Shown in pieces: positions 1 through 64,000 of a DNA stretch of 64,000 bases. A program made the translations under genes and the position numbers. The notes beneath the pieces were generated by a model. It had not been told where the DNA came from. It did no database searches and worked only from the letters and a program-made list of their open reading frames with translations. Within the stretch, counting starts at the first letter, position 1; each line of letters starts with the position of its first letter. The DNA comes from Pseudomonas sp. 8O (GTDB lineage Bacteria; Pseudomonadota; Gammaproteobacteria; Pseudomonadales; Pseudomonadaceae), in the NCBI RefSeq assembly GCF_902506495.1, contig NZ_LR733267.1:186001-250000 (forward strand), read 5' to 3'.

Positions 1-454
1 CGCCGGGCAGGCGAGCGTAGGCCGAGACATTCTCGATGATCAGCGGCCGCTCCAGCACGTCCTGAACGATGCGCACGCGCTCGGCGATACGCAGTACCGA
101 TTCTTCGGAAAACGGCAGCGGCATCAGGTCATACAGCTGCCCATCGTCGGCACAGGCCGACAGATGCTCGCTGTAGGCCAGCACGCCATGCGCGTCGAGA
201 AAACCCTTGATGGCGTGCAGCAGTTCCAGGTTCAGCGGCGCGAAGCCGCCGAGGTTGAGGGACAGACCATGGCACAACAGCGGCCGGCGCTCGCTCAGGG
301 CACGCAGTTGCTTGCCCAGGCGGCCACCGACACCGATCCAGTTCTCCGGCGCCACTTCGAGAAAGTCGGCGCCGCTGGCGTCATCACCGGTCAGCTCGGC
401 GAGCAACCCGCGACGCAGGCCAAGACCGGCGCCGGTGAGGTTTGCGAGTTGCAT
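1..454 (-). CDS. MNIO-family (DUF692) RiPP maturase, partial (3' end outside window)
   Basis: The 151 visible codons read as the N-terminal part of a DUF692/MNIO protein (MbnB, BufB, HvfB), non-haem multi-iron oxygenases that modify cysteines in RiPP precursors. Visible family signatures are the opening GAGLGLRRGL, the FLEVAPENW strand, the CHGLSLNLGG stretch, and YSEHLSACADDGQLYDLMPLPF-type residues carrying His and Glu metal-ligand candidates (family knowledge). The ATG at 454 follows a strong GGAGGA ribosome site. It starts 21 bases after the EGKCG-repeat precursor gene, so the two are probably co-transcribed. The usual partner (HvfC/DUF2063) would lie off the window edge. The family call is firm; the exact product chemistry is inferred. 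Confidence 0.9.
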   Translation of the reverse strand, partial: MQLANLTGAGLGLRRGLLAELTGDDASGADFLEVAPENWIGVGGRLGKQLRALSERRPLLCHGLSLNLGGFAPLNLELLHAIKGFLDAHGVLAYSEHLSACADDGQLYDLMPLPFSEESVLRIAERVRIVQDVLERPLIIENVSAYARLPG

Positions 455-475
455 GATCCGTCCTCCCATTTGCCC

Positions 476-769
476 TTACTCGCTTTTCTCGCCGCCGCAT
501 TTGCCTTCGCCGCACTTACCCTCGGCGTCGGCTTTCATCTCGCCACCACACTTGCCCTCGCCGCACTTGCCCTCTGCGTCGCCTTTCATCTCACCGCCGC
601 ATTTGCCTTCGCCACAGGCGCCTTCCTGTGCTTTCTCGGCAGCAACCAGGCTGTAGCCGCTGGTCAGCTCCTGAGCGGCGAACGGATTGCTCGCGGCATG
701 GGCGGTGAACGCCATGGAAGTCAGCAGCGCAGCGCCCAGGGTGGCAGTCAGGGTATTGAGTTGTTTCAT
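476..769 (-). CDS. HvfA-like EGKCG-repeat RiPP precursor peptide (oxazolin/bufferin type)
   Basis: The 97-residue protein has a Sec signal peptide (residues 1-25, ending AHA) and a low-complexity mature part rich in Gly, Glu and Lys. Six cysteines (52, 57, 69, 74, 86, 91) sit in one EGACG and five EGKCG motifs, two pairs of which are separated by a GEMK-(G/A)DA spacer. HvfA-type precursors of this kind are modified by an MNIO enzyme and a partner into copper-binding peptides, and the MNIO gene is immediately downstream. The ATG at 769 is preceded by GGAGAG. The peptide is probably exported to the periplasm and made under copper stress. The modification itself cannot be seen in DNA. Confidence 0.88.
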   Translation of the reverse strand: MKQLNTLTATLGAALLTSMAFTAHAASNPFAAQELTSGYSLVAAEKAQEGACGEGKCGGEMKGDAEGKCGEGKCGGEMKADAEGKCGEGKCGGEKSE

Positions 770-824
770 GGCATCTCTCCATCGGTTTCGAATGCGGGGC
801 CGGATTGGCCCTCTCGCAGCAATG

Positions 825-850
825 GACGAGGCAGGAATGCGGGCGTTACA
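825..850 (-). promoter_or_regulatory. candidate ECF-sigma promoter of the EGKCG peptide gene
   Basis: On the minus strand a TGTAAC -35 (850-845) and a CGTC -10 (828-825) are separated by 16 bases. This is the classic ECF-type TGTAAC/CGTC layout, and it lies about 55 bases upstream of the peptide start. The neighbouring ECF gene makes this its probable target. The spacing is as seen; the assignment is inference. Confidence 0.5.
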
Positions 851-868
851 GCGAGGCTGGAATTTTTC

Positions 869-890
869 GTAGCCCGGATGAAATCCGGGT
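869..890. repeat. CCGGAT..ATCCGG short palindromic repeat
   Basis: GTAGCCCGGATGAAATCCGGGT is a palindromic unit that recurs in variant form at 15151-15208 and several times in 39898-40470. A second repeat word, a 22-mer at 924-945, is found again without change at 32791-32812. The rest of the gap 851-1058 shows no gene. Confidence 0.7.
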
Positions 891-1060
891 GCTTTGCCCG
901 CTACCAGTCGCGGCTACGCCTGCATGGATGCAGGAGGTAGAGCGAAGCAGGATGCCAGAGCCGAAAGCCCCTCCCACAGGCACAGAAGCCTCCACCGCAC
1001 CGTGGGAGGCGCTTCAGCGGCGATGTTTTGAGGAAGAGCACATGCGAGAAGGAAAAAGAA

Positions 1061-1084
1061 AACCCGGATCTCTCCGGTTTTTTT
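1061..1084 (-). terminator. hairpin terminator after the sigma/anti-sigma operon
   Basis: A CCGGA/TCCGG stem with a GAGA loop is flanked by a run of T on the plus strand and of T-rich sequence on the minus strand. It follows the anti-sigma stop codon directly and separates that operon from the peptide operon. Confidence 0.6.
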
Positions 1085-1318
1085 TCAATCATTGTGACGG
1101 CGCGCCTGCGCCAGGCGCTCGGCCAGGGCGTCGAGTTCGGGTAACTCCTCATCCGGCATCTGTCGGATCACCGCCTGGGTCAGCTTCATCTGCCGGAGGA
1201 AACGCCGGCAGTTGCCGCACATGGCCAAGTGGGCGCGCACGGCCAGGCGCTGGCGTAGCGTCATTTGGCCGTCGAGATAATCGCTGGAATGAGCGACCAA
1301 TTCCTTGCAGGTCAGCAT
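1085..1318 (-). CDS. zinc-type anti-sigma factor (zf-HC2/ZAS)
   Basis: This 77-residue soluble protein carries the ZAS zinc site: an N-terminal Cys (LTCKEL) followed by HLAMCGNC, the H-x3-C-x2-C motif. Such proteins hold their cognate ECF sigma inactive until a redox or metal signal releases it. There is no transmembrane segment, so sensing should be cytoplasmic. Its start overlaps the end of the sigma gene by 7 bases, the normal sigma/anti-sigma coupling. The peptide and MNIO genes downstream point to a metal, perhaps copper, as the signal (inferred). Confidence 0.85.
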   Translation of the reverse strand: MLTCKELVAHSSDYLDGQMTLRQRLAVRAHLAMCGNCRRFLRQMKLTQAVIRQMPDEELPELDALAERLAQARRHND

Positions 1319-1914
1319 TGGCCTGTCTCCTCGAAATGTTCCAGGGTGGCGAAGACTTTCAGGCGTGCTCGGTGCAGCAGCACACGGGCATTGGAGAGCG
1401 AGATGTCGAGAAGATTACAGATCGCCTCCAGTTCCAGGCCCTGTCGCTCGCGCAGCACCAATACGCTGGCCTGCAACTCCGACAGGCTGGCCAATGTGTG
1501 CTCCAGGCACTCGCGCAATTCGTCCTCGGTGAGCAGGGCTTCGGGGCTGTCCTGGTGCCAGGCATGCGGCGCCAGCAGCCAGTGACCGTCATCGGAGAAG
1601 CGCTCGTCACCCACCGTGCCGTGCGGCGCGGCCAAGTCATCGAGCAGCACCTCGCGACGGTTGTGCTTGAGACGAGTCTTGGCGGTATTGGCGGTGATGG
1701 TCAGCAGCCAGGTCTTGAGGCTGGAGCGCCCCTGAAAGCCGCTGAGGCTGCGCACCACGGCGAGCCAGGCATCCTGCACCACCTCATCGGCGTTGCGGCT
1801 GCCGACGATGGCATAAGCCACCGCGCGCATCGCCCCCTGATAGCGAGCGACCAGCTCGCGGTAGGCCTTCTGCTCACCGGCGAGCAGACGATCCAACAGA
1901 TCGGTATCGGACAT
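1312..1914 (-). CDS. ECF-family RNA polymerase sigma factor
   Basis: The 200-residue protein has sigma region 2 at about residues 8-80 (with VVQDAWLAVVRSL and the TWLLTITANTAKTRLK end of region 2.4) and region 4 at about 130-190 (an LSELQASVLVLRERQGLELEAI-type helix-turn-helix, with LSNARVLLHRAR as recognition helix). There is a longer than usual linker around residues 90-120. It should direct transcription of its own operon and of the EGKCG peptide operon, which has a TGTAAC-N16-CGTC promoter at 825-850. The start at 1914 was chosen from the full-length region 2. Confidence 0.93.
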   Translation of the reverse strand: MSDTDLLDRLLAGEQKAYRELVARYQGAMRAVAYAIVGSRNADEVVQDAWLAVVRSLSGFQGRSSLKTWLLTITANTAKTRLKHNRREVLLDDLAAPHGTVGDERFSDDGHWLLAPHAWHQDSPEALLTEDELRECLEHTLASLSELQASVLVLRERQGLELEAICNLLDISLSNARVLLHRARLKVFATLEHFEETGQC

Positions 1915-1985
1915 GGAACTCCCGTAGGTAGCACGTATGCACGAGGCCGAACGCCCCGTGCACCTCAGGCATTCCTACAGAGAGT

Positions 1986-3113
1986 TCAGCGCTTGCGCAA
2001 AATTACACTGCCGATCGAATAACCGGCACCGAAGGAGCTTAGAACACCCAGGCTACCAGCAGGCAGATCGTCCTGATTCTTGTGCAAGGCAATCACCGAG
2101 CCGGCCGAACTGGTGTTGGCATAGGTGTCGAGAATCACCGGCGCCTCGTGCGGCTCGGCATCGCGACCGAGCAGCTTGCGCGCGATCAGCAGGTTCATGT
2201 TGAGGTTGGCCTGATGCAGCCAGAAGCGCTGGACGTCGCTGACGTTGAGCTGGTTTTCCGCCAGGTGCGCGGCAATCAGCTCGGCGACCATCGGGCAGAC
2301 GTCCTTGAACACCTTGCGGCCTTCCTGCACGAACAGTTTGTCGCGCGCGCCCACGCCCTCTTCCGCCGCGCGGTTGAGGAAACCGAAGTTGTTGCGGATG
2401 TTGTTGGAGAACTGGGTCAGCAGCTTGGTGCCGACCACATCGAACTGGTGCCTGGAGGTCGCCAGGTCGGCACGCTCGATGATCACTGCAGTGGCGGCGT
2501 CGCCGAAGATGAAGTGGCTGTCACGGTCGCGGAAGTTCAGATGACCGGTGCAGATCTCCGGGTTGACCATGAGGATCGCGCGGGCCTGGCCGGTCTGGAT
2601 GGCAGTGGTCGCAGCCTGGATGCCGAAGGTGGCCGAGGAGCAGGCCACGTTCATGTCGTAGCCCCAGCCTTGGATGCCCAGCGCGGCCTGCACTTCGATG
2701 GCTACCGCCGGGTAGGCGCGCTGCAAATTCGAGCAGGCGACTATCACCCCGTCGATGTCTGCAACGGCCTTGCCGGCACGCTGCAGCGCCTCCTTGGCAG
2801 CGCCCACGGCCATTTCGCAGAGAATGCCCCAGTCGTCGTTGGAGCGCTCGGGAATGCTCGGCACCATGCGCTGCGGATCGAGAATGCCTTTCTTGTCGAT
2901 GACGAAGCGGCTCTTGATACCCGACGCCTTTTCGATGAAGCCGCTGCTGGACTCGCTCAGCGCCTCCACCTCACCGCGGGCGATGGCCTCGGCGTTGTCG
3001 GCGTTGAACTGCTGCACATAGGCATTGAAGGTTGCCACCAGCTCGTCGTTGGAAATGCTGTTGGCCGGGGTGTACAGGCCGGTACCACTGATGACGACGT
3101 TATGCACGCTCAT
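1986..3113 (-). CDS. 3-oxoacyl-ACP synthase III family protein (FabH-like)
   Basis: This 375-residue thiolase-fold enzyme keeps the KAS III triad: Cys158 (in [10 protein letters not shown]), His300 (in [11 protein letters not shown]) and Asn333 (in YANTSSAGS), plus the C-terminal [12 protein letters not shown] glycine-rich segment. It should condense an acyl-CoA with malonyl-ACP. It is longer than E. coli FabH (317 residues) because of an N-terminal insertion at about 30-60. It resembles the P. aeruginosa PA3286 type, which shunts beta-oxidation octanoyl-CoA into fatty-acid synthesis; that parallel is from memory, and the substrate cannot be read from sequence. It may be transcribed alone, with its own promoter in 3114-3344. 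Confidence 0.85.
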
Positions 3114-3344
3114 TCCTCTTCTCGGCCGCTGGCGGCCTCAGGCAGTTGGCCGGCGACAATGGCGCAGGCCGAAAATCGGGAGACTTGGGCCAAGCTCTTG
3201 CGACGGTTGGCTCCGGGCCACTGAGTGTGCCACAGGGCGATGGGGTTCGTCCTCAGCCCTTGAGAGTGTCTAAGTGGACAGAACATGACCCAATATAGCC
3301 GTTTGGTCTAAAGTCTTATATCGGTCTACTCATCTGGAGCTTGC

Positions 3345-4955
3345 ATGAACCTCTCCCTGCTCAGCCGCTACGCATTTTTCGCCTTCTGCGTGCTGTTCAC
3401 CCTGGCAAGCCTGCCGTTCCTTGGCCATGAGTGGATGTGGCCGTTCACCCTGCTCAGCGCCGTACTCAGCCTGATCGGCATCGGCGATCTGCTACAGACG
3501 CGCCATGCGGTACGGCGCAACTACCCGATCCTGGGCAATATCCGCTATCTGGTCGAAGGCATCCGCCCGGAAATTCGCCAGTACCTGCTCGAAGGCGACG
3601 CCGAGCAACTGCCCTTCTCCCGCGCCCAGCGCTCGCTGGTGTATTCACGCGCCAAGAACGAAGGCGCCGACAAACCCTTCGGCACGCTGAGCGATGTGTA
3701 CCAGAACGGCTTCGAGTTCATCAGCCACTCCATGCGCCCGGCGCCGCTGACCGACCCGTGCAGCTTTCGCGTGGAGATCGGCGGGCCGCAATGCAGCCAA
3801 CCGTACTCGGCCTCCTTGTTCAATATCTCGGCGATGAGCTTCGGTTCGCTCAGCGCCAACGCCATTCGCGCGCTCAACGAAGGGGCGAAACTCGGCGAGT
3901 TCTACCACGACACTGGTGAAGGCAGCATCAGCCCCTACCACCGCGAGCACGGCGGCGATCTGGTCTGGGAACTGGGCAGTGGCTACTTCGGTTGCCGTGC
4001 TTCCGACGGGCGCTTCGACCCCGAGCGTTTCGCCGCCCAGGCCAGCAGCCCGCAGGTGAAGATGATCGAGATCAAGCTCAGCCAGGGCGCCAAACCGGGC
4101 CATGGCGGCATCCTGCCCAAGCACAAGGTCACCGAGGAAATCGCCAGCACCCGCGGTGTACCGATGGGTGAGGACTGCATCTCACCCTCGCGCCATAGCG
4201 CCTTCTCCACGCCGACAGAGATGCTGCAGTTCATCGCCCAGCTACGCGAGCTGTCCGGCGGCAAGCCGGTCGGCTTCAAGTTCTGCCTGGGCCACCCCTG
4301 GGAGTTCATGGGTATCGTCAAGGCGATGCTGGAGACCGGCATCCTGCCCGACTTCATCGTCGTCGACGGCAAGGAAGGCGGCACCGGCGCGGCGCCGCTG
4401 GAGTTCACCGATCACCTGGGCGTGCCGCTGCGCGAAGGGCTGCTGTTCGTGCACAACACCCTGGTCGGCAGCAACCTGCGCGACAAGATCAAGCTCGGTG
4501 CCAGCGGCAAAATCGTCAGTGCCTTCGACATTGCCCGCGTGCTGGCCATCGGCGCCGACTGGGCCAACTCGGCGCGCGGCTTCATGTTCGCCATCGGCTG
4601 CATCCAGAGCCAAAGCTGCCACACCAACAAGTGCCCGACCGGCGTGGCGACCCAGGACCCACTGCGCCAGCGCGCCCTGGTGGTCGAGGACAAGGCCCAG
4701 CGCGTCTTCAACTTCCACCGCAACACGCTCAAGGCACTGGCCGAGATGCTCGCCGCCGCCGGCCTCGATCACCCGGCACAGATCGATGCCAAGCACCTGG
4801 TGCAACGTATGTCCGCCACCGAGATCAAGCTGTTCTCGCAGCAGCATGTGTTCCTCGCGCCGGGCGAGTTGCTCAGCGGCCAGATCGCAGGGGAGTTCTA
4901 CGAGCGCATGTGGCGCATGGCGCGCGCCGACAGTTTCGAGCCGGCGCTGGCTTGA
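3345..4955 (+). CDS. FMN-binding glutamate synthase-family protein, membrane-anchored
   Basis: The 536-residue protein has two N-terminal hydrophobic segments (about 9-28 and 35-50) and then a complete GltB central/FMN-type domain, with KPGHGGILP, VDGKEGGTGAAP and the AIGCIQSQSCHTNKCPTG iron-sulfur motif (Cys419, Cys425, Cys430). The glutamine amidotransferase and GXGXG domains of true GOGAT are absent, so it cannot make glutamate from glutamine alone. This stand-alone family is common in Pseudomonas, but its physiological substrate is unknown to me. The start has CTGGAG seven bases upstream. The 230-base gap before it contains the promoter region, with AT-rich sequence around 3290-3325. Confidence 0.85.
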   Translation: MNLSLLSRYAFFAFCVLFTLASLPFLGHEWMWPFTLLSAVLSLIGIGDLLQTRHAVRRNYPILGNIRYLVEGIRPEIRQYLLEGDAEQLPFSRAQRSLVYSRAKNEGADKPFGTLSDVYQNGFEFISHSMRPAPLTDPCSFRVEIGGPQCSQPYSASLFNISAMSFGSLSANAIRALNEGAKLGEFYHDTGEGSISPYHREHGGDLVWELGSGYFGCRASDGRFDPERFAAQASSPQVKMIEIKLSQGAKPGHGGILPKHKVTEEIASTRGVPMGEDCISPSRHSAFSTPTEMLQFIAQLRELSGGKPVGFKFCLGHPWEFMGIVKAMLETGILPDFIVVDGKEGGTGAAPLEFTDHLGVPLREGLLFVHNTLVGSNLRDKIKLGASGKIVSAFDIARVLAIGADWANSARGFMFAIGCIQSQSCHTNKCPTGVATQDPLRQRALVVEDKAQRVFNFHRNTLKALAEMLAAAGLDHPAQIDAKHLVQRMSATEIKLFSQQHVFLAPGELLSGQIAGEFYERMWRMARADSFEPALA

Positions 4956-5014
4956 GTGGTCGGCACGGCCAAGCTCAGCGCGGCTTCGCTCAACGCTCCC
5001 TGACCGGTACCTGC

Positions 5015-5746
5015 ATGCGATTTTCGCTATCCGCTCTGCTGTTTCTGCTGTGCCTAACGGCCTCGGCTCAGGAGCAACGCCCGTTGCGTTTCTCGGTGAG
5101 CGAGAGCTGGGCCATGCCGATGATCGACATCGTCGATGGCCAGGCCACCGGTGGGATCCTCTACGACCTGCAGATGCGCCTGGCGCAGAAGGTCGGACGC
5201 CGTGCGCAGATGCTGGTACTGCCGCGTCTGCGCGTACAACGCCTGCTGACCACGGGTGAAATCGACGTGCGCTGTTACGTCAGCCCTGACTGGCTCAACG
5301 AACCCCACCACCAGTACATCTGGAGCCTGCCATTTATGGTGCAACGCGACATGATCGTCGCGCGTGACGCCGAATCGGACTTCAAGCTGGAACACCTGCG
5401 CGGTGAGCGCCTGGGCACGGTCCTGGGCTTCAGCTACCCCAATCTGGAGCCGCTATTGGCCAATGGCCAAACCCATCGCGAAGATGCCCGCACCCAGGCG
5501 CTGGTGCTGGAGAAACTCGAGGCCGGTCGCTACCACTACGCGATCAGCAACGACCTCAGCCTGAACTGGTTCAACCGCCATCAGCCTCAAGAAAAACGCC
5601 TGCATGCGCTAGCAGAGGTCAGAGCCGCTCCGGTCGGCTGCATCGTCCGTGACGCCCCCGACGTACCGACCCAGGCCTTGCTGCGCGCGCTGGTAAAGAT
5701 GAAGGAGGATGGCGAATTCGAGGCCATTCTCTCCCGCTATCGTTGA
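5015..5746 (+). CDS. periplasmic solute-binding-type protein (SBP_bac_3-like)
   Basis: The ATG at 5015 gives 243 residues with a Sec signal peptide (about 1-18, ending ASA). The mature part has the type of a family 3 amino-acid-binding lobe: LRFSVSESWAMPM opening, GGILYDLQMRLAQKVGR, and a C-terminal VKMKEDGEFEAILSRY helix. No ABC permease or ATPase genes are adjacent, so it may be an orphan receptor or binding protein. It begins 59 bases after the glutamate synthase-like gene and may be read through from it. A much longer open frame upstream (from 4631) overlaps that gene and is not credible as coding. Confidence 0.8.
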   Translation: MRFSLSALLFLLCLTASAQEQRPLRFSVSESWAMPMIDIVDGQATGGILYDLQMRLAQKVGRRAQMLVLPRLRVQRLLTTGEIDVRCYVSPDWLNEPHHQYIWSLPFMVQRDMIVARDAESDFKLEHLRGERLGTVLGFSYPNLEPLLANGQTHREDARTQALVLEKLEAGRYHYAISNDLSLNWFNRHQPQEKRLHALAEVRAAPVGCIVRDAPDVPTQALLRALVKMKEDGEFEAILSRYR

Positions 5747-5765
5747 TAGCGTACGGCGAGCGTGG

Positions 5766-6794
5766 CTAGCCGCTCAGATGTCGCAACACCTGCTCAACTC
5801 GCTGCAACAACGAACCGCTCAAACAGGTGAACGCCCAGCCACGCCGATCCAGCTCCTGCTCGTACCACCGATTTTGTCGGCGGCGAAAGGCCTCGCCCTG
5901 GCGCGTGCCGTCCTGCACGAAGGGGAAGTCATCGGCGCACAGAAACAGGTGCTGATAACGACGCTCGGCCAACTGTTCCAGCTCGGCCTCGGCACGACCG
6001 AACAGTTCGCGGCAGTAGAACAGCGTGGTCAACGGCGTGGTGTCGCACACCAGGTAGCGCTGGCATTGCCCGGCCAGCGCCTGCTCACGGGCGACCTGGG
6101 TGCGGCCGATGCGCAGCAGATCGTCATAGGCGAGTACACCGCCCTGCTCTTCCCACAACTCACGGCCGTACTCGGCGGCGTGACGCGTACCCAGGGCTTC
6201 GGCCAGCGCCTGGGCGAGGCTGCTCTTGCCGCTGGACTCGCCACCGAGCAAGGCGATGCGCTCGACGAAATCTCCGTAGACCTGCGCCGCCAGATAGTGG
6301 CGCAAGCCATGAATATCGGCGCGCAAACGCGTACCCGAAACCGGTACCTGAATGCGCGCACGATCGATCTCGACATGCTGCACTGGCCAGCCGAAACATC
6401 CGCTCAGGTGCGCGGCAAAACCGTCGCCGTAGGCCTCGCTGGTGAATACCGCGTCGACCGGGTGACCGAGCACTACCAGACAGAAATCGGCAACGAACTG
6501 GCGCTGCGCGGCATCGGCTGCGGATTCGTGGGGAAGGTCCGGCAGCAACAGGCCTCGTGCGCGCTGCCGGGCAACCCACTCGGGCGTCACCACCCAGCTG
6601 TGCAGTTCGGGAAAACGCACCTGCAACCAGTTCGCCCGCCGTTCAGGCTCGCAACCGGCAAGCTCCGGGCGGGCCCAGCTGAGCAGCACCAGCTGTTCGC
6701 ATTGCTGTTGCGCCTGGCGAATCAGCCATTCATGTCCGAGGTGCAGCGGTGCGAACTTGCCGACCACCAGCCCAATGGAAAATCGCTTGCTCAT
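5766..6794 (-). CDS. NadR-like bifunctional NMN adenylyltransferase/nicotinamide riboside kinase
   Basis: The 342-residue protein begins directly with a nucleotidyltransferase domain (GKFAPLHLGHEW at 12-23, VSGTRLR at 152-158) and continues into a kinase domain with Walker A GGESSGKSS (184-192). E. coli NadR additionally has an N-terminal DNA-binding domain, which is missing here, so this version should be purely enzymatic: riboside to NMN to NAD. It follows pnuC with a one-base gap (TGAGATG), which supports a nicotinamide riboside salvage operon. The distal C-terminus has the acidic and aromatic residues usual for the kinase lid. Confidence 0.88.
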   Translation of the reverse strand: MSKRFSIGLVVGKFAPLHLGHEWLIRQAQQQCEQLVLLSWARPELAGCEPERRANWLQVRFPELHSWVVTPEWVARQRARGLLLPDLPHESAADAAQRQFVADFCLVVLGHPVDAVFTSEAYGDGFAAHLSGCFGWPVQHVEIDRARIQVPVSGTRLRADIHGLRHYLAAQVYGDFVERIALLGGESSGKSSLAQALAEALGTRHAAEYGRELWEEQGGVLAYDDLLRIGRTQVAREQALAGQCQRYLVCDTTPLTTLFYCRELFGRAEAELEQLAERRYQHLFLCADDFPFVQDGTRQGEAFRRRQNRWYEQELDRRGWAFTCLSGSLLQRVEQVLRHLSG

Positions 6795-6795
6795 C

Positions 6796-7362
6796 TCAGA
6801 CCGTCTGCGCGTTCAGTTCACGGCGCCAGCGATACAGGCCGTACCAGGCGTTGCACCAGAACAGCAGGTAGATGAACGCCGTCAGATACAACTCGCGCGA
6901 CGCGAACAGCGGCACCGCGAGGGTGTTCACCAGCAGCCAGCCGTACCAGGTTTCCAGCTTGCGGCGCATCAGCAGCAATTGCGCCAACACGCTCAACGTC
7001 AGCACCAGCGAATCGATGAAGGGCGCGTAGGCATCGGTGAAATGATGCAGCAAGGCGCCGTATGCGCTGGCCACGGCCAACGCGAGCAGCAGTGCCAGGC
7101 CAAGCCCGGCTCCGCGCGAACGACTGATCGGCAGCGCCTCGCCCTGGCGCCCGCGCATCCAGCTCCACCATCCCAGCAGGCTGGTGGCGATGAAGAACGC
7201 CTGCAAGGTGACATCGGCATACAGCTGCACGCTGAAGAACAGCCAACCGAACAGCACACAACCGACCAGGCCAACGGCCCAGGTGTGCACCGAGTTGCGC
7301 GCCGCCAGCACGACCGAGATCAGATAGAAGAGGTTGGCGAAAATCTCCAGCGACGACGGCAT
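6796..7362 (-). CDS. pnuC: nicotinamide riboside transporter PnuC
   Basis: The 188-residue integral membrane protein has about seven hydrophobic segments and the family signatures of PnuC: tryptophan-rich LLGWWSWM, the NSVHTWAVGLVGCVLFGWLFF segment and the C-terminal FWCNAWYGLYRWRRE. It mediates facilitated uptake of nicotinamide riboside, trapped in the cell by phosphorylation. The NadR-like kinase encoded one base downstream is the expected trapping enzyme. No NAD-sensing riboswitch was recognised in the short upstream gap. Confidence 0.88.
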   Translation of the reverse strand: MPSSLEIFANLFYLISVVLAARNSVHTWAVGLVGCVLFGWLFFSVQLYADVTLQAFFIATSLLGWWSWMRGRQGEALPISRSRGAGLGLALLLALAVASAYGALLHHFTDAYAPFIDSLVLTLSVLAQLLLMRRKLETWYGWLLVNTLAVPLFASRELYLTAFIYLLFWCNAWYGLYRWRRELNAQTV

Positions 7363-7503
7363 GCACGCATCCTTATGAACATGGAATCAGCCGCGCAGCC
7401 TAGCACGTGACGTAGGCCACAGCCGTGCATGCGTCACCTGACAACAGGGCCGATCCATGCTCTGATAAGCCTCCCCTCGCACTCCAAAGGACTGGATCGC
7501 CCC

Positions 7504-8256
7504 ATGCCTCTGCTCGCCCTGCTGGTCATCGCCTGCCAAGTCACCTGCGGCCTTCACGTGGTTCGCAGTGGCCAGGAACGCTACTGGCTGTACCTGATCA
7601 TCGCCCTGCCCGGGCTTGGTTGCCTGATCTACTTCCTCGGCATCATGCTGCCGGATCTGCTCGGCAGCCGCCGCGGCCGGCAAACGCTCAACCGCCTGCA
7701 CGACAGCATCGACCCGCAGCGCCATCTGCGCGCCCTGCGCGATGAACTGGATATTCGCGACACCCGCGATACCCGCGTCAACCTGGCCGATGAACTGCTG
7801 CGCATGGGCCAGGCCGAGGAAGCGGCCCAGCACTATCAGATGGCATTACGCGGTATTCACAGCGATGCTCCCGACATCCTCCTCGGCCTGGCCAGAGCAC
7901 GTTTCGCTCTGGGCGACTTCGCCGGCTGTCAGGCGAGCCTCGATCAACTGATCGCCAACAATCCGGACTTCCGCTCCAGCGACGGCCACCTGCTGTACGC
8001 CCGCGCTCTGGAAGGCCAGGGCAACGACCTCAAGGCCGAAGAGGAATACCGCGCTCTCGGCAGCTACAGCGCCAGCCCTGAAGCCAACTACCGCTACGCC
8101 CTGCTGCTGCAGCGACTGGGACGTCAGCGCGAGGCCATCGAACTGCTGCAACAGATCCAGACCCACGCCCGCCGCTCCGCCCGGCACTATCGAGTGCTAC
8201 ACAAGGAGTGGCTGGATCTGAGTCAGAAGGCGCTGCTCGAACTGCAGCGCAACTAA
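7504..8256 (+). CDS. membrane-anchored tetratricopeptide-repeat protein
   Basis: From the ATG at 7504 the product has 250 residues: two N-terminal hydrophobic helices (about 1-18 and 26-52) followed by a TPR solenoid (about 85-235) with helices such as VNLADELLRMGQAEEAAQHYQ, DILLGLARARFALGDF and ANYRYALLLQRLGRQREAIE. It is probably a scaffold on the cytoplasmic face of the inner membrane. An upstream in-frame ATG at 7429 would put 25 polar residues before the first membrane helix and lacks a ribosome site, so the later start is preferred. Its partner is unknown. Confidence 0.82.
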   Translation: MPLLALLVIACQVTCGLHVVRSGQERYWLYLIIALPGLGCLIYFLGIMLPDLLGSRRGRQTLNRLHDSIDPQRHLRALRDELDIRDTRDTRVNLADELLRMGQAEEAAQHYQMALRGIHSDAPDILLGLARARFALGDFAGCQASLDQLIANNPDFRSSDGHLLYARALEGQGNDLKAEEEYRALGSYSASPEANYRYALLLQRLGRQREAIELLQQIQTHARRSARHYRVLHKEWLDLSQKALLELQRN

Positions 8257-8272
8257 GCGGCCGGCCAGCAGG

Positions 8273-9556
8273 CTACTCCCAGGCCTCGCGCTCACCCTTC
8301 CAGGCATGCAACTCGCGCTTCTGCGCCCCGGACCACAGCCAGCCGCCACGTGCACCAACCAGGGTGCTGACCGCATGCTGGCGGCCGAAGCGATTGTGCC
8401 GAGCGAGCATCAGAGCGATATCGCGCAGCACGGCCAGGGTGTTGCTGTTGGACTGGAACAGCGGCGTCAGCAGGCGGCTGGCCTGGCGGTAGTAGCGCAG
8501 GTGATCACGACGGGCATCACCGTAGCGGGTGAAGATGGCCTGCCAGTCGAGCCCGTGCAGGTGCTGGTCACCGGCATTGCCGAGCGCATCGGCCAGTGCA
8601 GCAGCATCGACCAGCGCCATATTGGCGCCCTGCCCCAGTTGCGGGCTCATGGCATGGGCGCAATCACCGATGGCCAGGGCGCGACCATCGTTCCAGCGTT
8701 GCATGCGCACGTCCGCATAGGCCGCCAGGGTCAGTTGCGCGGGATCATCGATCTGCTGCAGATAGGCCTCCGCAGCCTCGCCAGCGAGGCTGCGCACGCG
8801 GGTTTTCCAGGCCTCCAGCCCGCTGCTGCGCCAGCTCTCATGCTCGTTCAGTGGCAGGCTCCAGAACAGGCTGGTCAGCGACTTCTCACGGGCTTTGTGG
8901 GTGCAGCCGGTCGGCATCAGCCCGAACATCTCGCGGCAGCCGCGATACCACTGGCGCAACTCGCCAGACTCGGTCGCAGGCAAAGTCGGCAACATGCTCC
9001 ACAGGGCGCCCCAGGGATAAGGCCGCGACCACTGCCGTACCTGCATCTGCGTACGCAAGGTCGAACGCGTGCCATCGGCCAGGATTAGTGCGGCGAAGTC
9101 TCCCAGGGGCTGCTCATCGCCCGCTTCGCTCTCACGCAGCAAGCGCACATGGCCGCTCGCCTGCTCGAAGCGGCTCACCGTAACGCCGGTTTCCACCTGC
9201 ACGCCCGCACGCTGAGCAGCATTGAGCAATGCCGTCATCAACACGCCGCGATGAATGCCAAGGCCGAAGCTGCCTGGCTGCCAGTCGTGATAACGGGTAT
9301 CGAGGATCACCCGACCCTGGCAGCTGGTGCCATACAGGCGGCTGACCGGCGCACCCAACGCGGTGCATTCGGCCAGCAGACCAAGACGCTGCAGAACGGC
9401 CAGGCCGGAAGGCTGCAGCAGGATGCCGGCGCCCACCGGCTGCAGACGTTCGACCCGCTCCAACAGGCGCACTGCGTAGCCCTGACGGGCAAGGAATATG
9501 GCGCTGGCCAGGCCAGCAGTACCCGCACCGACTATCGCAATTGGCAATCCGTTCAC
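8273..9556 (-). CDS. FAD-dependent aromatic-type monooxygenase/hydroxylase
   Basis: The 427-residue protein has the N-terminal Rossmann fingerprint IAIVGAGTAGLASA and the second FAD motif ALAIGDCAHAMSPQLGQGANMAL typical of the PHBH/UbiH flavoprotein hydroxylases. The substrate is not deducible. I place the start at a GTG (9554-9556), because GGGAG lies seven bases upstream and the residue run MNGLPIAIVG is the normal N-terminus. An upstream in-frame extension to 9715 would run into the promoter of the divergent signal peptidase gene. It is convergent with the TPR gene. Confidence 0.85.
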   Translation of the reverse strand: MNGLPIAIVGAGTAGLASAIFLARQGYAVRLLERVERLQPVGAGILLQPSGLAVLQRLGLLAECTALGAPVSRLYGTSCQGRVILDTRYHDWQPGSFGLGIHRGVLMTALLNAAQRAGVQVETGVTVSRFEQASGHVRLLRESEAGDEQPLGDFAALILADGTRSTLRTQMQVRQWSRPYPWGALWSMLPTLPATESGELRQWYRGCREMFGLMPTGCTHKAREKSLTSLFWSLPLNEHESWRSSGLEAWKTRVRSLAGEAAEAYLQQIDDPAQLTLAAYADVRMQRWNDGRALAIGDCAHAMSPQLGQGANMALVDAAALADALGNAGDQHLHGLDWQAIFTRYGDARRDHLRYYRQASRLLTPLFQSNSNTLAVLRDIALMLARHNRFGRQHAVSTLVGARGGWLWSGAQKRELHAWKGEREAWE

Positions 9557-9683
9557 AGCTGCTCTCCCTGTTCGATCAAACAATTCTAACCGTGATGCCG
9601 CCCGCTTCGCTTGATCCTGAGCGGCTTGCAGACGCGTCGCGTACTCCACTATGGTGGCGCACCCATTGGTACAAGGATCGACC

Positions 9684-10253
9684 ATGCGCTGGAATTTCTG
9701 GACAGGCCTCATCACGCTCGCCCTGCTGATGCTCGGCTTCTACCTGCTTAATCCGCTAGGCACGGCCACCCTCGATCCGCGAGCGCGCATCACGGGTTAT
9801 GTGCCCTATCAGGTGCCAGCAAACTCGATGGCTCCCACCGTGCAGGCGGGCGACCACATCCTCGGCAGCGCCTGGGCCTATGTCGGCAACGAGCCCGCGC
9901 GCGGTGACGTGGTGGTCTTCGTAAGCCCGGTGAATGACATCAGTTACGTCAAGCGCATCATCGGTCTTCCTGGAGACCGTCTGGCGATGCACGATCATCG
10001 CGTCTACATCAACGGCAAGTTGCTGGACGAGCCTTACCTGCTCCCGGCACCACCAATGGATGTTCAGGACCAGGACTACGGCGACCTGACGGAAACGCGC
10101 ATCGCCGATGGCGAGTTATTCATGCTCGGTGACAACCGTCGGAACTCCGCTGACAGTCGACTCTGGGGCAGCGTGCCGCGAGCCAACCTGATCGGTCGCG
10201 TCGAGCGCATCTGGTGGGCACAGGATCCACAGCGAATAGGCAAGGTGCACTGA
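9684..10253 (+). CDS. lepB: signal peptidase I family protein (S26), short second copy type
   Basis: The 189-residue protein has one N-terminal membrane anchor (about 7-24), then the S26 catalytic Ser48 (in PANSMAPT) and Lys90 (in YVKRIIGLPGD), and the box E motif MLGDNRRNSADSR. It should cleave Sec signal peptides on the periplasmic side. It lacks the second transmembrane helix and large domain of the main LepB next to rnc, so it is more likely an accessory enzyme than the housekeeping copy. AAGGA precedes the ATG at 9684. Confidence 0.85.
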   Translation: MRWNFWTGLITLALLMLGFYLLNPLGTATLDPRARITGYVPYQVPANSMAPTVQAGDHILGSAWAYVGNEPARGDVVVFVSPVNDISYVKRIIGLPGDRLAMHDHRVYINGKLLDEPYLLPAPPMDVQDQDYGDLTETRIADGELFMLGDNRRNSADSRLWGSVPRANLIGRVERIWWAQDPQRIGKVH

Positions 10254-10283
10254 TCGGGTAAAGAACCGCGCCCAGACAGGTGC

Positions 10284-10709
10284 TCAAGGCTTGTCAGGAC
10301 GGATATCGAAGCCACCCTTGTTCTGGCTGACGATGCGCAAGTGCTGGGTTTCCCCGCTTTTCACCGGCACCGCTACCTCGCGCAGCAGACGGCCCATGCC
10401 GCACAGGGTGTCGTCCATGCGATCCGGCGTGATGCCGACCACGCGCGTGCCTGGCGGCACCTGGAAGGTCGCGACTTCGCCGACGCCGATGCGGGCTGCG
10501 ACCTTGCGATCCACCTCGATGGCCACGAAGCAGCCCCCTCCCATCATCCCGAAGTCGCGATTGACCACGATCTGCGCACTGTTCGCCTGCGCCTCCTGAA
10601 ATGCCAGCAGGCGATCTTCCGGCACAGGTTCTACATGCTCGGGGTCGCCCCGAAACGACGAACAACCGGCCAACAGCAACAGAGGTAGAGCGATGAAGAT
10701 CGAGCGCAT
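10284..10709 (-). CDS. predicted lipoprotein, function unknown
   Basis: From the ATG at 10709 (GGAGGG five bases upstream) the product is 141 residues with a lipobox LLLLAGC-S, so it should be lipidated and anchored in the envelope. The mature part contains two further Cys residues (in GGGCFVAIEV and DTLCGMGRL) and a beta-rich C-terminus resembling DUF2846-type lipoproteins (weak). An ATG four codons upstream is possible but lacks a ribosome site. The Ser after the lipobox Cys predicts outer-membrane sorting. Confidence 0.75.
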   Translation of the reverse strand: MRSIFIALPLLLLAGCSSFRGDPEHVEPVPEDRLLAFQEAQANSAQIVVNRDFGMMGGGCFVAIEVDRKVAARIGVGEVATFQVPPGTRVVGITPDRMDDTLCGMGRLLREVAVPVKSGETQHLRIVSQNKGGFDIRPDKP

Positions 10710-10893
10710 GAAGCCCTCCATGGGCAGGTGAATGCCGCCTGAGTATTGGGCTTGGCGAGCCTGCGGGCAAGATATCGATGGCAGCGATTTTCGCTAGCAC
10801 AAGCATCGATTTCTGCAATGAAGGGCGCGGTGTTTTCATTGCTCCCGAACCCAGCGCCACCTGAGTCGGCGCAACTGATCGGAGACTACCCGG

Positions 10894-11160
10894 ATGAAAT
10901 TCGCAGCCCTCAACGCCACCCTCCTCGCCGCTTTCGCCCCCATGGCCTTCGCCAGCGAGAAAGCACCTGCCAGCACCCAAGTGGATGTGCAGGAATACCA
11001 GTACGGCATGCAGCTGGACATCGACCAGGTTCTGCAGCGCACCGACAACAGCCGCAAGAGCGGTGTAGTGCCCAGCGTCCTGGTCTACCGCGACAGCCAG
11101 GGCGAAGTGCACGCCGTGCGTTTCGTGGAGTGGGGCGGGCTGAGCAACCAGAACGGCTAA
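10894..11160 (+). CDS. DUF2790 small periplasmic protein
   Basis: The 88-residue protein has a signal peptide (about 1-20, ending AFA) followed by the short DUF2790 domain: VQEYQYGMQLDIDQVL, VPSVLVYRDSQGEVHAVRFVEWG. These proteins are largely restricted to Pseudomonas and occur in several copies per genome; several are metal- or phosphate-responsive (general knowledge, function unproven). It stands alone, divergent from the lipoprotein gene. Confidence 0.85.
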   Translation: MKFAALNATLLAAFAPMAFASEKAPASTQVDVQEYQYGMQLDIDQVLQRTDNSRKSGVVPSVLVYRDSQGEVHAVRFVEWGGLSNQNG

Positions 11161-11213
11161 CCCACAGGTTGCCTGATGCCCCGGCCGAGTCACTCGTCCG
11201 GGGCAATAGCGCT

Positions 11214-11651
11214 TCAGCCCTGCAGGCGTTTGACCAGACGAGCCTGCAGCACTTCCAGCTCGGCCGGGTCGGCCTTGGTGGCCGCATGAATACCCAGCCC
11301 CTCGCCCTCGAAGCGCGGGATTACGTGCATGTGGATATGGAACACCGTCTGCCCGGCAGGCGCACCGTTGAACTGCGCGACCTGCACACCAGCCGGTTGC
11401 AGTTCGTCGACGACCGCCTGGGTGACCTTCTTCACCACGGCCATGACCTTGGCCAGGCTGGCGTCGTCGATTTCCAGGATATTACGCGCGGCGGCGCGCT
11501 TGGGGATCACCAGGCTGTGGCCCTTGGATTGCGGGAATAGATCGAGGAAGGCCAGTACATCGTCGTCCTCGTAGAGTTTGTAGCAGGGCAAGTCGCCACG
11601 AATGATCAGGGCGAAGATGTTCTGGGAATCGTAAGTACCGTGCAGGCTCAT
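11214..11651 (-). CDS. HIT-family nucleotide hydrolase
   Basis: The 145-residue protein carries the histidine triad FHIHMHVIP (His105, 107, 109) with the conserved GHSLVIPKR loop. HINT-branch enzymes hydrolyse nucleoside phosphoramidates such as AMP-lysine. Length and motif are standard. It is a single gene whose start at 11651 leaves a 175-base gap to the divergent GST gene. Confidence 0.9.
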   Translation of the reverse strand: MSLHGTYDSQNIFALIIRGDLPCYKLYEDDDVLAFLDLFPQSKGHSLVIPKRAAARNILEIDDASLAKVMAVVKKVTQAVVDELQPAGVQVAQFNGAPAGQTVFHIHMHVIPRFEGEGLGIHAATKADPAELEVLQARLVKRLQG

Positions 11652-11826
11652 GCCGATGGGTTCCGTGCCGGGTGGATGAAAAACCCACCATACCGCCTCG
11701 CTCGCGTGCAGGGAACCAGGCAGGATTGCTCGAGTCGATGACTACTAGCAGCTGGATCGATTTCCTTCGCTCTGGCCACTCGTGTTCTGATCGCCTCTTC
11801 TTCGGCCCATTCGACATGGAACCCAC

Positions 11827-12528
11827 ATGACCGACCTCAGCCCCTTCCACATCACCCGTAAATGGCCCGCCCAGCATCCCGAGCGCCTGCAGCTGTACTC
11901 GCTGCCCACGCCCAACGGGGTCAAGGCCTCGATCATGTTGGAAGAAATCGGCCTGCCCTACGAACCGCACCTGGTCAGCTTCGATAGCAACGACCAGTTC
12001 AGCCCCGAGTTTCTCTCGCTGGCGCCGAACAACAAGATTCCCGCCATCCTCGACCCCAACGGCCCCAATGGCCATCCGCTGCCGCTGTTCGAGTCCGGGG
12101 CGATTCTGATCTATCTGGCGGAGAAGACCGGCAAGCTGCTGCCACAGGACGCCGCTGCCCGCTACGAGACGATTCAATGGCTGATGTGGCAGATCGGCGG
12201 CCTCGGCCCGATGTTCGGCCAGCTCGGCTTCTTCCATAAATTCGCGGGTGCCGAGTATGAGGACAAACGCCCGCGCGACCGCTACGTGGCAGAATCCGCG
12301 CGCCTGCTCGGCGTTCTCGATCAGCGCCTGCAAGGCCGCGACTGGATCATGGGCGAGTACAGCATTGCTGATATCGCCGTGCTGCCCTGGGTACGCTGCC
12401 TGGTGGACTTCTACAAGGCCGACGATCTGGTGCAGTTCGAACGTTTCGCCAACGTGCGCCGCGTACTCGATGCCTTCCTCGCCCGCCCGGCAGTTCAGCG
12501 CGGCCTGAACATTCCTGCGCGCGGCTGA
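11827..12528 (+). CDS. glutathione S-transferase family protein (YfcG/Ure2p-like)
   Basis: The 233-residue protein has an N-terminal thioredoxin-fold domain (TPNGVKASIMLEEIGLPYE, NNKIPAILDPN, FESGAILIYLAEKTG) and an all-alpha C-terminal domain from about residue 100 (MWQIGGLGPMFGQLGFF, SIADIAVLPWV). The Asn in TPNG is at the position used by Nu-class enzymes of the YfcG type, which act as glutathione disulfide reductases. The biological substrate is unknown. Confidence 0.88.
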   Translation: MTDLSPFHITRKWPAQHPERLQLYSLPTPNGVKASIMLEEIGLPYEPHLVSFDSNDQFSPEFLSLAPNNKIPAILDPNGPNGHPLPLFESGAILIYLAEKTGKLLPQDAAARYETIQWLMWQIGGLGPMFGQLGFFHKFAGAEYEDKRPRDRYVAESARLLGVLDQRLQGRDWIMGEYSIADIAVLPWVRCLVDFYKADDLVQFERFANVRRVLDAFLARPAVQRGLNIPARG

Positions 12529-12536
12529 TGATAGTG

Positions 12537-12559
12537 CGGGAGTCGGCAGCCGACTCCCG
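12537..12559. terminator. perfect 10-bp hairpin between convergent genes
   Basis: CGGGAGTCGG pairs with CCGACTCCCG across a 3-base loop. It lies between the GST stop and the convergent transporter gene. No T-run follows, so termination is plausible but not certain. Confidence 0.45.
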
Positions 12560-12588
12560 TATCGCTGCAACGACAGCGTTGCGCTGAG

Positions 12589-13899
12589 CTAGCGGGTCGT
12601 CGCCAACTGCTGCTCGACACTGCGCTGATCGGCCTGCCCGCCCAGGTACCAGCCGAGCAATCCCCACAGCGCCGCACAGGCAGCGCCCACCAACGCCACC
12701 AGCCAGGCGCCCTGAGCCAGCATGTCGAGCAGGCTCTTGAGCCAGCCACTCATGGCATCGCCCGCGCGATAGACCACGGTGTCGATGAAGTTCTTCGCCT
12801 TGTACTTGCTCTCGGCATCCAGCGGCGCGAAGAGCATTTCCCGCCCTGGCCGCACGAAGGCGTATTCACCGATACGGCGCACGATCATCAGCGCCGCCAG
12901 CATGGCGAAGGTCGGCATCAAGGCCAGGCCGATGAAGCCGACGCACACCAGCAGCGGCACGCAGGCCAGCAACACCCGCACCCCCATGCGCCTGGCGATA
13001 CGCCCGGTGATGAACAGCTGGGCAAGCAACGCACCAGCCTGCACCACGAAATCGATGGCCCCGAACACCCGCACCTGATCGGCACGCTGCGGGAACAACT
13101 CGGCCACCAGGCGGGCCTGTTCGAAATAGAGAAAGGTACTAGCCGTGGCCAGCAGGATGACGAAACCGGCGATGCCAAACAGGTAGGGCGAGGACAGCAC
13201 GCGCATCAGGCCACTGAACGGGTTACCCGGCACCGGTAGCCGCGTGCTTTCGGCCCGCACGGCACCGGCACGCCCCGCACCACCCTGCTCGCGCCAGCGC
13301 ATCAGCACCTGCTTGAGCGACAGCGCCACGGCCAGCAGCACAGCGGCCAGCAGGATCAACCCACTCTGCCCGAGCGTGCTCACCAGCAAGGCACTCAACG
13401 CCGGGCCGACCAGGCCGCCGACGCTGGCACCGGCGGCGATGAAGGCGAACAGTCGCTTGGCCTGTTCGCTGTCGAACACGTCAGCCATCAGGCTCCAGGC
13501 CACCGATACGACGAACAGGTTGTAGACCGAAATCCACACGTAGAAGCTGCGCGCCAGCCACACGCTCTCCTCAGCACTGAAGAACAACAGGGCGAACAAC
13601 GCCAGGTTCAGGGTGAAGAAGCCATACACCCAGTCGATGAAATGAATCCTCGGCACCCGCGAACTCAGCCAGGCGAACAACGGCACCGCGACCAGCATCA
13701 CCACGAAGGTGGCGGTGAACAGCCATTGCAGGTTCTCCACCCCCGAGACGATGCCCATCGCCTCGCGGATCGGCCGCAGCATGAAGTAGCCCGAGAACAG
13801 GCAGAAAAACAGGGTGAAACCGGCCAGCGCCGGCCACAGCTCGTTGCGCTGCGCGTTGATGGCCACGGCCACACGCTGCGCCATCGTTGACGATGACAT
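12589..13899 (-). CDS. MFS-like/NTP:NDP-exchange-type transporter
   Basis: The 436-residue protein has about twelve hydrophobic segments. The opening (ELWPALAGFTLFFCLFSGYFMLRPIREAMG) and the late YAFVRPGREMLFAPLDAESKYKAKNFIDT segment match the bacterial relatives of the ATP/ADP translocase family annotated as NTP/NDP exchangers or MFS proteins. In free-living bacteria the substrate is unknown, and nucleotide exchange should not be assumed. It is separated by 46 bases from the upstream Tat-SDR gene and may be co-transcribed with it. Confidence 0.75.
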   Translation of the reverse strand: MSSSTMAQRVAVAINAQRNELWPALAGFTLFFCLFSGYFMLRPIREAMGIVSGVENLQWLFTATFVVMLVAVPLFAWLSSRVPRIHFIDWVYGFFTLNLALFALLFFSAEESVWLARSFYVWISVYNLFVVSVAWSLMADVFDSEQAKRLFAFIAAGASVGGLVGPALSALLVSTLGQSGLILLAAVLLAVALSLKQVLMRWREQGGAGRAGAVRAESTRLPVPGNPFSGLMRVLSSPYLFGIAGFVILLATASTFLYFEQARLVAELFPQRADQVRVFGAIDFVVQAGALLAQLFITGRIARRMGVRVLLACVPLLVCVGFIGLALMPTFAMLAALMIVRRIGEYAFVRPGREMLFAPLDAESKYKAKNFIDTVVYRAGDAMSGWLKSLLDMLAQGAWLVALVGAACAALWGLLGWYLGGQADQRSVEQQLATTR

Positions 13900-13945
13900 G
13901 CGAAACTCCTCGAAAGGGCGCGCCGGTACAGCGCGCCGGCATGAC

Positions 13946-14995
13946 TCAGCCGTACCTGACGCCCGTCAGACGCTCGGCTACCGACCACAGGCGGGCCGCA
14001 TCATCGGCGTCCGCCGCAGCCTCCGGCACCTTGGCCAGGCCCAGTGGGCCGCGTTTTTCCTCTGCGCCGGTCGGCCCGTAGTAGCGACCGCCCTCGGCCT
14101 CGGCAGCCGTCGCCGCGAACAGCGATGACAGCGCGCCCTGCGCCGCCGAGTGATAGACATCGCGATCCTTCGCCCACTGCTGAGCGAACTCGCTTTCAAG
14201 CCCTGGCCCGCGCTCGACCAGTTCGGTCACGGCCACACCAGGGTGCGCGGCGACGCTGCGAATACCCCAGTCATTGGCCAGGCTGCGCCGCTGCAGCTCG
14301 AAGGCCATCATCAGGCAGGCCAGCTTCGACTGGGCGTAGGCGACGTAAGGGTTGTAGTCGCGCTCGGACTGCAGGTCATCGAAGTTGATACGGCCACGAT
14401 TCACGGCAATGCTCGCCAACATCACCACGCGTGGGTCCGACGACTTGCGCAGCGACGGCAGGAGCAAGCCAGTGAGCGCGAAATGGCCAAGGAAGTTGGT
14501 CGCCAGTTGCATCTCGAAGCCATCGCGGGATACGCCGCGCTGAGGCGGCGCCATGATCGCGGCGTTGTTGATCAGCACATCCAGCACCTCGCCCTCGGCA
14601 TTCAGGCGCTGGGCCAGGCTGCGCACCGAAGCCAGGTCGGCCAGATCCAACTGCTCGAAACGCACGCGCGCATCCGGCACCTGGGCACGAATACGCTCGA
14701 TGCTCTCGGCGCCGCGCTGTCCATTGCGCGCGGCGATGATCACCTGCGCACCGGCCCGGCTCAGGGCCAGGGCGTCCTCGAAACCCATGCCGCTGGTGCC
14801 GCCGGTGACCAGCATGCGCTTGCCGATCAGCGACGGTATGTCCGCCGCCTGCCAACCCGGTGCTACGTTGGCCCAGGCCATTGTCGGTACGCCGCCCAAC
14901 ACCCCATGCAAGGCCAGGGTGCCGCCTACCATGCCGAACAGTTTCAGGGCATCACGACGCGAATGGCCTCGCCCCACAGCATGCTTCTTGTCCAT
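13946..14995 (-). CDS. Tat-exported short-chain dehydrogenase/reductase
   Basis: The 349-residue protein starts with a twin-arginine signal (HSRRDALKLFG, residues about 11-21, then a hydrophobic stretch ending TMAWA near 42). The mature part is an SDR: TGGTSGMG cofactor loop, NNAAIMAPP, catalytic Ser (MLASIAVNRG) and YAQSK. It resembles the retinol dehydrogenase/WW-oxidoreductase branch. Tat export of a nucleotide-dependent SDR implies folding with bound cofactor before export, as in Zymomonas glucose-fructose oxidoreductase, or that the signal acts only as an anchor. The substrate is unknown. It faces the LysR gene at 15292. Confidence 0.85.
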   Translation of the reverse strand: MDKKHAVGRGHSRRDALKLFGMVGGTLALHGVLGGVPTMAWANVAPGWQAADIPSLIGKRMLVTGGTSGMGFEDALALSRAGAQVIIAARNGQRGAESIERIRAQVPDARVRFEQLDLADLASVRSLAQRLNAEGEVLDVLINNAAIMAPPQRGVSRDGFEMQLATNFLGHFALTGLLLPSLRKSSDPRVVMLASIAVNRGRINFDDLQSERDYNPYVAYAQSKLACLMMAFELQRRSLANDWGIRSVAAHPGVAVTELVERGPGLESEFAQQWAKDRDVYHSAAQGALSSLFAATAAEAEGGRYYGPTGAEEKRGPLGLAKVPEAAADADDAARLWSVAERLTGVRYG

Positions 14996-15150
14996 CGACT
15001 GATTCCTCGTGTCCGTTGACTCGATGCGCCAGAGCAGGCGCAGTTACAGGACATAGGGTGCGGGCAGACGGCGCGTACGATAAGCCGTCCAAAGCCGAAC
15101 AGCACATACGGCCAGGCGGACAGTTACCCGATGTTTCACAAACGCGAACC

Positions 15151-15208
15151 GTAGTCCGGATGCAATCCGGGGCCGTTGATATGCATTCCCGGATTTCATC
15201 CGGGCTAC
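15151..15208. repeat. paired CCGGAT palindromic repeats (REP-like)
   Basis: Two CCGGAT(N)ATCCGG units in opposite orientation form an inverted pair bounded by GTAGTCCGG and CCGGGCTAC. The same unit occurs at 869 and in the 39.9-40.5 kb array. It sits in the LysR/Tat-SDR intergenic region, which otherwise holds only the divergent promoters. Confidence 0.7.
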
Positions 15209-15291
15209 ATCCCTGCAGACGCTCCTCAGGATTGGCAAAGCGGCCGCTGCGCCGCATTATCAGCCCCTTCGTCATCACACAGCCGACGCCC

Positions 15292-16215
15292 ATGCGCCAA
15301 CCCAACCTGTCCGATATCGCCCTGTTCGCTGCCGTGGTCGAGGCCGGTGGTTTTCGCGTCGCGGCGCAACGCCGTGGCATGTCGGCCTCGTCGCTGAGCG
15401 ATTGCGTACGCCGCCTGGAAAAGGAGCTGGGCGTACGCCTGCTGAACCGCACCACACGCGGCCTGACGCCGACGGAAATCGGCGCGCGCCTGCTTGAACG
15501 TCTGCGCCCCGCGCTGGACGAGATCAACGCGGCGCTCAATGACCTGCAGGAAGATCCGCAACACCCGGTCGGTTCGCTGCGCCTGCATGTGCCCGGCGTG
15601 ATCGCAAGGCACATCCTGCCGCAACTGCTGGACGGCTTTCTCGCTCGCTACCCCGGCATCGCGCTGGAGGTGAACATGGACAACACTTTCATCGACGTGA
15701 TCGGCGCCGGTTACGACGCCGGCATTCGCTACGAGGAAAGCCTGGCCAAGGACATGATCGCCATCCCCATCGGGCCGCGTCGCCAGTGTTTCATGGCGGT
15801 CGCTGCGCCCAGCTACCTGCAGCGCCATGGCACGCCGCATCACCCCAGCGAGCTGAGCGAACATCGCCTGCTCGGCTACCGGTTCGCCAGCGGCAAGCTC
15901 GGCGTGTGGGAGTTCGAGCAGGATGGACGCACCCTGCGCATCGCTCCCGAAGGCCGGCTGGTGAGCTCGTCGCAGGACCTGCTGATCGCAGCGGCCTGCG
16001 CCGGCCACGGCATTCTCTACACCTTCGAGGAATACATCGCGACGCACCTCGCCAGCGGTCAGCTGCAGCCCTTCCTGCATGACTGGTGGCAGCATTTCGA
16101 CGGCCCCTACCTGTACTACCACAGCAGGCGTCACGTACCGGCGCCGCTGCGCGCCTTCGTTGACTACGTGAAGACCCTCAACGCCTCCGACCACTCGTCT
16201 CCAGGCCCGAAATAG
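15292..16215 (+). CDS. LysR-family transcriptional regulator
   Basis: From the ATG at 15292 it has 307 residues: winged helix-turn-helix at about 5-62 (SDIALFAAVVEAGGFRVAAQRRGMSASSLSDCVRRLEKELGVRLLNRTTR) and a two-lobed LysR substrate-binding domain from about 92. An open frame extends upstream to 14860 but overlaps the divergent gene, and the family N-terminus begins at this Met. It is divergent from the Tat-SDR gene and upstream of an MFS exporter in the same direction, so it probably controls one or both. Confidence 0.88.
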   Translation: MRQPNLSDIALFAAVVEAGGFRVAAQRRGMSASSLSDCVRRLEKELGVRLLNRTTRGLTPTEIGARLLERLRPALDEINAALNDLQEDPQHPVGSLRLHVPGVIARHILPQLLDGFLARYPGIALEVNMDNTFIDVIGAGYDAGIRYEESLAKDMIAIPIGPRRQCFMAVAAPSYLQRHGTPHHPSELSEHRLLGYRFASGKLGVWEFEQDGRTLRIAPEGRLVSSSQDLLIAAACAGHGILYTFEEYIATHLASGQLQPFLHDWWQHFDGPYLYYHSRRHVPAPLRAFVDYVKTLNASDHSSPGPK

Positions 16216-16291
16216 AGCGGCCGCCAATACCCAAGCAAGGCGCTGGGAGATTATAATCGCGCGCTTGCTTCTCCCCCCTTCCAGGTCACTC

Positions 16292-17491
16292 ATGAACAGT
16301 TCTGCATCCGACGCCGCGACGAGTCTGTCGCCGGGCGCGATCCTTCTCATTCAACTCGCCCTCGCTCTCGGCGGCTTCGCCATCGGCACCGGCGAATTCG
16401 CCATCATGGGCCTGATGCCCAACGTCGCTGCCGATCTCGGCGTCAGCGAGCCGCAGGTCGGCCACGTGATCAGCGCCTATGCCCTTGGCGTGGTGGTCGG
16501 CGCACCGGTGCTGGCCTTGCTTGGTGCACGCCTGCCGAGGCGCATCCTGCTTCTGCTGCTGATGGGCTGCTTCGCCCTCGGCAACTTCGCCAGCGCCCTG
16601 GCACCGAGCTACGAGCCACTGCTGATCTTCCGCTTCATCGCCGGTCTGCCGCACGGCGCCTACTTCGGCATCGCCATGCTGGTGGCCGCCTCGATGGCGC
16701 CGCCGCACAAGCGCGCCAAGGCGGTGAGCCGGGTATTGGCCGGCCTGACCGTGGCGATCCTGATCGGCAACCCGCTGGCCACCTGGCTCGGCCAGTTCAT
16801 GAGCTGGCGCTACGCTTTCGCCCTGGTCGGGGTGATCGCCATCACCACCATCGCCATGGTGGCGATCTTTCTCCCCGCCGACCCGCACGAGCAGCGCAGC
16901 AGCCCGTCGGGCGAACTGCGTGCTTTCAACCGCGCACCGATCTGGCTGGCCCTGGGCATCGGCTCCATCGGTTTTGCCGGGATGTTCTGCGTGTTCAGCT
17001 ACATGGCGCCGACCCTGCTTCATGTCACTCAGGTCGGGCCCGGCTGGATTCCCCTGGCCATGGGCGTGTTCGGCGCCGGCTGCATCGTCGGCAACAGTGC
17101 CGGCGGCTGGCTGTTCGACCGCCTGCGCCTGCGCGCCGTGGCCTGGATTCTGGCCTGGAGCACGCTGGTGTTGCTGGCCTTTCCGTTCGCCGCACACAGC
17201 CTGTGGACCCTCCTGCCGGCGATCTTCGCCCTGGGCACCATGATTGCCCTCGGCCCGGCCCTGCAGACCCACCTGATGGACGTTGCCACTGGCGCGCAGA
17301 CACTCGCTGCCGCGTCCAATCACGCCGCGTTCAACGTCGCCAACGCGCTCGGCCCCTGGCTCGGCGGCCTGGCCATCAGCGCCGGCATGGGCTGGACCGT
17401 GACCGGCTACATCGGCGCGGCCACGGCCATCGGCGGCCTGCTGCTGTTCGCCTGGGCGTGGAAGGTGCAGCGCGAGAACGCAGCAATCTGA
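16292..17491 (+). CDS. MFS transporter, AraJ-like (DHA1 efflux type)
   Basis: The 399-residue protein has twelve predicted membrane helices and the DHA1 features GTGEFAIMGLMPNVAADLGVSEPQVG and ISAYALGVVVGAPVLALLGARLPRR (motif A region). AraJ-like members export sugars or small aromatic compounds. The start at 16292 was chosen because the family begins at the short polar tail before helix 1. It lies 76 bases after the LysR gene. Confidence 0.85.
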   Translation: MNSSASDAATSLSPGAILLIQLALALGGFAIGTGEFAIMGLMPNVAADLGVSEPQVGHVISAYALGVVVGAPVLALLGARLPRRILLLLLMGCFALGNFASALAPSYEPLLIFRFIAGLPHGAYFGIAMLVAASMAPPHKRAKAVSRVLAGLTVAILIGNPLATWLGQFMSWRYAFALVGVIAITTIAMVAIFLPADPHEQRSSPSGELRAFNRAPIWLALGIGSIGFAGMFCVFSYMAPTLLHVTQVGPGWIPLAMGVFGAGCIVGNSAGGWLFDRLRLRAVAWILAWSTLVLLAFPFAAHSLWTLLPAIFALGTMIALGPALQTHLMDVATGAQTLAAASNHAAFNVANALGPWLGGLAISAGMGWTVTGYIGAATAIGGLLLFAWAWKVQRENAAI

Positions 17492-17557
17492 CAGGTGCGA
17501 GAGCGTGCGCCGGCAGGTATCGTCTACGTCCCGAGCCACTATCGCGTAACCCGCCCG

Positions 17558-18115
17558 ATGATTGCCCAGCGTTTACGATTCGCCCTGATCGGCACAGCTC
17601 TGTTCACCGCCCTGACTGCCCACGCCCAGGTGGAGGTCGAGGCCAATGCCGGCCTGCTGGCGGCGAAGATTTCCGAAGAGATCGTTCCGGGCGATTACGA
17701 GAAGCTGCTGGCTGGCTTGCGCGCCAACCCGGGCAAGCACACGCGCAAGGTCGTGCTGCTCGACAGCATCGGCGGCAGCGCGCCGGAGGCCATCCGCATG
17801 GGTCGCCTGCTGCGCGAAACCGGCTTCGAGGCGCTGGTGCCTTCCGGCGGCCTGTGCCAGGGCAGTTGCATCTACCTGCTCGCTGCCGGCAGCAAGCGCA
17901 CCGTCAATGGCCATGTCGCCCTGCGCCGACCGCCCTTCCCTGCTGGCGACTCGGCACTGGCGCAGGCCGTCCATGGCAGCCAGTCGTTCAGCCCGGCCAG
18001 GTACTTTCGCGACATGGGTGTCGACGTAAGCCTGGCGGAAGACATCTATCAGGTCGCGCCAGGGCGCTTGCGTCTGCTGAGCAAGGATGAGCTGGTGCGC
18101 TATCGGTTGAAATAG
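17558..18115 (+). CDS. periplasmic ClpP/crotonase-fold protein (COG3904-like)
   Basis: From the ATG at 17558 the product has 185 residues with a signal peptide (about 1-23, ending AHA). The mature domain has the ClpP-like pattern VVLLDSIGGSAPEAIRMGRLLRE followed by LVPSGGLCQGSCIYLLAAGSKR. The catalytic Ser position is a Ser between Gly and Cys (QGSCIYL), as in COG3904 proteins. Proteolytic activity is unproven. An in-frame start at 17495 gives a 21-residue polar prefix before the signal peptide and is less likely. Confidence 0.72.
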   Translation: MIAQRLRFALIGTALFTALTAHAQVEVEANAGLLAAKISEEIVPGDYEKLLAGLRANPGKHTRKVVLLDSIGGSAPEAIRMGRLLRETGFEALVPSGGLCQGSCIYLLAAGSKRTVNGHVALRRPPFPAGDSALAQAVHGSQSFSPARYFRDMGVDVSLAEDIYQVAPGRLRLLSKDELVRYRLK

Positions 18116-18238
18116 CGATACGGACTTGCGGGGATAAAGCCCCTGCATCACTCGATGCCGGTTTTTTTCAGGTTCTTCGCATTCTCGCGGGGGATACGCT
18201 TGATACCGGGCTGGCAACTAAGTGTTAGCTGGCGATGA

Positions 18239-18874
18239 CTTGGCACTATCCATTAGCACGCCGTCTGACCTGATGGGTTTCGCCCCTTACGGGCGACTCA
18301 CTTTCTTTGCTTGTGCAAAGAAAGTAAGCAAAGAAACACACCCCTACATACGAGCTAGGCGCCCCCGCCCTGCTGCGCCGGGGTTCCCTCGTTCCATCAC
18401 CACTCCAGGGGCCCGCCACGAAGGGCCATCCCTGGCCCATCGTGGCTCTCGCGACATCCATGTCGCTCAACCCCTTACGTGGCGATTCCACTCGGCCTCC
18501 TGAAGGGGACTCGGGCGTCGTCTACACCATCGCAGTTGAAGAGCAAAGACAAAGGCCAGACGCCGCCAATTCCAATTCCGCAAAGATTACGCAGGCCCCC
18601 GGAGCGGCACCGGAGCGAGGAAACGTAGCGAAGCGGAGTAACAGCCGAAAGGCTGGCCCGCAGGGTGAGCAAAGCGAATCAAGTTTCGCGCAGCGAAACC
18701 CGGATGTCGGGGTGCCCTTCTTTGGCACACCTTTCTTGGGCAAGCAAAGAAACGTAGCGAAGCGCAGTAAAAGCCGCAGGCTGGCCCGCAGGGTGAGCGC
18801 AGCGAATCAAGGTGTGGCGCCCGTAAGGGGCGCAACCCAAACGCTCAGTGGACTCGGTAATGGATAGTGCTAAG
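18239..18874. repeat. 636-bp non-coding element with matching inverted ends
   Basis: The left end (18239-18255, CTTGGCACTATCCATTA) matches the reverse complement of the right end (18858-18874) at 16 of 17 positions. Slightly inside, CGCCCCTTACGGGCG (18281-18295) is inverted at about 18820-18834. A 10-bp-stem hairpin CTTTCTTTGC/GCAAAGAAAG lies at 18301-18324. Two diverged direct copies of an approximately 65-base block occur at about 18615-18681 and 18743-18810. Short open frames inside are unlikely to be genes. It resembles a MITE or a large Pseudomonas intergenic repeat; no transposase is present. Confidence 0.72.
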
Positions 18875-18954
18875 CCAGTAAGCGATACGCACACAAACTT
18901 GCCAATCCAGTATTGGCTCACACCTTCCCCAGACTATGCGAAGAACCTTTTTCA

Positions 18955-20256
18955 TCAGAACAGGAAGGTCAGCGCCAGGTTGAACAGCATCGCTGCGACG
19001 AAACCGATGGGCGCGGCGCGCAGCAGCAATTGCGAGAACAGAGTCGAGCGCGCCTTGTCGTCCGTGCAGGAGCCCAGCAACAGGCTGCCGCCGGAGGAGA
19101 ACGGCGAGATTGAGGTGGCCTGGGCGCCGACCACGATGGCGATGAAGATGATCATCGGATCGATCGACATCGACGCCGACAGCGGCAGCACCATCGGGAA
19201 CAGCGCCGGCGTCACCACACCGAGCGTGCTGGCGAAGATCGACATCAGCGCCGCGATCACACCAAAGGCCACCGGAATCATCAGTGGCGGGATGTTGCCG
19301 CTGATCCAGGACGCCAGGGCATCGATGGTGCCAGCCTTGATCGCGACGGTAATCAACATGCCGACGCCGCAGATCATGATCAGCGTGGCCCAGGGTACCG
19401 AGGCGATGGCCTTGCGCTCGTCACCCAGCTTGAGCAGCAGTGCGATCACCGAGAACACGCTGGCGATCAGGCCGATATCCACCTTGCTGTTGATGAACCT
19501 GACCGTGGCGTTGTCCGGAAAGGCCAGCAGTGCCAGGGGCGCGGCAAGCACCAACACCATCATCAGCAGAGTCAGCAGCAGGGTCAGCTTCTGTTCACGA
19601 TTGAAGGCCTCCGGCAGATCGGCGGCGAGCACCGCATTCTTCAGGTTGCGGCCATGACCACCGAGGAAGACGAAGGCGGAAATCACCAGCACCGGGATAA
19701 TCGCCGTGCTGGCGAAGATCGCCAGGGCGTTGACGAAGGCTTCGCTCTCGGGCATGCCCGCGCCGGTCATCAGGCCACGGAAGATGATGCCACTCTGACT
19801 GGAAACGAAGTTGGCTCCGGCCAGTGCCCCATAGTTCACCGCCATGCCGCCGAGAATCAGGCTCATGCCGGTACGCTGGCACAGCAGCAGAGTCAGCGGT
19901 GCCATGAAGGCCAGCACGGTGTAGTAACCGGCCCCCATGGCAGCGATCACCCCCGAGGTCAGCAAAATGGCATAGGGCAGCAGGTGCGGCACGCCACGGC
20001 AGCGATACAGCAGATGCCCGGCGAGTTTTTCCAGGGTGCCGTTGACGGTGGCGAAGCTGTAGAACAGGCAGACCGAGAAGATCACGAAGAAGATCTTCAG
20101 CGGCCACATGTTGATGATGTCGCCCGGGCTCATGCCCATGCCGAAGCAGCCCAGCAGGTAGGCGAAGGCAATGGCGAACAGGCCGATGTTGATCTTGGTG
20201 GTGTACCCCAGCGCGACGGCGAGGACGATCGCGGCGACGACGAGCAGGCTCATCAT
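18955..20256 (-). CDS. MatC/SLC13-type organic-acid transporter
   Basis: The product from the ATG at 20256 has 433 residues and ten to twelve hydrophobic helices. The N-terminal half (NIGLFAIAFAYLLG, NMWPLKIFFVIFSVCLFYSFA, LTSGVIAAMGAGYYTVLAFMAPLTLLLCQRTGMS) fits the dicarboxylate carrier MatC N-terminal family. A re-entrant-type TSISPFSSGGSLLLGSC lies near the C-terminus. AAGGA lies upstream of the ATG. It follows the amidohydrolase gene by 40 bases in the same direction, so the pair probably takes up and hydrolyses a dicarboxylate or lactone. Confidence 0.78.
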   Translation of the reverse strand: MMSLLVVAAIVLAVALGYTTKINIGLFAIAFAYLLGCFGMGMSPGDIINMWPLKIFFVIFSVCLFYSFATVNGTLEKLAGHLLYRCRGVPHLLPYAILLTSGVIAAMGAGYYTVLAFMAPLTLLLCQRTGMSLILGGMAVNYGALAGANFVSSQSGIIFRGLMTGAGMPESEAFVNALAIFASTAIIPVLVISAFVFLGGHGRNLKNAVLAADLPEAFNREQKLTLLLTLLMMVLVLAAPLALLAFPDNATVRFINSKVDIGLIASVFSVIALLLKLGDERKAIASVPWATLIMICGVGMLITVAIKAGTIDALASWISGNIPPLMIPVAFGVIAALMSIFASTLGVVTPALFPMVLPLSASMSIDPMIIFIAIVVGAQATSISPFSSGGSLLLGSCTDDKARSTLFSQLLLRAAPIGFVAAMLFNLALTFLF

Positions 20257-20296
20257 GATGGTTTGATTCCTTTTGTTGTTCTGATGTGAGCGACGG

Positions 20297-21127
20297 TTAC
20301 GCCGAGGCGAAACCGAACAGGGTTGCGGGGTTGTCCACCAGAACGCGACGGCGCTCCTCGGGGTTGGGCAGCAGGGCCTCGAGCAGCGCGAACTGCTGAT
20401 CGTAGCGGGTCTGCGACTCGAACTGGGTGTTGGGCCAGTCACTGCCCCAGAGGAATCGCCCGACTCCACCGCAGGCTTCACGCAGGCGCGCTTCGATGGC
20501 CTGGGCGCGGGCCTGATCGGACTGGCTGCGATAGGCTGCCGACAGCTTGATCCACACCGGCGCCTGGCCGAGCAGATCGAAGAAGGCGTGATGCTGCGCA
20601 GCATCCAATTGCACGCTCGGCGCCGGCAGGCCGAAATGATCGATCACCAGGGTGACGCCGGATTCGAGAATCGCCGGCACGATCAGCGCCAGATCGTCGA
20701 AACCACGCTGGATCTCCACCTGCCAGCCGCGTCGCGCCAGGCGGCGGAACAGGCCGTTCCAGGCCGGCCCCGTGTAGTCCTCCAGCACCTTGCCGATCAG
20801 GTTCAGGCGTATGCCCACCACACCCGCGGCGGCCAATTCGTCCAGCTCGGCATCGCTGACCTGCGCGTCGACCACCGCGACGCCACGCAAACGCTCCGGG
20901 AAACGCTGCAACGCCTCGACCATGTAGTGGTTGTCGGTGCCGAGAAAGCTGGGCTGGATCAGTACCCCGTGGGACAGCCCGCAAGCGTCCAGGTGGGCCT
21001 GGTACTGCTCCACGGAAGCGTCATAACTGGGGCTGTAGCGGCGGCCGGAAACCATGGGCAGGTCCTGGCGAAAGATGTGCGCGTGGGTGTCGATGCCGGT
21101 GATTGCGGCATAAGGCATGGGCGTCAC
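20297..21127 (-). CDS. amidohydrolase family 2 (PDC/lactone hydrolase-like)
   Basis: The 276-residue metal-dependent hydrolase has the DTHAHIF opening, GVRL-type loops (VVGIRLNLIGK), VIDHFGLP and the closing FLWGSDWPNTQ, matching amidohydrolase_2 proteins such as 2-pyrone-4,6-dicarboxylate lactonase and related sugar-lactone hydrolases. The start is either GTG at 21127, with AGAGG at good distance, or an ATG three codons later. It is the first gene of a two-gene operon with the MatC-like carrier and is divergent from the GntR regulator, the likely controller. Confidence 0.83.
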   Translation of the reverse strand: MTPMPYAAITGIDTHAHIFRQDLPMVSGRRYSPSYDASVEQYQAHLDACGLSHGVLIQPSFLGTDNHYMVEALQRFPERLRGVAVVDAQVSDAELDELAAAGVVGIRLNLIGKVLEDYTGPAWNGLFRRLARRGWQVEIQRGFDDLALIVPAILESGVTLVIDHFGLPAPSVQLDAAQHHAFFDLLGQAPVWIKLSAAYRSQSDQARAQAIEARLREACGGVGRFLWGSDWPNTQFESQTRYDQQFALLEALLPNPEERRRVLVDNPATLFGFASA

Positions 21128-21189
21128 GAAGCGATACCTCTGTCATTTTTTGTACGAGCCGCCGGTACGAGCGACTCCTTCTTGTAAAA

Positions 21190-21228
21190 CATATATTCAT
21201 ATATATGATTAGATGACTGTATCTACAG
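21190..21228. promoter_or_regulatory. two palindromes in the GntR divergent promoter
   Basis: CATATAT-TCAT-ATATATG (21190-21207) and CTGTA-TC-TACAG (21217-21228) lie side by side between the amidohydrolase and GntR genes. The second resembles the short dyads bound by HutC/FadR-type GntR proteins. The AT-rich first one could be part of a -10 region. Confidence 0.45.
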
Positions 21229-21297
21229 AGATCAAGTGCTGTCAATCTGCAGGCCAGTGGTAAAGTGACGGCCGGTCGACTTTCGGATTTGAGGTTT

Positions 21298-22035
21298 ATG
21301 AGCACCACGGCTCTGGGACAGGACGAACGCCTGCCGCTGTATCAGCGGTTACGCGACGAGATGCTGGGCAAGATCGCCGCTGGCGAATGGCTGCCCGGCG
21401 AGGCCATTCCTACCGAAGCGGAGTTGACCCGACAGTACGGTGTGGCCGTGGGAACGGTGCGCAAGGCGGTGGAAACCCTGGTTGCCGAAGGCCTGCTGCT
21501 GCGTGCCCAGGGTCGCGGCACCTTCGTGCGGCGGCCGAACTTCGACGGTTCGCTGTTCCGCTTCTTCCGTCAGGTCAACGCCAGCGGCCAGTCTCAGGTG
21601 CCGCAAAGCCGTATCCTCGACTGCCGCCAGGTGCCGGCCGACGCGGCCGCCAGCCAGGCGCTGAAGCTGAGCGAAGGCGCCCCCTGCATATTCCTCCAAC
21701 GCCTGCGCCTGATCGACGGTCGCCCGCTGTTCCATGAACGTATCTGGCTGCCGGCGTCGCGCTTCGGCGCTTTGCTGGACATCGCCGCCGACGACTTCCC
21801 GCAGTTGCTCTACCCCTTCTACGAGCAGCACTGCGGCCAGCGCATTGCCTCGGCCCAGGAGACCCTCACCGTCTCTGCGGCCGATGCCGAGCTTGCTGCC
21901 GCCCTGGATGTAGCCGAGGCCAGCCCGAGCGTGGTCATCGAACGCACCGCATTGGGCTACGACCGCACGCCGCTGGAATATCGCCTGTCACGCGCGGCGG
22001 CGGAGAACTTCCGTTACCAGGTGGAAATCAGCTAA
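21298..22035 (+). CDS. GntR-family (HutC subfamily) regulator with UTRA domain
   Basis: The 245-residue protein has an N-terminal winged helix (about 12-75: PLYQRLRDEMLGKIAAGEWLPGEAIPTEAELTRQYGV, GTVRKAVETLVAEGLLLRAQGRGTFV) and a UTRA effector domain (about 95-240). The ATG at 21298 has GAGG four bases upstream; an earlier in-frame start at 21265 has none. Located between the amidohydrolase/MatC operon and the CitMHS gene, it probably represses uptake and breakdown of an organic acid until the ligand binds. Confidence 0.88.
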   Translation: MSTTALGQDERLPLYQRLRDEMLGKIAAGEWLPGEAIPTEAELTRQYGVAVGTVRKAVETLVAEGLLLRAQGRGTFVRRPNFDGSLFRFFRQVNASGQSQVPQSRILDCRQVPADAAASQALKLSEGAPCIFLQRLRLIDGRPLFHERIWLPASRFGALLDIAADDFPQLLYPFYEQHCGQRIASAQETLTVSAADAELAAALDVAEASPSVVIERTALGYDRTPLEYRLSRAAAENFRYQVEIS

Positions 22036-22057
22036 CAGGCCGTTGTCCTGACGGCAA

Positions 22058-22081
22058 AACGCCCGGGCAAGCCCGGGCGTT
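22058..22081. terminator. bidirectional terminator between GntR and CitMHS genes
   Basis: AACGCCCGGGC and GCCCGGGCGTT form an 11-bp perfect stem around an AA loop, between two convergent genes, preceded by AAA. Confidence 0.75.
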
Positions 22082-22106
22082 AGATGCACTGCTGAACGTC
22101 CCCGGT

Positions 22107-23417
22107 CTAGAACAACCCGAGCGCCCAGGCCGCACCGAACAGCACCAGCGAGAAGCCCCACATCCACCACAACGAGTAGCGGATGTGCCGGCCCAGATCC
22201 AGCCCGGCCAGACCCAGCGCCAGCCACAGCGCCGGCGAGAACGGACTGATGAAGGTGCCGATGATGTTGCCGATGGTCAGCGCATAAACCACGCTGGCTG
22301 GCTCGACACCCTGGGCGCCGACCACTTCCAGCGTTACCGGCAGCAGCCCAAAGTAGTAGGCGTCGGTGCTCAGCATCAGCTCCATCGGCAGGCCGAACAG
22401 ACCCAGCACGATGTGCATCTGCCCCACCAGCGGCGCCGGCAGTACCTGCGCCAGGTCCTGGGCGATGGACGTGAGCATGCCGGTGCCGGTGAAGATACCC
22501 AGCATCGAGCCAGCGGCCAGAATGATCATACCCATGCTCAGCGCAGCCGGAGCGTGCGCGGAGATACGCTGCATCTGCGCCTTGCCGCCGGGGTAGTTGA
22601 TCAGCAGCGCCAGGCACAGGCCGATCATGAAGATATAGCCGGCCGGCAGCACGCCAGAGAACAGCGAGACCAGCACCACCAGGAACAACGCGGAGTTGGC
22701 CCAGAGCAGGCGCGGGCGTTCCAGCTCGCGCTCCTCGGCGCTCGGCTCATGCAGGTCAGTGCTGGTTTCCACCAGTACACCTTCGTCCCCGGTCGTGCCG
22801 GCCGCGATACGCCGCTGTTCACGCCAGCCCAGCAGCGCCGCCAGGGCAACCAATAGCACTACGCCAATACCCTGCACCGCGATCAACGGACGCCACAGCT
22901 CGGTGACCTCGATACCGGTCACTGCCGAGGCACGCCCCAGCGGCCCGGCCCAGGGCAGCATGTTGAAGATGCCGGCACCAATCGCCAACAGCAGCAGCAT
23001 CAGGTACGGGCTCATGCGCAACTGCTTGTACAGCGGCAGCAAGGCGGGAACGGTGAGCAGGAAGGTGGTGGCACCAGCGCCGTCGAGGTGCGCCAGCATG
23101 CCGATCACCGCCGTGGCGACGGTCACCGCGATCACGTTGCCGCGGGTCAGGCGCACCATGCCATTGATCAGGGGCCTGAACAGACCTGTGTCCTGCAGCA
23201 CGCCGAAAAAGGTGATGGCAAAAACGAACATGGTGGCAATCGCCGTCACGCGGCCGATGCCATCGGTGAAGAAACCGGAAATCGCCTCCGGGCCAAAGCC
23301 TGCGGCCAGAGCGCCCAGCAACGGCACCACAATCAATGGCAGAACAGGCGACATGCGCCCGATAAGCAACAGCACAACCAGGCTGCAGATGGTCAACAGG
23401 CCAATCAAGGTCAACAA
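22107..23417 (-). CDS. CitMHS-family citrate/metal-citrate transporter
   Basis: The product has about 436 residues with twelve hydrophobic helices. CitMHS signatures include RMSPVLPLIVVPLL at the N-terminus, AHLDGAGATTFLLTVPALLPLY and DAYYFGLLPV. Such carriers import citrate with Mg2+, Ca2+ or H+. I place the start at a TTG pair (23417/23414), preceded by GAGGAG, giving an N-terminus beginning at the first membrane helix as in other members. A longer frame from 23492 is possible. It is convergent with the GntR gene. Confidence 0.82.
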   Translation of the reverse strand: MLTLIGLLTICSLVVLLLIGRMSPVLPLIVVPLLGALAAGFGPEAISGFFTDGIGRVTAIATMFVFAITFFGVLQDTGLFRPLINGMVRLTRGNVIAVTVATAVIGMLAHLDGAGATTFLLTVPALLPLYKQLRMSPYLMLLLLAIGAGIFNMLPWAGPLGRASAVTGIEVTELWRPLIAVQGIGVVLLVALAALLGWREQRRIAAGTTGDEGVLVETSTDLHEPSAEERELERPRLLWANSALFLVVLVSLFSGVLPAGYIFMIGLCLALLINYPGGKAQMQRISAHAPAALSMGMIILAAGSMLGIFTGTGMLTSIAQDLAQVLPAPLVGQMHIVLGLFGLPMELMLSTDAYYFGLLPVTLEVVGAQGVEPASVVYALTIGNIIGTFISPFSPALWLALGLAGLDLGRHIRYSLWWMWGFSLVLFGAAWALGLF

Positions 23418-23577
23418 ACCGCTTTCTCCTCTTTGTTCTTGTAAGGCACGCGAAAGGCGCGTGCGGAGGCTAAGAGGCGAACCTTTCAACAACCTTTAAG
23501 CGGCGAACATGCGTCACACCAAATGTCAGTGGATATGTCGCAGAATCGGGGCGGCAGCCCTGCCGCCCCGGCTTGGT

Positions 23578-24321
23578 TCATTGCAGGGTGTAGCCCTTGT
23601 CCACCACCCAATCCTGGCCATGAACACCACGCGCACCGTTGCTCAGCTGAAACAGCACCACCTCGGCAATCGCCTGCGGCTCGAGGAACTCGCCGTCGAC
23701 CAGGCGCCTGCCGACTTCACTGGCGACGCCCGCCAAGGCATCCTCGGCCAGGCCCAGGCTGCTCCAGATCGGTGTCGCCGTCGGCCCTGGCGAAACCAGA
23801 TTGAGCCGCAAGCCTTCAGCGGCATGCTCCAGCGCCAGGCTGCGCACCAGCGCCGAGAGTGCGGCCTTGCTGGCGATGTAACCGCCAAGCCCGGCGAAGC
23901 CGAGTTGACGCAGGAAGGTGCTGATGAATACCACCGATGCAGGCCGCGCCAGATGAGGCTTGAGCACCTGAAAGGTATTGATTGCACCGGCGCCGTTGAC
24001 CCGCCACTGCTGCTCGAACGCCTGCATGTCGCAGCCCGATGCCAAGCGTGCGATCCCGGCGTTGGGTACCAGGTAGTCGACGGCACCGAGCCGCCCCGCC
24101 CGCTCGGCCAGCCCATGCAGCGCATCGATATCGGTGACGTCGCCCGCACACCAATGCAGCTGTTCGGGATGTAACGCCTGCAGCGCCTCCAGCGCGCCCA
24201 GACGCCGTGAGAAAGCCAGCACGCGCGCGCCGCGCTGCAGCAACAGATCACACACCGCCAGGCCGATACCCGAGCTGGCCCCGGTGACGACAGCCAGACG
24301 ACCCTGAAAATTCGTATTCAT
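23578..24321 (-). CDS. short-chain dehydrogenase/reductase
   Basis: This 247-residue cytoplasmic SDR has the classical VTGASSGIGLAV cofactor loop, VPNAGIA, a Ser in VVFISTFLRQ, the YIASK catalytic pair and SPGPTATPIW. The C-terminal DWVVDKGYTLQ tail is common in this subgroup. Its substrate is unknown. It stands alone between the CitMHS and glycine-zipper genes. Confidence 0.85.
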   Translation of the reverse strand: MNTNFQGRLAVVTGASSGIGLAVCDLLLQRGARVLAFSRRLGALEALQALHPEQLHWCAGDVTDIDALHGLAERAGRLGAVDYLVPNAGIARLASGCDMQAFEQQWRVNGAGAINTFQVLKPHLARPASVVFISTFLRQLGFAGLGGYIASKAALSALVRSLALEHAAEGLRLNLVSPGPTATPIWSSLGLAEDALAGVASEVGRRLVDGEFLEPQAIAEVVLFQLSNGARGVHGQDWVVDKGYTLQ

Positions 24322-24384
24322 GAAGTTCCTCGAAGCGAAAAGAGAGTGAGTGCCGCGACTCGCGCGAGCCGCGCTGAAATCGGC

Positions 24385-24732
24385 TTACTGCGCCTGCAGG
24401 CGGATGCCATTCATCTCCACCTGCTGACCCAGCGCGAAGCGCTCCCTGGGCGAGCGCACCCACTGCTCACGACCGCCTTCGTGGCGCACCACATAGGCGG
24501 TTCCACTATTGCCAGTGGCAGCCTGAACCTGCGCACCTGTCCAGAGCCCGGCGGCACCACCGACCAACGCACCGACAGGGCCACCCGCGGCGGCGCCCAG
24601 CATCAGGCCGGACAAACCTCCGAAACCGGCACCCACCGAGTTTTCTTCACGTTCGGCCACTACTTCGGCAGCCTGCAGAACATTGGCGGCCGCAAGGCCG
24701 AGGGAAAGGGCAAGCAAGGCAATGGATTTCAT
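24385..24732 (-). CDS. glycine-zipper periplasmic/outer-membrane protein
   Basis: From the ATG at 24732 (GGAG upstream) the product has 115 residues: a signal peptide (about 1-21), then a glycine-zipper segment (GAGFGGLSGLMLGAAAGGPVGALVGGAAGLWTG, broken here only by spacing) of the type that packs into membranes, and a C-terminal beta-rich tail ending in VEMNGIRLQAQ. It resembles the SlyB/OmpA-like glycine zipper envelope proteins. A longer frame from 24786 begins in the AT-rich promoter and is unlikely. Confidence 0.75.
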   Translation of the reverse strand: MKSIALLALSLGLAAANVLQAAEVVAEREENSVGAGFGGLSGLMLGAAAGGPVGALVGGAAGLWTGAQVQAATGNSGTAYVVRHEGGREQWVRSPRERFALGQQVEMNGIRLQAQ

Positions 24733-24851
24733 CTGATTTCTCCTGTAATGGGCATTGCACCCGGACAGAGTCAGATTCTGTGCCATGTATTTTCTCTATC
24801 AAAAACAGATAGATAAGAAAAAAAAGGTACTAATGACAACAAGGAAAGCGA

Positions 24852-24882
24852 GTCACAATGACAGCTTTAAAGTCATTGTGAC
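24852..24882. other. perfect 11-bp inverted repeat (GTCACAATGAC)
   Basis: GTCACAATGAC and GTCATTGTGAC are separated by 9 bases. It lies 26 bases past the DUF3087 stop codon and about 120 bases upstream of the glycine-zipper gene. It may be a terminator without a T-run or a regulator-binding site. Confidence 0.5.
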
Positions 24883-24908
24883 CCCAACCCAGGATCGACA
24901 GGACGTGT

Positions 24909-25433
24909 TCAGCTAAACGTTTTGACCCGCTCCAGCCACGCCATGTCGAGCCGCGTCTGCTCGATGTCCAGCGCCCGCTGCTCCATTGCCTCGCGATGGC
25001 TGTCGATCTCGCCCACCATCTGGCTCAGCTCGCTGGAGTTGCCATCGAGTTGATGCATCTGGCTCACCCCCAGGTGGTAGAAGCGCAGCAGCTTCATCGC
25101 GCTTTCATCCCCCCGTGCCACGCCTGCCTTGACGTGATGCATGACGTTGGTGACGCGCATCAGGCTGCGCTTGAGTCGCCAGCCGTAGATGGCCGGCGCC
25201 ATGAACGGCCGCGACCAGAGTTGCTGACGCACCAGCGCAATGGTCAGGCCAAGCCCCACCACCACACCGATCAGGTTCCATTTGAAGTTGTCACCACCGG
25301 GCGTGCCGAACGCCTGCGTGCTCAGCGTGGCGCAGAGCATGGCCAGCGCCAAGAAGATGAGCGCGATCACCGCAGTGCTGCGGCGGGTCTGCTGGCGGTA
25401 GTAGGCGGGGTCGATGGGCTGGATTTCAAACAT
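24909..25433 (-). CDS. DUF3087 membrane protein
   Basis: The 174-residue protein has two membrane helices (about 20-38 and 51-69) and a C-terminal cytoplasmic helical part (about 85-174) rich in charged residues, ending in a predicted coiled coil (SSELSQMVGEIDSHREAMEQRALDIEQ region). The opening FEIQPIDPAYYRQQTRRST and PGGDNFKWNL match DUF3087, frequent in Pseudomonas. Function is unknown. Confidence 0.8.
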   Translation of the reverse strand: MFEIQPIDPAYYRQQTRRSTAVIALIFLALAMLCATLSTQAFGTPGGDNFKWNLIGVVVGLGLTIALVRQQLWSRPFMAPAIYGWRLKRSLMRVTNVMHHVKAGVARGDESAMKLLRFYHLGVSQMHQLDGNSSELSQMVGEIDSHREAMEQRALDIEQTRLDMAWLERVKTFS

Positions 25434-25498
25434 GCGCGAAGGCTCGTGGCGGGGTCAGTCGGCGATGGTACGACAGCCTGCCACGATGCACGAACCCG

Positions 25499-26113
25499 TC
25501 ACGCCTCTGTACGATCCTGAAGATAAGGACCGATCGCCGCCATCGCCCCCGCCAGGTACTGCGCCTTCTCACCCACCGGCGCCACGTAGTGCAGCGCCTG
25601 GCGCGCCTCGTCGAGGCCGAGCAGACGGGCGATGACCCAGGCGGCGAGATAGGTCGACGCCAGGCAGCCGCCCGCCGTTGCGACATTGCCACGGGCGAAC
25701 AGCGGCTGATCGAGCACCCGCACACCTGCTTCCTGCACCCAGGGCTTGCTGGTCAGGTCGGTGCAGGCGGCGACGCCGTCGAGCAAGCCGAGCTTGGCCA
25801 GTAGCAACGTGCCGGAGCACTGCGCCGCCAGCAGTTGGCGCGCCGGGTCGAGGCGCAGTTGCGCCATCAGCGCTTTATCCGCCACCACCTCGCGGGTGCG
25901 CATGCCACTGCCGACGATCACCGCATCCGCCGCGCAGGCCTGCTGCAGGTCGATCTGGCTATCGATCACCAGCCCGTTCATGGACGTCACGCGCGCAGCA
26001 GGGCTGGCGATGCTGACGCGCCAGTCGGGCCTGTGTATGCGGTTGAGAATGGCGTAAGCGATCAGCGAGTCGAGTTCGTTGAACCCTTCGAAGGTCAGAA
26101 TGGCGATGTGCAT
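25499..26113 (-). CDS. DJ-1/PfpI (GATase1-like) family protein
   Basis: From the ATG at 26113 (AGGAG eight bases upstream) it has 204 residues. ILTFEGFNELDS is the N-terminal strand with the conserved Glu, and LLAAQCSGTLLLAKLGLLDG carries the nucleophile-elbow Cys. The last third (GGCLASTYLAAWVIARLLG) is also typical. Members act as isonitrile hydratases, glyoxalases, or sensor domains. It is divergent from a MocR-type regulator with a shared 22-base palindrome, so it is probably that regulator's target. Confidence 0.82.
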   Translation of the reverse strand: MHIAILTFEGFNELDSLIAYAILNRIHRPDWRVSIASPAARVTSMNGLVIDSQIDLQQACAADAVIVGSGMRTREVVADKALMAQLRLDPARQLLAAQCSGTLLLAKLGLLDGVAACTDLTSKPWVQEAGVRVLDQPLFARGNVATAGGCLASTYLAAWVIARLLGLDEARQALHYVAPVGEKAQYLAGAMAAIGPYLQDRTEA

Positions 26114-26163
26114 GGCGGCTCCTGTCATGAAACGGGTTGCCACGCAGCTTCGAGGCAATGATC

Positions 26164-26185
26164 ATGACAATCAAATAATTGTCAT
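26164..26185. promoter_or_regulatory. ATGACAAT-N6-ATTGTCAT operator candidate
   Basis: A perfect 8-bp inverted repeat with a 6-base spacer is centred between the divergent PfpI and MocR-type genes and ends 11 bases before the regulator's ATG. It is the natural autoregulatory site. Confidence 0.6.
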
Positions 26186-26196
26186 GGATACAACCC

Positions 26197-27531
26197 ATGC
26201 CCCGCGCGCGCTACAAGCAACTGGTCGATCAGTTGGCCGCCGACATCCGCTGTGGCGCGCTCGCGCCTGGCACACGCCTGCCCACACACCGCGAACTGGC
26301 CACACAGCACGGCATCGCCCTGGTCACCGCGTCACGGGTCTACACCGAGCTGCACGCCATGGGCCTGGTGAGTGGCGAAACCGGGCGCGGCACCTTCGTG
26401 CGCGAGACCAGCCTGGCGCCCGGTCACGGTATCGACCAGCCAGCGACCGAAGGCGGCATGCTCGACCTCAACTTCAACTACCCCACGCTGCCGGGGCAGG
26501 CCGACCTGCTGCGCCAGGCCCTGCGCCAGCTGGCATTGTCCGGTGATCTGGAAGCGCTGCTGCGCTATCAGCCGCATGCCGGGCGCCCCCATGAGCGGGC
26601 ATTGCTGGCCAGGCACCTGACGGATCAGGGACTCCCGGTCACGGCGCAACAGGTGCTGATCGTCAACGGCGCCCAGCACGGCCTGGCGCTGACCCTGCAG
26701 ACCCTGCTCAAACCCGGTGACGTGGTCGCGGTCGACGCCCTCACCTACCCCGGTTTCAAGGCGGCCGCCGCCGCGCGCGGCGTGGAATTGCTGGCGCTGC
26801 CCTGCGAGGCCAGCGGCCCCGATTTCGATGCCCTGGCGGCGCTGTGCAGAACGCGCCGGGTACGGGCGATCTACAGCATGCCGACCCTGCACAACCCACT
26901 GGGCTGGGTACTCGACCAGCGACAGCGCGAGCGCCTGATCGACATCGCCCGCCAGCACGACCTGCTGATCATCGAGGATGCCGCCTACGCCTTCCTGGCC
27001 AGCTCGGCACCAGCGCCACTGGCCGCCCTGGCGCCCGAACGCACGGTGCATGTGTCCGGCTTCTCGAAGAACATCGCCACCGGCCTACGGGTCGGCTACC
27101 TGACAGCGCCTGCCGTCTGGGTCGCCGCACTGGAGCGCAGCATCCGCGCCAGCACCTGGAACACCCCGGGCATCATGACGGCGCTGGTCTGCGCCTGGAT
27201 CGAAGACGGCACACTGGCCCGCCTGCAAGCGCAGAAGCGCGACGACGCCCGCTGTCGGCAAGCACTGGCTCGGCGCGTACTGGCCGGCCTGCAACCGATC
27301 GGCCATGAGGCCGGCTATTTCCTCTGGCTGCCGTTACCGGCCGAGGTGCGCGCCGATCAGGTCGTGGCGCGTCTGCTGCACGAGCAGGTGGCAGTCTCCA
27401 CCGCTGAGCCGTTCAGCACCTCGGAGCAGGTGCCTCATGCGCTGCGCCTGGCCCTTGGCTCGGTTACCCTGGCGCAACTGGAAGACGCGCTGGACAAGGT
27501 CAGGCATGCCATCGCCCATTTCGCCTATTGA
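26197..27531 (+). CDS. MocR-type PLP-dependent transcriptional regulator
   Basis: The 444-residue chimera joins a GntR winged helix (about 1-72: RYKQLVDQLAADIRCGALAPGTRLPTHRELA, GLVSGETGRGTFVRE) to a fold-type I aminotransferase domain (about 95-440). The PLP lysine is Lys291 (SGFSKNIATGLRVGY), with YSMPTLHNPLG and EDAAYAFL also conserved. MocR proteins sense amino acids or vitamin B6 via the PLP domain. The start at 26197 is the first Met; a TTG 18 bases upstream is in frame but overlaps the palindrome. Confidence 0.9.
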   Translation: MPRARYKQLVDQLAADIRCGALAPGTRLPTHRELATQHGIALVTASRVYTELHAMGLVSGETGRGTFVRETSLAPGHGIDQPATEGGMLDLNFNYPTLPGQADLLRQALRQLALSGDLEALLRYQPHAGRPHERALLARHLTDQGLPVTAQQVLIVNGAQHGLALTLQTLLKPGDVVAVDALTYPGFKAAAAARGVELLALPCEASGPDFDALAALCRTRRVRAIYSMPTLHNPLGWVLDQRQRERLIDIARQHDLLIIEDAAYAFLASSAPAPLAALAPERTVHVSGFSKNIATGLRVGYLTAPAVWVAALERSIRASTWNTPGIMTALVCAWIEDGTLARLQAQKRDDARCRQALARRVLAGLQPIGHEAGYFLWLPLPAEVRADQVVARLLHEQVAVSTAEPFSTSEQVPHALRLALGSVTLAQLEDALDKVRHAIAHFAY

Positions 27532-28349
27532 GCGACCTGACGCAGCCACTCGCTGGGACTCGCCCCCACCTTGCGGCGAAAGGCGCGGGCCAGGGCCGAG
27601 GGGCTTTCATAGCCGACCTCGTCGGCGATCAGCGCCATGGGCCGGCCCTCGCGTAGACGCTTCTGCGCCAGGCTTACACGCCAGCCCACCAGGTAATCGG
27701 CCGGCGTAGCACCGACCACGTCGTGGAAATGCGCAGCGAAACTGGCGCGCGACATGCCGGCCAGCGCCGCCAGCTCGGCCACCGACCAGCCATGCTGCGG
27801 CCTCTCGTGCAGTTGATTGAGCGCTCGCGCCAGGCGTGGCTCGGCCAGACCCGCCATCATCCCCGAGGCCAGCTCGCGGCTGTTCATCAAATGGCGCAGC
27901 AGCTGAATCACCATCAACTCGAACAAGCGGTTGAGCACCAGCTCACGCCCACAATCCTCCCCTGTCGCTTCGGCGAACAGCCAGTCCAGGCAACCGCTCA
28001 GACTCGGCAACTCGCGCAGCGGTTTGACGATGGCACCCGGCAACGACCGCGACAACGGATTGTCGATACCCCCGTCGAAGGCCAGGGTGGCGCAGACCAG
28101 TTCGGCGCCATCGGCCTCGCTGGCGCTCATCTGGTGCAGGCGCGGCCTGGCCACCAGCATCAGGCTCGGCTCTTCCAGGCGCAGCTCGCGGCCATCGCCC
28201 TCGCGAAAGTTGATGCGCCCGGCGCGTAGCAGGTGAATGTAGCCATGCGGCTCCTGCTCGCCATGGCTGCTGGTGCCGCAGAACCCACCCCGGTGAAAGG
28301 TGCTGGCGTGCAGATTGAAGTGATGCAGCAGGTTGGACAGACGATCCAT
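27525..28349 (-). CDS. AraC-family regulator with N-terminal cupin (Cupin_6)
   Basis: The 274-residue protein has a cupin-type sensor (about 1-160, with HRGGFCGTSSHG, GYIHLLRAGRINF and LMLVARPRLHQM) and two helix-turn-helices at the C-terminus (about 175-272: WSVAELAALAGMSRASFAAHF, MALIADEVGYESPSALARAFRRKVG). It probably activates the divergent AhpD-like gene at 28477. The start may be this ATG or one two codons upstream. Its 3' end overlaps the convergent MocR gene by 7 bases. Confidence 0.87.
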   Translation of the reverse strand: MDRLSNLLHHFNLHASTFHRGGFCGTSSHGEQEPHGYIHLLRAGRINFREGDGRELRLEEPSLMLVARPRLHQMSASEADGAELVCATLAFDGGIDNPLSRSLPGAIVKPLRELPSLSGCLDWLFAEATGEDCGRELVLNRLFELMVIQLLRHLMNSRELASGMMAGLAEPRLARALNQLHERPQHGWSVAELAALAGMSRASFAAHFHDVVGATPADYLVGWRVSLAQKRLREGRPMALIADEVGYESPSALARAFRRKVGASPSEWLRQVAQ

Positions 28350-28476
28350 GGTCATCTCGCACTTTTGGACGATCTGTCGCATAACATCGACGATCTGAAT
28401 CCGAAAAGCCAGCTCGACTCACTAGCATGGCTCCAGGCTTGAACAACAGGCCCTCACCCAAGACTGGAGAATCACC

Positions 28477-28995
28477 ATGACGCGCATCACCGCACTGCCC
28501 TTCGAACAAACCGCTACCAGCGCCCAGGCGCAACTGGAAGGCATCCGCAAGGGCCTCGGTTTCATCCCCAACACATTCGCCACCCTGGCCCACGCCCCGG
28601 CCGCGCTAAGCGGCTACCTGGCACTGTCCCAGGCGCTCGGCAAAGGCACACTGAACGCCAAGGCGCGCGAAGTGGTGGCACTGGCCAGCTCGCAGGTCAA
28701 CGGTTGCGAATACTGCCTGGCTGCGCACACCCTGTTCGCCGACAAGGCAGGCCTGAGCGCAGCGGATATCCGTAGCGCCCGCGATGGCGAGTTCGATGCC
28801 GTGGCGCGCCTGACCCGGCAGATCATCGACAGCCGCGGCAGCCTGAGCGATGCACAGCTGCAAGCCGCGCGCGACGCTGGGCTGACCGATGCGGCAATCG
28901 TCGAGGTGGTGGCCAACGTCGCCTTGATGACGCTGACCAACTACCTCAACAACCTGGCCGAAACCGCTGTCGACTTTCCACCCGTAGCCGTCTGA
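28477..28995 (+). CDS. carboxymuconolactone decarboxylase/AhpD-like protein
   Basis: The 172-residue helical protein carries the AhpD-like redox motif NGCEYCLAAH (Cys77, Cys80, His84). It belongs to the branch annotated as peroxidase-related or alkylhydroperoxidase-like, which reduces peroxides with external electron donors. CTGGAG precedes the ATG. The glutaredoxin gene starts 18 bases after its stop, so the two probably form a peroxide-defence operon controlled by the divergent AraC protein. Confidence 0.88.
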   Translation: MTRITALPFEQTATSAQAQLEGIRKGLGFIPNTFATLAHAPAALSGYLALSQALGKGTLNAKAREVVALASSQVNGCEYCLAAHTLFADKAGLSAADIRSARDGEFDAVARLTRQIIDSRGSLSDAQLQAARDAGLTDAAIVEVVANVALMTLTNYLNNLAETAVDFPPVAV

Positions 28996-29013
28996 CAAGA
29001 CAGGAGGTGCGCC

Positions 29014-29268
29014 ATGCAAGCCGTCACTCTTTACACCACCGGCCACTGCCCCTACTGCGTCAATGCCAAGACCCTGCTGACGCGCAAGGGCGTGACCTAC
29101 GAGGAAATCGACGTGGGCAGTTCGCCGCAGCGTCTGGCGGAAATGCTACAGCGCAGCAACCGCCGCAGCGTGCCGCAGATCTTCATCGGCGAACGCCACG
29201 TCGGCGGCTTCGATGACCTCGCCGCACTGGAACGTGGCGGCGAACTGGATGCGTTGCTGCACGCCTGA
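29014..29268 (+). CDS. grxC: glutaredoxin (GrxC type)
   Basis: The 84-residue class I glutaredoxin has CPYC (Cys12-Cys15) in HCPYCVNAK, the cis-Pro loop RSVPQIFIG and the GGFDDLAAL glutathione-binding end. It reduces disulfides with glutathione. AGGAGG precedes the ATG. It is downstream of the AhpD-like gene and may supply its electrons. Another grxC next to secB is expected elsewhere in the genome, so the symbol is by family only. Confidence 0.88.
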   Translation: MQAVTLYTTGHCPYCVNAKTLLTRKGVTYEEIDVGSSPQRLAEMLQRSNRRSVPQIFIGERHVGGFDDLAALERGGELDALLHA

Positions 29269-29458
29269 ACCTTGATGGCCGACCTTGCTGGCGGCCATCA
29301 CCCTTTCTGAGCCGACAGCTGTGCCGGCCTACTCCTTTTCGTCAAAGCGCTCGTCTTTGCCCTCATGCACCTGGCCATCGCTGCCGATACAAGAGCGGCA
29401 ACATCGGCCCGATAGGCTGAGCGTCGCCCTGCGCCCTATCTCGAAATGGAGTATTCCC

Positions 29459-31105
29459 ATGCGTCTCGACGCCCTCTCTTTGAAAACCCGCCTGATCATC
29501 GCGGTGGCGATTCCCTGCATCGCCCTGCTGCTGGTGGCGCTGACCAGCCTGAGCAGCATGTCGAGCATGCATCGGGACACTGAGGTGCTCTATCTCAATA
29601 CGGCCGCGCCGATGCGCGCCATGGCCGAGGTCGCCTCACGCATCCCGCGCATGCGTGTAGGGCTCGACATGATGCTGCTGCAGGACACTCCGCTGCGCGA
29701 CGAGCGCGGTGTGAAATCCCGCGTACAAGACGCCCGCAACGAGGACGTGCCCGGCATGCGCGAGGCGATGCGTCAGGCCGTGGCCGCCCAGGTCAACCCG
29801 GAGCGCAAGGCGCAGGCGCAGCAATTGCTCGATCAGTTCGAAGCCATGGTCAGCAACGAACTGAACCCGATGCTCGCCGCCTTCGATGCCGGCGACATGG
29901 CCAAGGCGCAGCAAATCTATCGCGATCAGTACGCCAAGACCTACGGGGTGATGCGCCAGGGCGCCAACGACCTGCTAGACGCCCTGCTCAAGCAGGCCGA
30001 GCAGCAGAACCTGCACAGCGCGCAGAGCTATGACGATGGCCTGACCCGCCAGATCGCCATCATCGCCACCGGCCTGCTGGTGTCGATCATCATTTCCTGG
30101 CTGATCGTGGTGCAGCTACGTCGCCGTGTGGCGGTGTTGCAGAGCAGCCTGGGCCAGGCCGCCGACAACCTGGCCCTGGACACCCGCATCGAATTGCACG
30201 GCCAGGACGAACTGAGCGAGATCGCCCGCAGCTTCAACCAGTTCATCGACAAGGTGCACGGCGCCATGCGCCAGCTCGCCGACAACTCGCGCCAGCTCTC
30301 GGGCATGGCGCGCGATGTGGCCGAACGCGCACGCCTTACGCAAAGCAACTGCACCGCACAAAGCGACCGCACGGTACAGGTGGCCACCGCCATCAACGAG
30401 CTGGGCTCGACCGTCAACGAGATCGCGCGCAACGCCGAGAACGCCGCAGAAGTTGCCCGCGAAGCCACCCAGCATGCCAGCGACGGCAGCGCGGTGGTCA
30501 GTCAGGCGCATCGTCAGGTCGACGCCCTCAACGGCGAACTGGAACAGGCCGCCAAGGTGATCGAGGCACTGGCCGCGCAGACCAACGCCATCAGCACCAC
30601 GCTCAACACCATTCGCAGCATTTCCGAGCAGACCAACCTGCTCGCCCTCAACGCCGCCATCGAAGCGGCGCGTGCCGGCGAACAGGGTCGTGGTTTCGCC
30701 GTGGTGGCCGACGAGGTACGCACCCTAGCCAGCCGTTCCGGCGCCTCCACCGAGGAAATCCAGCAAGTCATCGACCGCCTGCAGAACGAATCACGCTCGG
30801 CCGTCGAGGCCATGGCCAAGGGGCAACGGCAGAGCGCGCTGGTGGTGGAGTACGCGAGCAAGGCGTCGGTGGCGCTGGAGCAGATCAACAGCCATATCGG
30901 CCAGATCAGCGACCAGAACATCCAGGTCGCCACCGCCACCGAGGAACAGTCCAGCGTGGTGGAAGACATCAACCGCAACATCGTCGACATCAACGAGCTG
31001 ACCGTCGGCACCACCCATATCGCCGATCAGCTCAACCAGGCCAGCAGCGATTTGCAGGCGCTGTCGACCCAGCTCGATGGCCTGGTCGGACGTTTCCGGT
31101 TGTAA
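29459..31105 (+). CDS. methyl-accepting chemotaxis protein
   Basis: From the ATG at 29459 (TGGAG upstream) the receptor has 548 residues: membrane helix 1 (about 12-34), a periplasmic four-helix-bundle-type ligand domain (about 35-195), membrane helix 2 (about 196-218), HAMP (about 220-272) and a cytoplasmic signalling domain whose hairpin tip [20 protein letters not shown] is at about 388-408. Its C-terminus has no CheR-tethering pentapeptide. The ligand is unknown. It is monocistronic, followed by a hairpin at 31121. Confidence 0.92.
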
Positions 31106-31120
31106 CCCCTCAAACCACTC

Positions 31121-31137
31121 GGTGCGCACGGCGCACC
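31121..31137. terminator. short hairpin after the chemoreceptor gene
   Basis: GGTGCGC-ACG-GCGCACC is a perfect 7-bp stem in the 63-base gap between convergent genes, with no T-run. A related GGTCGGACGCCGTGCACACC follows. Confidence 0.4.
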
Positions 31138-31168
31138 CTACGGTCGGACGCCGTGCACACCGAGCCAT

Positions 31169-32614
31169 CTACAAGTCTTCGTCGATGCGCTCGCGCAAAT
31201 AGGCGTAGAAGGGGTTGGACGTCATACGCTGCAAACTATCGAGCCCCACCACCAACACGCCGTGCTCACCGCGCGGTGCCAGCGTGCCAAGGGCCACGCC
31301 GTAGAACTCCTCGGCGGTCGGTTCGCTGCCATACAGCGGATCGTCAGGCGGGAACGGCAATGCGACGTGCGACAGCGAGAACAGCTGGCTCGGGTACTCG
31401 ACATTCAATGGCGCCGCCACCGCCTCACGCTCGCCAGCAGCAATTCGCCGCGCCTCGACCTGACGACCACCGTTCTGCGCAACGCCGACCACGGTCAGGT
31501 CGTAATCACGCTCGGCCGGCGGCAGCAGTTGCTCCAGCAAGCCACTCATGTCCGGTCGCAGCAACGAGCCGATGGCCTGCGAGCGGTTGATGTCGAAGAT
31601 CACCAGCTCGCTGCCGTTAGCCGGCAGACGCTCGAACAGGTCATGCACCACGGCCGGCGTGCTCACCGTGCTGTCGGCCAACGACTGGAAGGCCAGCACC
31701 GGCGGCAATCGTGACAGACGGCCATCGGCCTCGGCAGCATCGAAGGCGTCTTGCACCTCGCTGGTCAGCTCATAGGTCTGCCGCGCTGCATGCACCGGAA
31801 AGGAGTTGTACTTGAACGGGTTGAACTCCGGCAGCACATTCATCCAGGCCGACTTGGCGAAAGCAGGCAGCAACGCAGGCAGGGCCGCCAGCCCGGCGTA
31901 ACGGGCGTAGCTGGTGACGCCAATCATCGGCGAGATCAGCACCAGACGCTGTGGCATGGCCAGGCTCTGGTCCTCCAGCGCAGCCAGGCTGTAGCGCAAC
32001 GCCAGCGCCCCGCCATTGGAATAGCCGAGCAGATACAGCGGCCCATCAGGCACCTGGCGCCGCGCTTCGCGAACGGCCAAGCGCGTGGCAGCCAGCCATT
32101 GCTCCCAGTGCGCAGCGGTGAGCGCCGCCGGCACCGTGCCGTGGCCAGGCATGCGCGGCACCACGGCGAGCAGGCCCTGCTCACTGAGGTGCCGGGCGAT
32201 ATGGCGCAGGCTGTAGGGCGAGTCGGTCAGACCATGCAGCAACACCACCACGCCACGCGCCGGGCCTGACGGCTGCAGGATGAAGGAGCGGTTCCAGTCG
32301 CGCGGCAGATTGCCGGGGTAGACCGGGCTATCGCTGGAATAACGGCTGTATGCGGCGCTGCCGGCGGCCGTGACCGGCTCGATCAGTTCACGCTGCAGGT
32401 GCTCGAACAGGGCCGCCTCGGCAGCCAGGTAGGCCTGCCAGTCGCCCGCATCCAGCTCGTCGACCTCAAGCTCCTGTGGCACCAGGCGATGCCAGGGCTC
32501 CAGCTCGGGCAAAGCCGACAGCCCGGCGATACGAATGCCGAGCAAGACCACCACGATCAACAACACCACCACCAGCGTCCAGGCCATCACGTTGCGCATG
32601 CGCGGTAAACGCAT
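31169..32614 (-). CDS. membrane-anchored alpha/beta hydrolase (lipase/esterase-like)
   Basis: The 481-residue protein has one N-terminal membrane helix (about 10-29), then an alpha/beta hydrolase core with oxyanion segment LLHGLTDSPYSLR (126-138) and nucleophile Ser199 in GYSNGG. RMPGHGT and LAFQSLADSTVS (Asp candidate) are also visible. It is longer than simple esterases because of a C-terminal extension of about 150 residues. GGGAGG precedes the ATG at 32614. An upstream in-frame extension to 32827 crosses a repeat word and is rejected. The substrate is unknown. Confidence 0.82.
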   Translation of the reverse strand: MRLPRMRNVMAWTLVVVLLIVVVLLGIRIAGLSALPELEPWHRLVPQELEVDELDAGDWQAYLAAEAALFEHLQRELIEPVTAAGSAAYSRYSSDSPVYPGNLPRDWNRSFILQPSGPARGVVVLLHGLTDSPYSLRHIARHLSEQGLLAVVPRMPGHGTVPAALTAAHWEQWLAATRLAVREARRQVPDGPLYLLGYSNGGALALRYSLAALEDQSLAMPQRLVLISPMIGVTSYARYAGLAALPALLPAFAKSAWMNVLPEFNPFKYNSFPVHAARQTYELTSEVQDAFDAAEADGRLSRLPPVLAFQSLADSTVSTPAVVHDLFERLPANGSELVIFDINRSQAIGSLLRPDMSGLLEQLLPPAERDYDLTVVGVAQNGGRQVEARRIAAGEREAVAAPLNVEYPSQLFSLSHVALPFPPDDPLYGSEPTAEEFYGVALGTLAPRGEHGVLVVGLDSLQRMTSNPFYAYLRERIDEDL

Positions 32615-32847
32615 CAAGCGCCTCCCTCGAAATATCTGGCCGAGAAAATCCGTCCCGGCGACCGGCTCAGGGACTTTAGTGCAAAGCTGCTGCTGGCCAC
32701 CACTGGGATTGCTTTTGTGCAACGAGCCAACCAGCACGACATCTGAAGCGATGTAGGCGCTTGCGCGGCGAAAATCGCGACTGCGACTGTATGGATGCAG
32801 GAGGTAGAGCGACGAGAGCTGCCCCACAGAGTGGAGCAGCAGCCTGA

Positions 32848-33210
32848 TCAGCCCGCCGCAACGTAGAGCGGCGAGGCGGCCAAGTACAGCATGGCCAGCA
32901 GAACGACCAGCGTCAGTGCGTTGAGTTGAATCCGCCGGACCTTGCCAAGGCCGGCAAACTCCTTGGCAACACTCAACACGAAGACGACCCCGACCACCAG
33001 CATTGCCGACATGGAAACCAAGGTGTCAGCAAGCCAGCTGTTCATCAGTCGCTCGCTGCCAGGGTAGAGCTCCTGGCTGATCGCCATATAGCTTGGCCTG
33101 GCGCTGACCATGCCCCAGTACGCAGCCAGGGTGATCAGTTGCAACAGCAGTAGAAGCAGATTGCACAGGGTCTTCAAACGCGGGAAACGACCCGGATCGC
33201 GATTAGCCAC
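32848..33210 (-). CDS. hypothetical membrane protein, three helices
   Basis: The 120-residue protein has hydrophobic helices at about 15-35, 62-82 and 96-116 and a basic N-terminus. I do not recognise a family. Its start overlaps the stop of the upstream gene (33203-33670) by 8 bases, so the two are translationally coupled and probably work together. Confidence 0.65.
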   Translation of the reverse strand: MANRDPGRFPRLKTLCNLLLLLLQLITLAAYWGMVSARPSYMAISQELYPGSERLMNSWLADTLVSMSAMLVVGVVFVLSVAKEFAGLGKVRRIQLNALTLVVLLAMLYLAASPLYVAAG

Positions 33211-33670
33211 AGAGCATGCTCCCGCTCCGGGTCTGCCCCATCATGTCCTTGATCACGCCGCGTACCTTGGTATCGGCCAACTGTCCGCCGTTCGACTCGA
33301 CCTGCACCCGGCTGAGGGAAAAATGGGCCTCGTTGTTGGCGTCGTAAATGGTGAAGGCGACGTCCACGCTGCCACTGAACAGCAACGTACCCTTGAGCTC
33401 GATTTCCCCCAACTTGCCGACCAGCGATGAACGACTGCACAACCAGGCATGCTTGCTGACGTCGATTTTCATCCAGGCAGTTTCGATATGACCGGCGATC
33501 AGCGTGCCGCTGTTACCGCCGATCTCAGGCCCGGTAGCGATACCGAACACCTGCGGCTTCTCGGCACTCGAGCGTCTGAGTTGTATGTAGACGCCACTGA
33601 ACAGATTGAAACCAATGCTGGTCTTGGGGATGGCCGCGCCGACGCCGCTGGCCAGGATCTTCATTTCCAT
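33203..33670 (-). CDS. hypothetical protein, beta-rich
   Basis: The 155-residue protein has no signal peptide and a beta-strand-rich pattern (FNLFSGVYIQLRR, TLIAGHIETAWMKIDV, GTLLFSGSVDVAFTIYDA). The family is not recognised. It is encoded just upstream of, and overlapping with, a small three-helix membrane protein, which suggests a two-component envelope or protein-protection pair (guess). The 227-base gap upstream contains only the divergent promoter region. Confidence 0.65.
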   Translation of the reverse strand: MEMKILASGVGAAIPKTSIGFNLFSGVYIQLRRSSAEKPQVFGIATGPEIGGNSGTLIAGHIETAWMKIDVSKHAWLCSRSSLVGKLGEIELKGTLLFSGSVDVAFTIYDANNEAHFSLSRVQVESNGGQLADTKVRGVIKDMMGQTRSGSMLCG

Positions 33671-33897
33671 TACATGTTCCCTATGTATAGGTGGATCAGC
33701 TGCAAAGCATGAATCAATACGGCCTGCTTTGCCATGAACGAGTACACAAACGGGCGCTCATGAGCCGCTCAGCGCTTCTGACCATCCGAGTCGGTATTGG
33801 TGCAGTGCGATCAGCAGACTGCGTTATCTGGGAGCCGCTCAGATGCACCATGTCAACTGAGCAGGCAGCCAACGAGCACCGCTGCTAGGCTGCGCGC

Positions 33898-34452
33898 ATG
33901 AATTTCGCCGCTCAACTACAGATACTCATTGTCACCGACCTACAGCGCCTGCGTATCCTGCAGCAGGTGCGCGAGCTCGACCTGCCCGACTGCTGGGTCG
34001 CTGCAGGTTTCGTGCGCAGCGCGGTGTGGGATCACTTGCACCAACGCACGCCATCTCCGCTGCCGGAAGACATCGACGTGATCTGGTTCGACTGCGCCCA
34101 TACCTCTCAGGAACGCGATGCAGAACTGGAAGCGACTCTGCGCGGCGGCAACGGTGACTTGCAGTGGTCGGTGAAGAATCAGGCGCGCATGCATCTGCGC
34201 AATGGCGATGCGCCTTACGCCTCGGCTACCGAAGCGATGCGGCATTGGCCGGAAACCGCGACGGCGCTGGCCGTAAGGCTCGATGAAAACGACAGGGTCG
34301 AGGTTGCCGCACCACTCGGTCTGGAGGATCTGTTCGGCCTTATCGTGCGCCCGGCCGGACGCTTTCAGAACGAGAAACGGCGGATCTACCAGCAGCGGCT
34401 ACATGACAAGAACTGGCTGGCAACCTGGCCGAAGTTGAAGGTGCTCCCGTAG
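33898..34452 (+). CDS. nucleotidyltransferase-like protein (DUF925/NTP_transf_6)
   Basis: The 184-residue protein has the WVAAGFVRSAVWDHLH segment followed by PEDIDVIWFD, the Gly/Arg helix and Asp pair of this nucleotidyltransferase-like family, and the typical GLEDLFGLIVRP and NWLATWPKLKV end. Members are often annotated as nucleotidyltransferase family proteins; the substrate is unknown. It is monocistronic and followed by a perfect hairpin. Confidence 0.82.
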   Translation: MNFAAQLQILIVTDLQRLRILQQVRELDLPDCWVAAGFVRSAVWDHLHQRTPSPLPEDIDVIWFDCAHTSQERDAELEATLRGGNGDLQWSVKNQARMHLRNGDAPYASATEAMRHWPETATALAVRLDENDRVEVAAPLGLEDLFGLIVRPAGRFQNEKRRIYQQRLHDKNWLATWPKLKVLP

Positions 34453-34480
34453 GGTGGATCACGCTTCATCGATCCACCCT
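34451..34480. terminator. perfect 10-bp hairpin (AGGGTGGATC/GATCCACCCT)
   Basis: The arms are separated by 10 bases and start at the stop codon of the preceding gene. A third AGGGTGGAT-like copy in reverse (ATCCACCCT) follows at about 34502. It is probably a transcription end and also a dispersed repeat word. Confidence 0.5.
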
Positions 34481-34580
34481 GTAGTGGATCTAAAGAGCGA
34501 CATCCACCCTAAGATAGAAACACCGTGGCAGGGGCTTGCGCGGCGACAATCGCGGCTCAAGCCCCCTACCACAACACCGG

Positions 34581-35537
34581 TCAGATGCCGGCGACCACCG
34601 CGCAGAAGCCCGGCGCGCTGGCGGCGAACTGGCTGCACAGGTGATTGATGGAGGTCACCAGTACCTGCTCGGGCGAGGAGATGAAATCCACCGACATCAT
34701 CACGCTGAGCATGGTGATGGTGACGATGGAGAAGGTGAACAGCTTGCGCGCCCACACCCGATCATCGACCGCCTTGTAGCCCGATACGCCCATCCATAGC
34801 CAGTAGGCACCGCTCAGCGCGGCGACCACGAAGTAGCTGTAGCCGGCGTAGCCGCTGAGTGTCAGCATCAGGGTCGCGACTACGAAGGCAGCGATGTACA
34901 GCACGATCTGCCGCTTGGCCGCCGAAATCCCCTTGATGACCGGCAGCACCGGGATGTTCGCGGCCTGGTAGTCATTGAAACGGAAGATGGCGATGGCATA
35001 GGAATGCGGCATCTGCCACAGGCTGAAGATCAACAACAGGATGGCGGCGCCAGCATCGAACTCGTTGCTCACTGCGCAGTAGCCGACCACGGGCGGTGCC
35101 GCCCCGGACAGGCTGCCGACCAGAGTGCCGTACACCGAGCCGCGCTTGAGCCACAGGCTGTAGAGGCCGACGTAGACCACAAAGCCCATCAGCACCAGCA
35201 TCACGGCCAGGGTGTTGGTGGCGACGTACAGCAAGGCCACCCCCACCACCCCGAGCACGCAGGCATAGACGATGGCGTGCGCAGGCGATACCAGCCCCTG
35301 CGCCAGCACCCGGTTACGGGTGCGCTCCATCTTCTGGTCGATGTCCCGATCGATGTAGTTGTTGAACACGCAGCCTGAGGCGATCACCAGCGAAACACCC
35401 AGTGCTGTCGCAAGGTAAAGCGCCAGGTTCGCATCGCCACGCGAAGCCAGGAAGAAACCGCCCGTCACGGAAATCAGATTGCCGAAGACGATGCCCGGCT
35501 TGGCGAGGTTGAGGTACTGCTTCAGGAGCGCCAGCAT
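34581..35537 (-). CDS. cyoE: protohaem IX farnesyltransferase (haem O synthase)
   Basis: The 318-residue UbiA-superfamily prenyltransferase has nine hydrophobic helices and the polyprenyl-diphosphate motif [18 protein letters not shown]. It converts haem B to haem O for the bo3 oxidase encoded upstream. The ATG at 35537 overlaps the cyoD stop (TGATG), showing coupling. It is the last gene of cyoABCDE. The closing residues run to the stop at 34581. Confidence 0.93.
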
Positions 35538-35872
35538 CAGTTGATCATCATGTGATAGTGCATGCTCCACATGATCCAGACCGACAGGCCGACCACGAAC
35601 GCGATGATCAGCACGGTGAAGATCATCGAAACGACGTTCCAGCGCCCCTCCTCATCGGTCTTCATGTGCAGGAAGTACACGAGGTGGACGAGCACCTGCG
35701 CCAGGCCGAAGAGCACCACGGTGATCAGCGTCGCGCCACGGCTCAGACCCAGCACGTCAGGATGCATGACCAGCATGAAGGGGATCACGGTAAGGATCAC
35801 CGACAGGATGAAACCGCTCAGGTAATCCTTGAAGCCCACGGCGTGGGCGGCGTGATTGTCTTGGTGAGCCAT
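35537..35872 (-). CDS. cyoD: cytochrome bo3 ubiquinol oxidase subunit IV
   Basis: The 111-residue protein has three membrane helices and the conserved [13 protein letters not shown] and [11 protein letters not shown] segments. It helps assembly of the CuB site in subunit I. It begins one base after the cyoC stop and overlaps the cyoE start. Confidence 0.93.
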
Positions 35873-36499
35873 TTACAGCACCCCCATCAGGTAGACGACG
35901 GTAAACACGCAGATCCACACCACGTCGAGGAAGTGCCAGAACAGACTGAGCAGCCCGACGCGGGTCTTGTTGGTGTCGGTCAGGCCACGGCTGCCGACCT
36001 GGAACATCAGCACCAGCATCCACAGCAAACCGGCACTGACGTGCAGGCCGTGGGTGCCGACCAGGGTGAAGAACGCCGACCAGTAGGCGCTGACCTGTGG
36101 CCCGGCACCTTCATGGATCAGATGACGGAACTCGTACAGCTCGATGCTGATGAAAGCCGCACCGAACAGGAAGGTGATGCCCAGCCAGCGCAGCACCGCG
36201 CCCTTGTCGCCACGGTAGGTGGCGAGCATGGCCATGCCGTAGGTGATACTGGAGAACAGCAGGGCGAAGGTTTCCACCAGCACCAGGTGCAGGCCCGGCC
36301 TGAGCATTTCCTTGGCGGTGGGGCCACCGGCGAAGGAATTGCTGAGTACCGCGAAGGTGGCGAACACCGTGGCGAAGATCAGCAGGTCGGTCATCAGGTA
36401 AACCCAGAAGCCGAACAGCTTGATGCCACTGCTGTCGTGGTGGTGCTCATGGCCGTGGCCATGAGCGTCGTTTGGATAGTGGGGTTCGTAAGCGGTCAT
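35873..36499 (-). CDS. cyoC: cytochrome bo3 ubiquinol oxidase subunit III
   Basis: The 208-residue protein has five membrane helices; the His-rich N-terminus ([10 protein letters not shown]) and [47 protein letters not shown] are diagnostic. The start at 36499 lies after the cyoB stop; a longer frame back to 36655 is only overlap with cyoB. Confidence 0.93.
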
Positions 36500-36501
36500 G
36501 A

Positions 36502-38490
36502 TCAGGCCTGTACGACTGCGTTGGCTTTGGTTTGGTGGTGCGCCTGCTCGATCCGCGCGATCTCTTCGGGCTGCACGTAGTAGTCGATGTCCTCGTCGTA
36601 GGAACGCACGATGAAGCTGACCACGGCGCCGACCAGACCCACGATGGCGAGCCACCAGATGTGCCAGATCATGGCGAAGCCAAAGGCGATGACGAACGCC
36701 GACACGATCAGGCCGTTACCGGTGTTCTTCGGCATGTGGATCGGCTCGTAGTGCTCCGGCGCGGGCATCAGCTCGACACCGTTCTTCTTCGCCTCATGGA
36801 AGGCGTCGATCTTGTCCGCCGTCGGGATGACCGCGAAGTTGTAGAACGGTGGCGGCGAGGACGTCGCCCACTCCAGGGTGCGGCCATCCCAGGGGTCGCC
36901 GGTGACGTCGAGGTTGTCCTTGCGCTTGATGTAGCTGGTGACGAACTGCACCACGGTAAAGACGATGCCGATACCGATCAGCACAGCGCCGACCACGGCC
37001 ACCTGCACCCACGGCACCCAGGCCGGGTTGTCGAAGTGGTTGAGGCGACGAGTCATGCCCATGAAGCCCAGCACGTACAGCGGCATGAAGGCGAAGTAGA
37101 AGCCGATCAGCCAGCACCAGAACGAGTAACGGCCGAAGCGGTCGAGCAACTTGAAGCCGAAGGCTTTCGGGAACCAGTAGATGATGCCGGCCAGGTAGCC
37201 GAACACCGCACCGCCGATGATCACGTTGTGGAAGTGGGCGATCAAAAACAGGCTGTTGTGCAGCACGAAGTCCGCCGCAGGTACCGCCATCAGCACGCCG
37301 GTCATGCCGCCGATGGAGAAGGTCACCAGAAAGCCCAGGGTCATCCAGGTCATGGCGTTGAGTTGCAGACGGCCACGGAAGATGGTGAACAGCCAGGTGA
37401 AGATCTTCACCCCGGTGGGGATGGCGATGATCGAGGTCATGATGCCGAAGAAGGCGTTGACGCTGGCCCCCGAGCCCATGGTGAAGAAGTGGTGCAGCCA
37501 CACCACGAACGACAGCACGCCGATGGCCGCAGTCGCCCAGACCATCGAGGCATAACCGAACAGGGTCTTGCGCGAGAAGGTCGCCACCACTTCGGAAAAC
37601 ACGCCGAACGCCGGCAGGATCAGGATGTACACCTCCGGGTGTCCCCAGATCCAGAACAGGTTGGCGTACATCATCGGGTTGCCGCCCAGTTCATTGGTGA
37701 AGAAGTGGAAATCCAGGTAGCGGTCCAGCGACAGCATCGCCAGGGTCGCGGTCAGCGGAGGGAAGGCACCGCAGATCAGCACGCAGGTAACGAGGATGGT
37801 CCAGGTGAAGATCGGCATCTTCATCAGGCTCATGCCCGGGGCACGCATCTTGAGGATGGTGGCGATGAAGTTGACCCCCGTCAGCGTCGTCCCCAAGCCC
37901 GACAGCTGCATGCTCCAGATGTAGTAGTCCATACCCACGCCGGGGCTGTACTGGATGCCTGACAACGGCGGATAAGCCACCCAGCCGGTCTTGGCGAACT
38001 CGCCCAGGCCCAGCGACAGGTTGATCAGCAGCGCGCCGCCGACGAACAGCCAGAAGCTCAGCGAGTTCAAGTAGGGGAAGGCCACGTCACGTGCGCCGAT
38101 CTGCAGCGGCACGACGATGTTCATCAGGCCGGTGACCAGTGGCATGGCCACGAAGATCAGCATGATGATGCCGTGCGCGGTGAAGATCTGGTCGTAGTGT
38201 TCCGGCGGCAGGTAGCCCTGCCCGTCACCGTGGGCCATCGCCAGGTGGGTGCGCATCATGATGGCGTCGGCGAAGCCACGCACCAGCATGACCAGCGCGA
38301 CGAGGATGTACATCACGCCGATTTTCTTGTGGTCCACCGAGGTGAGCCACTCGCTCCACAGGTAGCCCCACTTCTTGAAGTAGGTCACCGCCGCGAACAG
38401 TCCCAGACCGCCCAGCGCCACCATGGCGAGGGTGATCATGATGATGGGCTCGTGGTACGGAATCGCGTCCAGAGTCAGTTTTCCAAACAT
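36502..38490 (-). CDS. cyoB: cytochrome bo3 ubiquinol oxidase subunit I
   Basis: The 662-residue haem-copper oxidase subunit has fifteen hydrophobic helices. Visible landmarks are the CuB/cross-linked Tyr motif [15 protein letters not shown], the [10 protein letters not shown] loop and haem-ligand [14 protein letters not shown]. It binds haems b and o3 and CuB and pumps protons. The ATG at 38490 has AGGAGTGAAT upstream and follows the cyoA stop by two bases. Confidence 0.95.
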
Positions 38491-38492
38491 AT

Positions 38493-39410
38493 TCACTCCT
38501 GCACCTGCGCTGCTTCGTGCATGGCCGTGCTGTGGGAATCTTTCAGGGTCACGTACTGCCCGATCACCGTGTTGAACAGGTTCGGTTCGACCTGGCCGAA
38601 GTAGCGGACCGGGTAGATCGGATAGCGGTGGTTGACCATCTCGCCGGGCTCGCCCACCTCTTTGAAGGTGGCGAAGTCCATGACCTCGGGCGACTGCTTG
38701 ACCTTGTCGACCCACTGCGCGAACGCGTCGTCGCTGACCGAGTGAGTGCTGAAGCGCATGGCCGAGAAGCCTTCGCCGCTGAAGTTGCCGGACTGACCGA
38801 AGAACTCGCCCTGCTCGTTGGCGATGAGGTTGAGCTGGGTGCGCTGGCCGCCCATGGCGTAGATCATCCCGCCGAGTTGCGGGATCGACAGCGCGTTCAT
38901 CACCGTGTCGGAGGTGATGTGGAAGGTCACCGGGGTCTTCTCTGGAATCACCAGCTCATTGACCACGGCCACGCCCTGATCCGGGTAGATGAACAGCCAT
39001 TTCCAGTCGAGTGAGACGACTTCGATGTTCAGCGCCGGCTTGTCCGATTCGATCGGGCGATAGGGGTCGAGCGAATGCGAGGTTTCCCAGATGATGACCG
39101 CCAGCACCGCGACGATGATCAGCGGGACACCCCAGACGACCAGTTCGATCTTGTGCGAATGTGCCCAGTCGGGCATGTAGGTGGCCTTCTCGTTCGACTC
39201 GCGGTAGCGCCAGCCAAACCAGAAAGTCATGACGATCACGGGTACCACCACGATCAGCATGAGACCAATGGAGATCAGGATGAGGTTGCCCTGCTCGACA
39301 CCGATCTGCCCTTTCGAGTTGAACAGTGCCCAGTCACATCCACCGAGCGCTGAGAAGGCAATCGCCATCAGCAACCAGCGCGCACAACGATGGTATTTCT
39401 CTTCTTTCAT
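38493..39410 (-). CDS. cyoA: cytochrome bo3 ubiquinol oxidase subunit II (lipoprotein)
   Basis: The 305-residue protein has a lipobox with Cys25 (FSALGGC), two membrane helices and a periplasmic cupredoxin domain without CuA ligands, as expected for a quinol oxidase ([41 protein letters not shown]). The C-terminal COX_ARM segment follows. It is the first gene of the cyo operon. The promoter should lie in 39411-39740. Confidence 0.95.
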
Positions 39411-39734
39411 GTCACGACCTTCAACTGAGTGATGCCCACAGTCGGCTTCGGTTGCCGTGCGGCCCATCGAGCAAAAGGCCGGCAGCGAAAACTCAGAGCT
39501 TGAGCATCCGTGCAAGCGAAGCGGTAAAACCGTGGGAATCGACGATGTTGCAGGCTATCGAGGCCTCGCACAATTCATTAGCAGCCTACTTATGAGCAAA
39601 CTGACGGCCTCTCTGCGACATATTTCGCAACATTTACGCAAAGATTTGAAACACTTTGCAGCAAGAAGTCGGCAAAGAATCGAAGGGGTGCGACAAATGA
39701 TCACAGCCCCGTTTTAGAGCTATTTGTCAGCGAA

Positions 39735-39748
39735 TTGACAGGAATCAA
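39735..39748. promoter_or_regulatory. candidate ANR/FNR box upstream of cyoA
   Basis: TTGAC-AGGA-ATCAA matches the FNR-type TTGAT-N4-ATCAA at 9 of 10 informative positions. It is 325 bases upstream of cyoA, farther than usual. ANR represses cyo in P. aeruginosa, so the site is plausible but unproven. The rest of 39411-39734 shows no gene. Confidence 0.35.
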
Positions 39749-39897
39749 TGACACGAAAGATGCTGTTCGCCGGCAGCTCGCCAGATCTTGACATTTAGGA
39801 TATTTCGAGGGTCTTGAATGCGTAGGTGAGGAGCGTCAGCCCTGCGAAAGGCTGAGCGCAAAGCAGCGCCAGGTAGACGACGGGGACGGCTGGTGTT

Positions 39898-40569
39898 GTA
39901 GCCCGGATGTAATCCGGGGCAATTGAGAGCGGCCAAAAGCATCGCGGCTGAAGCCCCTCCCACGGGCCTGCTGAACGTCTGCAGGCGCCATGCACCTGCA
40001 GGAGCGGCTTCAGCCGCGATAGCTTCACCCAACCCACATACAACCCGGAACGATTCGATGTGCCCCGGATTGCATCCGGGCTACGCAATTGCAGCCGACA
40101 ACGGCTTTTGTGGGAGGGGCTTTAGCCGCGACAAGCATCGCGGCTGAAGCGGAAGCCTCCCCGCCGCTCCTACAGACATTCACCTATCTCGTAGGAGCGG
40201 CTTCAGCCGCGATAGCTTCACCTAACCCACATACAACCCGGAACGATTCGATGTACCCCGGAATGCATCCGGGCTACGCAATTGCAGCCGACAACGGCTT
40301 TTGTGGGAGGGGCTTTAGCCGCGACAAGCATCGCGGCTGAAGCGGAAGCCTCCCCGCCGCTCCTACAGACATTCACCTATCTCGTAGGAGCGGCTTCAGC
40401 CGCGATAGCTTCACCTAACCCACATACAACCCGGAACGATTCGATGTGCCCCGGATTGCATCCGGGCTACGCAATTGCAGCCGACAACGGCTTTTGTGGG
40501 AGGGGCTTCAGCCGCGACAAGCATCGCGGCTAAAGCCCCTCCCACAGGCACAGGCACAGGCACAGGCAC
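39898..40569. repeat. repeat cluster: 193-bp tandem array with REP-like palindromes and a hexamer run
   Basis: Starting at 40001 a 193-base unit repeats at 40194 and 40387 (the last copy diverges near 40533), about 2.75 copies with very few differences. Each unit contains a GGAGCGGCTTCAGCCGCGAT palindrome, a CCGGATTGCATCCGGGCTAC palindrome and GTGGGAGGGGCTTTAGCCGCGA. A first CCGGATGTAATCCGGGG copy is at 39898. At 40544-40569 the hexamer ACAGGC is repeated just over four times. Short open frames in phase with the repeats are not credible genes. Confidence 0.9.
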
Positions 40570-40604
40570 CCCTACCCTGCTCCCAACCCGACAACCACCC
40601 CACC

Positions 40605-41183
40605 TCAATACTTCCAAGCGCAATAACACCCCACTGCCAGGCCGCTGGCCAGGGACACATGGCGCCCCTGGGTCAGTGCTTCGAGCACCGGCTCGACGAA
40701 GCTGTTGCTGGAGTTGCACACCAGCCCCTCGCTGTAAGGGCCGGCATAGGCCAGCTTGCCGTCGCGATCCCAGATCGCCAGGGCCGGGCTGGCCGGCAGC
40801 GATTCCATGCCCTCGATCCCCGGCAAGGGCGTCATCCGCCCACGCAGGAACGGCGCAATCTCGCCCGTGCTGCCCGGCTTCTGCACGCTGTAGAACGCGA
40901 CATCGGCATTGCGGTGCAGGCCGATCAGGTAGCGCAGGTGCGCGTCGGTTTCCGCGTTGCAGGGGCAGTCCGGGTCCCAGAAGTGCACCACCCGGATCGG
41001 GCCGGGGCCGGCCAGTTCAGCCGGCAGCTGCAACTCGCCCTGACCGAAGATCACCGTCTGCTCGGCATAAGGCCGCAGATAGGCCGCGCCGCTGAGCCAC
41101 CAGATCAGCACCACCAGGCCAAGCGCCAACACGCAGAACCCCACCACCAGATGCTTGAAGCTCAAGCGCCTAAGCAGGTTCAT
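40605..41183 (-). CDS. thioredoxin-fold envelope protein (DUF6436-like)
   Basis: The 192-residue protein has one N-terminal membrane anchor (about 11-31) and a thioredoxin-like domain facing the periplasm, with a CPC motif in VVHFWDPDCPCNAETD where thioredoxins have CxxC, and a late PALAIWDRDGKLAYAGPYSEG strand pair. Redox or peroxiredoxin-like activity is possible. Its ATG overlaps the stop of the upstream gene (ATGA), so the two are coupled. Confidence 0.78.
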   Translation of the reverse strand: MNLLRRLSFKHLVVGFCVLALGLVVLIWWLSGAAYLRPYAEQTVIFGQGELQLPAELAGPGPIRVVHFWDPDCPCNAETDAHLRYLIGLHRNADVAFYSVQKPGSTGEIAPFLRGRMTPLPGIEGMESLPASPALAIWDRDGKLAYAGPYSEGLVCNSSNSFVEPVLEALTQGRHVSLASGLAVGCYCAWKY

Positions 41184-41443
41184 GGCTGATGGCCGAACTT
41201 GCGCAGGAACTGCTTCTCCATTTCCCGGCAACTTTCCTCGGTGAAACTGCGCTCGGTGGCCTGCGCGCTTTGCCAGCAGGCGTCGATGGCCGCGCGCTCG
41301 GCCGCCTCGATCTCGCCATCCTGGGGGCGGGTCATGATGTAGATGAGGCCGGCAAAAATCAGCACCACGAACATCACGCCAGCCACAAACAGGCCCAGGC
41401 AGCCACGGCGCCCCAGCCCGGCGTTTTCATCATTCACACTCAT
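41180..41443 (-). CDS. hypothetical single-helix membrane protein
   Basis: The 87-residue protein has one membrane helix (about 16-38) and a charged C-terminal part containing two Cys (in DACWQSA and EESCREM). No family is recognised. Its stop overlaps the start of the thioredoxin-fold gene, so it is probably a partner or a redox client of it. Confidence 0.7.
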   Translation of the reverse strand: MSVNDENAGLGRRGCLGLFVAGVMFVVLIFAGLIYIMTRPQDGEIEAAERAAIDACWQSAQATERSFTEESCREMEKQFLRKFGHQP

Positions 41444-41507
41444 CGTTCTTCAGTTTCCGCATTCATCAGTGGATGGCGCGCCCCAACGCCGGGGCGAGCG
41501 CCGATCA

Positions 41508-44500
41508 TCAACCTTCAACCAGCGTCCACTGCTTGCTCAGGCGCTTGTCCGAAACCGCCATCTTCGTGCCCAGTTGCTGGGCGAACAGCGACACGCGGTA
41601 CTCCTCCAGCATCCAGCGATACAACATGAGCTGCGGGTCGCGCTTGCCTTCCTGGGCATGCTTGCCGGTGCGCGCCTGGTACTGCTCCCAATAGCCGCTC
41701 AGCTCGCCCGTCCATACACGGTCGCGCTGCACCTGCGCGCCCACCTTGTCCAGGCGCTGCTCGATGGCCTTGAGGTAACGCGGGATTTCCTTGAGCCACT
41801 CGCCCGGCGTTTCACGCACAAAGCCGGCATAGACCAGATTGGCCAACTGCTGCTTGATGTCGTTGAGCGCCATGGCCTGGGCCAGGTCGATCTTGCCCTT
41901 GAAGCGCTTCTGCAGGCTGTGGTTGAGCTTGAGAATCTCCAACACCAGCCGGGCGATGCGCTCGGCGTGCGCCGTCCAGTCGCCGCGCTTGCGCTCGGCC
42001 AGTTGCGCCAGGGCCGCGCCATCACGCGGCAACGTGGCTTCGCCGTCGAGAATGCAGGCATCCAGGCTGGCCAGCAGAATGTCCTCGACCAGCGCGTCGA
42101 CGCGGCCGATGTCGCGGTACAGCAGGCCCAGCTCGGTCAGCCCCGGCAACTTGCCACGCAGGAATTTCGCCTGTTCGGCCAGTTGCTGCAGCAGCAGGCG
42201 TTGCAGGGCGCGGCGGTGCTGGAAGTCGGCTTCGGCCTGGGTCGGGAAGCGCCCTTCCTTGACCACACCGGCCTCCTCCACCAGCGCCGGATAGACCGTC
42301 ATGGAGAGGCCGGCGATCTTCTGCTGAGCCTTTTCCGCCACCTCGGCGAAGGCCTTGGCCTCCACCGTTTTCGGCTTATCGCTCTGCTGCGGGATGGCCA
42401 GCGCAGCCTGGCTGGCTTCGGCGAAACGCGCGGTCAGCTCGGCCAGGTCGCGGCCTTCGCCAAGGAACTTGCCCCGCGCATCCACCACCTCGATGTTCAT
42501 CTTCAGGTGGCTTTCGATGCTTTCAGCCGCTTCCGCCCAGGCCTCGTCGGACACCCGTGCGCCGGTCATGCGCAGTAGCTCATGCCCCAGCGCCTGCGGC
42601 AGCGAGCCCTGGCCGAACACCAGCTTGTCCAGCGCTGCGCCGACGAAGTCCGGCACCGGCACGAAGTTCTTGCGCAGCGCCTTGGGCAGGCCGCGCACCA
42701 GGGCGATGCACTTGGCCTCCAGCAGACCCGGCACAAGCCATTCGAGGCGCTCGGGCTGCAGTTGCGGCAGCAGTGGCGCCGGCACGCGCAGGGTCACGCC
42801 GTCACGCGGGTGGTTGGGCTCGAAGTGATAGGACAGCGGCAGTTGCAGCTCACCGATGTGCAAGGTGTCCGGGTACTGCGCAGCGGTGACTTCCTTGGCA
42901 TCGCGGGCCAGGGCGTCTTCCTCGCGCATGATCAGAAGCTGCGCGTCGGTAGCGCTGCCCTTCTTGTACCAGCTCTCGAAACTCGCAGCCTGGTAGATGT
43001 CCTGCGGGATGCGCGCGTCGTAGTAGCCGAACAGGGTTTCCTCGTCGGCGAGAATGTCGCGGCGGCGCGACTTGGCCTCCAGCTCATCGAGGCGTTCGAG
43101 CAACTGGCGGTTGGCGGTCAGGCAGCGCACACGGCTGTTGATCTCGCCCCGCACCAGGCCCTCGCGAATGAACATCTCGCGCGAAACCTGCGGGTCGATG
43201 GGGCCGTAATGCACCGGGCGCCGACCGACGATGATCATGCCGTACAGGGTGATCTGCTCGAACGCCACGACCTGGCCGCGCTTCTTTTCCCAGTGCGGTT
43301 CCAGATGGTTCTTCTTCACCAGATGCGCCGCCAGCGGCTCGATCCAGTCCGGCTCGATCTTCGCCACCATGCGCGCGAACAGCTTGGTGGTTTCCACCAG
43401 CTCGGCGGCCATCACCCAGTTGGGCTTCTTGCGTCCGATCACGCTGGAGGGGTGAATCCAGAAGCGCCGCTGGCGCGCGCCGAGGTAGTCGCCCTCCTCG
43501 GTCTTCTGGCCAATCTGGCTGAGCAGGCCGGCGAGAATCGCCTTGTGCACGGCGGCGTAGTTCTTTGCCCGCACCGCCGCCTCGCTGGCCTCGGCCTGCT
43601 GACGGGCGATGGCGTTGACGCGGGTGTCCTTGGTCGGCGCGACGGGTTCGTTGTAGGAGCCGGCTTGCCGGCGATCCGCATGACCATCATCGCCCGCAAG
43701 CGGGCTCCTACGGGAAGCATTGCCGCTCAACTGCAGATCACGGGCGATCAGCACCAGTTGCCGGTGCGCATCGCGCCATTCGCGCAGGCGCATATAGTTG
43801 AGGAAGTTCTTCTTGCACCAGGTACGCAGCGGGTTGCTGCCGAGCTCCTGGCGCTTTTCCTCGAAGCCGCGCCACAGGTTGATCAGCGCGGCGAAGTCGG
43901 AATCCACATCCTTCCACTGCGCGTGCGCCTGGTCGGCGGCCTGCTGGCGATCCATCGGTCGCTCGCGCGGGTCCTGCACCGACAGCGCGGCGGCAACGAT
44001 CAGGATCTCCTCCAGGCTGCCCTGCTTGGCACCTTCGAGCACCATGCGCCCCAGGCGCGGGTCGATGGGCAGGCGTGCCAGCTGGCGGCCCAGTGGTGTG
44101 AGCTGGCTTTCGCGGTTGACCGCCGACAGCTCCTGCAACAGGTTGAAGCCGTCGCTGATCGCCTTGCCATCTGGCGGCTCGATGAAGGGGAAGTCCTCGA
44201 TGCTGCCCAGGCGCAGGTGCAGCATCTGCAGGATCACCGCCGCCAGGTTGGTACGCAGAATCTCCGGGTCGGTGAACGTCGGCCGACCGAGAAAATCCTC
44301 CTCGCTGTACAGGCGAATGCAGATGCCCGGCTCGACCCGCCCGCAGCGGCCCTTGCGCTGGTTGGCGCTGGCCTGCGACACCGGCTCGATGGGCAGGCGC
44401 TGCACCTTGGCGCGGTAGCTGTAGCGGCTGATGCGCGCGGTGCCAGAGTCGATCACGTAACGGATGCCCGGCACCGTCAGCGAAGTTTCCGCCACGTTGG

Positions 44501-45566
44501 TGGCCAGCACGATCTTGCGCCCCGGCATGGGCGCGAAAATCTTCTGCTGCTCGGCCGGCGTCAGCCGTGCATACAGTGGCAGCACCTCGGTAAAACGCAG
44601 GTTGGCCTTGCGCAGCACCTCCGCCGCTTCGCGAATCTCGCGCTCGCCGGGCAGGAACACCAGCACGTCGCCGGGCCGCTGGCCCACGCTGCGCTCGTGC
44701 TCGGTGATTTCGTCCAGCGCAGCGAGAATGCCCTGGTCGATGGACAGGTCATCGAGCAGACGCTCGCCCTCCTCGTCCACCTCGGCCGCCAGCGGGCGGT
44801 ACCAGGTCTCCACCGGATAGGTGCGACCGGACACCTCGATGATCGGCGCTCCCGGGAGGCCGGCCCCGCTGAAGTGTTTGCTGAACCGCTCCAGATCGAT
44901 GGTCGCCGAGGTGATGATCAGCTTCAGATCGGGGCGGCGCGGCAGCAGGGTCTTCAGGTAGCCAAGCAGGAAGTCGATGTTCAGCGAACGCTCGTGCGCC
45001 TCGTCGACGATGATGGTGTCGTACTTTTCCAGAAAGCGGTCGTGCTGGGTTTCGGCGAGCAGGATGCCGTCGGTCATCAGCTTGATCAGCGTGCCGTCCT
45101 TGCTCTGATCCTCGAAACGCACCTGATAGCCGACCAGCTCGCCCAGCGGCGTACCGATTTCCTCGGCCACCCTCGTCGCCACACTGCGCGCCGCCAGGCG
45201 GCGCGGCTGCGTGTGACCGATCAGGCCATGCACGCCCCGGCCAATCTCCAGGCAGATCTTCGGCAACTGCGTGGTCTTGCCCGAACCGGTCTCACCGGCA
45301 ATCACCACCACCTGGCTCTTCTCCAGCGCGGCCTTGATCTCGTCGCGCTTGGCAGCAATCGGCAGCGCATCGTCGTAACGCATCGCCGGAATGCTGCTAC
45401 GCCGCGCAGCCACCTTGTCGCTGGACGCCTGAAAACGCGCCAGCCACTGCGCCAGCTTGGCCTCATCGGGCTGCTTCTGCAGCTCATGCAACTGCCGACG
45501 CAAGCGATGACGCTCGGCGATCATGACGTGGTCGAGGTTGTGCTGCAGCGTGGCGAGGTCAGTCAT
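41508..45566 (-). CDS. hrpA: ATP-dependent RNA helicase HrpA
   Basis: The 1,352-residue DEAH-box helicase has Walker A GETGSGKT (91-98), DEAH (188-191), the SAT motif in ITSATIDLERFSKHF, and motif VI QRKGRCGRVEPG, then the HrpA-specific long C-terminal region (DUF3418). HrpA rescues stalled ribosomes on mRNA in E. coli. It is about 50 residues longer than usual. Part of this, residues about 619-638, is encoded by a REP palindrome lying in frame (43653-43711). The gene is probably transcribed alone. Confidence 0.93.
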   Translation of the reverse strand: MTDLATLQHNLDHVMIAERHRLRRQLHELQKQPDEAKLAQWLARFQASSDKVAARRSSIPAMRYDDALPIAAKRDEIKAALEKSQVVVIAGETGSGKTTQLPKICLEIGRGVHGLIGHTQPRRLAARSVATRVAEEIGTPLGELVGYQVRFEDQSKDGTLIKLMTDGILLAETQHDRFLEKYDTIIVDEAHERSLNIDFLLGYLKTLLPRRPDLKLIITSATIDLERFSKHFSGAGLPGAPIIEVSGRTYPVETWYRPLAAEVDEEGERLLDDLSIDQGILAALDEITEHERSVGQRPGDVLVFLPGEREIREAAEVLRKANLRFTEVLPLYARLTPAEQQKIFAPMPGRKIVLATNVAETSLTVPGIRYVIDSGTARISRYSYRAKVQRLPIEPVSQASANQRKGRCGRVEPGICIRLYSEEDFLGRPTFTDPEILRTNLAAVILQMLHLRLGSIEDFPFIEPPDGKAISDGFNLLQELSAVNRESQLTPLGRQLARLPIDPRLGRMVLEGAKQGSLEEILIVAAALSVQDPRERPMDRQQAADQAHAQWKDVDSDFAALINLWRGFEEKRQELGSNPLRTWCKKNFLNYMRLREWRDAHRQLVLIARDLQLSGNASRRSPLAGDDGHADRRQAGSYNEPVAPTKDTRVNAIARQQAEASEAAVRAKNYAAVHKAILAGLLSQIGQKTEEGDYLGARQRRFWIHPSSVIGRKKPNWVMAAELVETTKLFARMVAKIEPDWIEPLAAHLVKKNHLEPHWEKKRGQVVAFEQITLYGMIIVGRRPVHYGPIDPQVSREMFIREGLVRGEINSRVRCLTANRQLLERLDELEAKSRRRDILADEETLFGYYDARIPQDIYQAASFESWYKKGSATDAQLLIMREEDALARDAKEVTAAQYPDTLHIGELQLPLSYHFEPNHPRDGVTLRVPAPLLPQLQPERLEWLVPGLLEAKCIALVRGLPKALRKNFVPVPDFVGAALDKLVFGQGSLPQALGHELLRMTGARVSDEAWAEAAESIESHLKMNIEVVDARGKFLGEGRDLAELTARFAEASQAALAIPQQSDKPKTVEAKAFAEVAEKAQQKIAGLSMTVYPALVEEAGVVKEGRFPTQAEADFQHRRALQRLLLQQLAEQAKFLRGKLPGLTELGLLYRDIGRVDALVEDILLASLDACILDGEATLPRDGAALAQLAERKRGDWTAHAERIARLVLEILKLNHSLQKRFKGKIDLAQAMALNDIKQQLANLVYAGFVRETPGEWLKEIPRYLKAIEQRLDKVGAQVQRDRVWTGELSGYWEQYQARTGKHAQEGKRDPQLMLYRWMLEEYRVSLFAQQLGTKMAVSDKRLSKQWTLVEG
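43653..43711. repeat. REP element inside hrpA
   Basis: GTAGGAGCCGGCTTGCCGGCGAT and ATCGCCCGCAAGCGGGCTCCTAC face each other over a short spacer. The same family occurs in intergenic DNA at 56356-56415. Here it lies within hrpA without breaking the frame. Confidence 0.85.
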
Positions 45567-45736
45567 CTGGATCGAGGCAATCAGGGCAAAGGCGGGATTG
45601 TCGCAGATTACGGTGTGAGGCGGGCAGGCTATACCGCAGCGGAAGAGCTTGAGGGGCGGCAGCTATCGGCCAGAAGCTGCCTATCGGAGCGGCCAGGATC
45701 ATGGATGAGCAGCGCCTCTAATATCCAATAAGCCGA

Positions 45737-47314
45737 CTAAGTTGGACATCCGGCCAAGACCCAAGTACACACCCATTTATCCGTATGAGTTAAGGATGGA
45801 TTTTGCTTAATAAATTTTAAATATTTTTCAGCTTCATCCTTTGACAATATATTGAGCGCATGGATGTAGGCTCTCCTATCCCACGATGCTGAAGTCAAAA
45901 CTTTCTGCTTCGCCTCTTTTGCCCATGCAATGTTTCCTTCCAGTAAGGCAGCTGCGGCCGCGCTGGTAGGTGTGCCTTGATAGACATAACGTCGAATGTT
46001 TTGATCGGATAGAAACTGTGCATCACGGGTGAAAAGCCACTCCATCCAAACCCTCATGCTTCGATTGCTTATTCTGTTGGTTTGGCACAGGGTTGATAGT
46101 AGCGGCAAAATCTCTTTAATTTCTGCTGCTGGCAAGGAAGCCAAGTACAGGCAAACGTCATTGATCACGGGCTTGTAAAACTCTATGTCCTCTAGTATAG
46201 GTTTCGCTATCTCAGATACTTGTCCATGCTTAGCCCTTCTAATGATGGCTCTCAAGACAGCGAGATCTACATAGCCAAAATTCCGAACCCTTAAAAGGGC
46301 ATCCAACAATGATGCTCCTAGATCTTCGCTATCATCGTCTTCGTCGTCGTTTCCCTCGCAATACTGCCCGTATTCGTCATATTCCTGGTGGTCTTCGTAC
46401 TCATTATCCTGTTCTGATTCATATGTGCCATATTGGTTTCCAGCCTCAATTTCATTCAGGATATCAAGCTTATCCATTTGATACTGATTTTGAAGCTCTT
46501 CTTGTAAAAACTGAGCGGACGATCTAATGGAGGTTTTCTCTGAAACCAGACCCAGCCTGTGTTGGTCGTGGAGATAAACCACAAGATTTTCAAGAATCTC
46601 TGAAAGCTGCTCCTCCGAATCCGAAAATATACGTATATCGTCTACATAACGAACATGTTCGACGTGGTGATTGGATATGAATTGGTCAACATCAAGAAGA
46701 ATTGCTTCGGCCAAAATTATTGAGGCTGCAGGCCCTACCGGTATGCCTTGAGATGCTTTGTTATTTAGTCGAGACAAGAAACTCTCGATCTCCCTGCCAG
46801 CGCCAGCAGGCGCTCCGACCGAGTCAATTACGTTGCCTACTCGATGGAGATATATTTGATTATAGAAATCACTAATATCTGTAGAAAGCACATATTCATA
46901 AACCCCTCCCAGCCTCTCACAGCTTTCTCTATACGCAGGAAAGCCAGACCCCTTCGAGAAATAACTATTTTCATCAACTTCAATTCGGTAGGAGCATGCA
47001 ATGGATGGTAGCATCCGCGAACTTTCTATTTTTTCGGCCACCAGATAAGTCAGGGCTGTATATATTAGTGAGTCTAAGGGTTCAAGCTGATGAACAATTC
47101 GGTAGCCTCCACGTGCCTTAGCCCAGGGAAGAACTCTCGGATTGCTAGTGTGCGCTCCAGCCAATGATGCAGCGAGAAGATAGCTTTTAACCTCGGCCCA
47201 AGAATTCCATAATGCATAAAACTCAAAAGGCTTCGGATAAAAATCAGTATCGTAAAAAGCTGTTATATGATTGCGGGCAAATTCTAGAGATGCATCGGTC
47301 AAAACCACAGCCAT
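45737..47314 (-). CDS. orphan reverse transcriptase with acidic linker and helical C-terminus (candidate defence RT)
   Basis: The 525-residue protein has RT landmarks in order: YRIVHQLEPLDSLIYTAL (71-88, motif 1 region), catalytic STDISDFYNQIYLH (144-157, Asp146), SQGIPVGPAAS (188-198), and HVRYVDDIRIFSD (220-232, Asp225/226). A very acidic Glu/Asp/Tyr/Gln-rich stretch (about 299-332) links to a helical C-terminal region of about 190 residues. There is no maturase, endonuclease or retron-type VTG signature. This organisation resembles the unknown-group/Abi reverse transcriptases, many of which are anti-phage (family knowledge); the exact class is not assigned. Base composition is visibly more AT-rich than its flanks, indicating transfer. 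Confidence 0.85.
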   Translation of the reverse strand: MAVVLTDASLEFARNHITAFYDTDFYPKPFEFYALWNSWAEVKSYLLAASLAGAHTSNPRVLPWAKARGGYRIVHQLEPLDSLIYTALTYLVAEKIESSRMLPSIACSYRIEVDENSYFSKGSGFPAYRESCERLGGVYEYVLSTDISDFYNQIYLHRVGNVIDSVGAPAGAGREIESFLSRLNNKASQGIPVGPAASIILAEAILLDVDQFISNHHVEHVRYVDDIRIFSDSEEQLSEILENLVVYLHDQHRLGLVSEKTSIRSSAQFLQEELQNQYQMDKLDILNEIEAGNQYGTYESEQDNEYEDHQEYDEYGQYCEGNDDEDDDSEDLGASLLDALLRVRNFGYVDLAVLRAIIRRAKHGQVSEIAKPILEDIEFYKPVINDVCLYLASLPAAEIKEILPLLSTLCQTNRISNRSMRVWMEWLFTRDAQFLSDQNIRRYVYQGTPTSAAAAALLEGNIAWAKEAKQKVLTSASWDRRAYIHALNILSKDEAEKYLKFIKQNPSLTHTDKWVCTWVLAGCPT

Positions 47315-47680
47315 ACTCCTAAATTTTTACTAGTTTCCATTCCGCCCCATCCGTTACGGCTGTGAACTGGCTGCACACACAGCTCGAAGAGCTTAGCACC
47401 AGCCGATGAGTAACAGTCCACGACGTGGCGGAGATCAATTGGCCGGTTATGGCTCTTCCGCGAAAGCACTTAGAGGTAGCCACTACCCCGCCACAGGTAT
47501 TTATGGCTCAGATGTTGCCGGTCACAACGGGCTGCTGCCGGCCAATAGCTCCTCTCACCAACAGCTGCTATCGGTCGGGTTATCCCCTCGACCGGCGAGC
47601 ATTTCTGCCCCATACATAAGCTCTTGAAAAGGCACGCGTAAGCCACTGACACGGATTACAATCGGGTGGTGGCTATTCCT
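47315..47680 (-). other. 366-base non-coding gap upstream of the reverse transcriptase
   Basis: No credible gene is seen on either strand. It contains several short inverted repeats, for example around 47528-47600 (CCGGCCAATAG and CGGTCGGG/CCCTCGACCGG blocks). Several defence RT systems have a structured RNA just upstream of the RT, so this is where such an RNA would be. Confidence 0.5.
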
Positions 47681-48766
47681 TCAGTCGGCGACAGCATTCG
47701 ATCGCTGGAGAGTGTGTGTCGGATGGCGTCCTACCTGAAGCTTGTAAAGATGAAATAGGCCCTCCGGCATCGGCAGACCATCTTCGTAGTCTCGCCAGCG
47801 ATCTTCGGTAACGAACACCAGCGCTGCTGCTTGGGCTTGGGTATGCTCCATTGCCTCACGCAGAGCAATAATCTCCTCAATCTTCGGTTCACGATGACTA
47901 CGGCGGGGCCAAAGCCGTGGAAGGCTGCTGTTCTTATCGACAAGCCGAAGTCGAACGTCATCCCAGTCCAGCAATAGGGCGACATCCGCGCTGGTATCCC
48001 CGACGCGTCGAGCGCCAAGACCGATGGCTGACGTTGCACCAGCTTCCTTGTATTCGCGGATTGCCAGCTCAATTGCTGACCTAGCTCGCGCTACCTGGTC
48101 TTTGGACAAGTTGCGTAGAGCCATATGTACCTCGCCTACCGCTTGCACACTTCGTCGCGCACGCCGCCGAATATCGATCTTTTCCGGTTGCTCATCTAGA
48201 ACTCGGAGCTTGAAGTCCTTATCTGCCCTAAGAGTCACTTTGTTTGCATAAAAACTGACTGTCTCGACCCAGCCGTTGGCATCTCTCGTCCCATCATCGT
48301 TCGCTATAAAACCGTGAACAGCAGTAGCCTTATGCTGAACGTGGTTCCTTAAACTGCACATAAATCGATAGTCCGAGCTTCGGGCAAATGCCTCATTTAG
48401 CTCCGACTTAGCCACCTCGCTGAAGCTAGGAACCAGCCCCAAGCATTTGAAGTCCTGCACTACCTGGTCGGCATAGGCTCGCATAGCCGTAAGCATATTC
48501 ACGACATGGCGATTTGCTTCCTCTAGGATTTCTGCTGAATCCACATACCGATGTTGAGGCTCCACTTTGGTACGCAGGCAAATTTCGGTGAAAGCCAGTT
48601 CCATGGCCAGAAAATTACCAATCAATAATTCGTAGCGTTGCTCGAAAGCCAGTGCCTCGGACAACACGTTTCGTGCATATGCAAGCTCCTTGTAGCGCTC
48701 CTCGGAGATGCTCAGCTGCAAGCGTGGGCCAATAATGAATTGTTCAAGAATGTACTCAGCAGACAC
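47681..48766 (-). CDS. hypothetical protein with HEPN-like RNxxxH motif
   Basis: The 361-residue protein is helical in its first 150 residues and carries R140-N-H-V-Q-H145 at the end of that domain, the R(N/H/D)xxxH pattern of HEPN ribonucleases. The C-terminal half (about 165-361) is mixed, with no family recognised. It is in the same direction as the reverse transcriptase and 366 bases upstream of it. HEPN proteins are frequent toxins in anti-phage systems, so an RT-associated effector is possible but inferred. Codon use is intermediate between the RT and the core genes. Confidence 0.7.
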   Translation of the reverse strand: MSAEYILEQFIIGPRLQLSISEERYKELAYARNVLSEALAFEQRYELLIGNFLAMELAFTEICLRTKVEPQHRYVDSAEILEEANRHVVNMLTAMRAYADQVVQDFKCLGLVPSFSEVAKSELNEAFARSSDYRFMCSLRNHVQHKATAVHGFIANDDGTRDANGWVETVSFYANKVTLRADKDFKLRVLDEQPEKIDIRRRARRSVQAVGEVHMALRNLSKDQVARARSAIELAIREYKEAGATSAIGLGARRVGDTSADVALLLDWDDVRLRLVDKNSSLPRLWPRRSHREPKIEEIIALREAMEHTQAQAAALVFVTEDRWRDYEDGLPMPEGLFHLYKLQVGRHPTHTLQRSNAVAD

Positions 48767-48950
48767 TTTCCAACACCCTCTATTCGATCTTCCGTGAGCA
48801 TAGCTTCACCGCCAAACCGGTGGCTAGGCTCTACTCGCAGCGGCTAGCTGAATCACCGTCCGCTCTTGGCCGATAGCAGCCACTCCACACCTTGCCCTCT
48901 CCCCTCACCCCGCGCTACAGTCCGCCCGTCACGGTCAATCCCGTGACCGG

Positions 48951-48980
48951 GTGTAGGAACCCGATTTTTCACGAAGGGCG
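48951..48980 (+). promoter_or_regulatory. upstream target copies for the C4-type antisense RNA
   Basis: GTAGGAA (48953-48959) and CACGAAGG (48970-48977) are complementary to the two loops of the RNA at 49042-49121. A hairpin GTCACGG/CCCGTGAC lies just upstream at about 48928-48947. The same pair of words occurs again downstream of the RNA. Confidence 0.65.
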
Positions 48981-48984
48981 CGGT

Positions 48985-49015
48985 AGCGCCATAGCCGAGA
49001 GCAGGCGCTTTTTTT
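48985..49015 (+). terminator. rho-independent terminator upstream of the C4-type RNA
   Basis: AGCGCC (48985-48990) pairs with GGCGCT (49004-49009) and is followed by TTTTTT. In P4-type immunity, pairing of antisense RNA with its target promotes early termination, which fits this position. Confidence 0.7.
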
Positions 49016-49041
49016 GTGCCTGTTGTTTTCTCGTGCATTTA

Positions 49042-49121
49042 TGGCGGGCCGTGTGAGGCAGGCCTCGGCCTGGCCGGCGTCCTTCGTGGCCGGTATTCCT
49101 ACCCTTGCACGGTCCGCCACC
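49042..49121 (+). ncRNA. C4/P4-CI-type antisense immunity RNA
   Basis: The 80-base element is closed by GGCGGGCCGTG (49043-49053) pairing with CACGGTCCGCC (49109-49119; one G-T wobble). Its interior exposes TCCTTCGTG (49080-49088) and TTCCTAC (49096-49102). Both words have complementary partners upstream (48953-48977) and downstream (49129-49135 and 49161-49169). That is the seqA-seqB-seqC layout of the phage P4 CI and P1 C4 antisense RNAs, which silence early genes of the element. The strand is inferred from the downstream small genes. Confidence 0.8.
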
Positions 49122-49128
49122 CACGCCC

Positions 49129-49169
49129 GTAGGAAGGCTTGGTTGGCGGCTCCTTAATCGCACGAAGGA
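49129..49169 (+). promoter_or_regulatory. downstream target copies for the C4-type antisense RNA
   Basis: GTAGGAA (49129-49135) and CACGAAGGA (49161-49169) are complementary to the loops of the RNA at 49042-49121. The second lies 11 bases before a small ORF start, so pairing could also block translation. Confidence 0.65.
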
Positions 49170-49180
49170 GCATAAGGAAA

Positions 49181-49273
49181 ATGCACTATCCCCCTTTTAC
49201 CCAAGGGCTCCGCCCTGGGCTGCTGGCTGTCGTGTCGACTTCCGTTCTGGAGGTGCTGCATGACCACGTCTGA
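49181..49273 (+). CDS. short leader ORF after the C4-type RNA
   Basis: The 30-codon frame starts at an ATG preceded by AAGGAGCATAAGGAAA and ends inside the next gene (14-base overlap). It resembles the small leader/ash-type reading frames that follow C4/CI RNAs and whose translation is controlled by them. Whether it makes a stable peptide is unknown. Confidence 0.4.
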   Translation: MHYPPFTQGLRPGLLAVVSTSVLEVLHDHV

Positions 49274-49502
49274 ATCCGTCGTTATTCACTTCCCTTCGCC
49301 ACGCAATCCGCTACACAGCTTCGTCGCGAACGAATACCCCTTGCAGGCGGCCGCCGAATATCGCGCGGCCTTGCTGGCGATGCTGTTGCGGGGCTTGCCG
49401 GAAGCGGAGCTGGCGAATGCCACCAGCGCGCTGCTGAGCGAGTTGATCGTGCTCTACCGCCGGGCCATTGCCCATGCAGCCTGGAGGGCCGAGCATGAAT
49501 GA
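49260..49502 (+). CDS. small hypothetical protein, satellite early-region type
   Basis: The 80-residue, alanine- and leucine-rich helical protein has no signal peptide. TCTGGAGG precedes the ATG. It lies in the position occupied by kil/eta-type early genes in P4-like satellites, downstream of the antisense RNA, but I recognise no family. Its end overlaps the next gene by 8 bases. Confidence 0.65.
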   Translation: MTTSESVVIHFPSPRNPLHSFVANEYPLQAAAEYRAALLAMLLRGLPEAELANATSALLSELIVLYRRAIAHAAWRAEHE

Positions 49503-49797
49503 GCTGCAACGACACTTCACCCACCTGCCCGGCCATGACGGGCAACCGCCTGCCGAATTCGGCTGGAACGCCGATTGCCAGACGAGCTTCGACCACGGCG
49601 TGCAGACCGCGCAGGCCTGGCTGGACGACGCCAACAGCGGCTGGCTGTGGGCCAATCTGTTGCTGGAGCGCCAGCTCTATCCACCAGGTGCGCAGCGCCA
49701 TGCCTTCGAGACGGGCTTTCTCAGCCGCATCCACCAGCGCCTGTGCTCGCCGCTGGGCGGCGGGCATCAGGCACTGCGCACGGAGTTGCGGCTGTAA
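49495..49797 (+). CDS. small hypothetical protein, coupled to preceding gene
   Basis: From the ATG at 49495 the product has 100 residues, hydrophilic and Trp/His-rich (FGWNADCQTSFDHGVQTAQAWLDD, SGWLWANLLLERQLYPP). No family is recognised. The overlap with the 80-residue gene indicates translational coupling. No primase/helicase (alpha) gene follows, so the satellite-like region ends here. Confidence 0.65.
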   Translation: MNELQRHFTHLPGHDGQPPAEFGWNADCQTSFDHGVQTAQAWLDDANSGWLWANLLLERQLYPPGAQRHAFETGFLSRIHQRLCSPLGGGHQALRTELRL

Positions 49798-49822
49798 CGA
49801 CACAGGCGAGGGCATATTGATC

Positions 49823-49938
49823 GTTCCCACGCTCTGCGTGGGAATGCAGCCCTCGACGCTCCAGCGTCCACGGGCAGTTGCGTGCTGTGCTGTGACGCAG
49901 AGAGTCACAGGCTTGCTCCCACGCCGGAGCGTGGGAGC
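49823..49938. repeat. inverted CCCACGC-type intergenic repeat
   Basis: GTTCCCACGC-TCT-GCGTGGGAAT opens the element and GCTCCCACGC-CGGA-GCGTGGGAGC closes it. GACGCTCCAGCGTC and GTGACGCAGAGAGTCAC lie between. This is a common Pseudomonas-type intergenic repeat and marks the edge of the satellite-like region. Confidence 0.75.
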
Positions 49939-50028
49939 CATCAACAAACATTCGGTACGCCCTGCCCTTCGCAGAAAAAGGAGACAGATTTATTTAATCC
50001 GCCCCCCTTTTCATTACCGCTCCAATCC

Positions 50029-51195
50029 TTACGCCACCGCAGCAGTTGCCACCTTGGAACGCCAGGCAAACCCAAGCACCATCAGCAGCCCCAAGCCCGC
50101 CATCGCAGCACCGGCCAGGGAGATCGCCGGGTAGCCCAACCCCGCGTTGATCACCGCGCCGCCCAGCGCCGCACCAATCGCATTGCCCAGGTTGAAAGCG
50201 CCGATATTCACTGCCGAGGCCAGGTTGGGCGCTTCCTTGGCGGCTTCCATCACACGCATCTGCAGCGGCGGCACGATGGCGAAGCTGGCGATGCCCCAGA
50301 TCAGGATGGCCACGGCAGCCGGCAGCGGCCAGCGCATCAGCACGGTGAAGGCCAGCAAGACCAGGATCAGCGCGCTCAGCGAGACGATCAGGGTGCGGTC
50401 GACGGAGCGATCCGCCGCCTTGCCGCCCCATACGTTGCCCAGCGTCAGGCCGATGCCGTACAGCACCAGCATCGCGGTGATGAAGGCGGTTGACGCCTGG
50501 GTCTCGCTGCTGAGGATCGGCGCGATATAGGTGAACACGGTGAACATCGCGCTGGAGCCGATCACGGTCAGGGCCAGGGCTGCCAGCACCGGGCCACGGC
50601 CGAGCACGCGGATTTCCGCCAGCACGCCGTCGCTTTTCGGCAACGCCACGTTGGGCAGCGCAAACCACAGCGCGAGCATGGCCACTACACCCAGGCCAGT
50701 GATGCCCCAGAACGCCGTGCGCCAACCGAGCACCTCACCGAACCAGGCCGCCAGCGGCACGCCGCCGATGGTCGCCAGGGTCAGGCCCATGAACATGGCG
50801 GCCACCGCCCCTGCGCGTTTGTCTGGCGCGACCACGCTGGCGGCGACGATGGAGCCGACGCCGAAGAAGGCGCCGTGGTTCAGCGAAGTCACCACGCGGG
50901 CGATCAGCAGGCTGGTGTAATCGGTCGCCAGGGCGGACATCAGGTTGCCCAGGGTGAAGATGGCCATCAGCCCGATCAGCAGGTAGCGCCGGGGAATCTT
51001 GCCGGTGGTCAGGGTCATCAGTGGCGCGCCAAGCAGTACGCCCAGCGCGTAGGCGCTGACCAGCAGGCCGGCAGCCGGAATGGAGACACCGAGATCGCTG
51101 GCGATACCCGGCAACATGCCCATGGGGGCGAACTCGGTAACGCCGATGCCGAAGGCACCGATGGCGAGTGCAACTAGGGGTGGATTGATACGCAT
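50029..51195 (-). CDS. MFS transporter, AraJ/DHA1 efflux type
   Basis: The 388-residue protein has twelve membrane helices with the DHA1 features GIGVTEFAPMGMLPGIASDLGVS and SAYALGVLLGAPLMTLTTGKIPRR. It is related in type to the exporter at 16292. AGGAG precedes the ATG at 51195. It is divergent from the LysR gene at 51291, the probable regulator. The drug or metabolite is unknown. Confidence 0.86.
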   Translation of the reverse strand: MRINPPLVALAIGAFGIGVTEFAPMGMLPGIASDLGVSIPAAGLLVSAYALGVLLGAPLMTLTTGKIPRRYLLIGLMAIFTLGNLMSALATDYTSLLIARVVTSLNHGAFFGVGSIVAASVVAPDKRAGAVAAMFMGLTLATIGGVPLAAWFGEVLGWRTAFWGITGLGVVAMLALWFALPNVALPKSDGVLAEIRVLGRGPVLAALALTVIGSSAMFTVFTYIAPILSSETQASTAFITAMLVLYGIGLTLGNVWGGKAADRSVDRTLIVSLSALILVLLAFTVLMRWPLPAAVAILIWGIASFAIVPPLQMRVMEAAKEAPNLASAVNIGAFNLGNAIGAALGGAVINAGLGYPAISLAGAAMAGLGLLMVLGFAWRSKVATAAVA

Positions 51196-51290
51196 GGAAA
51201 GGCTCCTCATCTATGCCGCGAATGCTAGGATCCAAACCTTGACGGCGGTAGATGGCATTTCTGGCAAAGACCTTTGCTTAAGGAGCACAA

Positions 51291-52184
51291 ATGGACTTCA
51301 ACGGCAGGTCAGGTGAGATGGCGGTGTTCGCCACCGTGGCGGAGGAAGGCAGCCTGTCCGCTGCGGCGAGAGCGTTAGGACTGACACCCTCGGCCGTCAG
51401 CCGGATCATCGCGCGCACCGAGCAGCGCCTTGGCACCCGCCTGCTGCTGCGCACTACCCGCGCGATCACCTTCACTGCCGAGGGCGAAGCGTATCTGCGC
51501 GGCGCCCGGCGCATCCTCGCCGACATGGCGGAAGTCGAGGAAGCCATCACCGACCAGGGCGTGCCACGGGGTCGCTTGCGTGTGAGTGCAGCGCTCGGCC
51601 ACGGCCGGCTGGCCATCGTGCCGCTGGTGGCCGCCTTCAGTGCGCGCTACCCGAACATCACCGTCGACCTCAGCCTGGGCGACGAGGTGGTCGACATCCT
51701 CGGCGGCCAGGCTGACGTAGCCGTGCGCTTCGGCCATCTGCCGGACAGCCCGCTGACCGCCCGCAAGGTCGGCGAAACCGGCCAGGTGGTGGTGGCCTCC
51801 CCCGACTACCTGCAACGCCACGGCACGCCGCAGCAGCCGGAAGACCTGCTGCAACACAACTGCCTGCGCTTCAACTTCCGCCGCGCCGAACCCAACTGGC
51901 CTTTTACCCGCGACGGCCAGGGGTTCTCCCTGAAGGTTTGCGGCAACATCGAATGCAGCAGCGGAGAGGCGCTGGCGCAGTTCGCCCGGGTCGGCGCCGG
52001 CATCGCACGCATCGGCGAGTTCAGCGTGACCGAGGACCTGCTGCGCGGTGATCTGGTGCCGCTGCTGCAAACCTTCAATCCCGGTGATCGGGAGCCGATT
52101 CATGCGGTGTTCGTGGGCGGCTCGGCGATGCCGGCGCGGGTGCGGGTGTTCGTGGATTTCCTGCTGGAACATCATCGGATGTGA
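51291..52184 (+). CDS. LysR-family transcriptional regulator
   Basis: The 297-residue protein has a winged helix at about 6-63 (MAVFATVAEEGSLSAAARALGLTPSAVSRIIARTEQRLGTRLLLRTTR) and an effector domain from about 90. It is of the CrgA/AaeR-like short-loop branch. It faces the MFS gene across a 95-base gap, an arrangement in which LysR proteins normally control the exporter. Confidence 0.9.
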   Translation: MDFNGRSGEMAVFATVAEEGSLSAAARALGLTPSAVSRIIARTEQRLGTRLLLRTTRAITFTAEGEAYLRGARRILADMAEVEEAITDQGVPRGRLRVSAALGHGRLAIVPLVAAFSARYPNITVDLSLGDEVVDILGGQADVAVRFGHLPDSPLTARKVGETGQVVVASPDYLQRHGTPQQPEDLLQHNCLRFNFRRAEPNWPFTRDGQGFSLKVCGNIECSSGEALAQFARVGAGIARIGEFSVTEDLLRGDLVPLLQTFNPGDREPIHAVFVGGSAMPARVRVFVDFLLEHHRM

Positions 52185-52263
52185 GCCGAGCATGTGGCTG
52201 GCACTGGACGGTTGCACTCTGCCCCGCCCTCACGGAAGACCGCTGCCCAGGGAAAAAACCGCG

Positions 52264-53019
52264 CTACATCTGCATTTCCGCCAGGGCTCTGCGCAATGGT
52301 GCGTCTGATATCTGTATCGGCCCATGGAAGGGAATATCCATGTCCAGAACCAGGTATACGGAGGCGGCAATCAGCAGTGCAGACAAGGTGAACATGCCAA
52401 TTACCATTGGGTTGTTCGGCGCGCGATAGCCAAAGCTGGCGTAGATCAACGTCAACCACGCGACGAGCATGCCGATGAGTGGCATCGGTATCGTCCCTTC
52501 GGACTGCTCCACGATTCGCCAGCGCTGTTCTATCAGTGAGTGGTACTGCTGACGAAGGTCGCTGAGCATGGTTTCTTGATAGCGAGTTTCGGGGCTGATG
52601 GCAGCCAGGACCGCACCGATATCATCCAGATATTGAGTGGCGGGACTCACTCGATGCTGCAGCGCTTCGTCGCCGCGATAGGGATTGGCAATGGCGTGCT
52701 CCACGTAGGCGGCCAACTGCTCGCGCGTGTCCTGCGCCTTGTCACCGTAGGTCTTCAGTGTTCGATCGAAGATGATCAGGCTGGTCGCATAGGTGTGCAT
52801 GTTGGTGTCGATCGCTTCGAAGGTGTTCTTGGCCGAATTGATCATCAGGCCGAACACCAGTGAGGTCATGACCACAAAGATATTGGCGACCAGGCGCACC
52901 ACCGTGTTGGTTTCTTCATCTCGGTGACGAGCCGAGAGTTTGGGGTACCCATGCATCATGAACAGGGATGCCGACAGGAGACATACGAAGACACCCGCTG
53001 CGATCCAGACCGATTCCAT
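52264..53019 (-). CDS. DUF4239 (bestrophin-like domain) membrane protein
   Basis: The 251-residue protein has membrane helices at about 4-22, 47-62, 183-199 and 207-227, with a long helical loop between (about 65-180, including VEHAIANPYRGDEAL). NIFVVMTSLVFGLMINSAK fits DUF4239, annotated as bestrophin-like. Ion-channel function is not established. It is monocistronic, with no related neighbour. Confidence 0.75.
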   Translation of the reverse strand: MESVWIAAGVFVCLLSASLFMMHGYPKLSARHRDEETNTVVRLVANIFVVMTSLVFGLMINSAKNTFEAIDTNMHTYATSLIIFDRTLKTYGDKAQDTREQLAAYVEHAIANPYRGDEALQHRVSPATQYLDDIGAVLAAISPETRYQETMLSDLRQQYHSLIEQRWRIVEQSEGTIPMPLIGMLVAWLTLIYASFGYRAPNNPMVIGMFTLSALLIAASVYLVLDMDIPFHGPIQISDAPLRRALAEMQM

Positions 53020-53226
53020 ATGTGCGCCTTTTCGCTATACCGCCAGGAGATCGTGGCTCAAAACGTTGAGGCGTCAACTCCAGGGCTTCAACCCTCGCGG
53101 CGGCTGAGTACATCTTGAGCGCTCCCACGCGCTACGTGGCAATGCCATCCGGCGTCCACCCGCTGGGCAGCACTCAGGGCGTCATGGCCTCGCACTCACG
53201 AGGGCGGGAGCCATAGAACACGTCGA

Positions 53227-53730
53227 TCACTCGGCGCCCTGCTGCGCCAGCCCCGCCAACAACTTGCCATTCAATTCATGCAACGTGCGCTGCTCGGCAG
53301 CGGTCAATCCCGAGAGCACGCGCTGCAGGTTAGCCACGTGGGCCGCCAGGATGCCGTCGATCAGCTCGAAGCCGGCCGGGGTCAGCGCCACCAGTACGCC
53401 ACGACGGTCGCTGGGATGCTTGCGTCGCTCGATGAGCCCGGCCTTTTCCAGACGGTCGATGCGGCTGGTCATGCCGCCCGAGGAAATCATCGCGCTCTCG
53501 TACAACGCCGTGGGCATCAGCGCATAGGGCTCGCCCGAGCGGCGCAAGGTCGCGAGCAGGTCGAACTCACCGGCCTGGAGGCCGTGCGCGGTGAAGAACG
53601 GCAGCAGGTGATCGCGCGTGATCACCTGGCTGAGCTCACCCAGGCGGCCGATCACCGCCATGGAAAAGCCATCCAGATCCGGCCGCTGTCGAAGCCACTG
53701 TTCGGCAGCCAATTGTGCACGGTCTTGCAT
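53227..53730 (-). CDS. MarR-family transcriptional regulator
   Basis: The 167-residue protein has the MarR winged helix (about 50-130: GEFDLLATLRRSG, ALYESAMISSGGMTSRIDRLEKAGLIERRKHPSDRRGVLVALT). It is divergent from an EamA/MFS export operon, with a perfect TATCTTG-N4-CAAGATA dyad between them that lies 14 bases upstream of its own ATG. It should repress both directions until a phenolic or other ligand binds. Confidence 0.9.
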   Translation of the reverse strand: MQDRAQLAAEQWLRQRPDLDGFSMAVIGRLGELSQVITRDHLLPFFTAHGLQAGEFDLLATLRRSGEPYALMPTALYESAMISSGGMTSRIDRLEKAGLIERRKHPSDRRGVLVALTPAGFELIDGILAAHVANLQRVLSGLTAAEQRTLHELNGKLLAGLAQQGAE

Positions 53731-53743
53731 ATCGCCCTCGATT

Positions 53744-53761
53744 TATCTTGCTATCAAGATA
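53744..53761. promoter_or_regulatory. MarR operator candidate TATCTTG-N4-CAAGATA
   Basis: A perfect 7-bp inverted repeat with CTAT spacer sits in the MarR/EamA divergent promoter. Its length and AT-rich dyad are of the usual MarR-site type. Confidence 0.7.
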
Positions 53762-53815
53762 CTTTTCAAAAAGAATGTTTGCATCGTAACGCATTCACCC
53801 TCAGGAGGCAGCTGC

Positions 53816-54718
53816 ATGCCCGGCTCCAATTTTCGTCCTGTTCTCGCCTTGTCATTATTGCTGACCATCGGCGCCCTTATGGGGCTGACCAGCATCCTGG
53901 TGAAACTGGCCGGCAACGTCGGCTGGCCGGCCATGGCCTACCTGCTCTGGAGCTTGCTGGGCGGCGGCCTGCTGCTGTTGCTGTTCACCTGGATACGCGG
54001 CGAGCGCCCCGGCATCGGCCCCGGATTGCTGGGTTATTACCTGGCCTCAGGGCTGCTCAGCATCGCCGTGCCGAACGGTTTGCTGTTCAGCTCGATTGGC
54101 CATGTCGGCGCCGGCTTCGCCTCGATGTGCCTGGCCTTCCCGCCCCTGATCACCTACCTGCTGGCCCTGGCCTTGCGCATGGAAGGGTTGAGCCGCATTC
54201 GTCTGCTGGGCATCTGCATCGGCCTGGCCGGCAGCCTGTTGCTGGCCCTGGGCAAGCTCAACGCCGGCGACAGCCCCCTGCTGTGGGTGCTGGCGGCGCT
54301 CTGCGTGCCGGTATTCCTGGCGCTCGGCAACATCTACCGCGCCCGCTATTGGCCGGCGGGTGCCAGCCCACTATCCCTGGCCCCCGGCATGCTGCTGGGC
54401 GGCGCACTGCTGCTGGTGCCGCTGGGCCTGTTCGGTGTCGACCTCGCACCCCGCCTGGAAAGCCCTGCGGCAGTCGGCCTACTGGCCTTGCAGATGCTGC
54501 TGTTCGCGGCGGTCTATGCGCTGTTCTTCGTCCTGCAGAACCTGGCCGGCACGGTGTTTCTCAGCCAGATCGGCTCGGTGGCAGCGATCACTGGCGCCGC
54601 CATCGCCATCGGCCTGCTCGGCGAACAGGGCAGTTTGAGCATGCTGCTGGCGGCGCTGTGCATCGTCGGCGGTGTACTGCTGGTGGCCTGGCGTGGCGCC
54701 AAGGAGGCACAGGCATGA
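53816..54718 (+). CDS. EamA/DMT-family transporter
   Basis: The 300-residue protein has ten hydrophobic helices in two EamA repeats (about 10-140 and 155-290), including VPNGLLFSSIGHVGAGFASM and the final GLLGEQGSLSMLLAALCIVGG. AGGAGG precedes the ATG at 53816. Its stop overlaps the next gene (ATGA). The last 257 bases are duplicated at 56012-56268. It is probably an efflux carrier regulated by the divergent MarR protein. Confidence 0.87.
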   Translation: MPGSNFRPVLALSLLLTIGALMGLTSILVKLAGNVGWPAMAYLLWSLLGGGLLLLLFTWIRGERPGIGPGLLGYYLASGLLSIAVPNGLLFSSIGHVGAGFASMCLAFPPLITYLLALALRMEGLSRIRLLGICIGLAGSLLLALGKLNAGDSPLLWVLAALCVPVFLALGNIYRARYWPAGASPLSLAPGMLLGGALLLVPLGLFGVDLAPRLESPAAVGLLALQMLLFAAVYALFFVLQNLAGTVFLSQIGSVAAITGAAIAIGLLGEQGSLSMLLAALCIVGGVLLVAWRGAKEAQA

Positions 54719-55890
54719 AGCGCCAGACCTTGCTGCTCATCGCCATTGTCCTGCTCGGCCTGAATCTGCGTCCGGTGCTGGCTGCCATCGGCCCGTTGCT
54801 CGACCGTATCCAGCTCGACACCGGCCTGAATCATATCGGCGCCAGCCTGCTGACCAGCCTGCCGGTGGTGATCATGGGGCTCGGTGCTCTGGCCGCCGGC
54901 CTGCTGCGCAAACGCTTGGGTGAACGCAACGGGATTCTCTTCGGCGTGCTGCTGATCGCCCTCGCCTGTCTGCTGCGCGGCGTGCTGCCGGATTCCAGCA
55001 CCTTGATCGCCACCGCCTTGCTGGCTGGCGCCGGGATCGCCTTCGTCCAGGCACTGCTGCCGGGCTTGATCAAGTCGCGCTTCGCCGCCGACAGTGGCCG
55101 CCTGATCGGTTTCTACAGCTGCGCGATCATGGGCGGCGCGGCCTTCGGTGCAGCGCTGACGCCCTGGTTGGCGCAGTCGATAGGCTGGTCGTGGGCGCTG
55201 ACGAGCTGGGCACTGCCCGCTCTGCTCGCTGCTGCGTTCTGGCGCCGCGCGGCACCTGCGCAGGCAGGCGCAACCTCGAGCGAGCTGCCATGCCTGGATG
55301 TCTGGCGCTCGCCGAGGGCCTGGCTGTTGATGAGCTTCTTCGGCATCGGCACCGCCGGCTACACCCTGGTGCTGGCATGGCTGCCGCCCTACTACACCTC
55401 GCTGGGTTGGAGCGAGCAGGCCAGCGGCCTGCTGCTGGCGGCGCTGACGCTCTGCGAAGTAGTCGCCGGCCTGCTGGCATCGAGCCTGCTGCCACGCTAT
55501 CCGGATCGGCGCGTGTTGCTGGCGGTGGTCTTGCTGGCGCTGCTGGCCGGGCTGCTCGGCCTGATGATGGCACCGCTGCAACTGGTGGTGCCGATTTGCA
55601 TGTTGCTGGGCATCGGCATCGGCGCGCTGTTCCCACTGTCGTTGGTGGTGGCCCAGGATCATCTGGATGATCCGCGCCAGACCGGCGACCTGCTGGCCTT
55701 CGTGCAGGGCGGCGGCTACCTGATCGCCGCCACGGCTCCATTCCTGGCCGGCCTACTACGTCAGTACACCGACGACCTGCGCCTGAGCTGGCTGGCAATG
55801 GCCGCTGCTACCCTGGTGTTGATGAGTATGGCCGCCCGCTTCAAGCCGGGCAGCGGCCGCTTCCATACTCGCTCCCTTCCACCTGCCTAG
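54715..55890 (+). CDS. CynX/NimT-family MFS transporter
   Basis: The 391-residue protein has twelve hydrophobic helices. The opening LLGLNLRPVLAAIGPLLDRIQ is diagnostic of the CynX/NimT (cyanate, 2-nitroimidazole) MFS family. The ATG overlaps the EamA stop, so the two transporters are co-translated. A very long upstream frame (from 53278) is rejected because it overlaps the MarR and EamA genes. Its substrate is unknown. Confidence 0.87.
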   Translation: MKRQTLLLIAIVLLGLNLRPVLAAIGPLLDRIQLDTGLNHIGASLLTSLPVVIMGLGALAAGLLRKRLGERNGILFGVLLIALACLLRGVLPDSSTLIATALLAGAGIAFVQALLPGLIKSRFAADSGRLIGFYSCAIMGGAAFGAALTPWLAQSIGWSWALTSWALPALLAAAFWRRAAPAQAGATSSELPCLDVWRSPRAWLLMSFFGIGTAGYTLVLAWLPPYYTSLGWSEQASGLLLAALTLCEVVAGLLASSLLPRYPDRRVLLAVVLLALLAGLLGLMMAPLQLVVPICMLLGIGIGALFPLSLVVAQDHLDDPRQTGDLLAFVQGGGYLIAATAPFLAGLLRQYTDDLRLSWLAMAAATLVLMSMAARFKPGSGRFHTRSLPPA

Positions 55891-55891
55891 G

Positions 55892-55927
55892 ATGTAGGGC
55901 GGACTCAGCATGTAGGGCGGACTCAGG
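55892..55927. repeat. 18-bp tandem duplication (ATGTAGGGCGGACTCAG)
   Basis: Two adjacent copies differ only in the last base. They lie directly after the CynX-like gene stop, just before the duplicated EamA fragment. Confidence 0.8.
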
Positions 55928-56011
55928 AGCGAAGCGAACAGTCCACCGATCCATTTCAACCACGAGCGTTAGAAACCAGAGCGGCGTACTGCTTCGCGAA
56001 TACGCTCTACG

Positions 56012-56268
56012 GCCCTGCGGCAGTGGGCCTGCTGGCCTAGCTGATGCTGCTGTTCGCGACCGTCTATGCGCTGTTCTTCGTCCTGCAGAATCTGGCTGGC
56101 ACGGTATTTCTCGGCCAGATTGGCTCGGTGGCGGCAATCACCGGCGCCGCCATCGCCATCGGCCTGCTCGGCGAACAGGGCAGTCTGAGTATGCTGCTGG
56201 CGGCGCTGTGCATCATCGGCGGCGTGCTGCTGGCGGCCTGGGGTAGTGCACAAGGCACAAAAGACTGA
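56012..56268 (+). pseudogene. truncated duplicate of the EamA transporter 3' end
   Basis: This 257-base block aligns without gaps to 54462-54718 (constant offset of 1,550), covering the last three helices and the stop codon, with only scattered substitutions. One substitution makes an in-frame TAG at 56038. There is no promoter or start. It is a segmental duplication left after the EamA-MFS pair, not a functional gene. Confidence 0.88.
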
Positions 56269-56355
56269 AACCGGCCGCGCAAAACGTCACCCAGAGGTCA
56301 ATGCTGATCAGATGAATTCTTTACCCCTCATACCTGCAGTAGAGGTGGTGTTTTT

Positions 56356-56415
56356 GTAGGAGCCAGCTTGCTGGCGATACTGTTTATGGCGGATCGCCGG
56401 CAAGCCGGCTCCTAC
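56356..56415. repeat. REP element (GTAGGAGCC...GGCTCCTAC)
   Basis: A 60-base inverted pair of GTAGGAGCCAGCTTGCTGGCGAT and ATCGCCGGCAAGCCGGCTCCTAC. Same family as the copy inside hrpA. The remaining bases between 56269 and 56488 hold no gene. Confidence 0.85.
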
Positions 56416-56488
56416 AAAGATCGAGGGCAACGGCTTAGCTGACTGGCATTAAACCTGAACATGCGCAGCTATTGCGCACCAACAGGAT

Positions 56489-57613
56489 TCAAACGCGCGG
56501 CATGTTCTTGGTCACGCAATGGATACCTCCACCTCCGGCCGCAATCGGGTCGATGTTGACCTGCACCACGGTGCGCCCCGGATAGAGTTGGGTCAGCAGA
56601 TCCTTGCAGTACTTGTCGGCAGCGGCGTCGCCGAACTGCGGGACGATCACGGCGCCGTTGATCGGCAGGTAGTTGATATAGCCCGGCGCGAAATCCGGGT
56701 TGTTGCGGGTGTAGACGTTGCTGCGCACCTTCAGCGGCGGCGGCAGGGTGTGCACGGTCAGGCGGCGGCCATCGGCATCGGTGGCGGTCTTGAGAATCTC
56801 CAGGTGCGTGCGCGTCACCGCGTAGTCATAGGACTTGGGGTCGTTGTCGAGGTTGGCGATGACCACGCCCGGCCTGACGAAGCGTGCATAGAAATCGACG
56901 TGTGCATCGGTGATGTCCTTGTTCTTGATGCCGGGCAGCCAAATGATCTTGCGCAGGCCGAGGTTGGCCTTCAGCTCGGCCTCGATCTGCCCCCGGCTCA
57001 TGCCCGGATTGCGGTTGCCATTGACCCAGCAGCTCTCGGTGATGATCGCCGTGCCATGGCCATCCACCTCGATACCGCCGCCCTCGCCTACCAGTTGGCT
57101 GGCCAGGTAGTTCACGTCCAGCTCGTAACTCAGGGTGTCGGCCACCCTGGTGTCGTTGCTGGCGCGCTGCTTACCGCCCCAGCCATTGAAGTGAAAATCA
57201 ACCAGGCCGATACCGCCCTGGCCATCGACCACGAAACAGCCGCCATAGTCACGCACCCAGACGTCGTCCAGCGGCAACGTCAGAAAGTCGATGTTGCTGG
57301 TGCCGCATTTACTTCTGGCCTGACTCAGCTGATTGGCGCGGCACAGAACGGTCACCGGCTGATAGCGGGCGATGGTCTTGGCCAGCATGGCGATGCAATC
57401 GTTGACCGGCACGGCGAAGTCTTCCCAGATCGCCGTGGAGGCGGCGAAGGCCAGGAACACGCGCTCCTGCGGGCCGTGCTCGTCCGGCATGTACCAGCTG
57501 CCTGCCAAGGCGGCACGCACGCGCGGTGCGTTCAGGCCAAGGCCCAGGGAAGCGACGGCGCCCAGCCCGGCGGCGGCGGTCAGTTGCTTGATGAAATCTC
57601 GACGGCTCGACAT
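56489..57613 (-). CDS. Tat-exported agmatine deiminase-family protein
   Basis: The 374-residue protein begins with a twin-arginine signal (SSRRDFIKQLTAAAG, then a hydrophobic stretch to about residue 35). The mature part is a porphyromonas-type peptidylarginine deiminase/agmatine deiminase: DVWVRDYGGCF, HFNGWGG, EGGGIEVDGHGT, DITDAHVDFYARF and the catalytic Cys366 in GGGIHC. It should act in the periplasm on agmatine or a related guanidine. It is the last gene of the aguA-aguB-SBP operon, giving a second deiminase in another compartment. GGAG precedes the ATG at 57613. Confidence 0.88.
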   Translation of the reverse strand: MSSRRDFIKQLTAAAGLGAVASLGLGLNAPRVRAALAGSWYMPDEHGPQERVFLAFAASTAIWEDFAVPVNDCIAMLAKTIARYQPVTVLCRANQLSQARSKCGTSNIDFLTLPLDDVWVRDYGGCFVVDGQGGIGLVDFHFNGWGGKQRASNDTRVADTLSYELDVNYLASQLVGEGGGIEVDGHGTAIITESCWVNGNRNPGMSRGQIEAELKANLGLRKIIWLPGIKNKDITDAHVDFYARFVRPGVVIANLDNDPKSYDYAVTRTHLEILKTATDADGRRLTVHTLPPPLKVRSNVYTRNNPDFAPGYINYLPINGAVIVPQFGDAAADKYCKDLLTQLYPGRTVVQVNIDPIAAGGGGIHCVTKNMPRV

Positions 57614-57641
57614 GGTTTTATTCTCCTGCGAGTGATGCAGC

Positions 57642-58733
57642 TCAGTGGCTGCGCGCGGTCTTGAAGTGGTTCCAGGCACGCACCCGTGCACGCATGTCGC
57701 GTTGGGGGATGTCCTTGCCGGGGATCAGCCGCGCATAGGTGGCCTCGTCGACATAGATGTCGGGGTTGTTGCGCATGTCGTCCGCGACCATCGGCCGAGC
57801 TTTGGCACTCGAGGTGGGATAGCCGGTGAAGTTGCTGATCGCCGCCATGTTTTCCGGGCGCATGACGAAATTGATGAACGCGTAGGCGTACTCCGGGTGG
57901 CGGGCATCCACGGGTATGGCCATGGTGTCCATCCACACCGTGGTGCCCTCGCGCGGGACGTGGAAGCGAAAGTCCGCGGCGCTGCCGGCTCCGCTGGCGG
58001 CACGCTGCGCCTGGGTGACGTCGCCGCTGTAGCCGAGCGACAGGCACAGGTTGCCGTTGACCAGATCGGTGACTGGCTGCGACTGGAATTTGCGGATGTA
58101 AGGTTTGATCGCCAGCAGCAGCTCGGTGGCAGCTTTCAGGTCGTCCGGCTTGGCGCTGCGAGGCGAGCGACCGAGGTAGTTGAGCACCACGGCCATGACT
58201 TCATCCGGCGAGTCGATCATGGAGATGCCGCAGTCGGCGAACTTCGCGGCGTTCTCCGGCTTGAACAGCAGATCCAGGCTGTTGACCGGCGCATCGCCCA
58301 TGCGTTTTTCGATCATCGCGGCGTTGTAGGTGATGCCGATGCTGCCCCAGGTGTAGGGCACCGTCGCATGCCGCGAATAGGGGTACTGGGTTTGCAGTGC
58401 GAGCAGCCCCGGCTCGATGTCGGCCAGGTGCTCGAGCTTGCTCGAGTCGAGCTTCTGCAAGGCCCCAGCGCGCATCAGCCGCTCGGCCACGGTGTCACCG
58501 GGAAAGATCAGGTCATAGCCACTGCTGCCGGCCATCATCTTGGCCTCCAGCGTCTCGCTGCCTTCCATGACGTCGTAGATCACCCGGATGCCGGTCTCTC
58601 TGGTGAAGTTGGCCATCGTGTCCTCGGCGAAGTAGTCGGCCCAGTTGTACAGACGCAACACCTTCTCGGCCGCCTGGACCTGGATGCTGCAGAGCAGCAG
58701 AGTGCTGATGAGCAACGTGCTTCTGATATTCAT
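57642..58733 (-). CDS. polyamine ABC-transporter substrate-binding protein (PotF/SpuD-like)
   Basis: The 363-residue protein has a signal peptide (about 1-22, ending VQA) and the PotF opening VLRLYNWADYFAEDTMANFTRETGI, with YDLIFPGD, NLCLSLGYSGDV and PREGTTVWMDTMAIP. It binds putrescine, spermidine or agmatine in the periplasm. GGAG lies seven bases before the ATG at 58733. No permease or ATPase genes are adjacent, as for the equivalent P. aeruginosa gene next to aguBA (recalled), so it may share a permease encoded elsewhere. Confidence 0.88.
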   Translation of the reverse strand: MNIRSTLLISTLLLCSIQVQAAEKVLRLYNWADYFAEDTMANFTRETGIRVIYDVMEGSETLEAKMMAGSSGYDLIFPGDTVAERLMRAGALQKLDSSKLEHLADIEPGLLALQTQYPYSRHATVPYTWGSIGITYNAAMIEKRMGDAPVNSLDLLFKPENAAKFADCGISMIDSPDEVMAVVLNYLGRSPRSAKPDDLKAATELLLAIKPYIRKFQSQPVTDLVNGNLCLSLGYSGDVTQAQRAASGAGSAADFRFHVPREGTTVWMDTMAIPVDARHPEYAYAFINFVMRPENMAAISNFTGYPTSSAKARPMVADDMRNNPDIYVDEATYARLIPGKDIPQRDMRARVRAWNHFKTARSH

Positions 58734-58744
58734 CTTCAGACTCC

Positions 58745-59644
58745 TCACGGGTTCCAGTGGCTATGGGTTTGGCGGCCATCGAGCCCCAGTAGCGGCCCGT
58801 ACATTTCCGGGCGGCGGTCGCGGTAAATACCCCAGGTCAGGCGCTCCTCACGCATCGCCGCAAGGTCGAGTTCGGCCAGCCATACGCCGCTGCCATCGCG
58901 GTCGGCCTCGGCCAGCAATTTGCCCTTGTGATCGGTGATGAACGACGAGCCATAGAAGCTCATCTGCAAGGCCGGATCGGTGGTCGCCACCTCACGACCG
59001 ATGCGGTTGGCAGCGAGTACCGGGACGATATTCGCCGCTGCGTGGCCGCGTTGGGTCAGTTGCCAGTGATCACGCGAGTCGAGTGACGCTGCACCCGGCT
59101 CGGAACCGATGGCCGTGGGATAGAGCAGCACTTCGGCGCCCTGCAGTGCCAGGCAGCGCGCCGTCTCGGGAAACCATTGATCCCAGCAGATACCCACGCC
59201 AATGCGCCCCACGGCGGTGTCCCAGACACGGAAGCCGGTATCGCCGGGGCTGAAGTACTCCTTCTCCTGGTAGCCGATGGCGTTGGGGATATGAGTCTTG
59301 CGGTAGACGCCCAGCAGACGGCCATCGGCATCGGCCACCGCCAGGGAATTGAAGTAGGCGTTGCCGGCGCGCTCGAACCAGGACAGTGGCAGCACCACAC
59401 CCAGTTCCCTGGCCAGCGCGGCGAACCGCTTGAGCAACGGGCTGCTGGCATACTCCTCGGCCAGCGCCAAGTGCTTGTGATCCTGCTCGATGCAGAAGTA
59501 CGGCGTGGCGAACAGCTCCTGCAGGAGGATCAACCGCGCGCCGCGGGACGCCGCTTCGCGCACCAGGCGCTCGGCACGATCGAGGTTGGCTCGCAGGTCC
59601 CAGCTGCAGGCGAACTGGGTGGTGGCGACGACCAGCTTGCTCAT
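58745..59644 (-). CDS. aguB: N-carbamoylputrescine amidohydrolase
   Basis: The 299-residue nitrilase-superfamily enzyme has the catalytic triad Glu43 (LLQELFATPYF), Lys116 (YRKTHIPN) and Cys153 (GICWDQWFPE). It converts N-carbamoylputrescine to putrescine, CO2 and ammonia. Its ATG overlaps the aguA stop (TGATG), so the two consecutive steps are coupled. The polyamine-binding protein gene follows after 11 bases. Confidence 0.94.
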   Translation of the reverse strand: MSKLVVATTQFACSWDLRANLDRAERLVREAASRGARLILLQELFATPYFCIEQDHKHLALAEEYASSPLLKRFAALARELGVVLPLSWFERAGNAYFNSLAVADADGRLLGVYRKTHIPNAIGYQEKEYFSPGDTGFRVWDTAVGRIGVGICWDQWFPETARCLALQGAEVLLYPTAIGSEPGAASLDSRDHWQLTQRGHAAANIVPVLAANRIGREVATTDPALQMSFYGSSFITDHKGKLLAEADRDGSGVWLAELDLAAMREERLTWGIYRDRRPEMYGPLLGLDGRQTHSHWNP

Positions 59645-60699
59645 CACTTCGCCCCCTGCGGCCAGGCCGGCTGCTGCTGGGTGATGCAGTGCACGCCGCC
59701 GCCACCGTGGGCCAGCTGATTGATGCGCACCGGCACCACTTCACGACCGGGGAAAGCCAGGCGCAGAGTCGCGGCCGCCTCGTCGTCGGCCGCAATGCCG
59801 TAGGCCGGCATGATGATGGCGCCGTTGCAGATGTAGAAATTGGTGTACGAGGCGCAGAACACCTCTGCTTCGCTGTCCACGGCCTCGCTGGCTTCGAACA
59901 ATTCGAGTAGCTCGAACTGACGCCCCTGGGCATCGCTGGCCAACTGCAGTGCACGACGGTTCTCGCGTACCACTTCGGCATACACCGAACTCGGGTCGCG
60001 CGTGGCATCGACCAGCAGCGCGCCGGGCCGTGCGAATGCGCAGACACCATCGACATGGCCGTCGGTCATATCGCCGGTCACGTAGTCCGGGTCGCCCGGC
60101 AGCCAGATGGTTTTCTTCACACCCAGCAGGCGAGCGAAGATGTCCTCCATCTCCTTCTTGCTCATGCCGGGATTACGGTTGGGGTTGAGCAGCACCGACT
60201 CGGTGGTGATCAGCGTGCCCTCGCCGTCCACATGAATGGCGCCACCTTCGTTGCTCAGTGGCGTGCCAAAGCAATCCAGACCGAGGCCATTGAGGATGCG
60301 GCGCGCCAGGCTCTCGTCCAGCCCATGCTCGGACTTGCCTCCCCAGGCGTTGAAGCGCCAGCTGACACCCGCCAGCCCCAGCTGCGGATGGCAGATGAAG
60401 CTCGGCCCGGAATCGCGGCACCAACTGTCGTCCACCGCCAGTTCGATCAGCTCGACATTGGCGCCGCACAGTTCACGGGCGCGATACACCGCCGAGGGAT
60501 CGACCACCATCTTCACCGGCTCGAAACGCGCGATGGCATTGGCCACTCGCGCGAGGTCGAGTTGTACGTCGGCCAGGGTCACGCCCCAACCGGACTCCCA
60601 CAGTACCTGGTTGTGCGGCCAGACCATCCAGGTGGCGGCGTGAGGAACCCATTCGGCGGGCATGAACCAAGCATTCGAAGTTGCTGCGTGCTGTTGCAT
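59644..60699 (-). CDS. aguA: agmatine deiminase
   Basis: The 351-residue cytoplasmic enzyme hydrolyses agmatine to N-carbamoylputrescine and ammonia. Landmarks are FMPAEWVPHAATWMVWPH, DDSWCRDSGPSF, RFNAWGGK, SNEGGAIHVDG, DGHVDGVCAF and the catalytic Cys338 in GGGGVHC. It is the first gene of the operon aguA-aguB-SBP-Tat deiminase. The LysR gene at 60834 faces it across a 134-base promoter region. Confidence 0.95.
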   Translation of the reverse strand: MQQHAATSNAWFMPAEWVPHAATWMVWPHNQVLWESGWGVTLADVQLDLARVANAIARFEPVKMVVDPSAVYRARELCGANVELIELAVDDSWCRDSGPSFICHPQLGLAGVSWRFNAWGGKSEHGLDESLARRILNGLGLDCFGTPLSNEGGAIHVDGEGTLITTESVLLNPNRNPGMSKKEMEDIFARLLGVKKTIWLPGDPDYVTGDMTDGHVDGVCAFARPGALLVDATRDPSSVYAEVVRENRRALQLASDAQGRQFELLELFEASEAVDSEAEVFCASYTNFYICNGAIIMPAYGIAADDEAAATLRLAFPGREVVPVRINQLAHGGGGVHCITQQQPAWPQGAK

Positions 60700-60833
60700 A
60701 CAAGTGCCTTTCAGTTAAGTCTTTGTGATCACTGAAAACCGCCCATGCGGTGATGACTTGCATGCTAGGCCTTTAAAAATGGCGTAACAAACGATAGATT
60801 TTCCGTCAACCTGATTAGACAGGCTTATCAATC

Positions 60834-61688
60834 ATGCTCAAACACTGGCCTCCCCTAAACGCCCTGCGCGGCTTCGAAGCCGCTGCGCGCCTGGGCAGTT
60901 TCCACAAGGCCGCCGAGGAGCTGCACCTCACCCAGTCGGCGATCAGCCAGCAGATTCGCAGCCTGGAAAGCTTTCTCGAACAGCCGCTGTTTTTCCGCAA
61001 TGGCCGTAGCGTGGCACTGACCGACGCCGGCTTCGACCTGCTCAGCACCACGCAATCGCTGCTGCAGCAACTGGCCGTGGGCATACGGCGCCTGGAGCAG
61101 TACCGCAAGCCCAACCAGTTGGTGGTCAACAGCACGCCGGCCTTTGCCAGGCACTGGTTGGTGCCGCGCCTGGGCGAGTTTCACCGCCTGCACCCGGAAG
61201 TGGATCTGTGGCTGTTCACCAGCGACGAAGTACCGGACATGACCACCCAAACCATCGACATCGCCGTGCGCGATGACCTCAGTGCCCAGGCCGAGTGCAG
61301 TTTTCGCGTCCTGCTGGAAGATCGCCTCTACCCCGCCTGCCACCCGCGACTACTGGCAGCACCTGCAAGCGAGCGCACCACCCTGCATGGCGAGCGAGAA
61401 ATGGACTGGAGCCACTGGCAGGTACAGGGCGGCGAGGACATCGGCCAGCGCAATCAGGGACTGAATTTCTCCGACCCCGGGCTGTTGCTGGACGCCGCCA
61501 GCCAGGGATTGGGCATTGCCCTGGTCAGCGAACTGCTGGCCAGCGACTTGCGCAGCCAGGAGCAACTGGTGCCCTTGAGTTCACGCCAGGTACGTGGCCC
61601 GCGCTGGGCCTGGCTGGTCCACCGCGACAGCGAGCACGACCCGTTGGCGCAGAGCTTCTGCCACTGGCTGGAGCAGCGCCTGACATAA
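60834..61688 (+). CDS. LysR-family regulator (GcvA-like), likely agmatine-operon regulator
   Basis: The 284-residue protein has the GcvA-type opening PPLNALRGFEAAARLGSFHKAAEELHLTQSAISQQIRSLE and an effector domain from about residue 90. It is divergent from aguA, so control of agmatine catabolism is the natural inference. In P. aeruginosa that role is played by the TetR protein AguR, which is absent here. The gene ends at a strong terminator. Confidence 0.87.
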   Translation: MLKHWPPLNALRGFEAAARLGSFHKAAEELHLTQSAISQQIRSLESFLEQPLFFRNGRSVALTDAGFDLLSTTQSLLQQLAVGIRRLEQYRKPNQLVVNSTPAFARHWLVPRLGEFHRLHPEVDLWLFTSDEVPDMTTQTIDIAVRDDLSAQAECSFRVLLEDRLYPACHPRLLAAPASERTTLHGEREMDWSHWQVQGGEDIGQRNQGLNFSDPGLLLDAASQGLGIALVSELLASDLRSQEQLVPLSSRQVRGPRWAWLVHRDSEHDPLAQSFCHWLEQRLT

Positions 61689-61700
61689 CGGCGCAGAAAC

Positions 61701-61728
61701 GAAAACGCCACCCGAAGGTGGCGTTTTC
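61701..61728. terminator. bidirectional terminator between LysR and fadD1
   Basis: GAAAACGCCACC and GGTGGCGTTTTC form a 12-bp stem with CGAA loop, with A/T runs on both sides, between convergent genes. Confidence 0.88.
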
Positions 61729-61743
61729 ATCAGCGGGCTCGAA

Positions 61744-63432
61744 TCACTTCTTGCCCAGCTTCTTCAGCTCTTCGTCGCGCAGTTCGCGGCGCAGGATCTT
61801 GCCGACGTTGGTGGTCGGCAGCACGTCGCGGAACTCGACGGCCTTGGGCACCTTGTAGCCGGTGAGGTTGGCGCGCATGTGCTCCATCACCTGCTCTTTG
61901 GTCACGCTCTCGCCCGGCTTGACCACCACGAACACCTTGATCGCTTCGCCGGATTTTTCGTCCGGAATACCGATGGCGGCGCACTGCAGCACACCGGGCA
62001 GGGTCGCCAGCACGTCTTCCAGTTCGTTCGGGTAGACGTTGAAGCCGGACACCAGAATCATGTCCTTCTTGCGGTCGACGATGCGCAGATAGCCATCTTC
62101 CTGGATCAGACCGATGTCGCCGGTCTTCAACCAGCCTTCGGCATCGAGGATTTCGTCGGTGGCGTCCTGGCGCAGCCAGTAGCCCTTCATCACCTGCGGG
62201 CCCTTCACGCACAGCTCGCCGATCTCGCCGATGGCCAGTTCCTGGCCATCGTCGTTGATGATCTTGCACAGGGTCGAGGGCACCGGAATACCAATGGTGC
62301 CGAGCTGGATGGCGCTGAACGGGTTGACCGTGGCCACCGGGCTGGTCTCGGTCATACCGAAGCCTTCGCAGATGGCGCAGCCGGTGACGTCCTTCCAACG
62401 CTCCGCGGTGGCCAGTTGCAGGGCCATGCCGCCGGAAACGGTGAGCTTCAGGCTGGAGAAGTCCAGCTTGCGGAAATCCTCGTTGTTGCACAGGGCCACG
62501 AACAGGGTGTTGAGGCCGACGAAACCGGTGAAGCGGTACTTGGCCAGGTCCTTGACCACCGCTGGCAGATCGCGCGGGTTGGTCAGCAGGATGTTGTGGC
62601 CACCGATCAGCATCATCGCCATGCAGTGAAAGGTGAACGCGTAGATGTGGTAAAGCGGCAGCGGCGCGATCAGCACCTCGCAGCCTTCATCGAGGTTGGC
62701 GCCCATCAGCGCCTTGACCTGCAGCATGTTGGCCACCAGGTTGCGATGGGTGAGCATCGCGCCCTTGGCCACGCCAGTGGTGCCGCCGGTGTACTGCAGC
62801 ACGGCGACATCGCCATTGTTCGGATTGGCTTCGCTGAAGCTCTGGCCACGGCCCTTGGCCAGGGCATCGTTGAGTTTGATGGCCTTGGGCAGGTTGTAGG
62901 CCGGCACCATCTTCTTCACGTGCTTGATCACGGCATTGACCAGCAGACGCTTGAAGGTCGGCAACATGTCGCCGACTTCGGTGACGATCACCGTCTTCAC
63001 GCCCGTCTTGGGCACGACCTGTTCGGCCAGGTGGGCCATGTTGGCCAGGCAGATCAGCGCCTTGGCGCCAGAGTCGTTGAACTGGTGTTCCAGCTCCCGC
63101 GCGGTGTACAGCGGGTTGGTGTTGACCACCACCAGGCCGGCGCGCATGGCACCGAATACCACGATGGGGTACTGCAGCACGTTGGGCAGTTGCACGGCGA
63201 TACGGTCGCCGGGCTTGAGATCGGTGTGTTTCTGCAGGTAGGCCGCGAAGTCACCGGACAGCGTGTAGATCTCGCCGTAGGTGAGCGTCTTGCCCAGGTT
63301 GCTGAAAGCAGGCTTGTCGGCGAAGCGTTGGCAGGACTCTTTCAGTACCGCGAGGATGTTCGGGTACTGATCGGGATTGATTTCGGCAGCAACCCCAACG
63401 GGATACTTGTCCTTCCAGAAGTTTTCGGTCAT
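61744..63432 (-). CDS. fadD1: long-chain fatty acid-CoA ligase
   Basis: The 562-residue adenylating enzyme has the ATP/AMP signature VLQYTGGTTGVAKGAMLTH (about 210), LPLYHIYAFT, EGFGMTETSPV, the FACS stretch GWLKTGDIGLIQEDGYLRIVDRKKDMI, and C-terminal Lys motif GKILRRELRDEE. It activates exogenous long-chain fatty acids. A second fadD lies immediately upstream in the same direction, as for fadD1-fadD2 in P. aeruginosa. GGAG precedes the ATG at 63432. Confidence 0.93.
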   Translation of the reverse strand: MTENFWKDKYPVGVAAEINPDQYPNILAVLKESCQRFADKPAFSNLGKTLTYGEIYTLSGDFAAYLQKHTDLKPGDRIAVQLPNVLQYPIVVFGAMRAGLVVVNTNPLYTARELEHQFNDSGAKALICLANMAHLAEQVVPKTGVKTVIVTEVGDMLPTFKRLLVNAVIKHVKKMVPAYNLPKAIKLNDALAKGRGQSFSEANPNNGDVAVLQYTGGTTGVAKGAMLTHRNLVANMLQVKALMGANLDEGCEVLIAPLPLYHIYAFTFHCMAMMLIGGHNILLTNPRDLPAVVKDLAKYRFTGFVGLNTLFVALCNNEDFRKLDFSSLKLTVSGGMALQLATAERWKDVTGCAICEGFGMTETSPVATVNPFSAIQLGTIGIPVPSTLCKIINDDGQELAIGEIGELCVKGPQVMKGYWLRQDATDEILDAEGWLKTGDIGLIQEDGYLRIVDRKKDMILVSGFNVYPNELEDVLATLPGVLQCAAIGIPDEKSGEAIKVFVVVKPGESVTKEQVMEHMRANLTGYKVPKAVEFRDVLPTTNVGKILRRELRDEELKKLGKK

Positions 63433-63789
63433 GGAAGCCCACTCCTAAGCAACAGCTGATCTTCACCGCGCGAGGGCGGTTGTTTGTTGTGTGTATAGCT
63501 CGCTTTCCCGCTGACCCAGGGGCCCGGAAGCGCGCCGAGAGTAGCAGCTTTGCCAGAGGCCGACTAGCACCAAACATGGGCTCAAGAGTCGCAAAAGTGA
63601 CCGAAAAATACCGCACAGTCACAGACGATCCTTATCTTCGTAAACCCGCGAAAAGCCTCTAGCTCGCATCTTGCAGCGCGTAGAGCCTAGCTCGTCTCTG
63701 CCGGTGATGCAGCACTGGGCGGCATGAAACACGCGAGGGTAGTTACTAAATCACAACAATTGCACTGCCCGACGGCAGTTGAGGCGGGA
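63433..63789. other. intergenic promoter region of fadD1
   Basis: No gene is seen. It should hold the fadD1 promoter. No perfect PsrA-type GAAAC-N-GTTTC dyad was found on reading. The repeated word CTAGCTCG occurs twice, at about 63659 and 63688. Confidence 0.6.
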
Positions 63790-63820
63790 AAGCCCCTCCC
63801 CCAACAGTGGGGAGGGGCTT
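63790..63820 (-). terminator. terminator of fadD2
   Basis: AAGCCCCTCCCC and GGGGAGGGGCTT form a 12-bp stem around a 7-base loop, beginning five bases after the fadD2 stop. Confidence 0.85.
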
Positions 63821-63824
63821 TGGG

Positions 63825-64000
63825 TCAGGCGATGTCGCGCAGCTCGCGACGCAGGATCTTGCCGACCGGGGTCATCGGCAGTGAGTCCTTGAACACGATG
63901 TGCTTGGGCACCTTGTAGCCGGTGAAATTTTCCTTGCAGTAGGCCTTGAGCTCCTCGACGGTAACGCCGCCGTCACGCGGCACCACGAACAGCTTGACCA
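63825..64000 (-). CDS. fadD2: long-chain fatty acid-CoA ligase, partial (5' part outside window)
   Basis: The last 58 codons are visible and read SKLFVVPRDGGVTVEELK, NFTGYKVPKHIVF, then LPMTPVGKILRRELRDIA, the C-terminal domain of an acyl-CoA synthetase with the catalytic Lys (GKILRREL). It differs from the neighbouring fadD1 C-terminus, so it is a diverged paralogue. The tandem order matches fadD2-fadD1 of P. aeruginosa; the symbol rests on that order. Confidence 0.85.
   Translation of the reverse strand, partial: VKLFVVPRDGGVTVEELKAYCKENFTGYKVPKHIVFKDSLPMTPVGKILRRELRDIA

Follow-up and report, generated by a model that had tools for sequence, protein, structure and literature searches.

The locus examined here, part of a 64,000-nucleotide stretch of Pseudomonas sp. 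8O DNA (hereafter the window), raises the question of which kind of reverse transcriptase (RT) it encodes and whether that enzyme works alone. The RT gene occupies positions 45737–47314 on the minus strand as an intact open reading frame (ORF) of 525 amino acids with an ATG start, and reading of the sequence placed a Shine–Dalgarno motif, AGGAG, at 47316–47320 on the same strand. A Pfam scan of the protein returned RVT_1 alone (E 3.5e-15), with no PD-(D/E)XK and no HEPN match. The catalytic YVDD lies at residues 223–226 (46637–46648, minus strand), and Asp225, Asp226 and the block DISDFYNQ were invariant in all 29 rows of our main alignment (A1; the window protein and 28 relatives), and the RT motifs are intact, as an earlier sequence-only reading of this DNA had stated. 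That reading had also noted an AT-rich composition, and the gene has a GC content of 44.0% (41% at the third codon position), compared with 62.9% for the window and 65.9% (third position 86%) for the neighbour that it called hrpA.

We then assigned the protein to a family. The PADLOC profile Drt8, which we take to be the same as group UG7, spanned residues 5–520 with 466 bits (E 4.9e-140), and the next PADLOC family, UG20, followed about 350 bits behind at 115.1 bits. Drt8 was also the top PADLOC family in all eight diverse relatives that were scanned singly, and its profile matched all 29 alignment rows at E <= 1e-10. By this profile evidence, the RT is a new member of the DRT8 lineage, a known anti-phage family. 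The sequence-only reading had proposed an orphan, recently acquired defence gene of a possibly undescribed class; what holds is a defence-type RT that is an orphan and was probably acquired horizontally, and the undescribed class was rejected because the Drt8 match is full-length and far above the next family. No NCBIfam model reached its cut-off for the RT, the best being Drt4 (63.5 bits against a cut-off of 450); the group II intron model group_II_RT_mat scored 45.8 bits (cut-off 300) and the best retron model 42.1 bits (cut-off 235). An Rfam scan of 45500–49500 detected no intron RNA, and no intron, retron or DGR family was the best family of the RT, in line with what had been read from the sequence.

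The lineage is sparsely distributed. With the own genome counted each time, it was found in 4 of 369 genomes of the class (E <= 1e-20), 5 of 390 of the order (E <= 1e-30) and 4 of 398 of the phylum (E <= 1e-40), and scanning genome contigs yielded 31 loci, which range from Pseudomonadota to Bacteroidota, Planctomycetota and one ANME-1 archaeon. Thirty of 33 RT matches had no internal stop. Alignment A1 omitted three sequences with a stop within the matched stretch (L011, L015, L027), a duplicate (L013), a partial sequence (L017) and the loci fetched later or found by genome search; 13 of the omitted sequences were added afterwards, L015, L013, L038 and L110 not being among them. A tree of the 29 RTs, rooted at its midpoint for drawing, fell into two halves of 15 (clade A) and 14 (clade B) rows; the window RT and those from Stutzerimonas, Trinickia and two Pseudomonas form one supported group of five. 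Eight plasmid records had distant matches to the RT, and three phage records had matches covering 24% of the query; a repeat viral scan, now with the alignment as query, hit the same two contigs as before. One viral contig (L042) has an integrase on one side of the RT and a repressor on the other, and a 2026 study of the P. syringae complex gives 14% of DRT8 as prophage-encoded (PMC13182921).

The AlphaFold2 model built from the 29-row alignment (pLDDT 89.1, pTM 0.87) consists of an RT domain, a disordered linker at about residues 291–328 (46331–46444, minus strand) and a C-terminal helical repeat at residues 329–520 (45755–46330, minus strand). Both C-terminal features of the sequence-only reading are thus borne out by the model: the acidic linker, which it had put at about 299–332, has pLDDT below 50 at 291–313 and 316–328, and helices run through 329–520, a domain into which Foldseek and VIA-align matches also extend. 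In the model, the protein is an RT fused to a helical-repeat domain, as in class 1 UG/Abi RTs, which are described as untemplated and in some cases protein-primed (PMC13174585, PMC13275509; class definitions also in PMC12632851). In a Foldseek search against the PDB, ranks 1–15 were filled by DRT6, DRT4/UG15, AbiA, Abi-P2 and AbiK, and DRT9 (from rank 16) and DRT2 (from rank 30) came behind all five class 1 kinds. Those of the five that have been assayed synthesize DNA without a template. The class 1 alignments had query TM-scores of 0.41–0.63 and rmsd values of 7–18 Å. DRT4/UG15 and DRT6, which are single-gene systems (as given in PMC13213688), took the first four ranks; however, they share only 11–16% identity with the window RT and belong to a different PADLOC family (no family other than Drt8 exceeded 115.1 bits). 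With VIA-align 2, DRT6 gave Z 21.2 (rmsd 4.2, 440 residues), lower than the group II intron RT 6ar1 (Z 24.7 over 260 residues) and a DGR RT (Z 23.9), both matched to the RT core alone; in ranking structures, we gave whole-chain coverage more weight. Among the 50 rows listed, alignments of at least 350 residues involved DRT/Abi chains only. Because intron and DGR RT cores score higher and the class 1 alignments are loose, the fold alone is no proof of mechanism.

We next examined the genes around the RT. In an all-against-all BLAST comparison of ORFs within 4 kb, no neighbour gene occurred in more than two distinct loci, and the RT gene seems to stand alone. Apart from L012 and L013, Clostridium loci that are identical to each other, recurrent neighbours were pairs only: the Mrr genes of L010 and L028 and, more weakly, L006 with L012/L013, L007 with L015, and L014 with L029. 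When 97 of the 102 neighbour ORFs were scanned with Pfam and PADLOC (four of L013, duplicates of L012, and one of L011 were dropped), defence genes turned up, and among the 25 families listed several from Pfam, such as PemK toxin, Mrr_cat and ResIII, occurred in two members. These surroundings included Gabija GajA and GajB at L005:4811-7970, with GajB ending 24 bp before the start of the DRT8 RT, a SoFic match after the RT of L012, and LmuB matches on both sides of the RT of L007.

Published accounts of DRT8 differ: it is given a PD-(D/E)XK domain in PMC12596737 and is listed with a Cap17 (SLOG + PNP) effector in PMC10952713. At our locus, Pfam found no PD-(D/E)XK domain in the RT or the flanking protein and no PNP match in the two ORFs flanking the RT. 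Across 30 relative genomes (L022 excluded), some of them with short contigs, the nearest PNP match (PF01048) on the same contig was about 52 kb from the RT. Since no PD-(D/E)XK domain was found here, we filed the gene, by its sequence, as a solo DRT8-lineage RT and not as a complete two-part system.

Taken together, we favour, at a probability of roughly 55%, an anti-phage RT of the DRT8 lineage encoded by one gene alone, which probably works like class 1 DRT/Abi RTs and would carry out untemplated DNA synthesis primed on Tyr295 (codon at 46430–46432, minus strand). By analogy with those enzymes, the helical-repeat domain would drive oligomerisation, and DNA would be synthesized without an RNA template, its first nucleotide being joined to a hydroxyl of the RT protein itself. 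That hydroxyl would be Tyr295, on a linker whose flexibility could let it reach the active site much as proposed for AbiA, which primes at Tyr298 or Tyr303 in a flexible loop (290–310) joining its RT and helical domains (PMC11077055). Upon infection, covalently attached single-stranded DNA would accumulate or be stabilised by a phage factor, and it might either stop the infected cell or tie up phage DNA-binding proteins. The window RT resembles AbiA in its RT and helical domains joined by a flexible tyrosine-bearing loop; identity is 14–16% in the Foldseek alignments, and AbiA forms dimers and has a HEPN domain, for which the window RT gave no match. DRT8 is listed as mechanistically unresolved in two 2026 papers (PMC13213688, PMC13314766), and among the open-licence papers listed for DRT8 and UG7 we found none on its mechanism or priming residue. 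A conserved linker tyrosine in a minimal one-gene locus offers a short list of mutants for DRT8, which would show whether it belongs with the RTs that are untemplated and protein-primed, and whether linker priming in the manner of AbiA occurs more widely.

Tyr295 was proposed as the primer because it is conserved within a poorly conserved, disordered linker, at the place where AbiA primes. It was the best conserved column within residues 284–335, present in 25 of the 29 rows, the window protein counted (11 of 15 in clade A, 14 of 14 in clade B), and the next columns reached 17 of 29. The other four rows had Q (L042), A (L016), S (L018, a row that contains masked letters) and H (L024). Tyrosine was also found in 9 of the 13 added sequences, a set in which L117 and L124 have nearly identical linkers and for which the adding step, by dropping inserted letters, may favour Tyr-on-Tyr matches; the rest had W, S, S and a gap. 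In the 25 rows, Tyr295 followed the invariant Lys260 by 35 residues in 8, by 42 in 12, and by 41, 41, 43, 43 and 54 in the other five, and because the spacing recurs, the signal is mostly independent of gap placement.

The composition of the linker varies with lineage. Residues 290–328 of the window protein are 44% Asp/Glu and include six tyrosines, a number reached by none of the other 28 rows; each of its four nearest relatives has just one or two. The window protein and these four relatives have linkers of 25–39 residues with 44–54% acidic residues, and those of clade B measure 17–18 residues with 6–33%. Judged from these sequences, the acidic expansion is lineage-specific. As a tentative and rather doubtful extension, the linker may be a mobile priming arm that starts untemplated synthesis at Tyr295, the acidic tail of the window lineage might mimic DNA in the cleft and gate the enzyme, and the five further tyrosines of the window protein could be extra priming sites.

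Several other explanations must be weighed against priming by a solo enzyme at Tyr295. The same solo class 1 enzyme might prime elsewhere, for example at Tyr390 in the helical domain or at an N-terminal tyrosine as in AbiK, with the linker tyrosine only contacting DNA. Tyr390 (28/29 rows) and Tyr109 (27/29) are conserved above Tyr295, the priming site varies among class 1 RTs (an N-terminal fingers loop in AbiK, PMC11077055; Y666 in DRT3b, PMC13174585), and other tyrosines of AbiA are described as stacking on DNA (PMC11077055). We nevertheless consider this unlikely, since Tyr295 stands out from its surroundings at the AbiA position. We regard it as improbable that the RT copies a cis-encoded ncRNA, as in DRT2, DRT9 and DRT10, with which it shares an RT core. 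The 366-bp gap upstream of the window RT would leave room for such a template, but flanking DNA of 13 DRT8 loci shared only short BLAST matches (12–27 bp, best E 0.003), with no conserved flanks detected, and DRT9 and DRT2 rank behind the class 1 kinds by fold. Gaps are also short in other loci, upstream in L005 (24 bp) and L004 (62 bp) and downstream in L007 (50 bp) and L008 (59 bp). In L012, the gaps flanking the RT measure 48 and 37 bp and leave no space between genes for a template ncRNA, although an RNA that overlaps a coding region or lies farther away could still serve.

The remaining two explanations invoke a partner. One is a two-gene system whose effector would be the 361-aa protein encoded at 47681–48766 (minus strand), a possibly HEPN-like and prophage-borne protein with an RNHVQH (RX4H) motif by sequence reading and models. 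Its gene is adjacent to the RT on the same strand and AT-richer than the window, and its model is a helix bundle with the RX4H at a helix end, albeit at low confidence (pLDDT 64.5). It is, however, 366 bp away, and a tblastn search of the fetched flanks of the 31 DRT8 loci from the first scan, each up to 8 kb long but less where a contig ended, gave no match to it. The low-confidence model had no Foldseek match under E 0.001 and matched three HEPN chains only among generic helix bundles (Z 6.3–7.8); Pfam gave a sub-threshold HTH_31, a weak C-terminal HTH match. Relatives at 49% identity were found on two near-identical viral loci, and one such relative lies on a viral contig with a tail-protein match (seen in L111); the relatives L040 and L041 look phage-flanked by reading only. 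The 361-aa gene is probably not part of the RT system, given that it was not found in the fetched flanks, and we hold the two-gene explanation to be improbable. The other is that a two-part DRT8 system lost its PD-(D/E)XK partner and left the RT as an orphaned, inactive remnant; in its favour, 2 of 30 relatives (L010, L028) have an Mrr_cat gene (PF04471) within 0.8 kb on the downstream side of the RT. Yet the window ORF and motifs are intact, and 28 of the 30 relatives searched lack an adjacent Mrr_cat gene while most RT matches are nonetheless stop-free, which makes a remnant improbable as well. A further Mrr_cat match lay 9.6 kb away in L034, and the single PF04471 match of the own genome was on another contig.

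Returning to the site itself, the sequence-only reading had placed the RT between hrpA and a satellite remnant. The Rfam scan of 45500–49500 detected above threshold a C4 antisense RNA with a1/b1 targets, a P4-type immunity region at 48915–49124 on the plus strand (C4, 78.7 bits). This region lies upstream of the ORF at 49468–49797, which was a QslA homologue (Pfam E 2.3e-28), so the remnant rests on the C4 region. Relatives carry other DNA after the hrpA start: about 4.7 kb of different DNA precedes the QslA stretch in G376 and about 20 kb precedes the C4/QslA stretch in G369, and the 15–16 kb fetched from G380, G381 and G392 have no match to the RT or to the C4/QslA stretch. These comparisons fit a variable insertion site.

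Some relatives showed features of their own. The Mrr-type PD-(D/E)XK proteins downstream of the RT at L010:9934-10737 and L028:3208-4155, one per clade and each with a short ORF between, are candidates for a DRT8 partner. At L036:517-3003, the Drt8 RT is part of a frame of 829 aa, whose C-terminal extension comprises, by reading of the sequence, a membrane helix and an extra domain; Pfam found RVT_1 only there. Finally, the same genome as the window (G000) also carries a UG5-nitrilase RT (L002, G000:C5) and a Drt3a followed by Drt3b (L003, G000:C6), the UG5 and Drt3b frames running past the fetched pieces, which makes three DRT systems in one genome.
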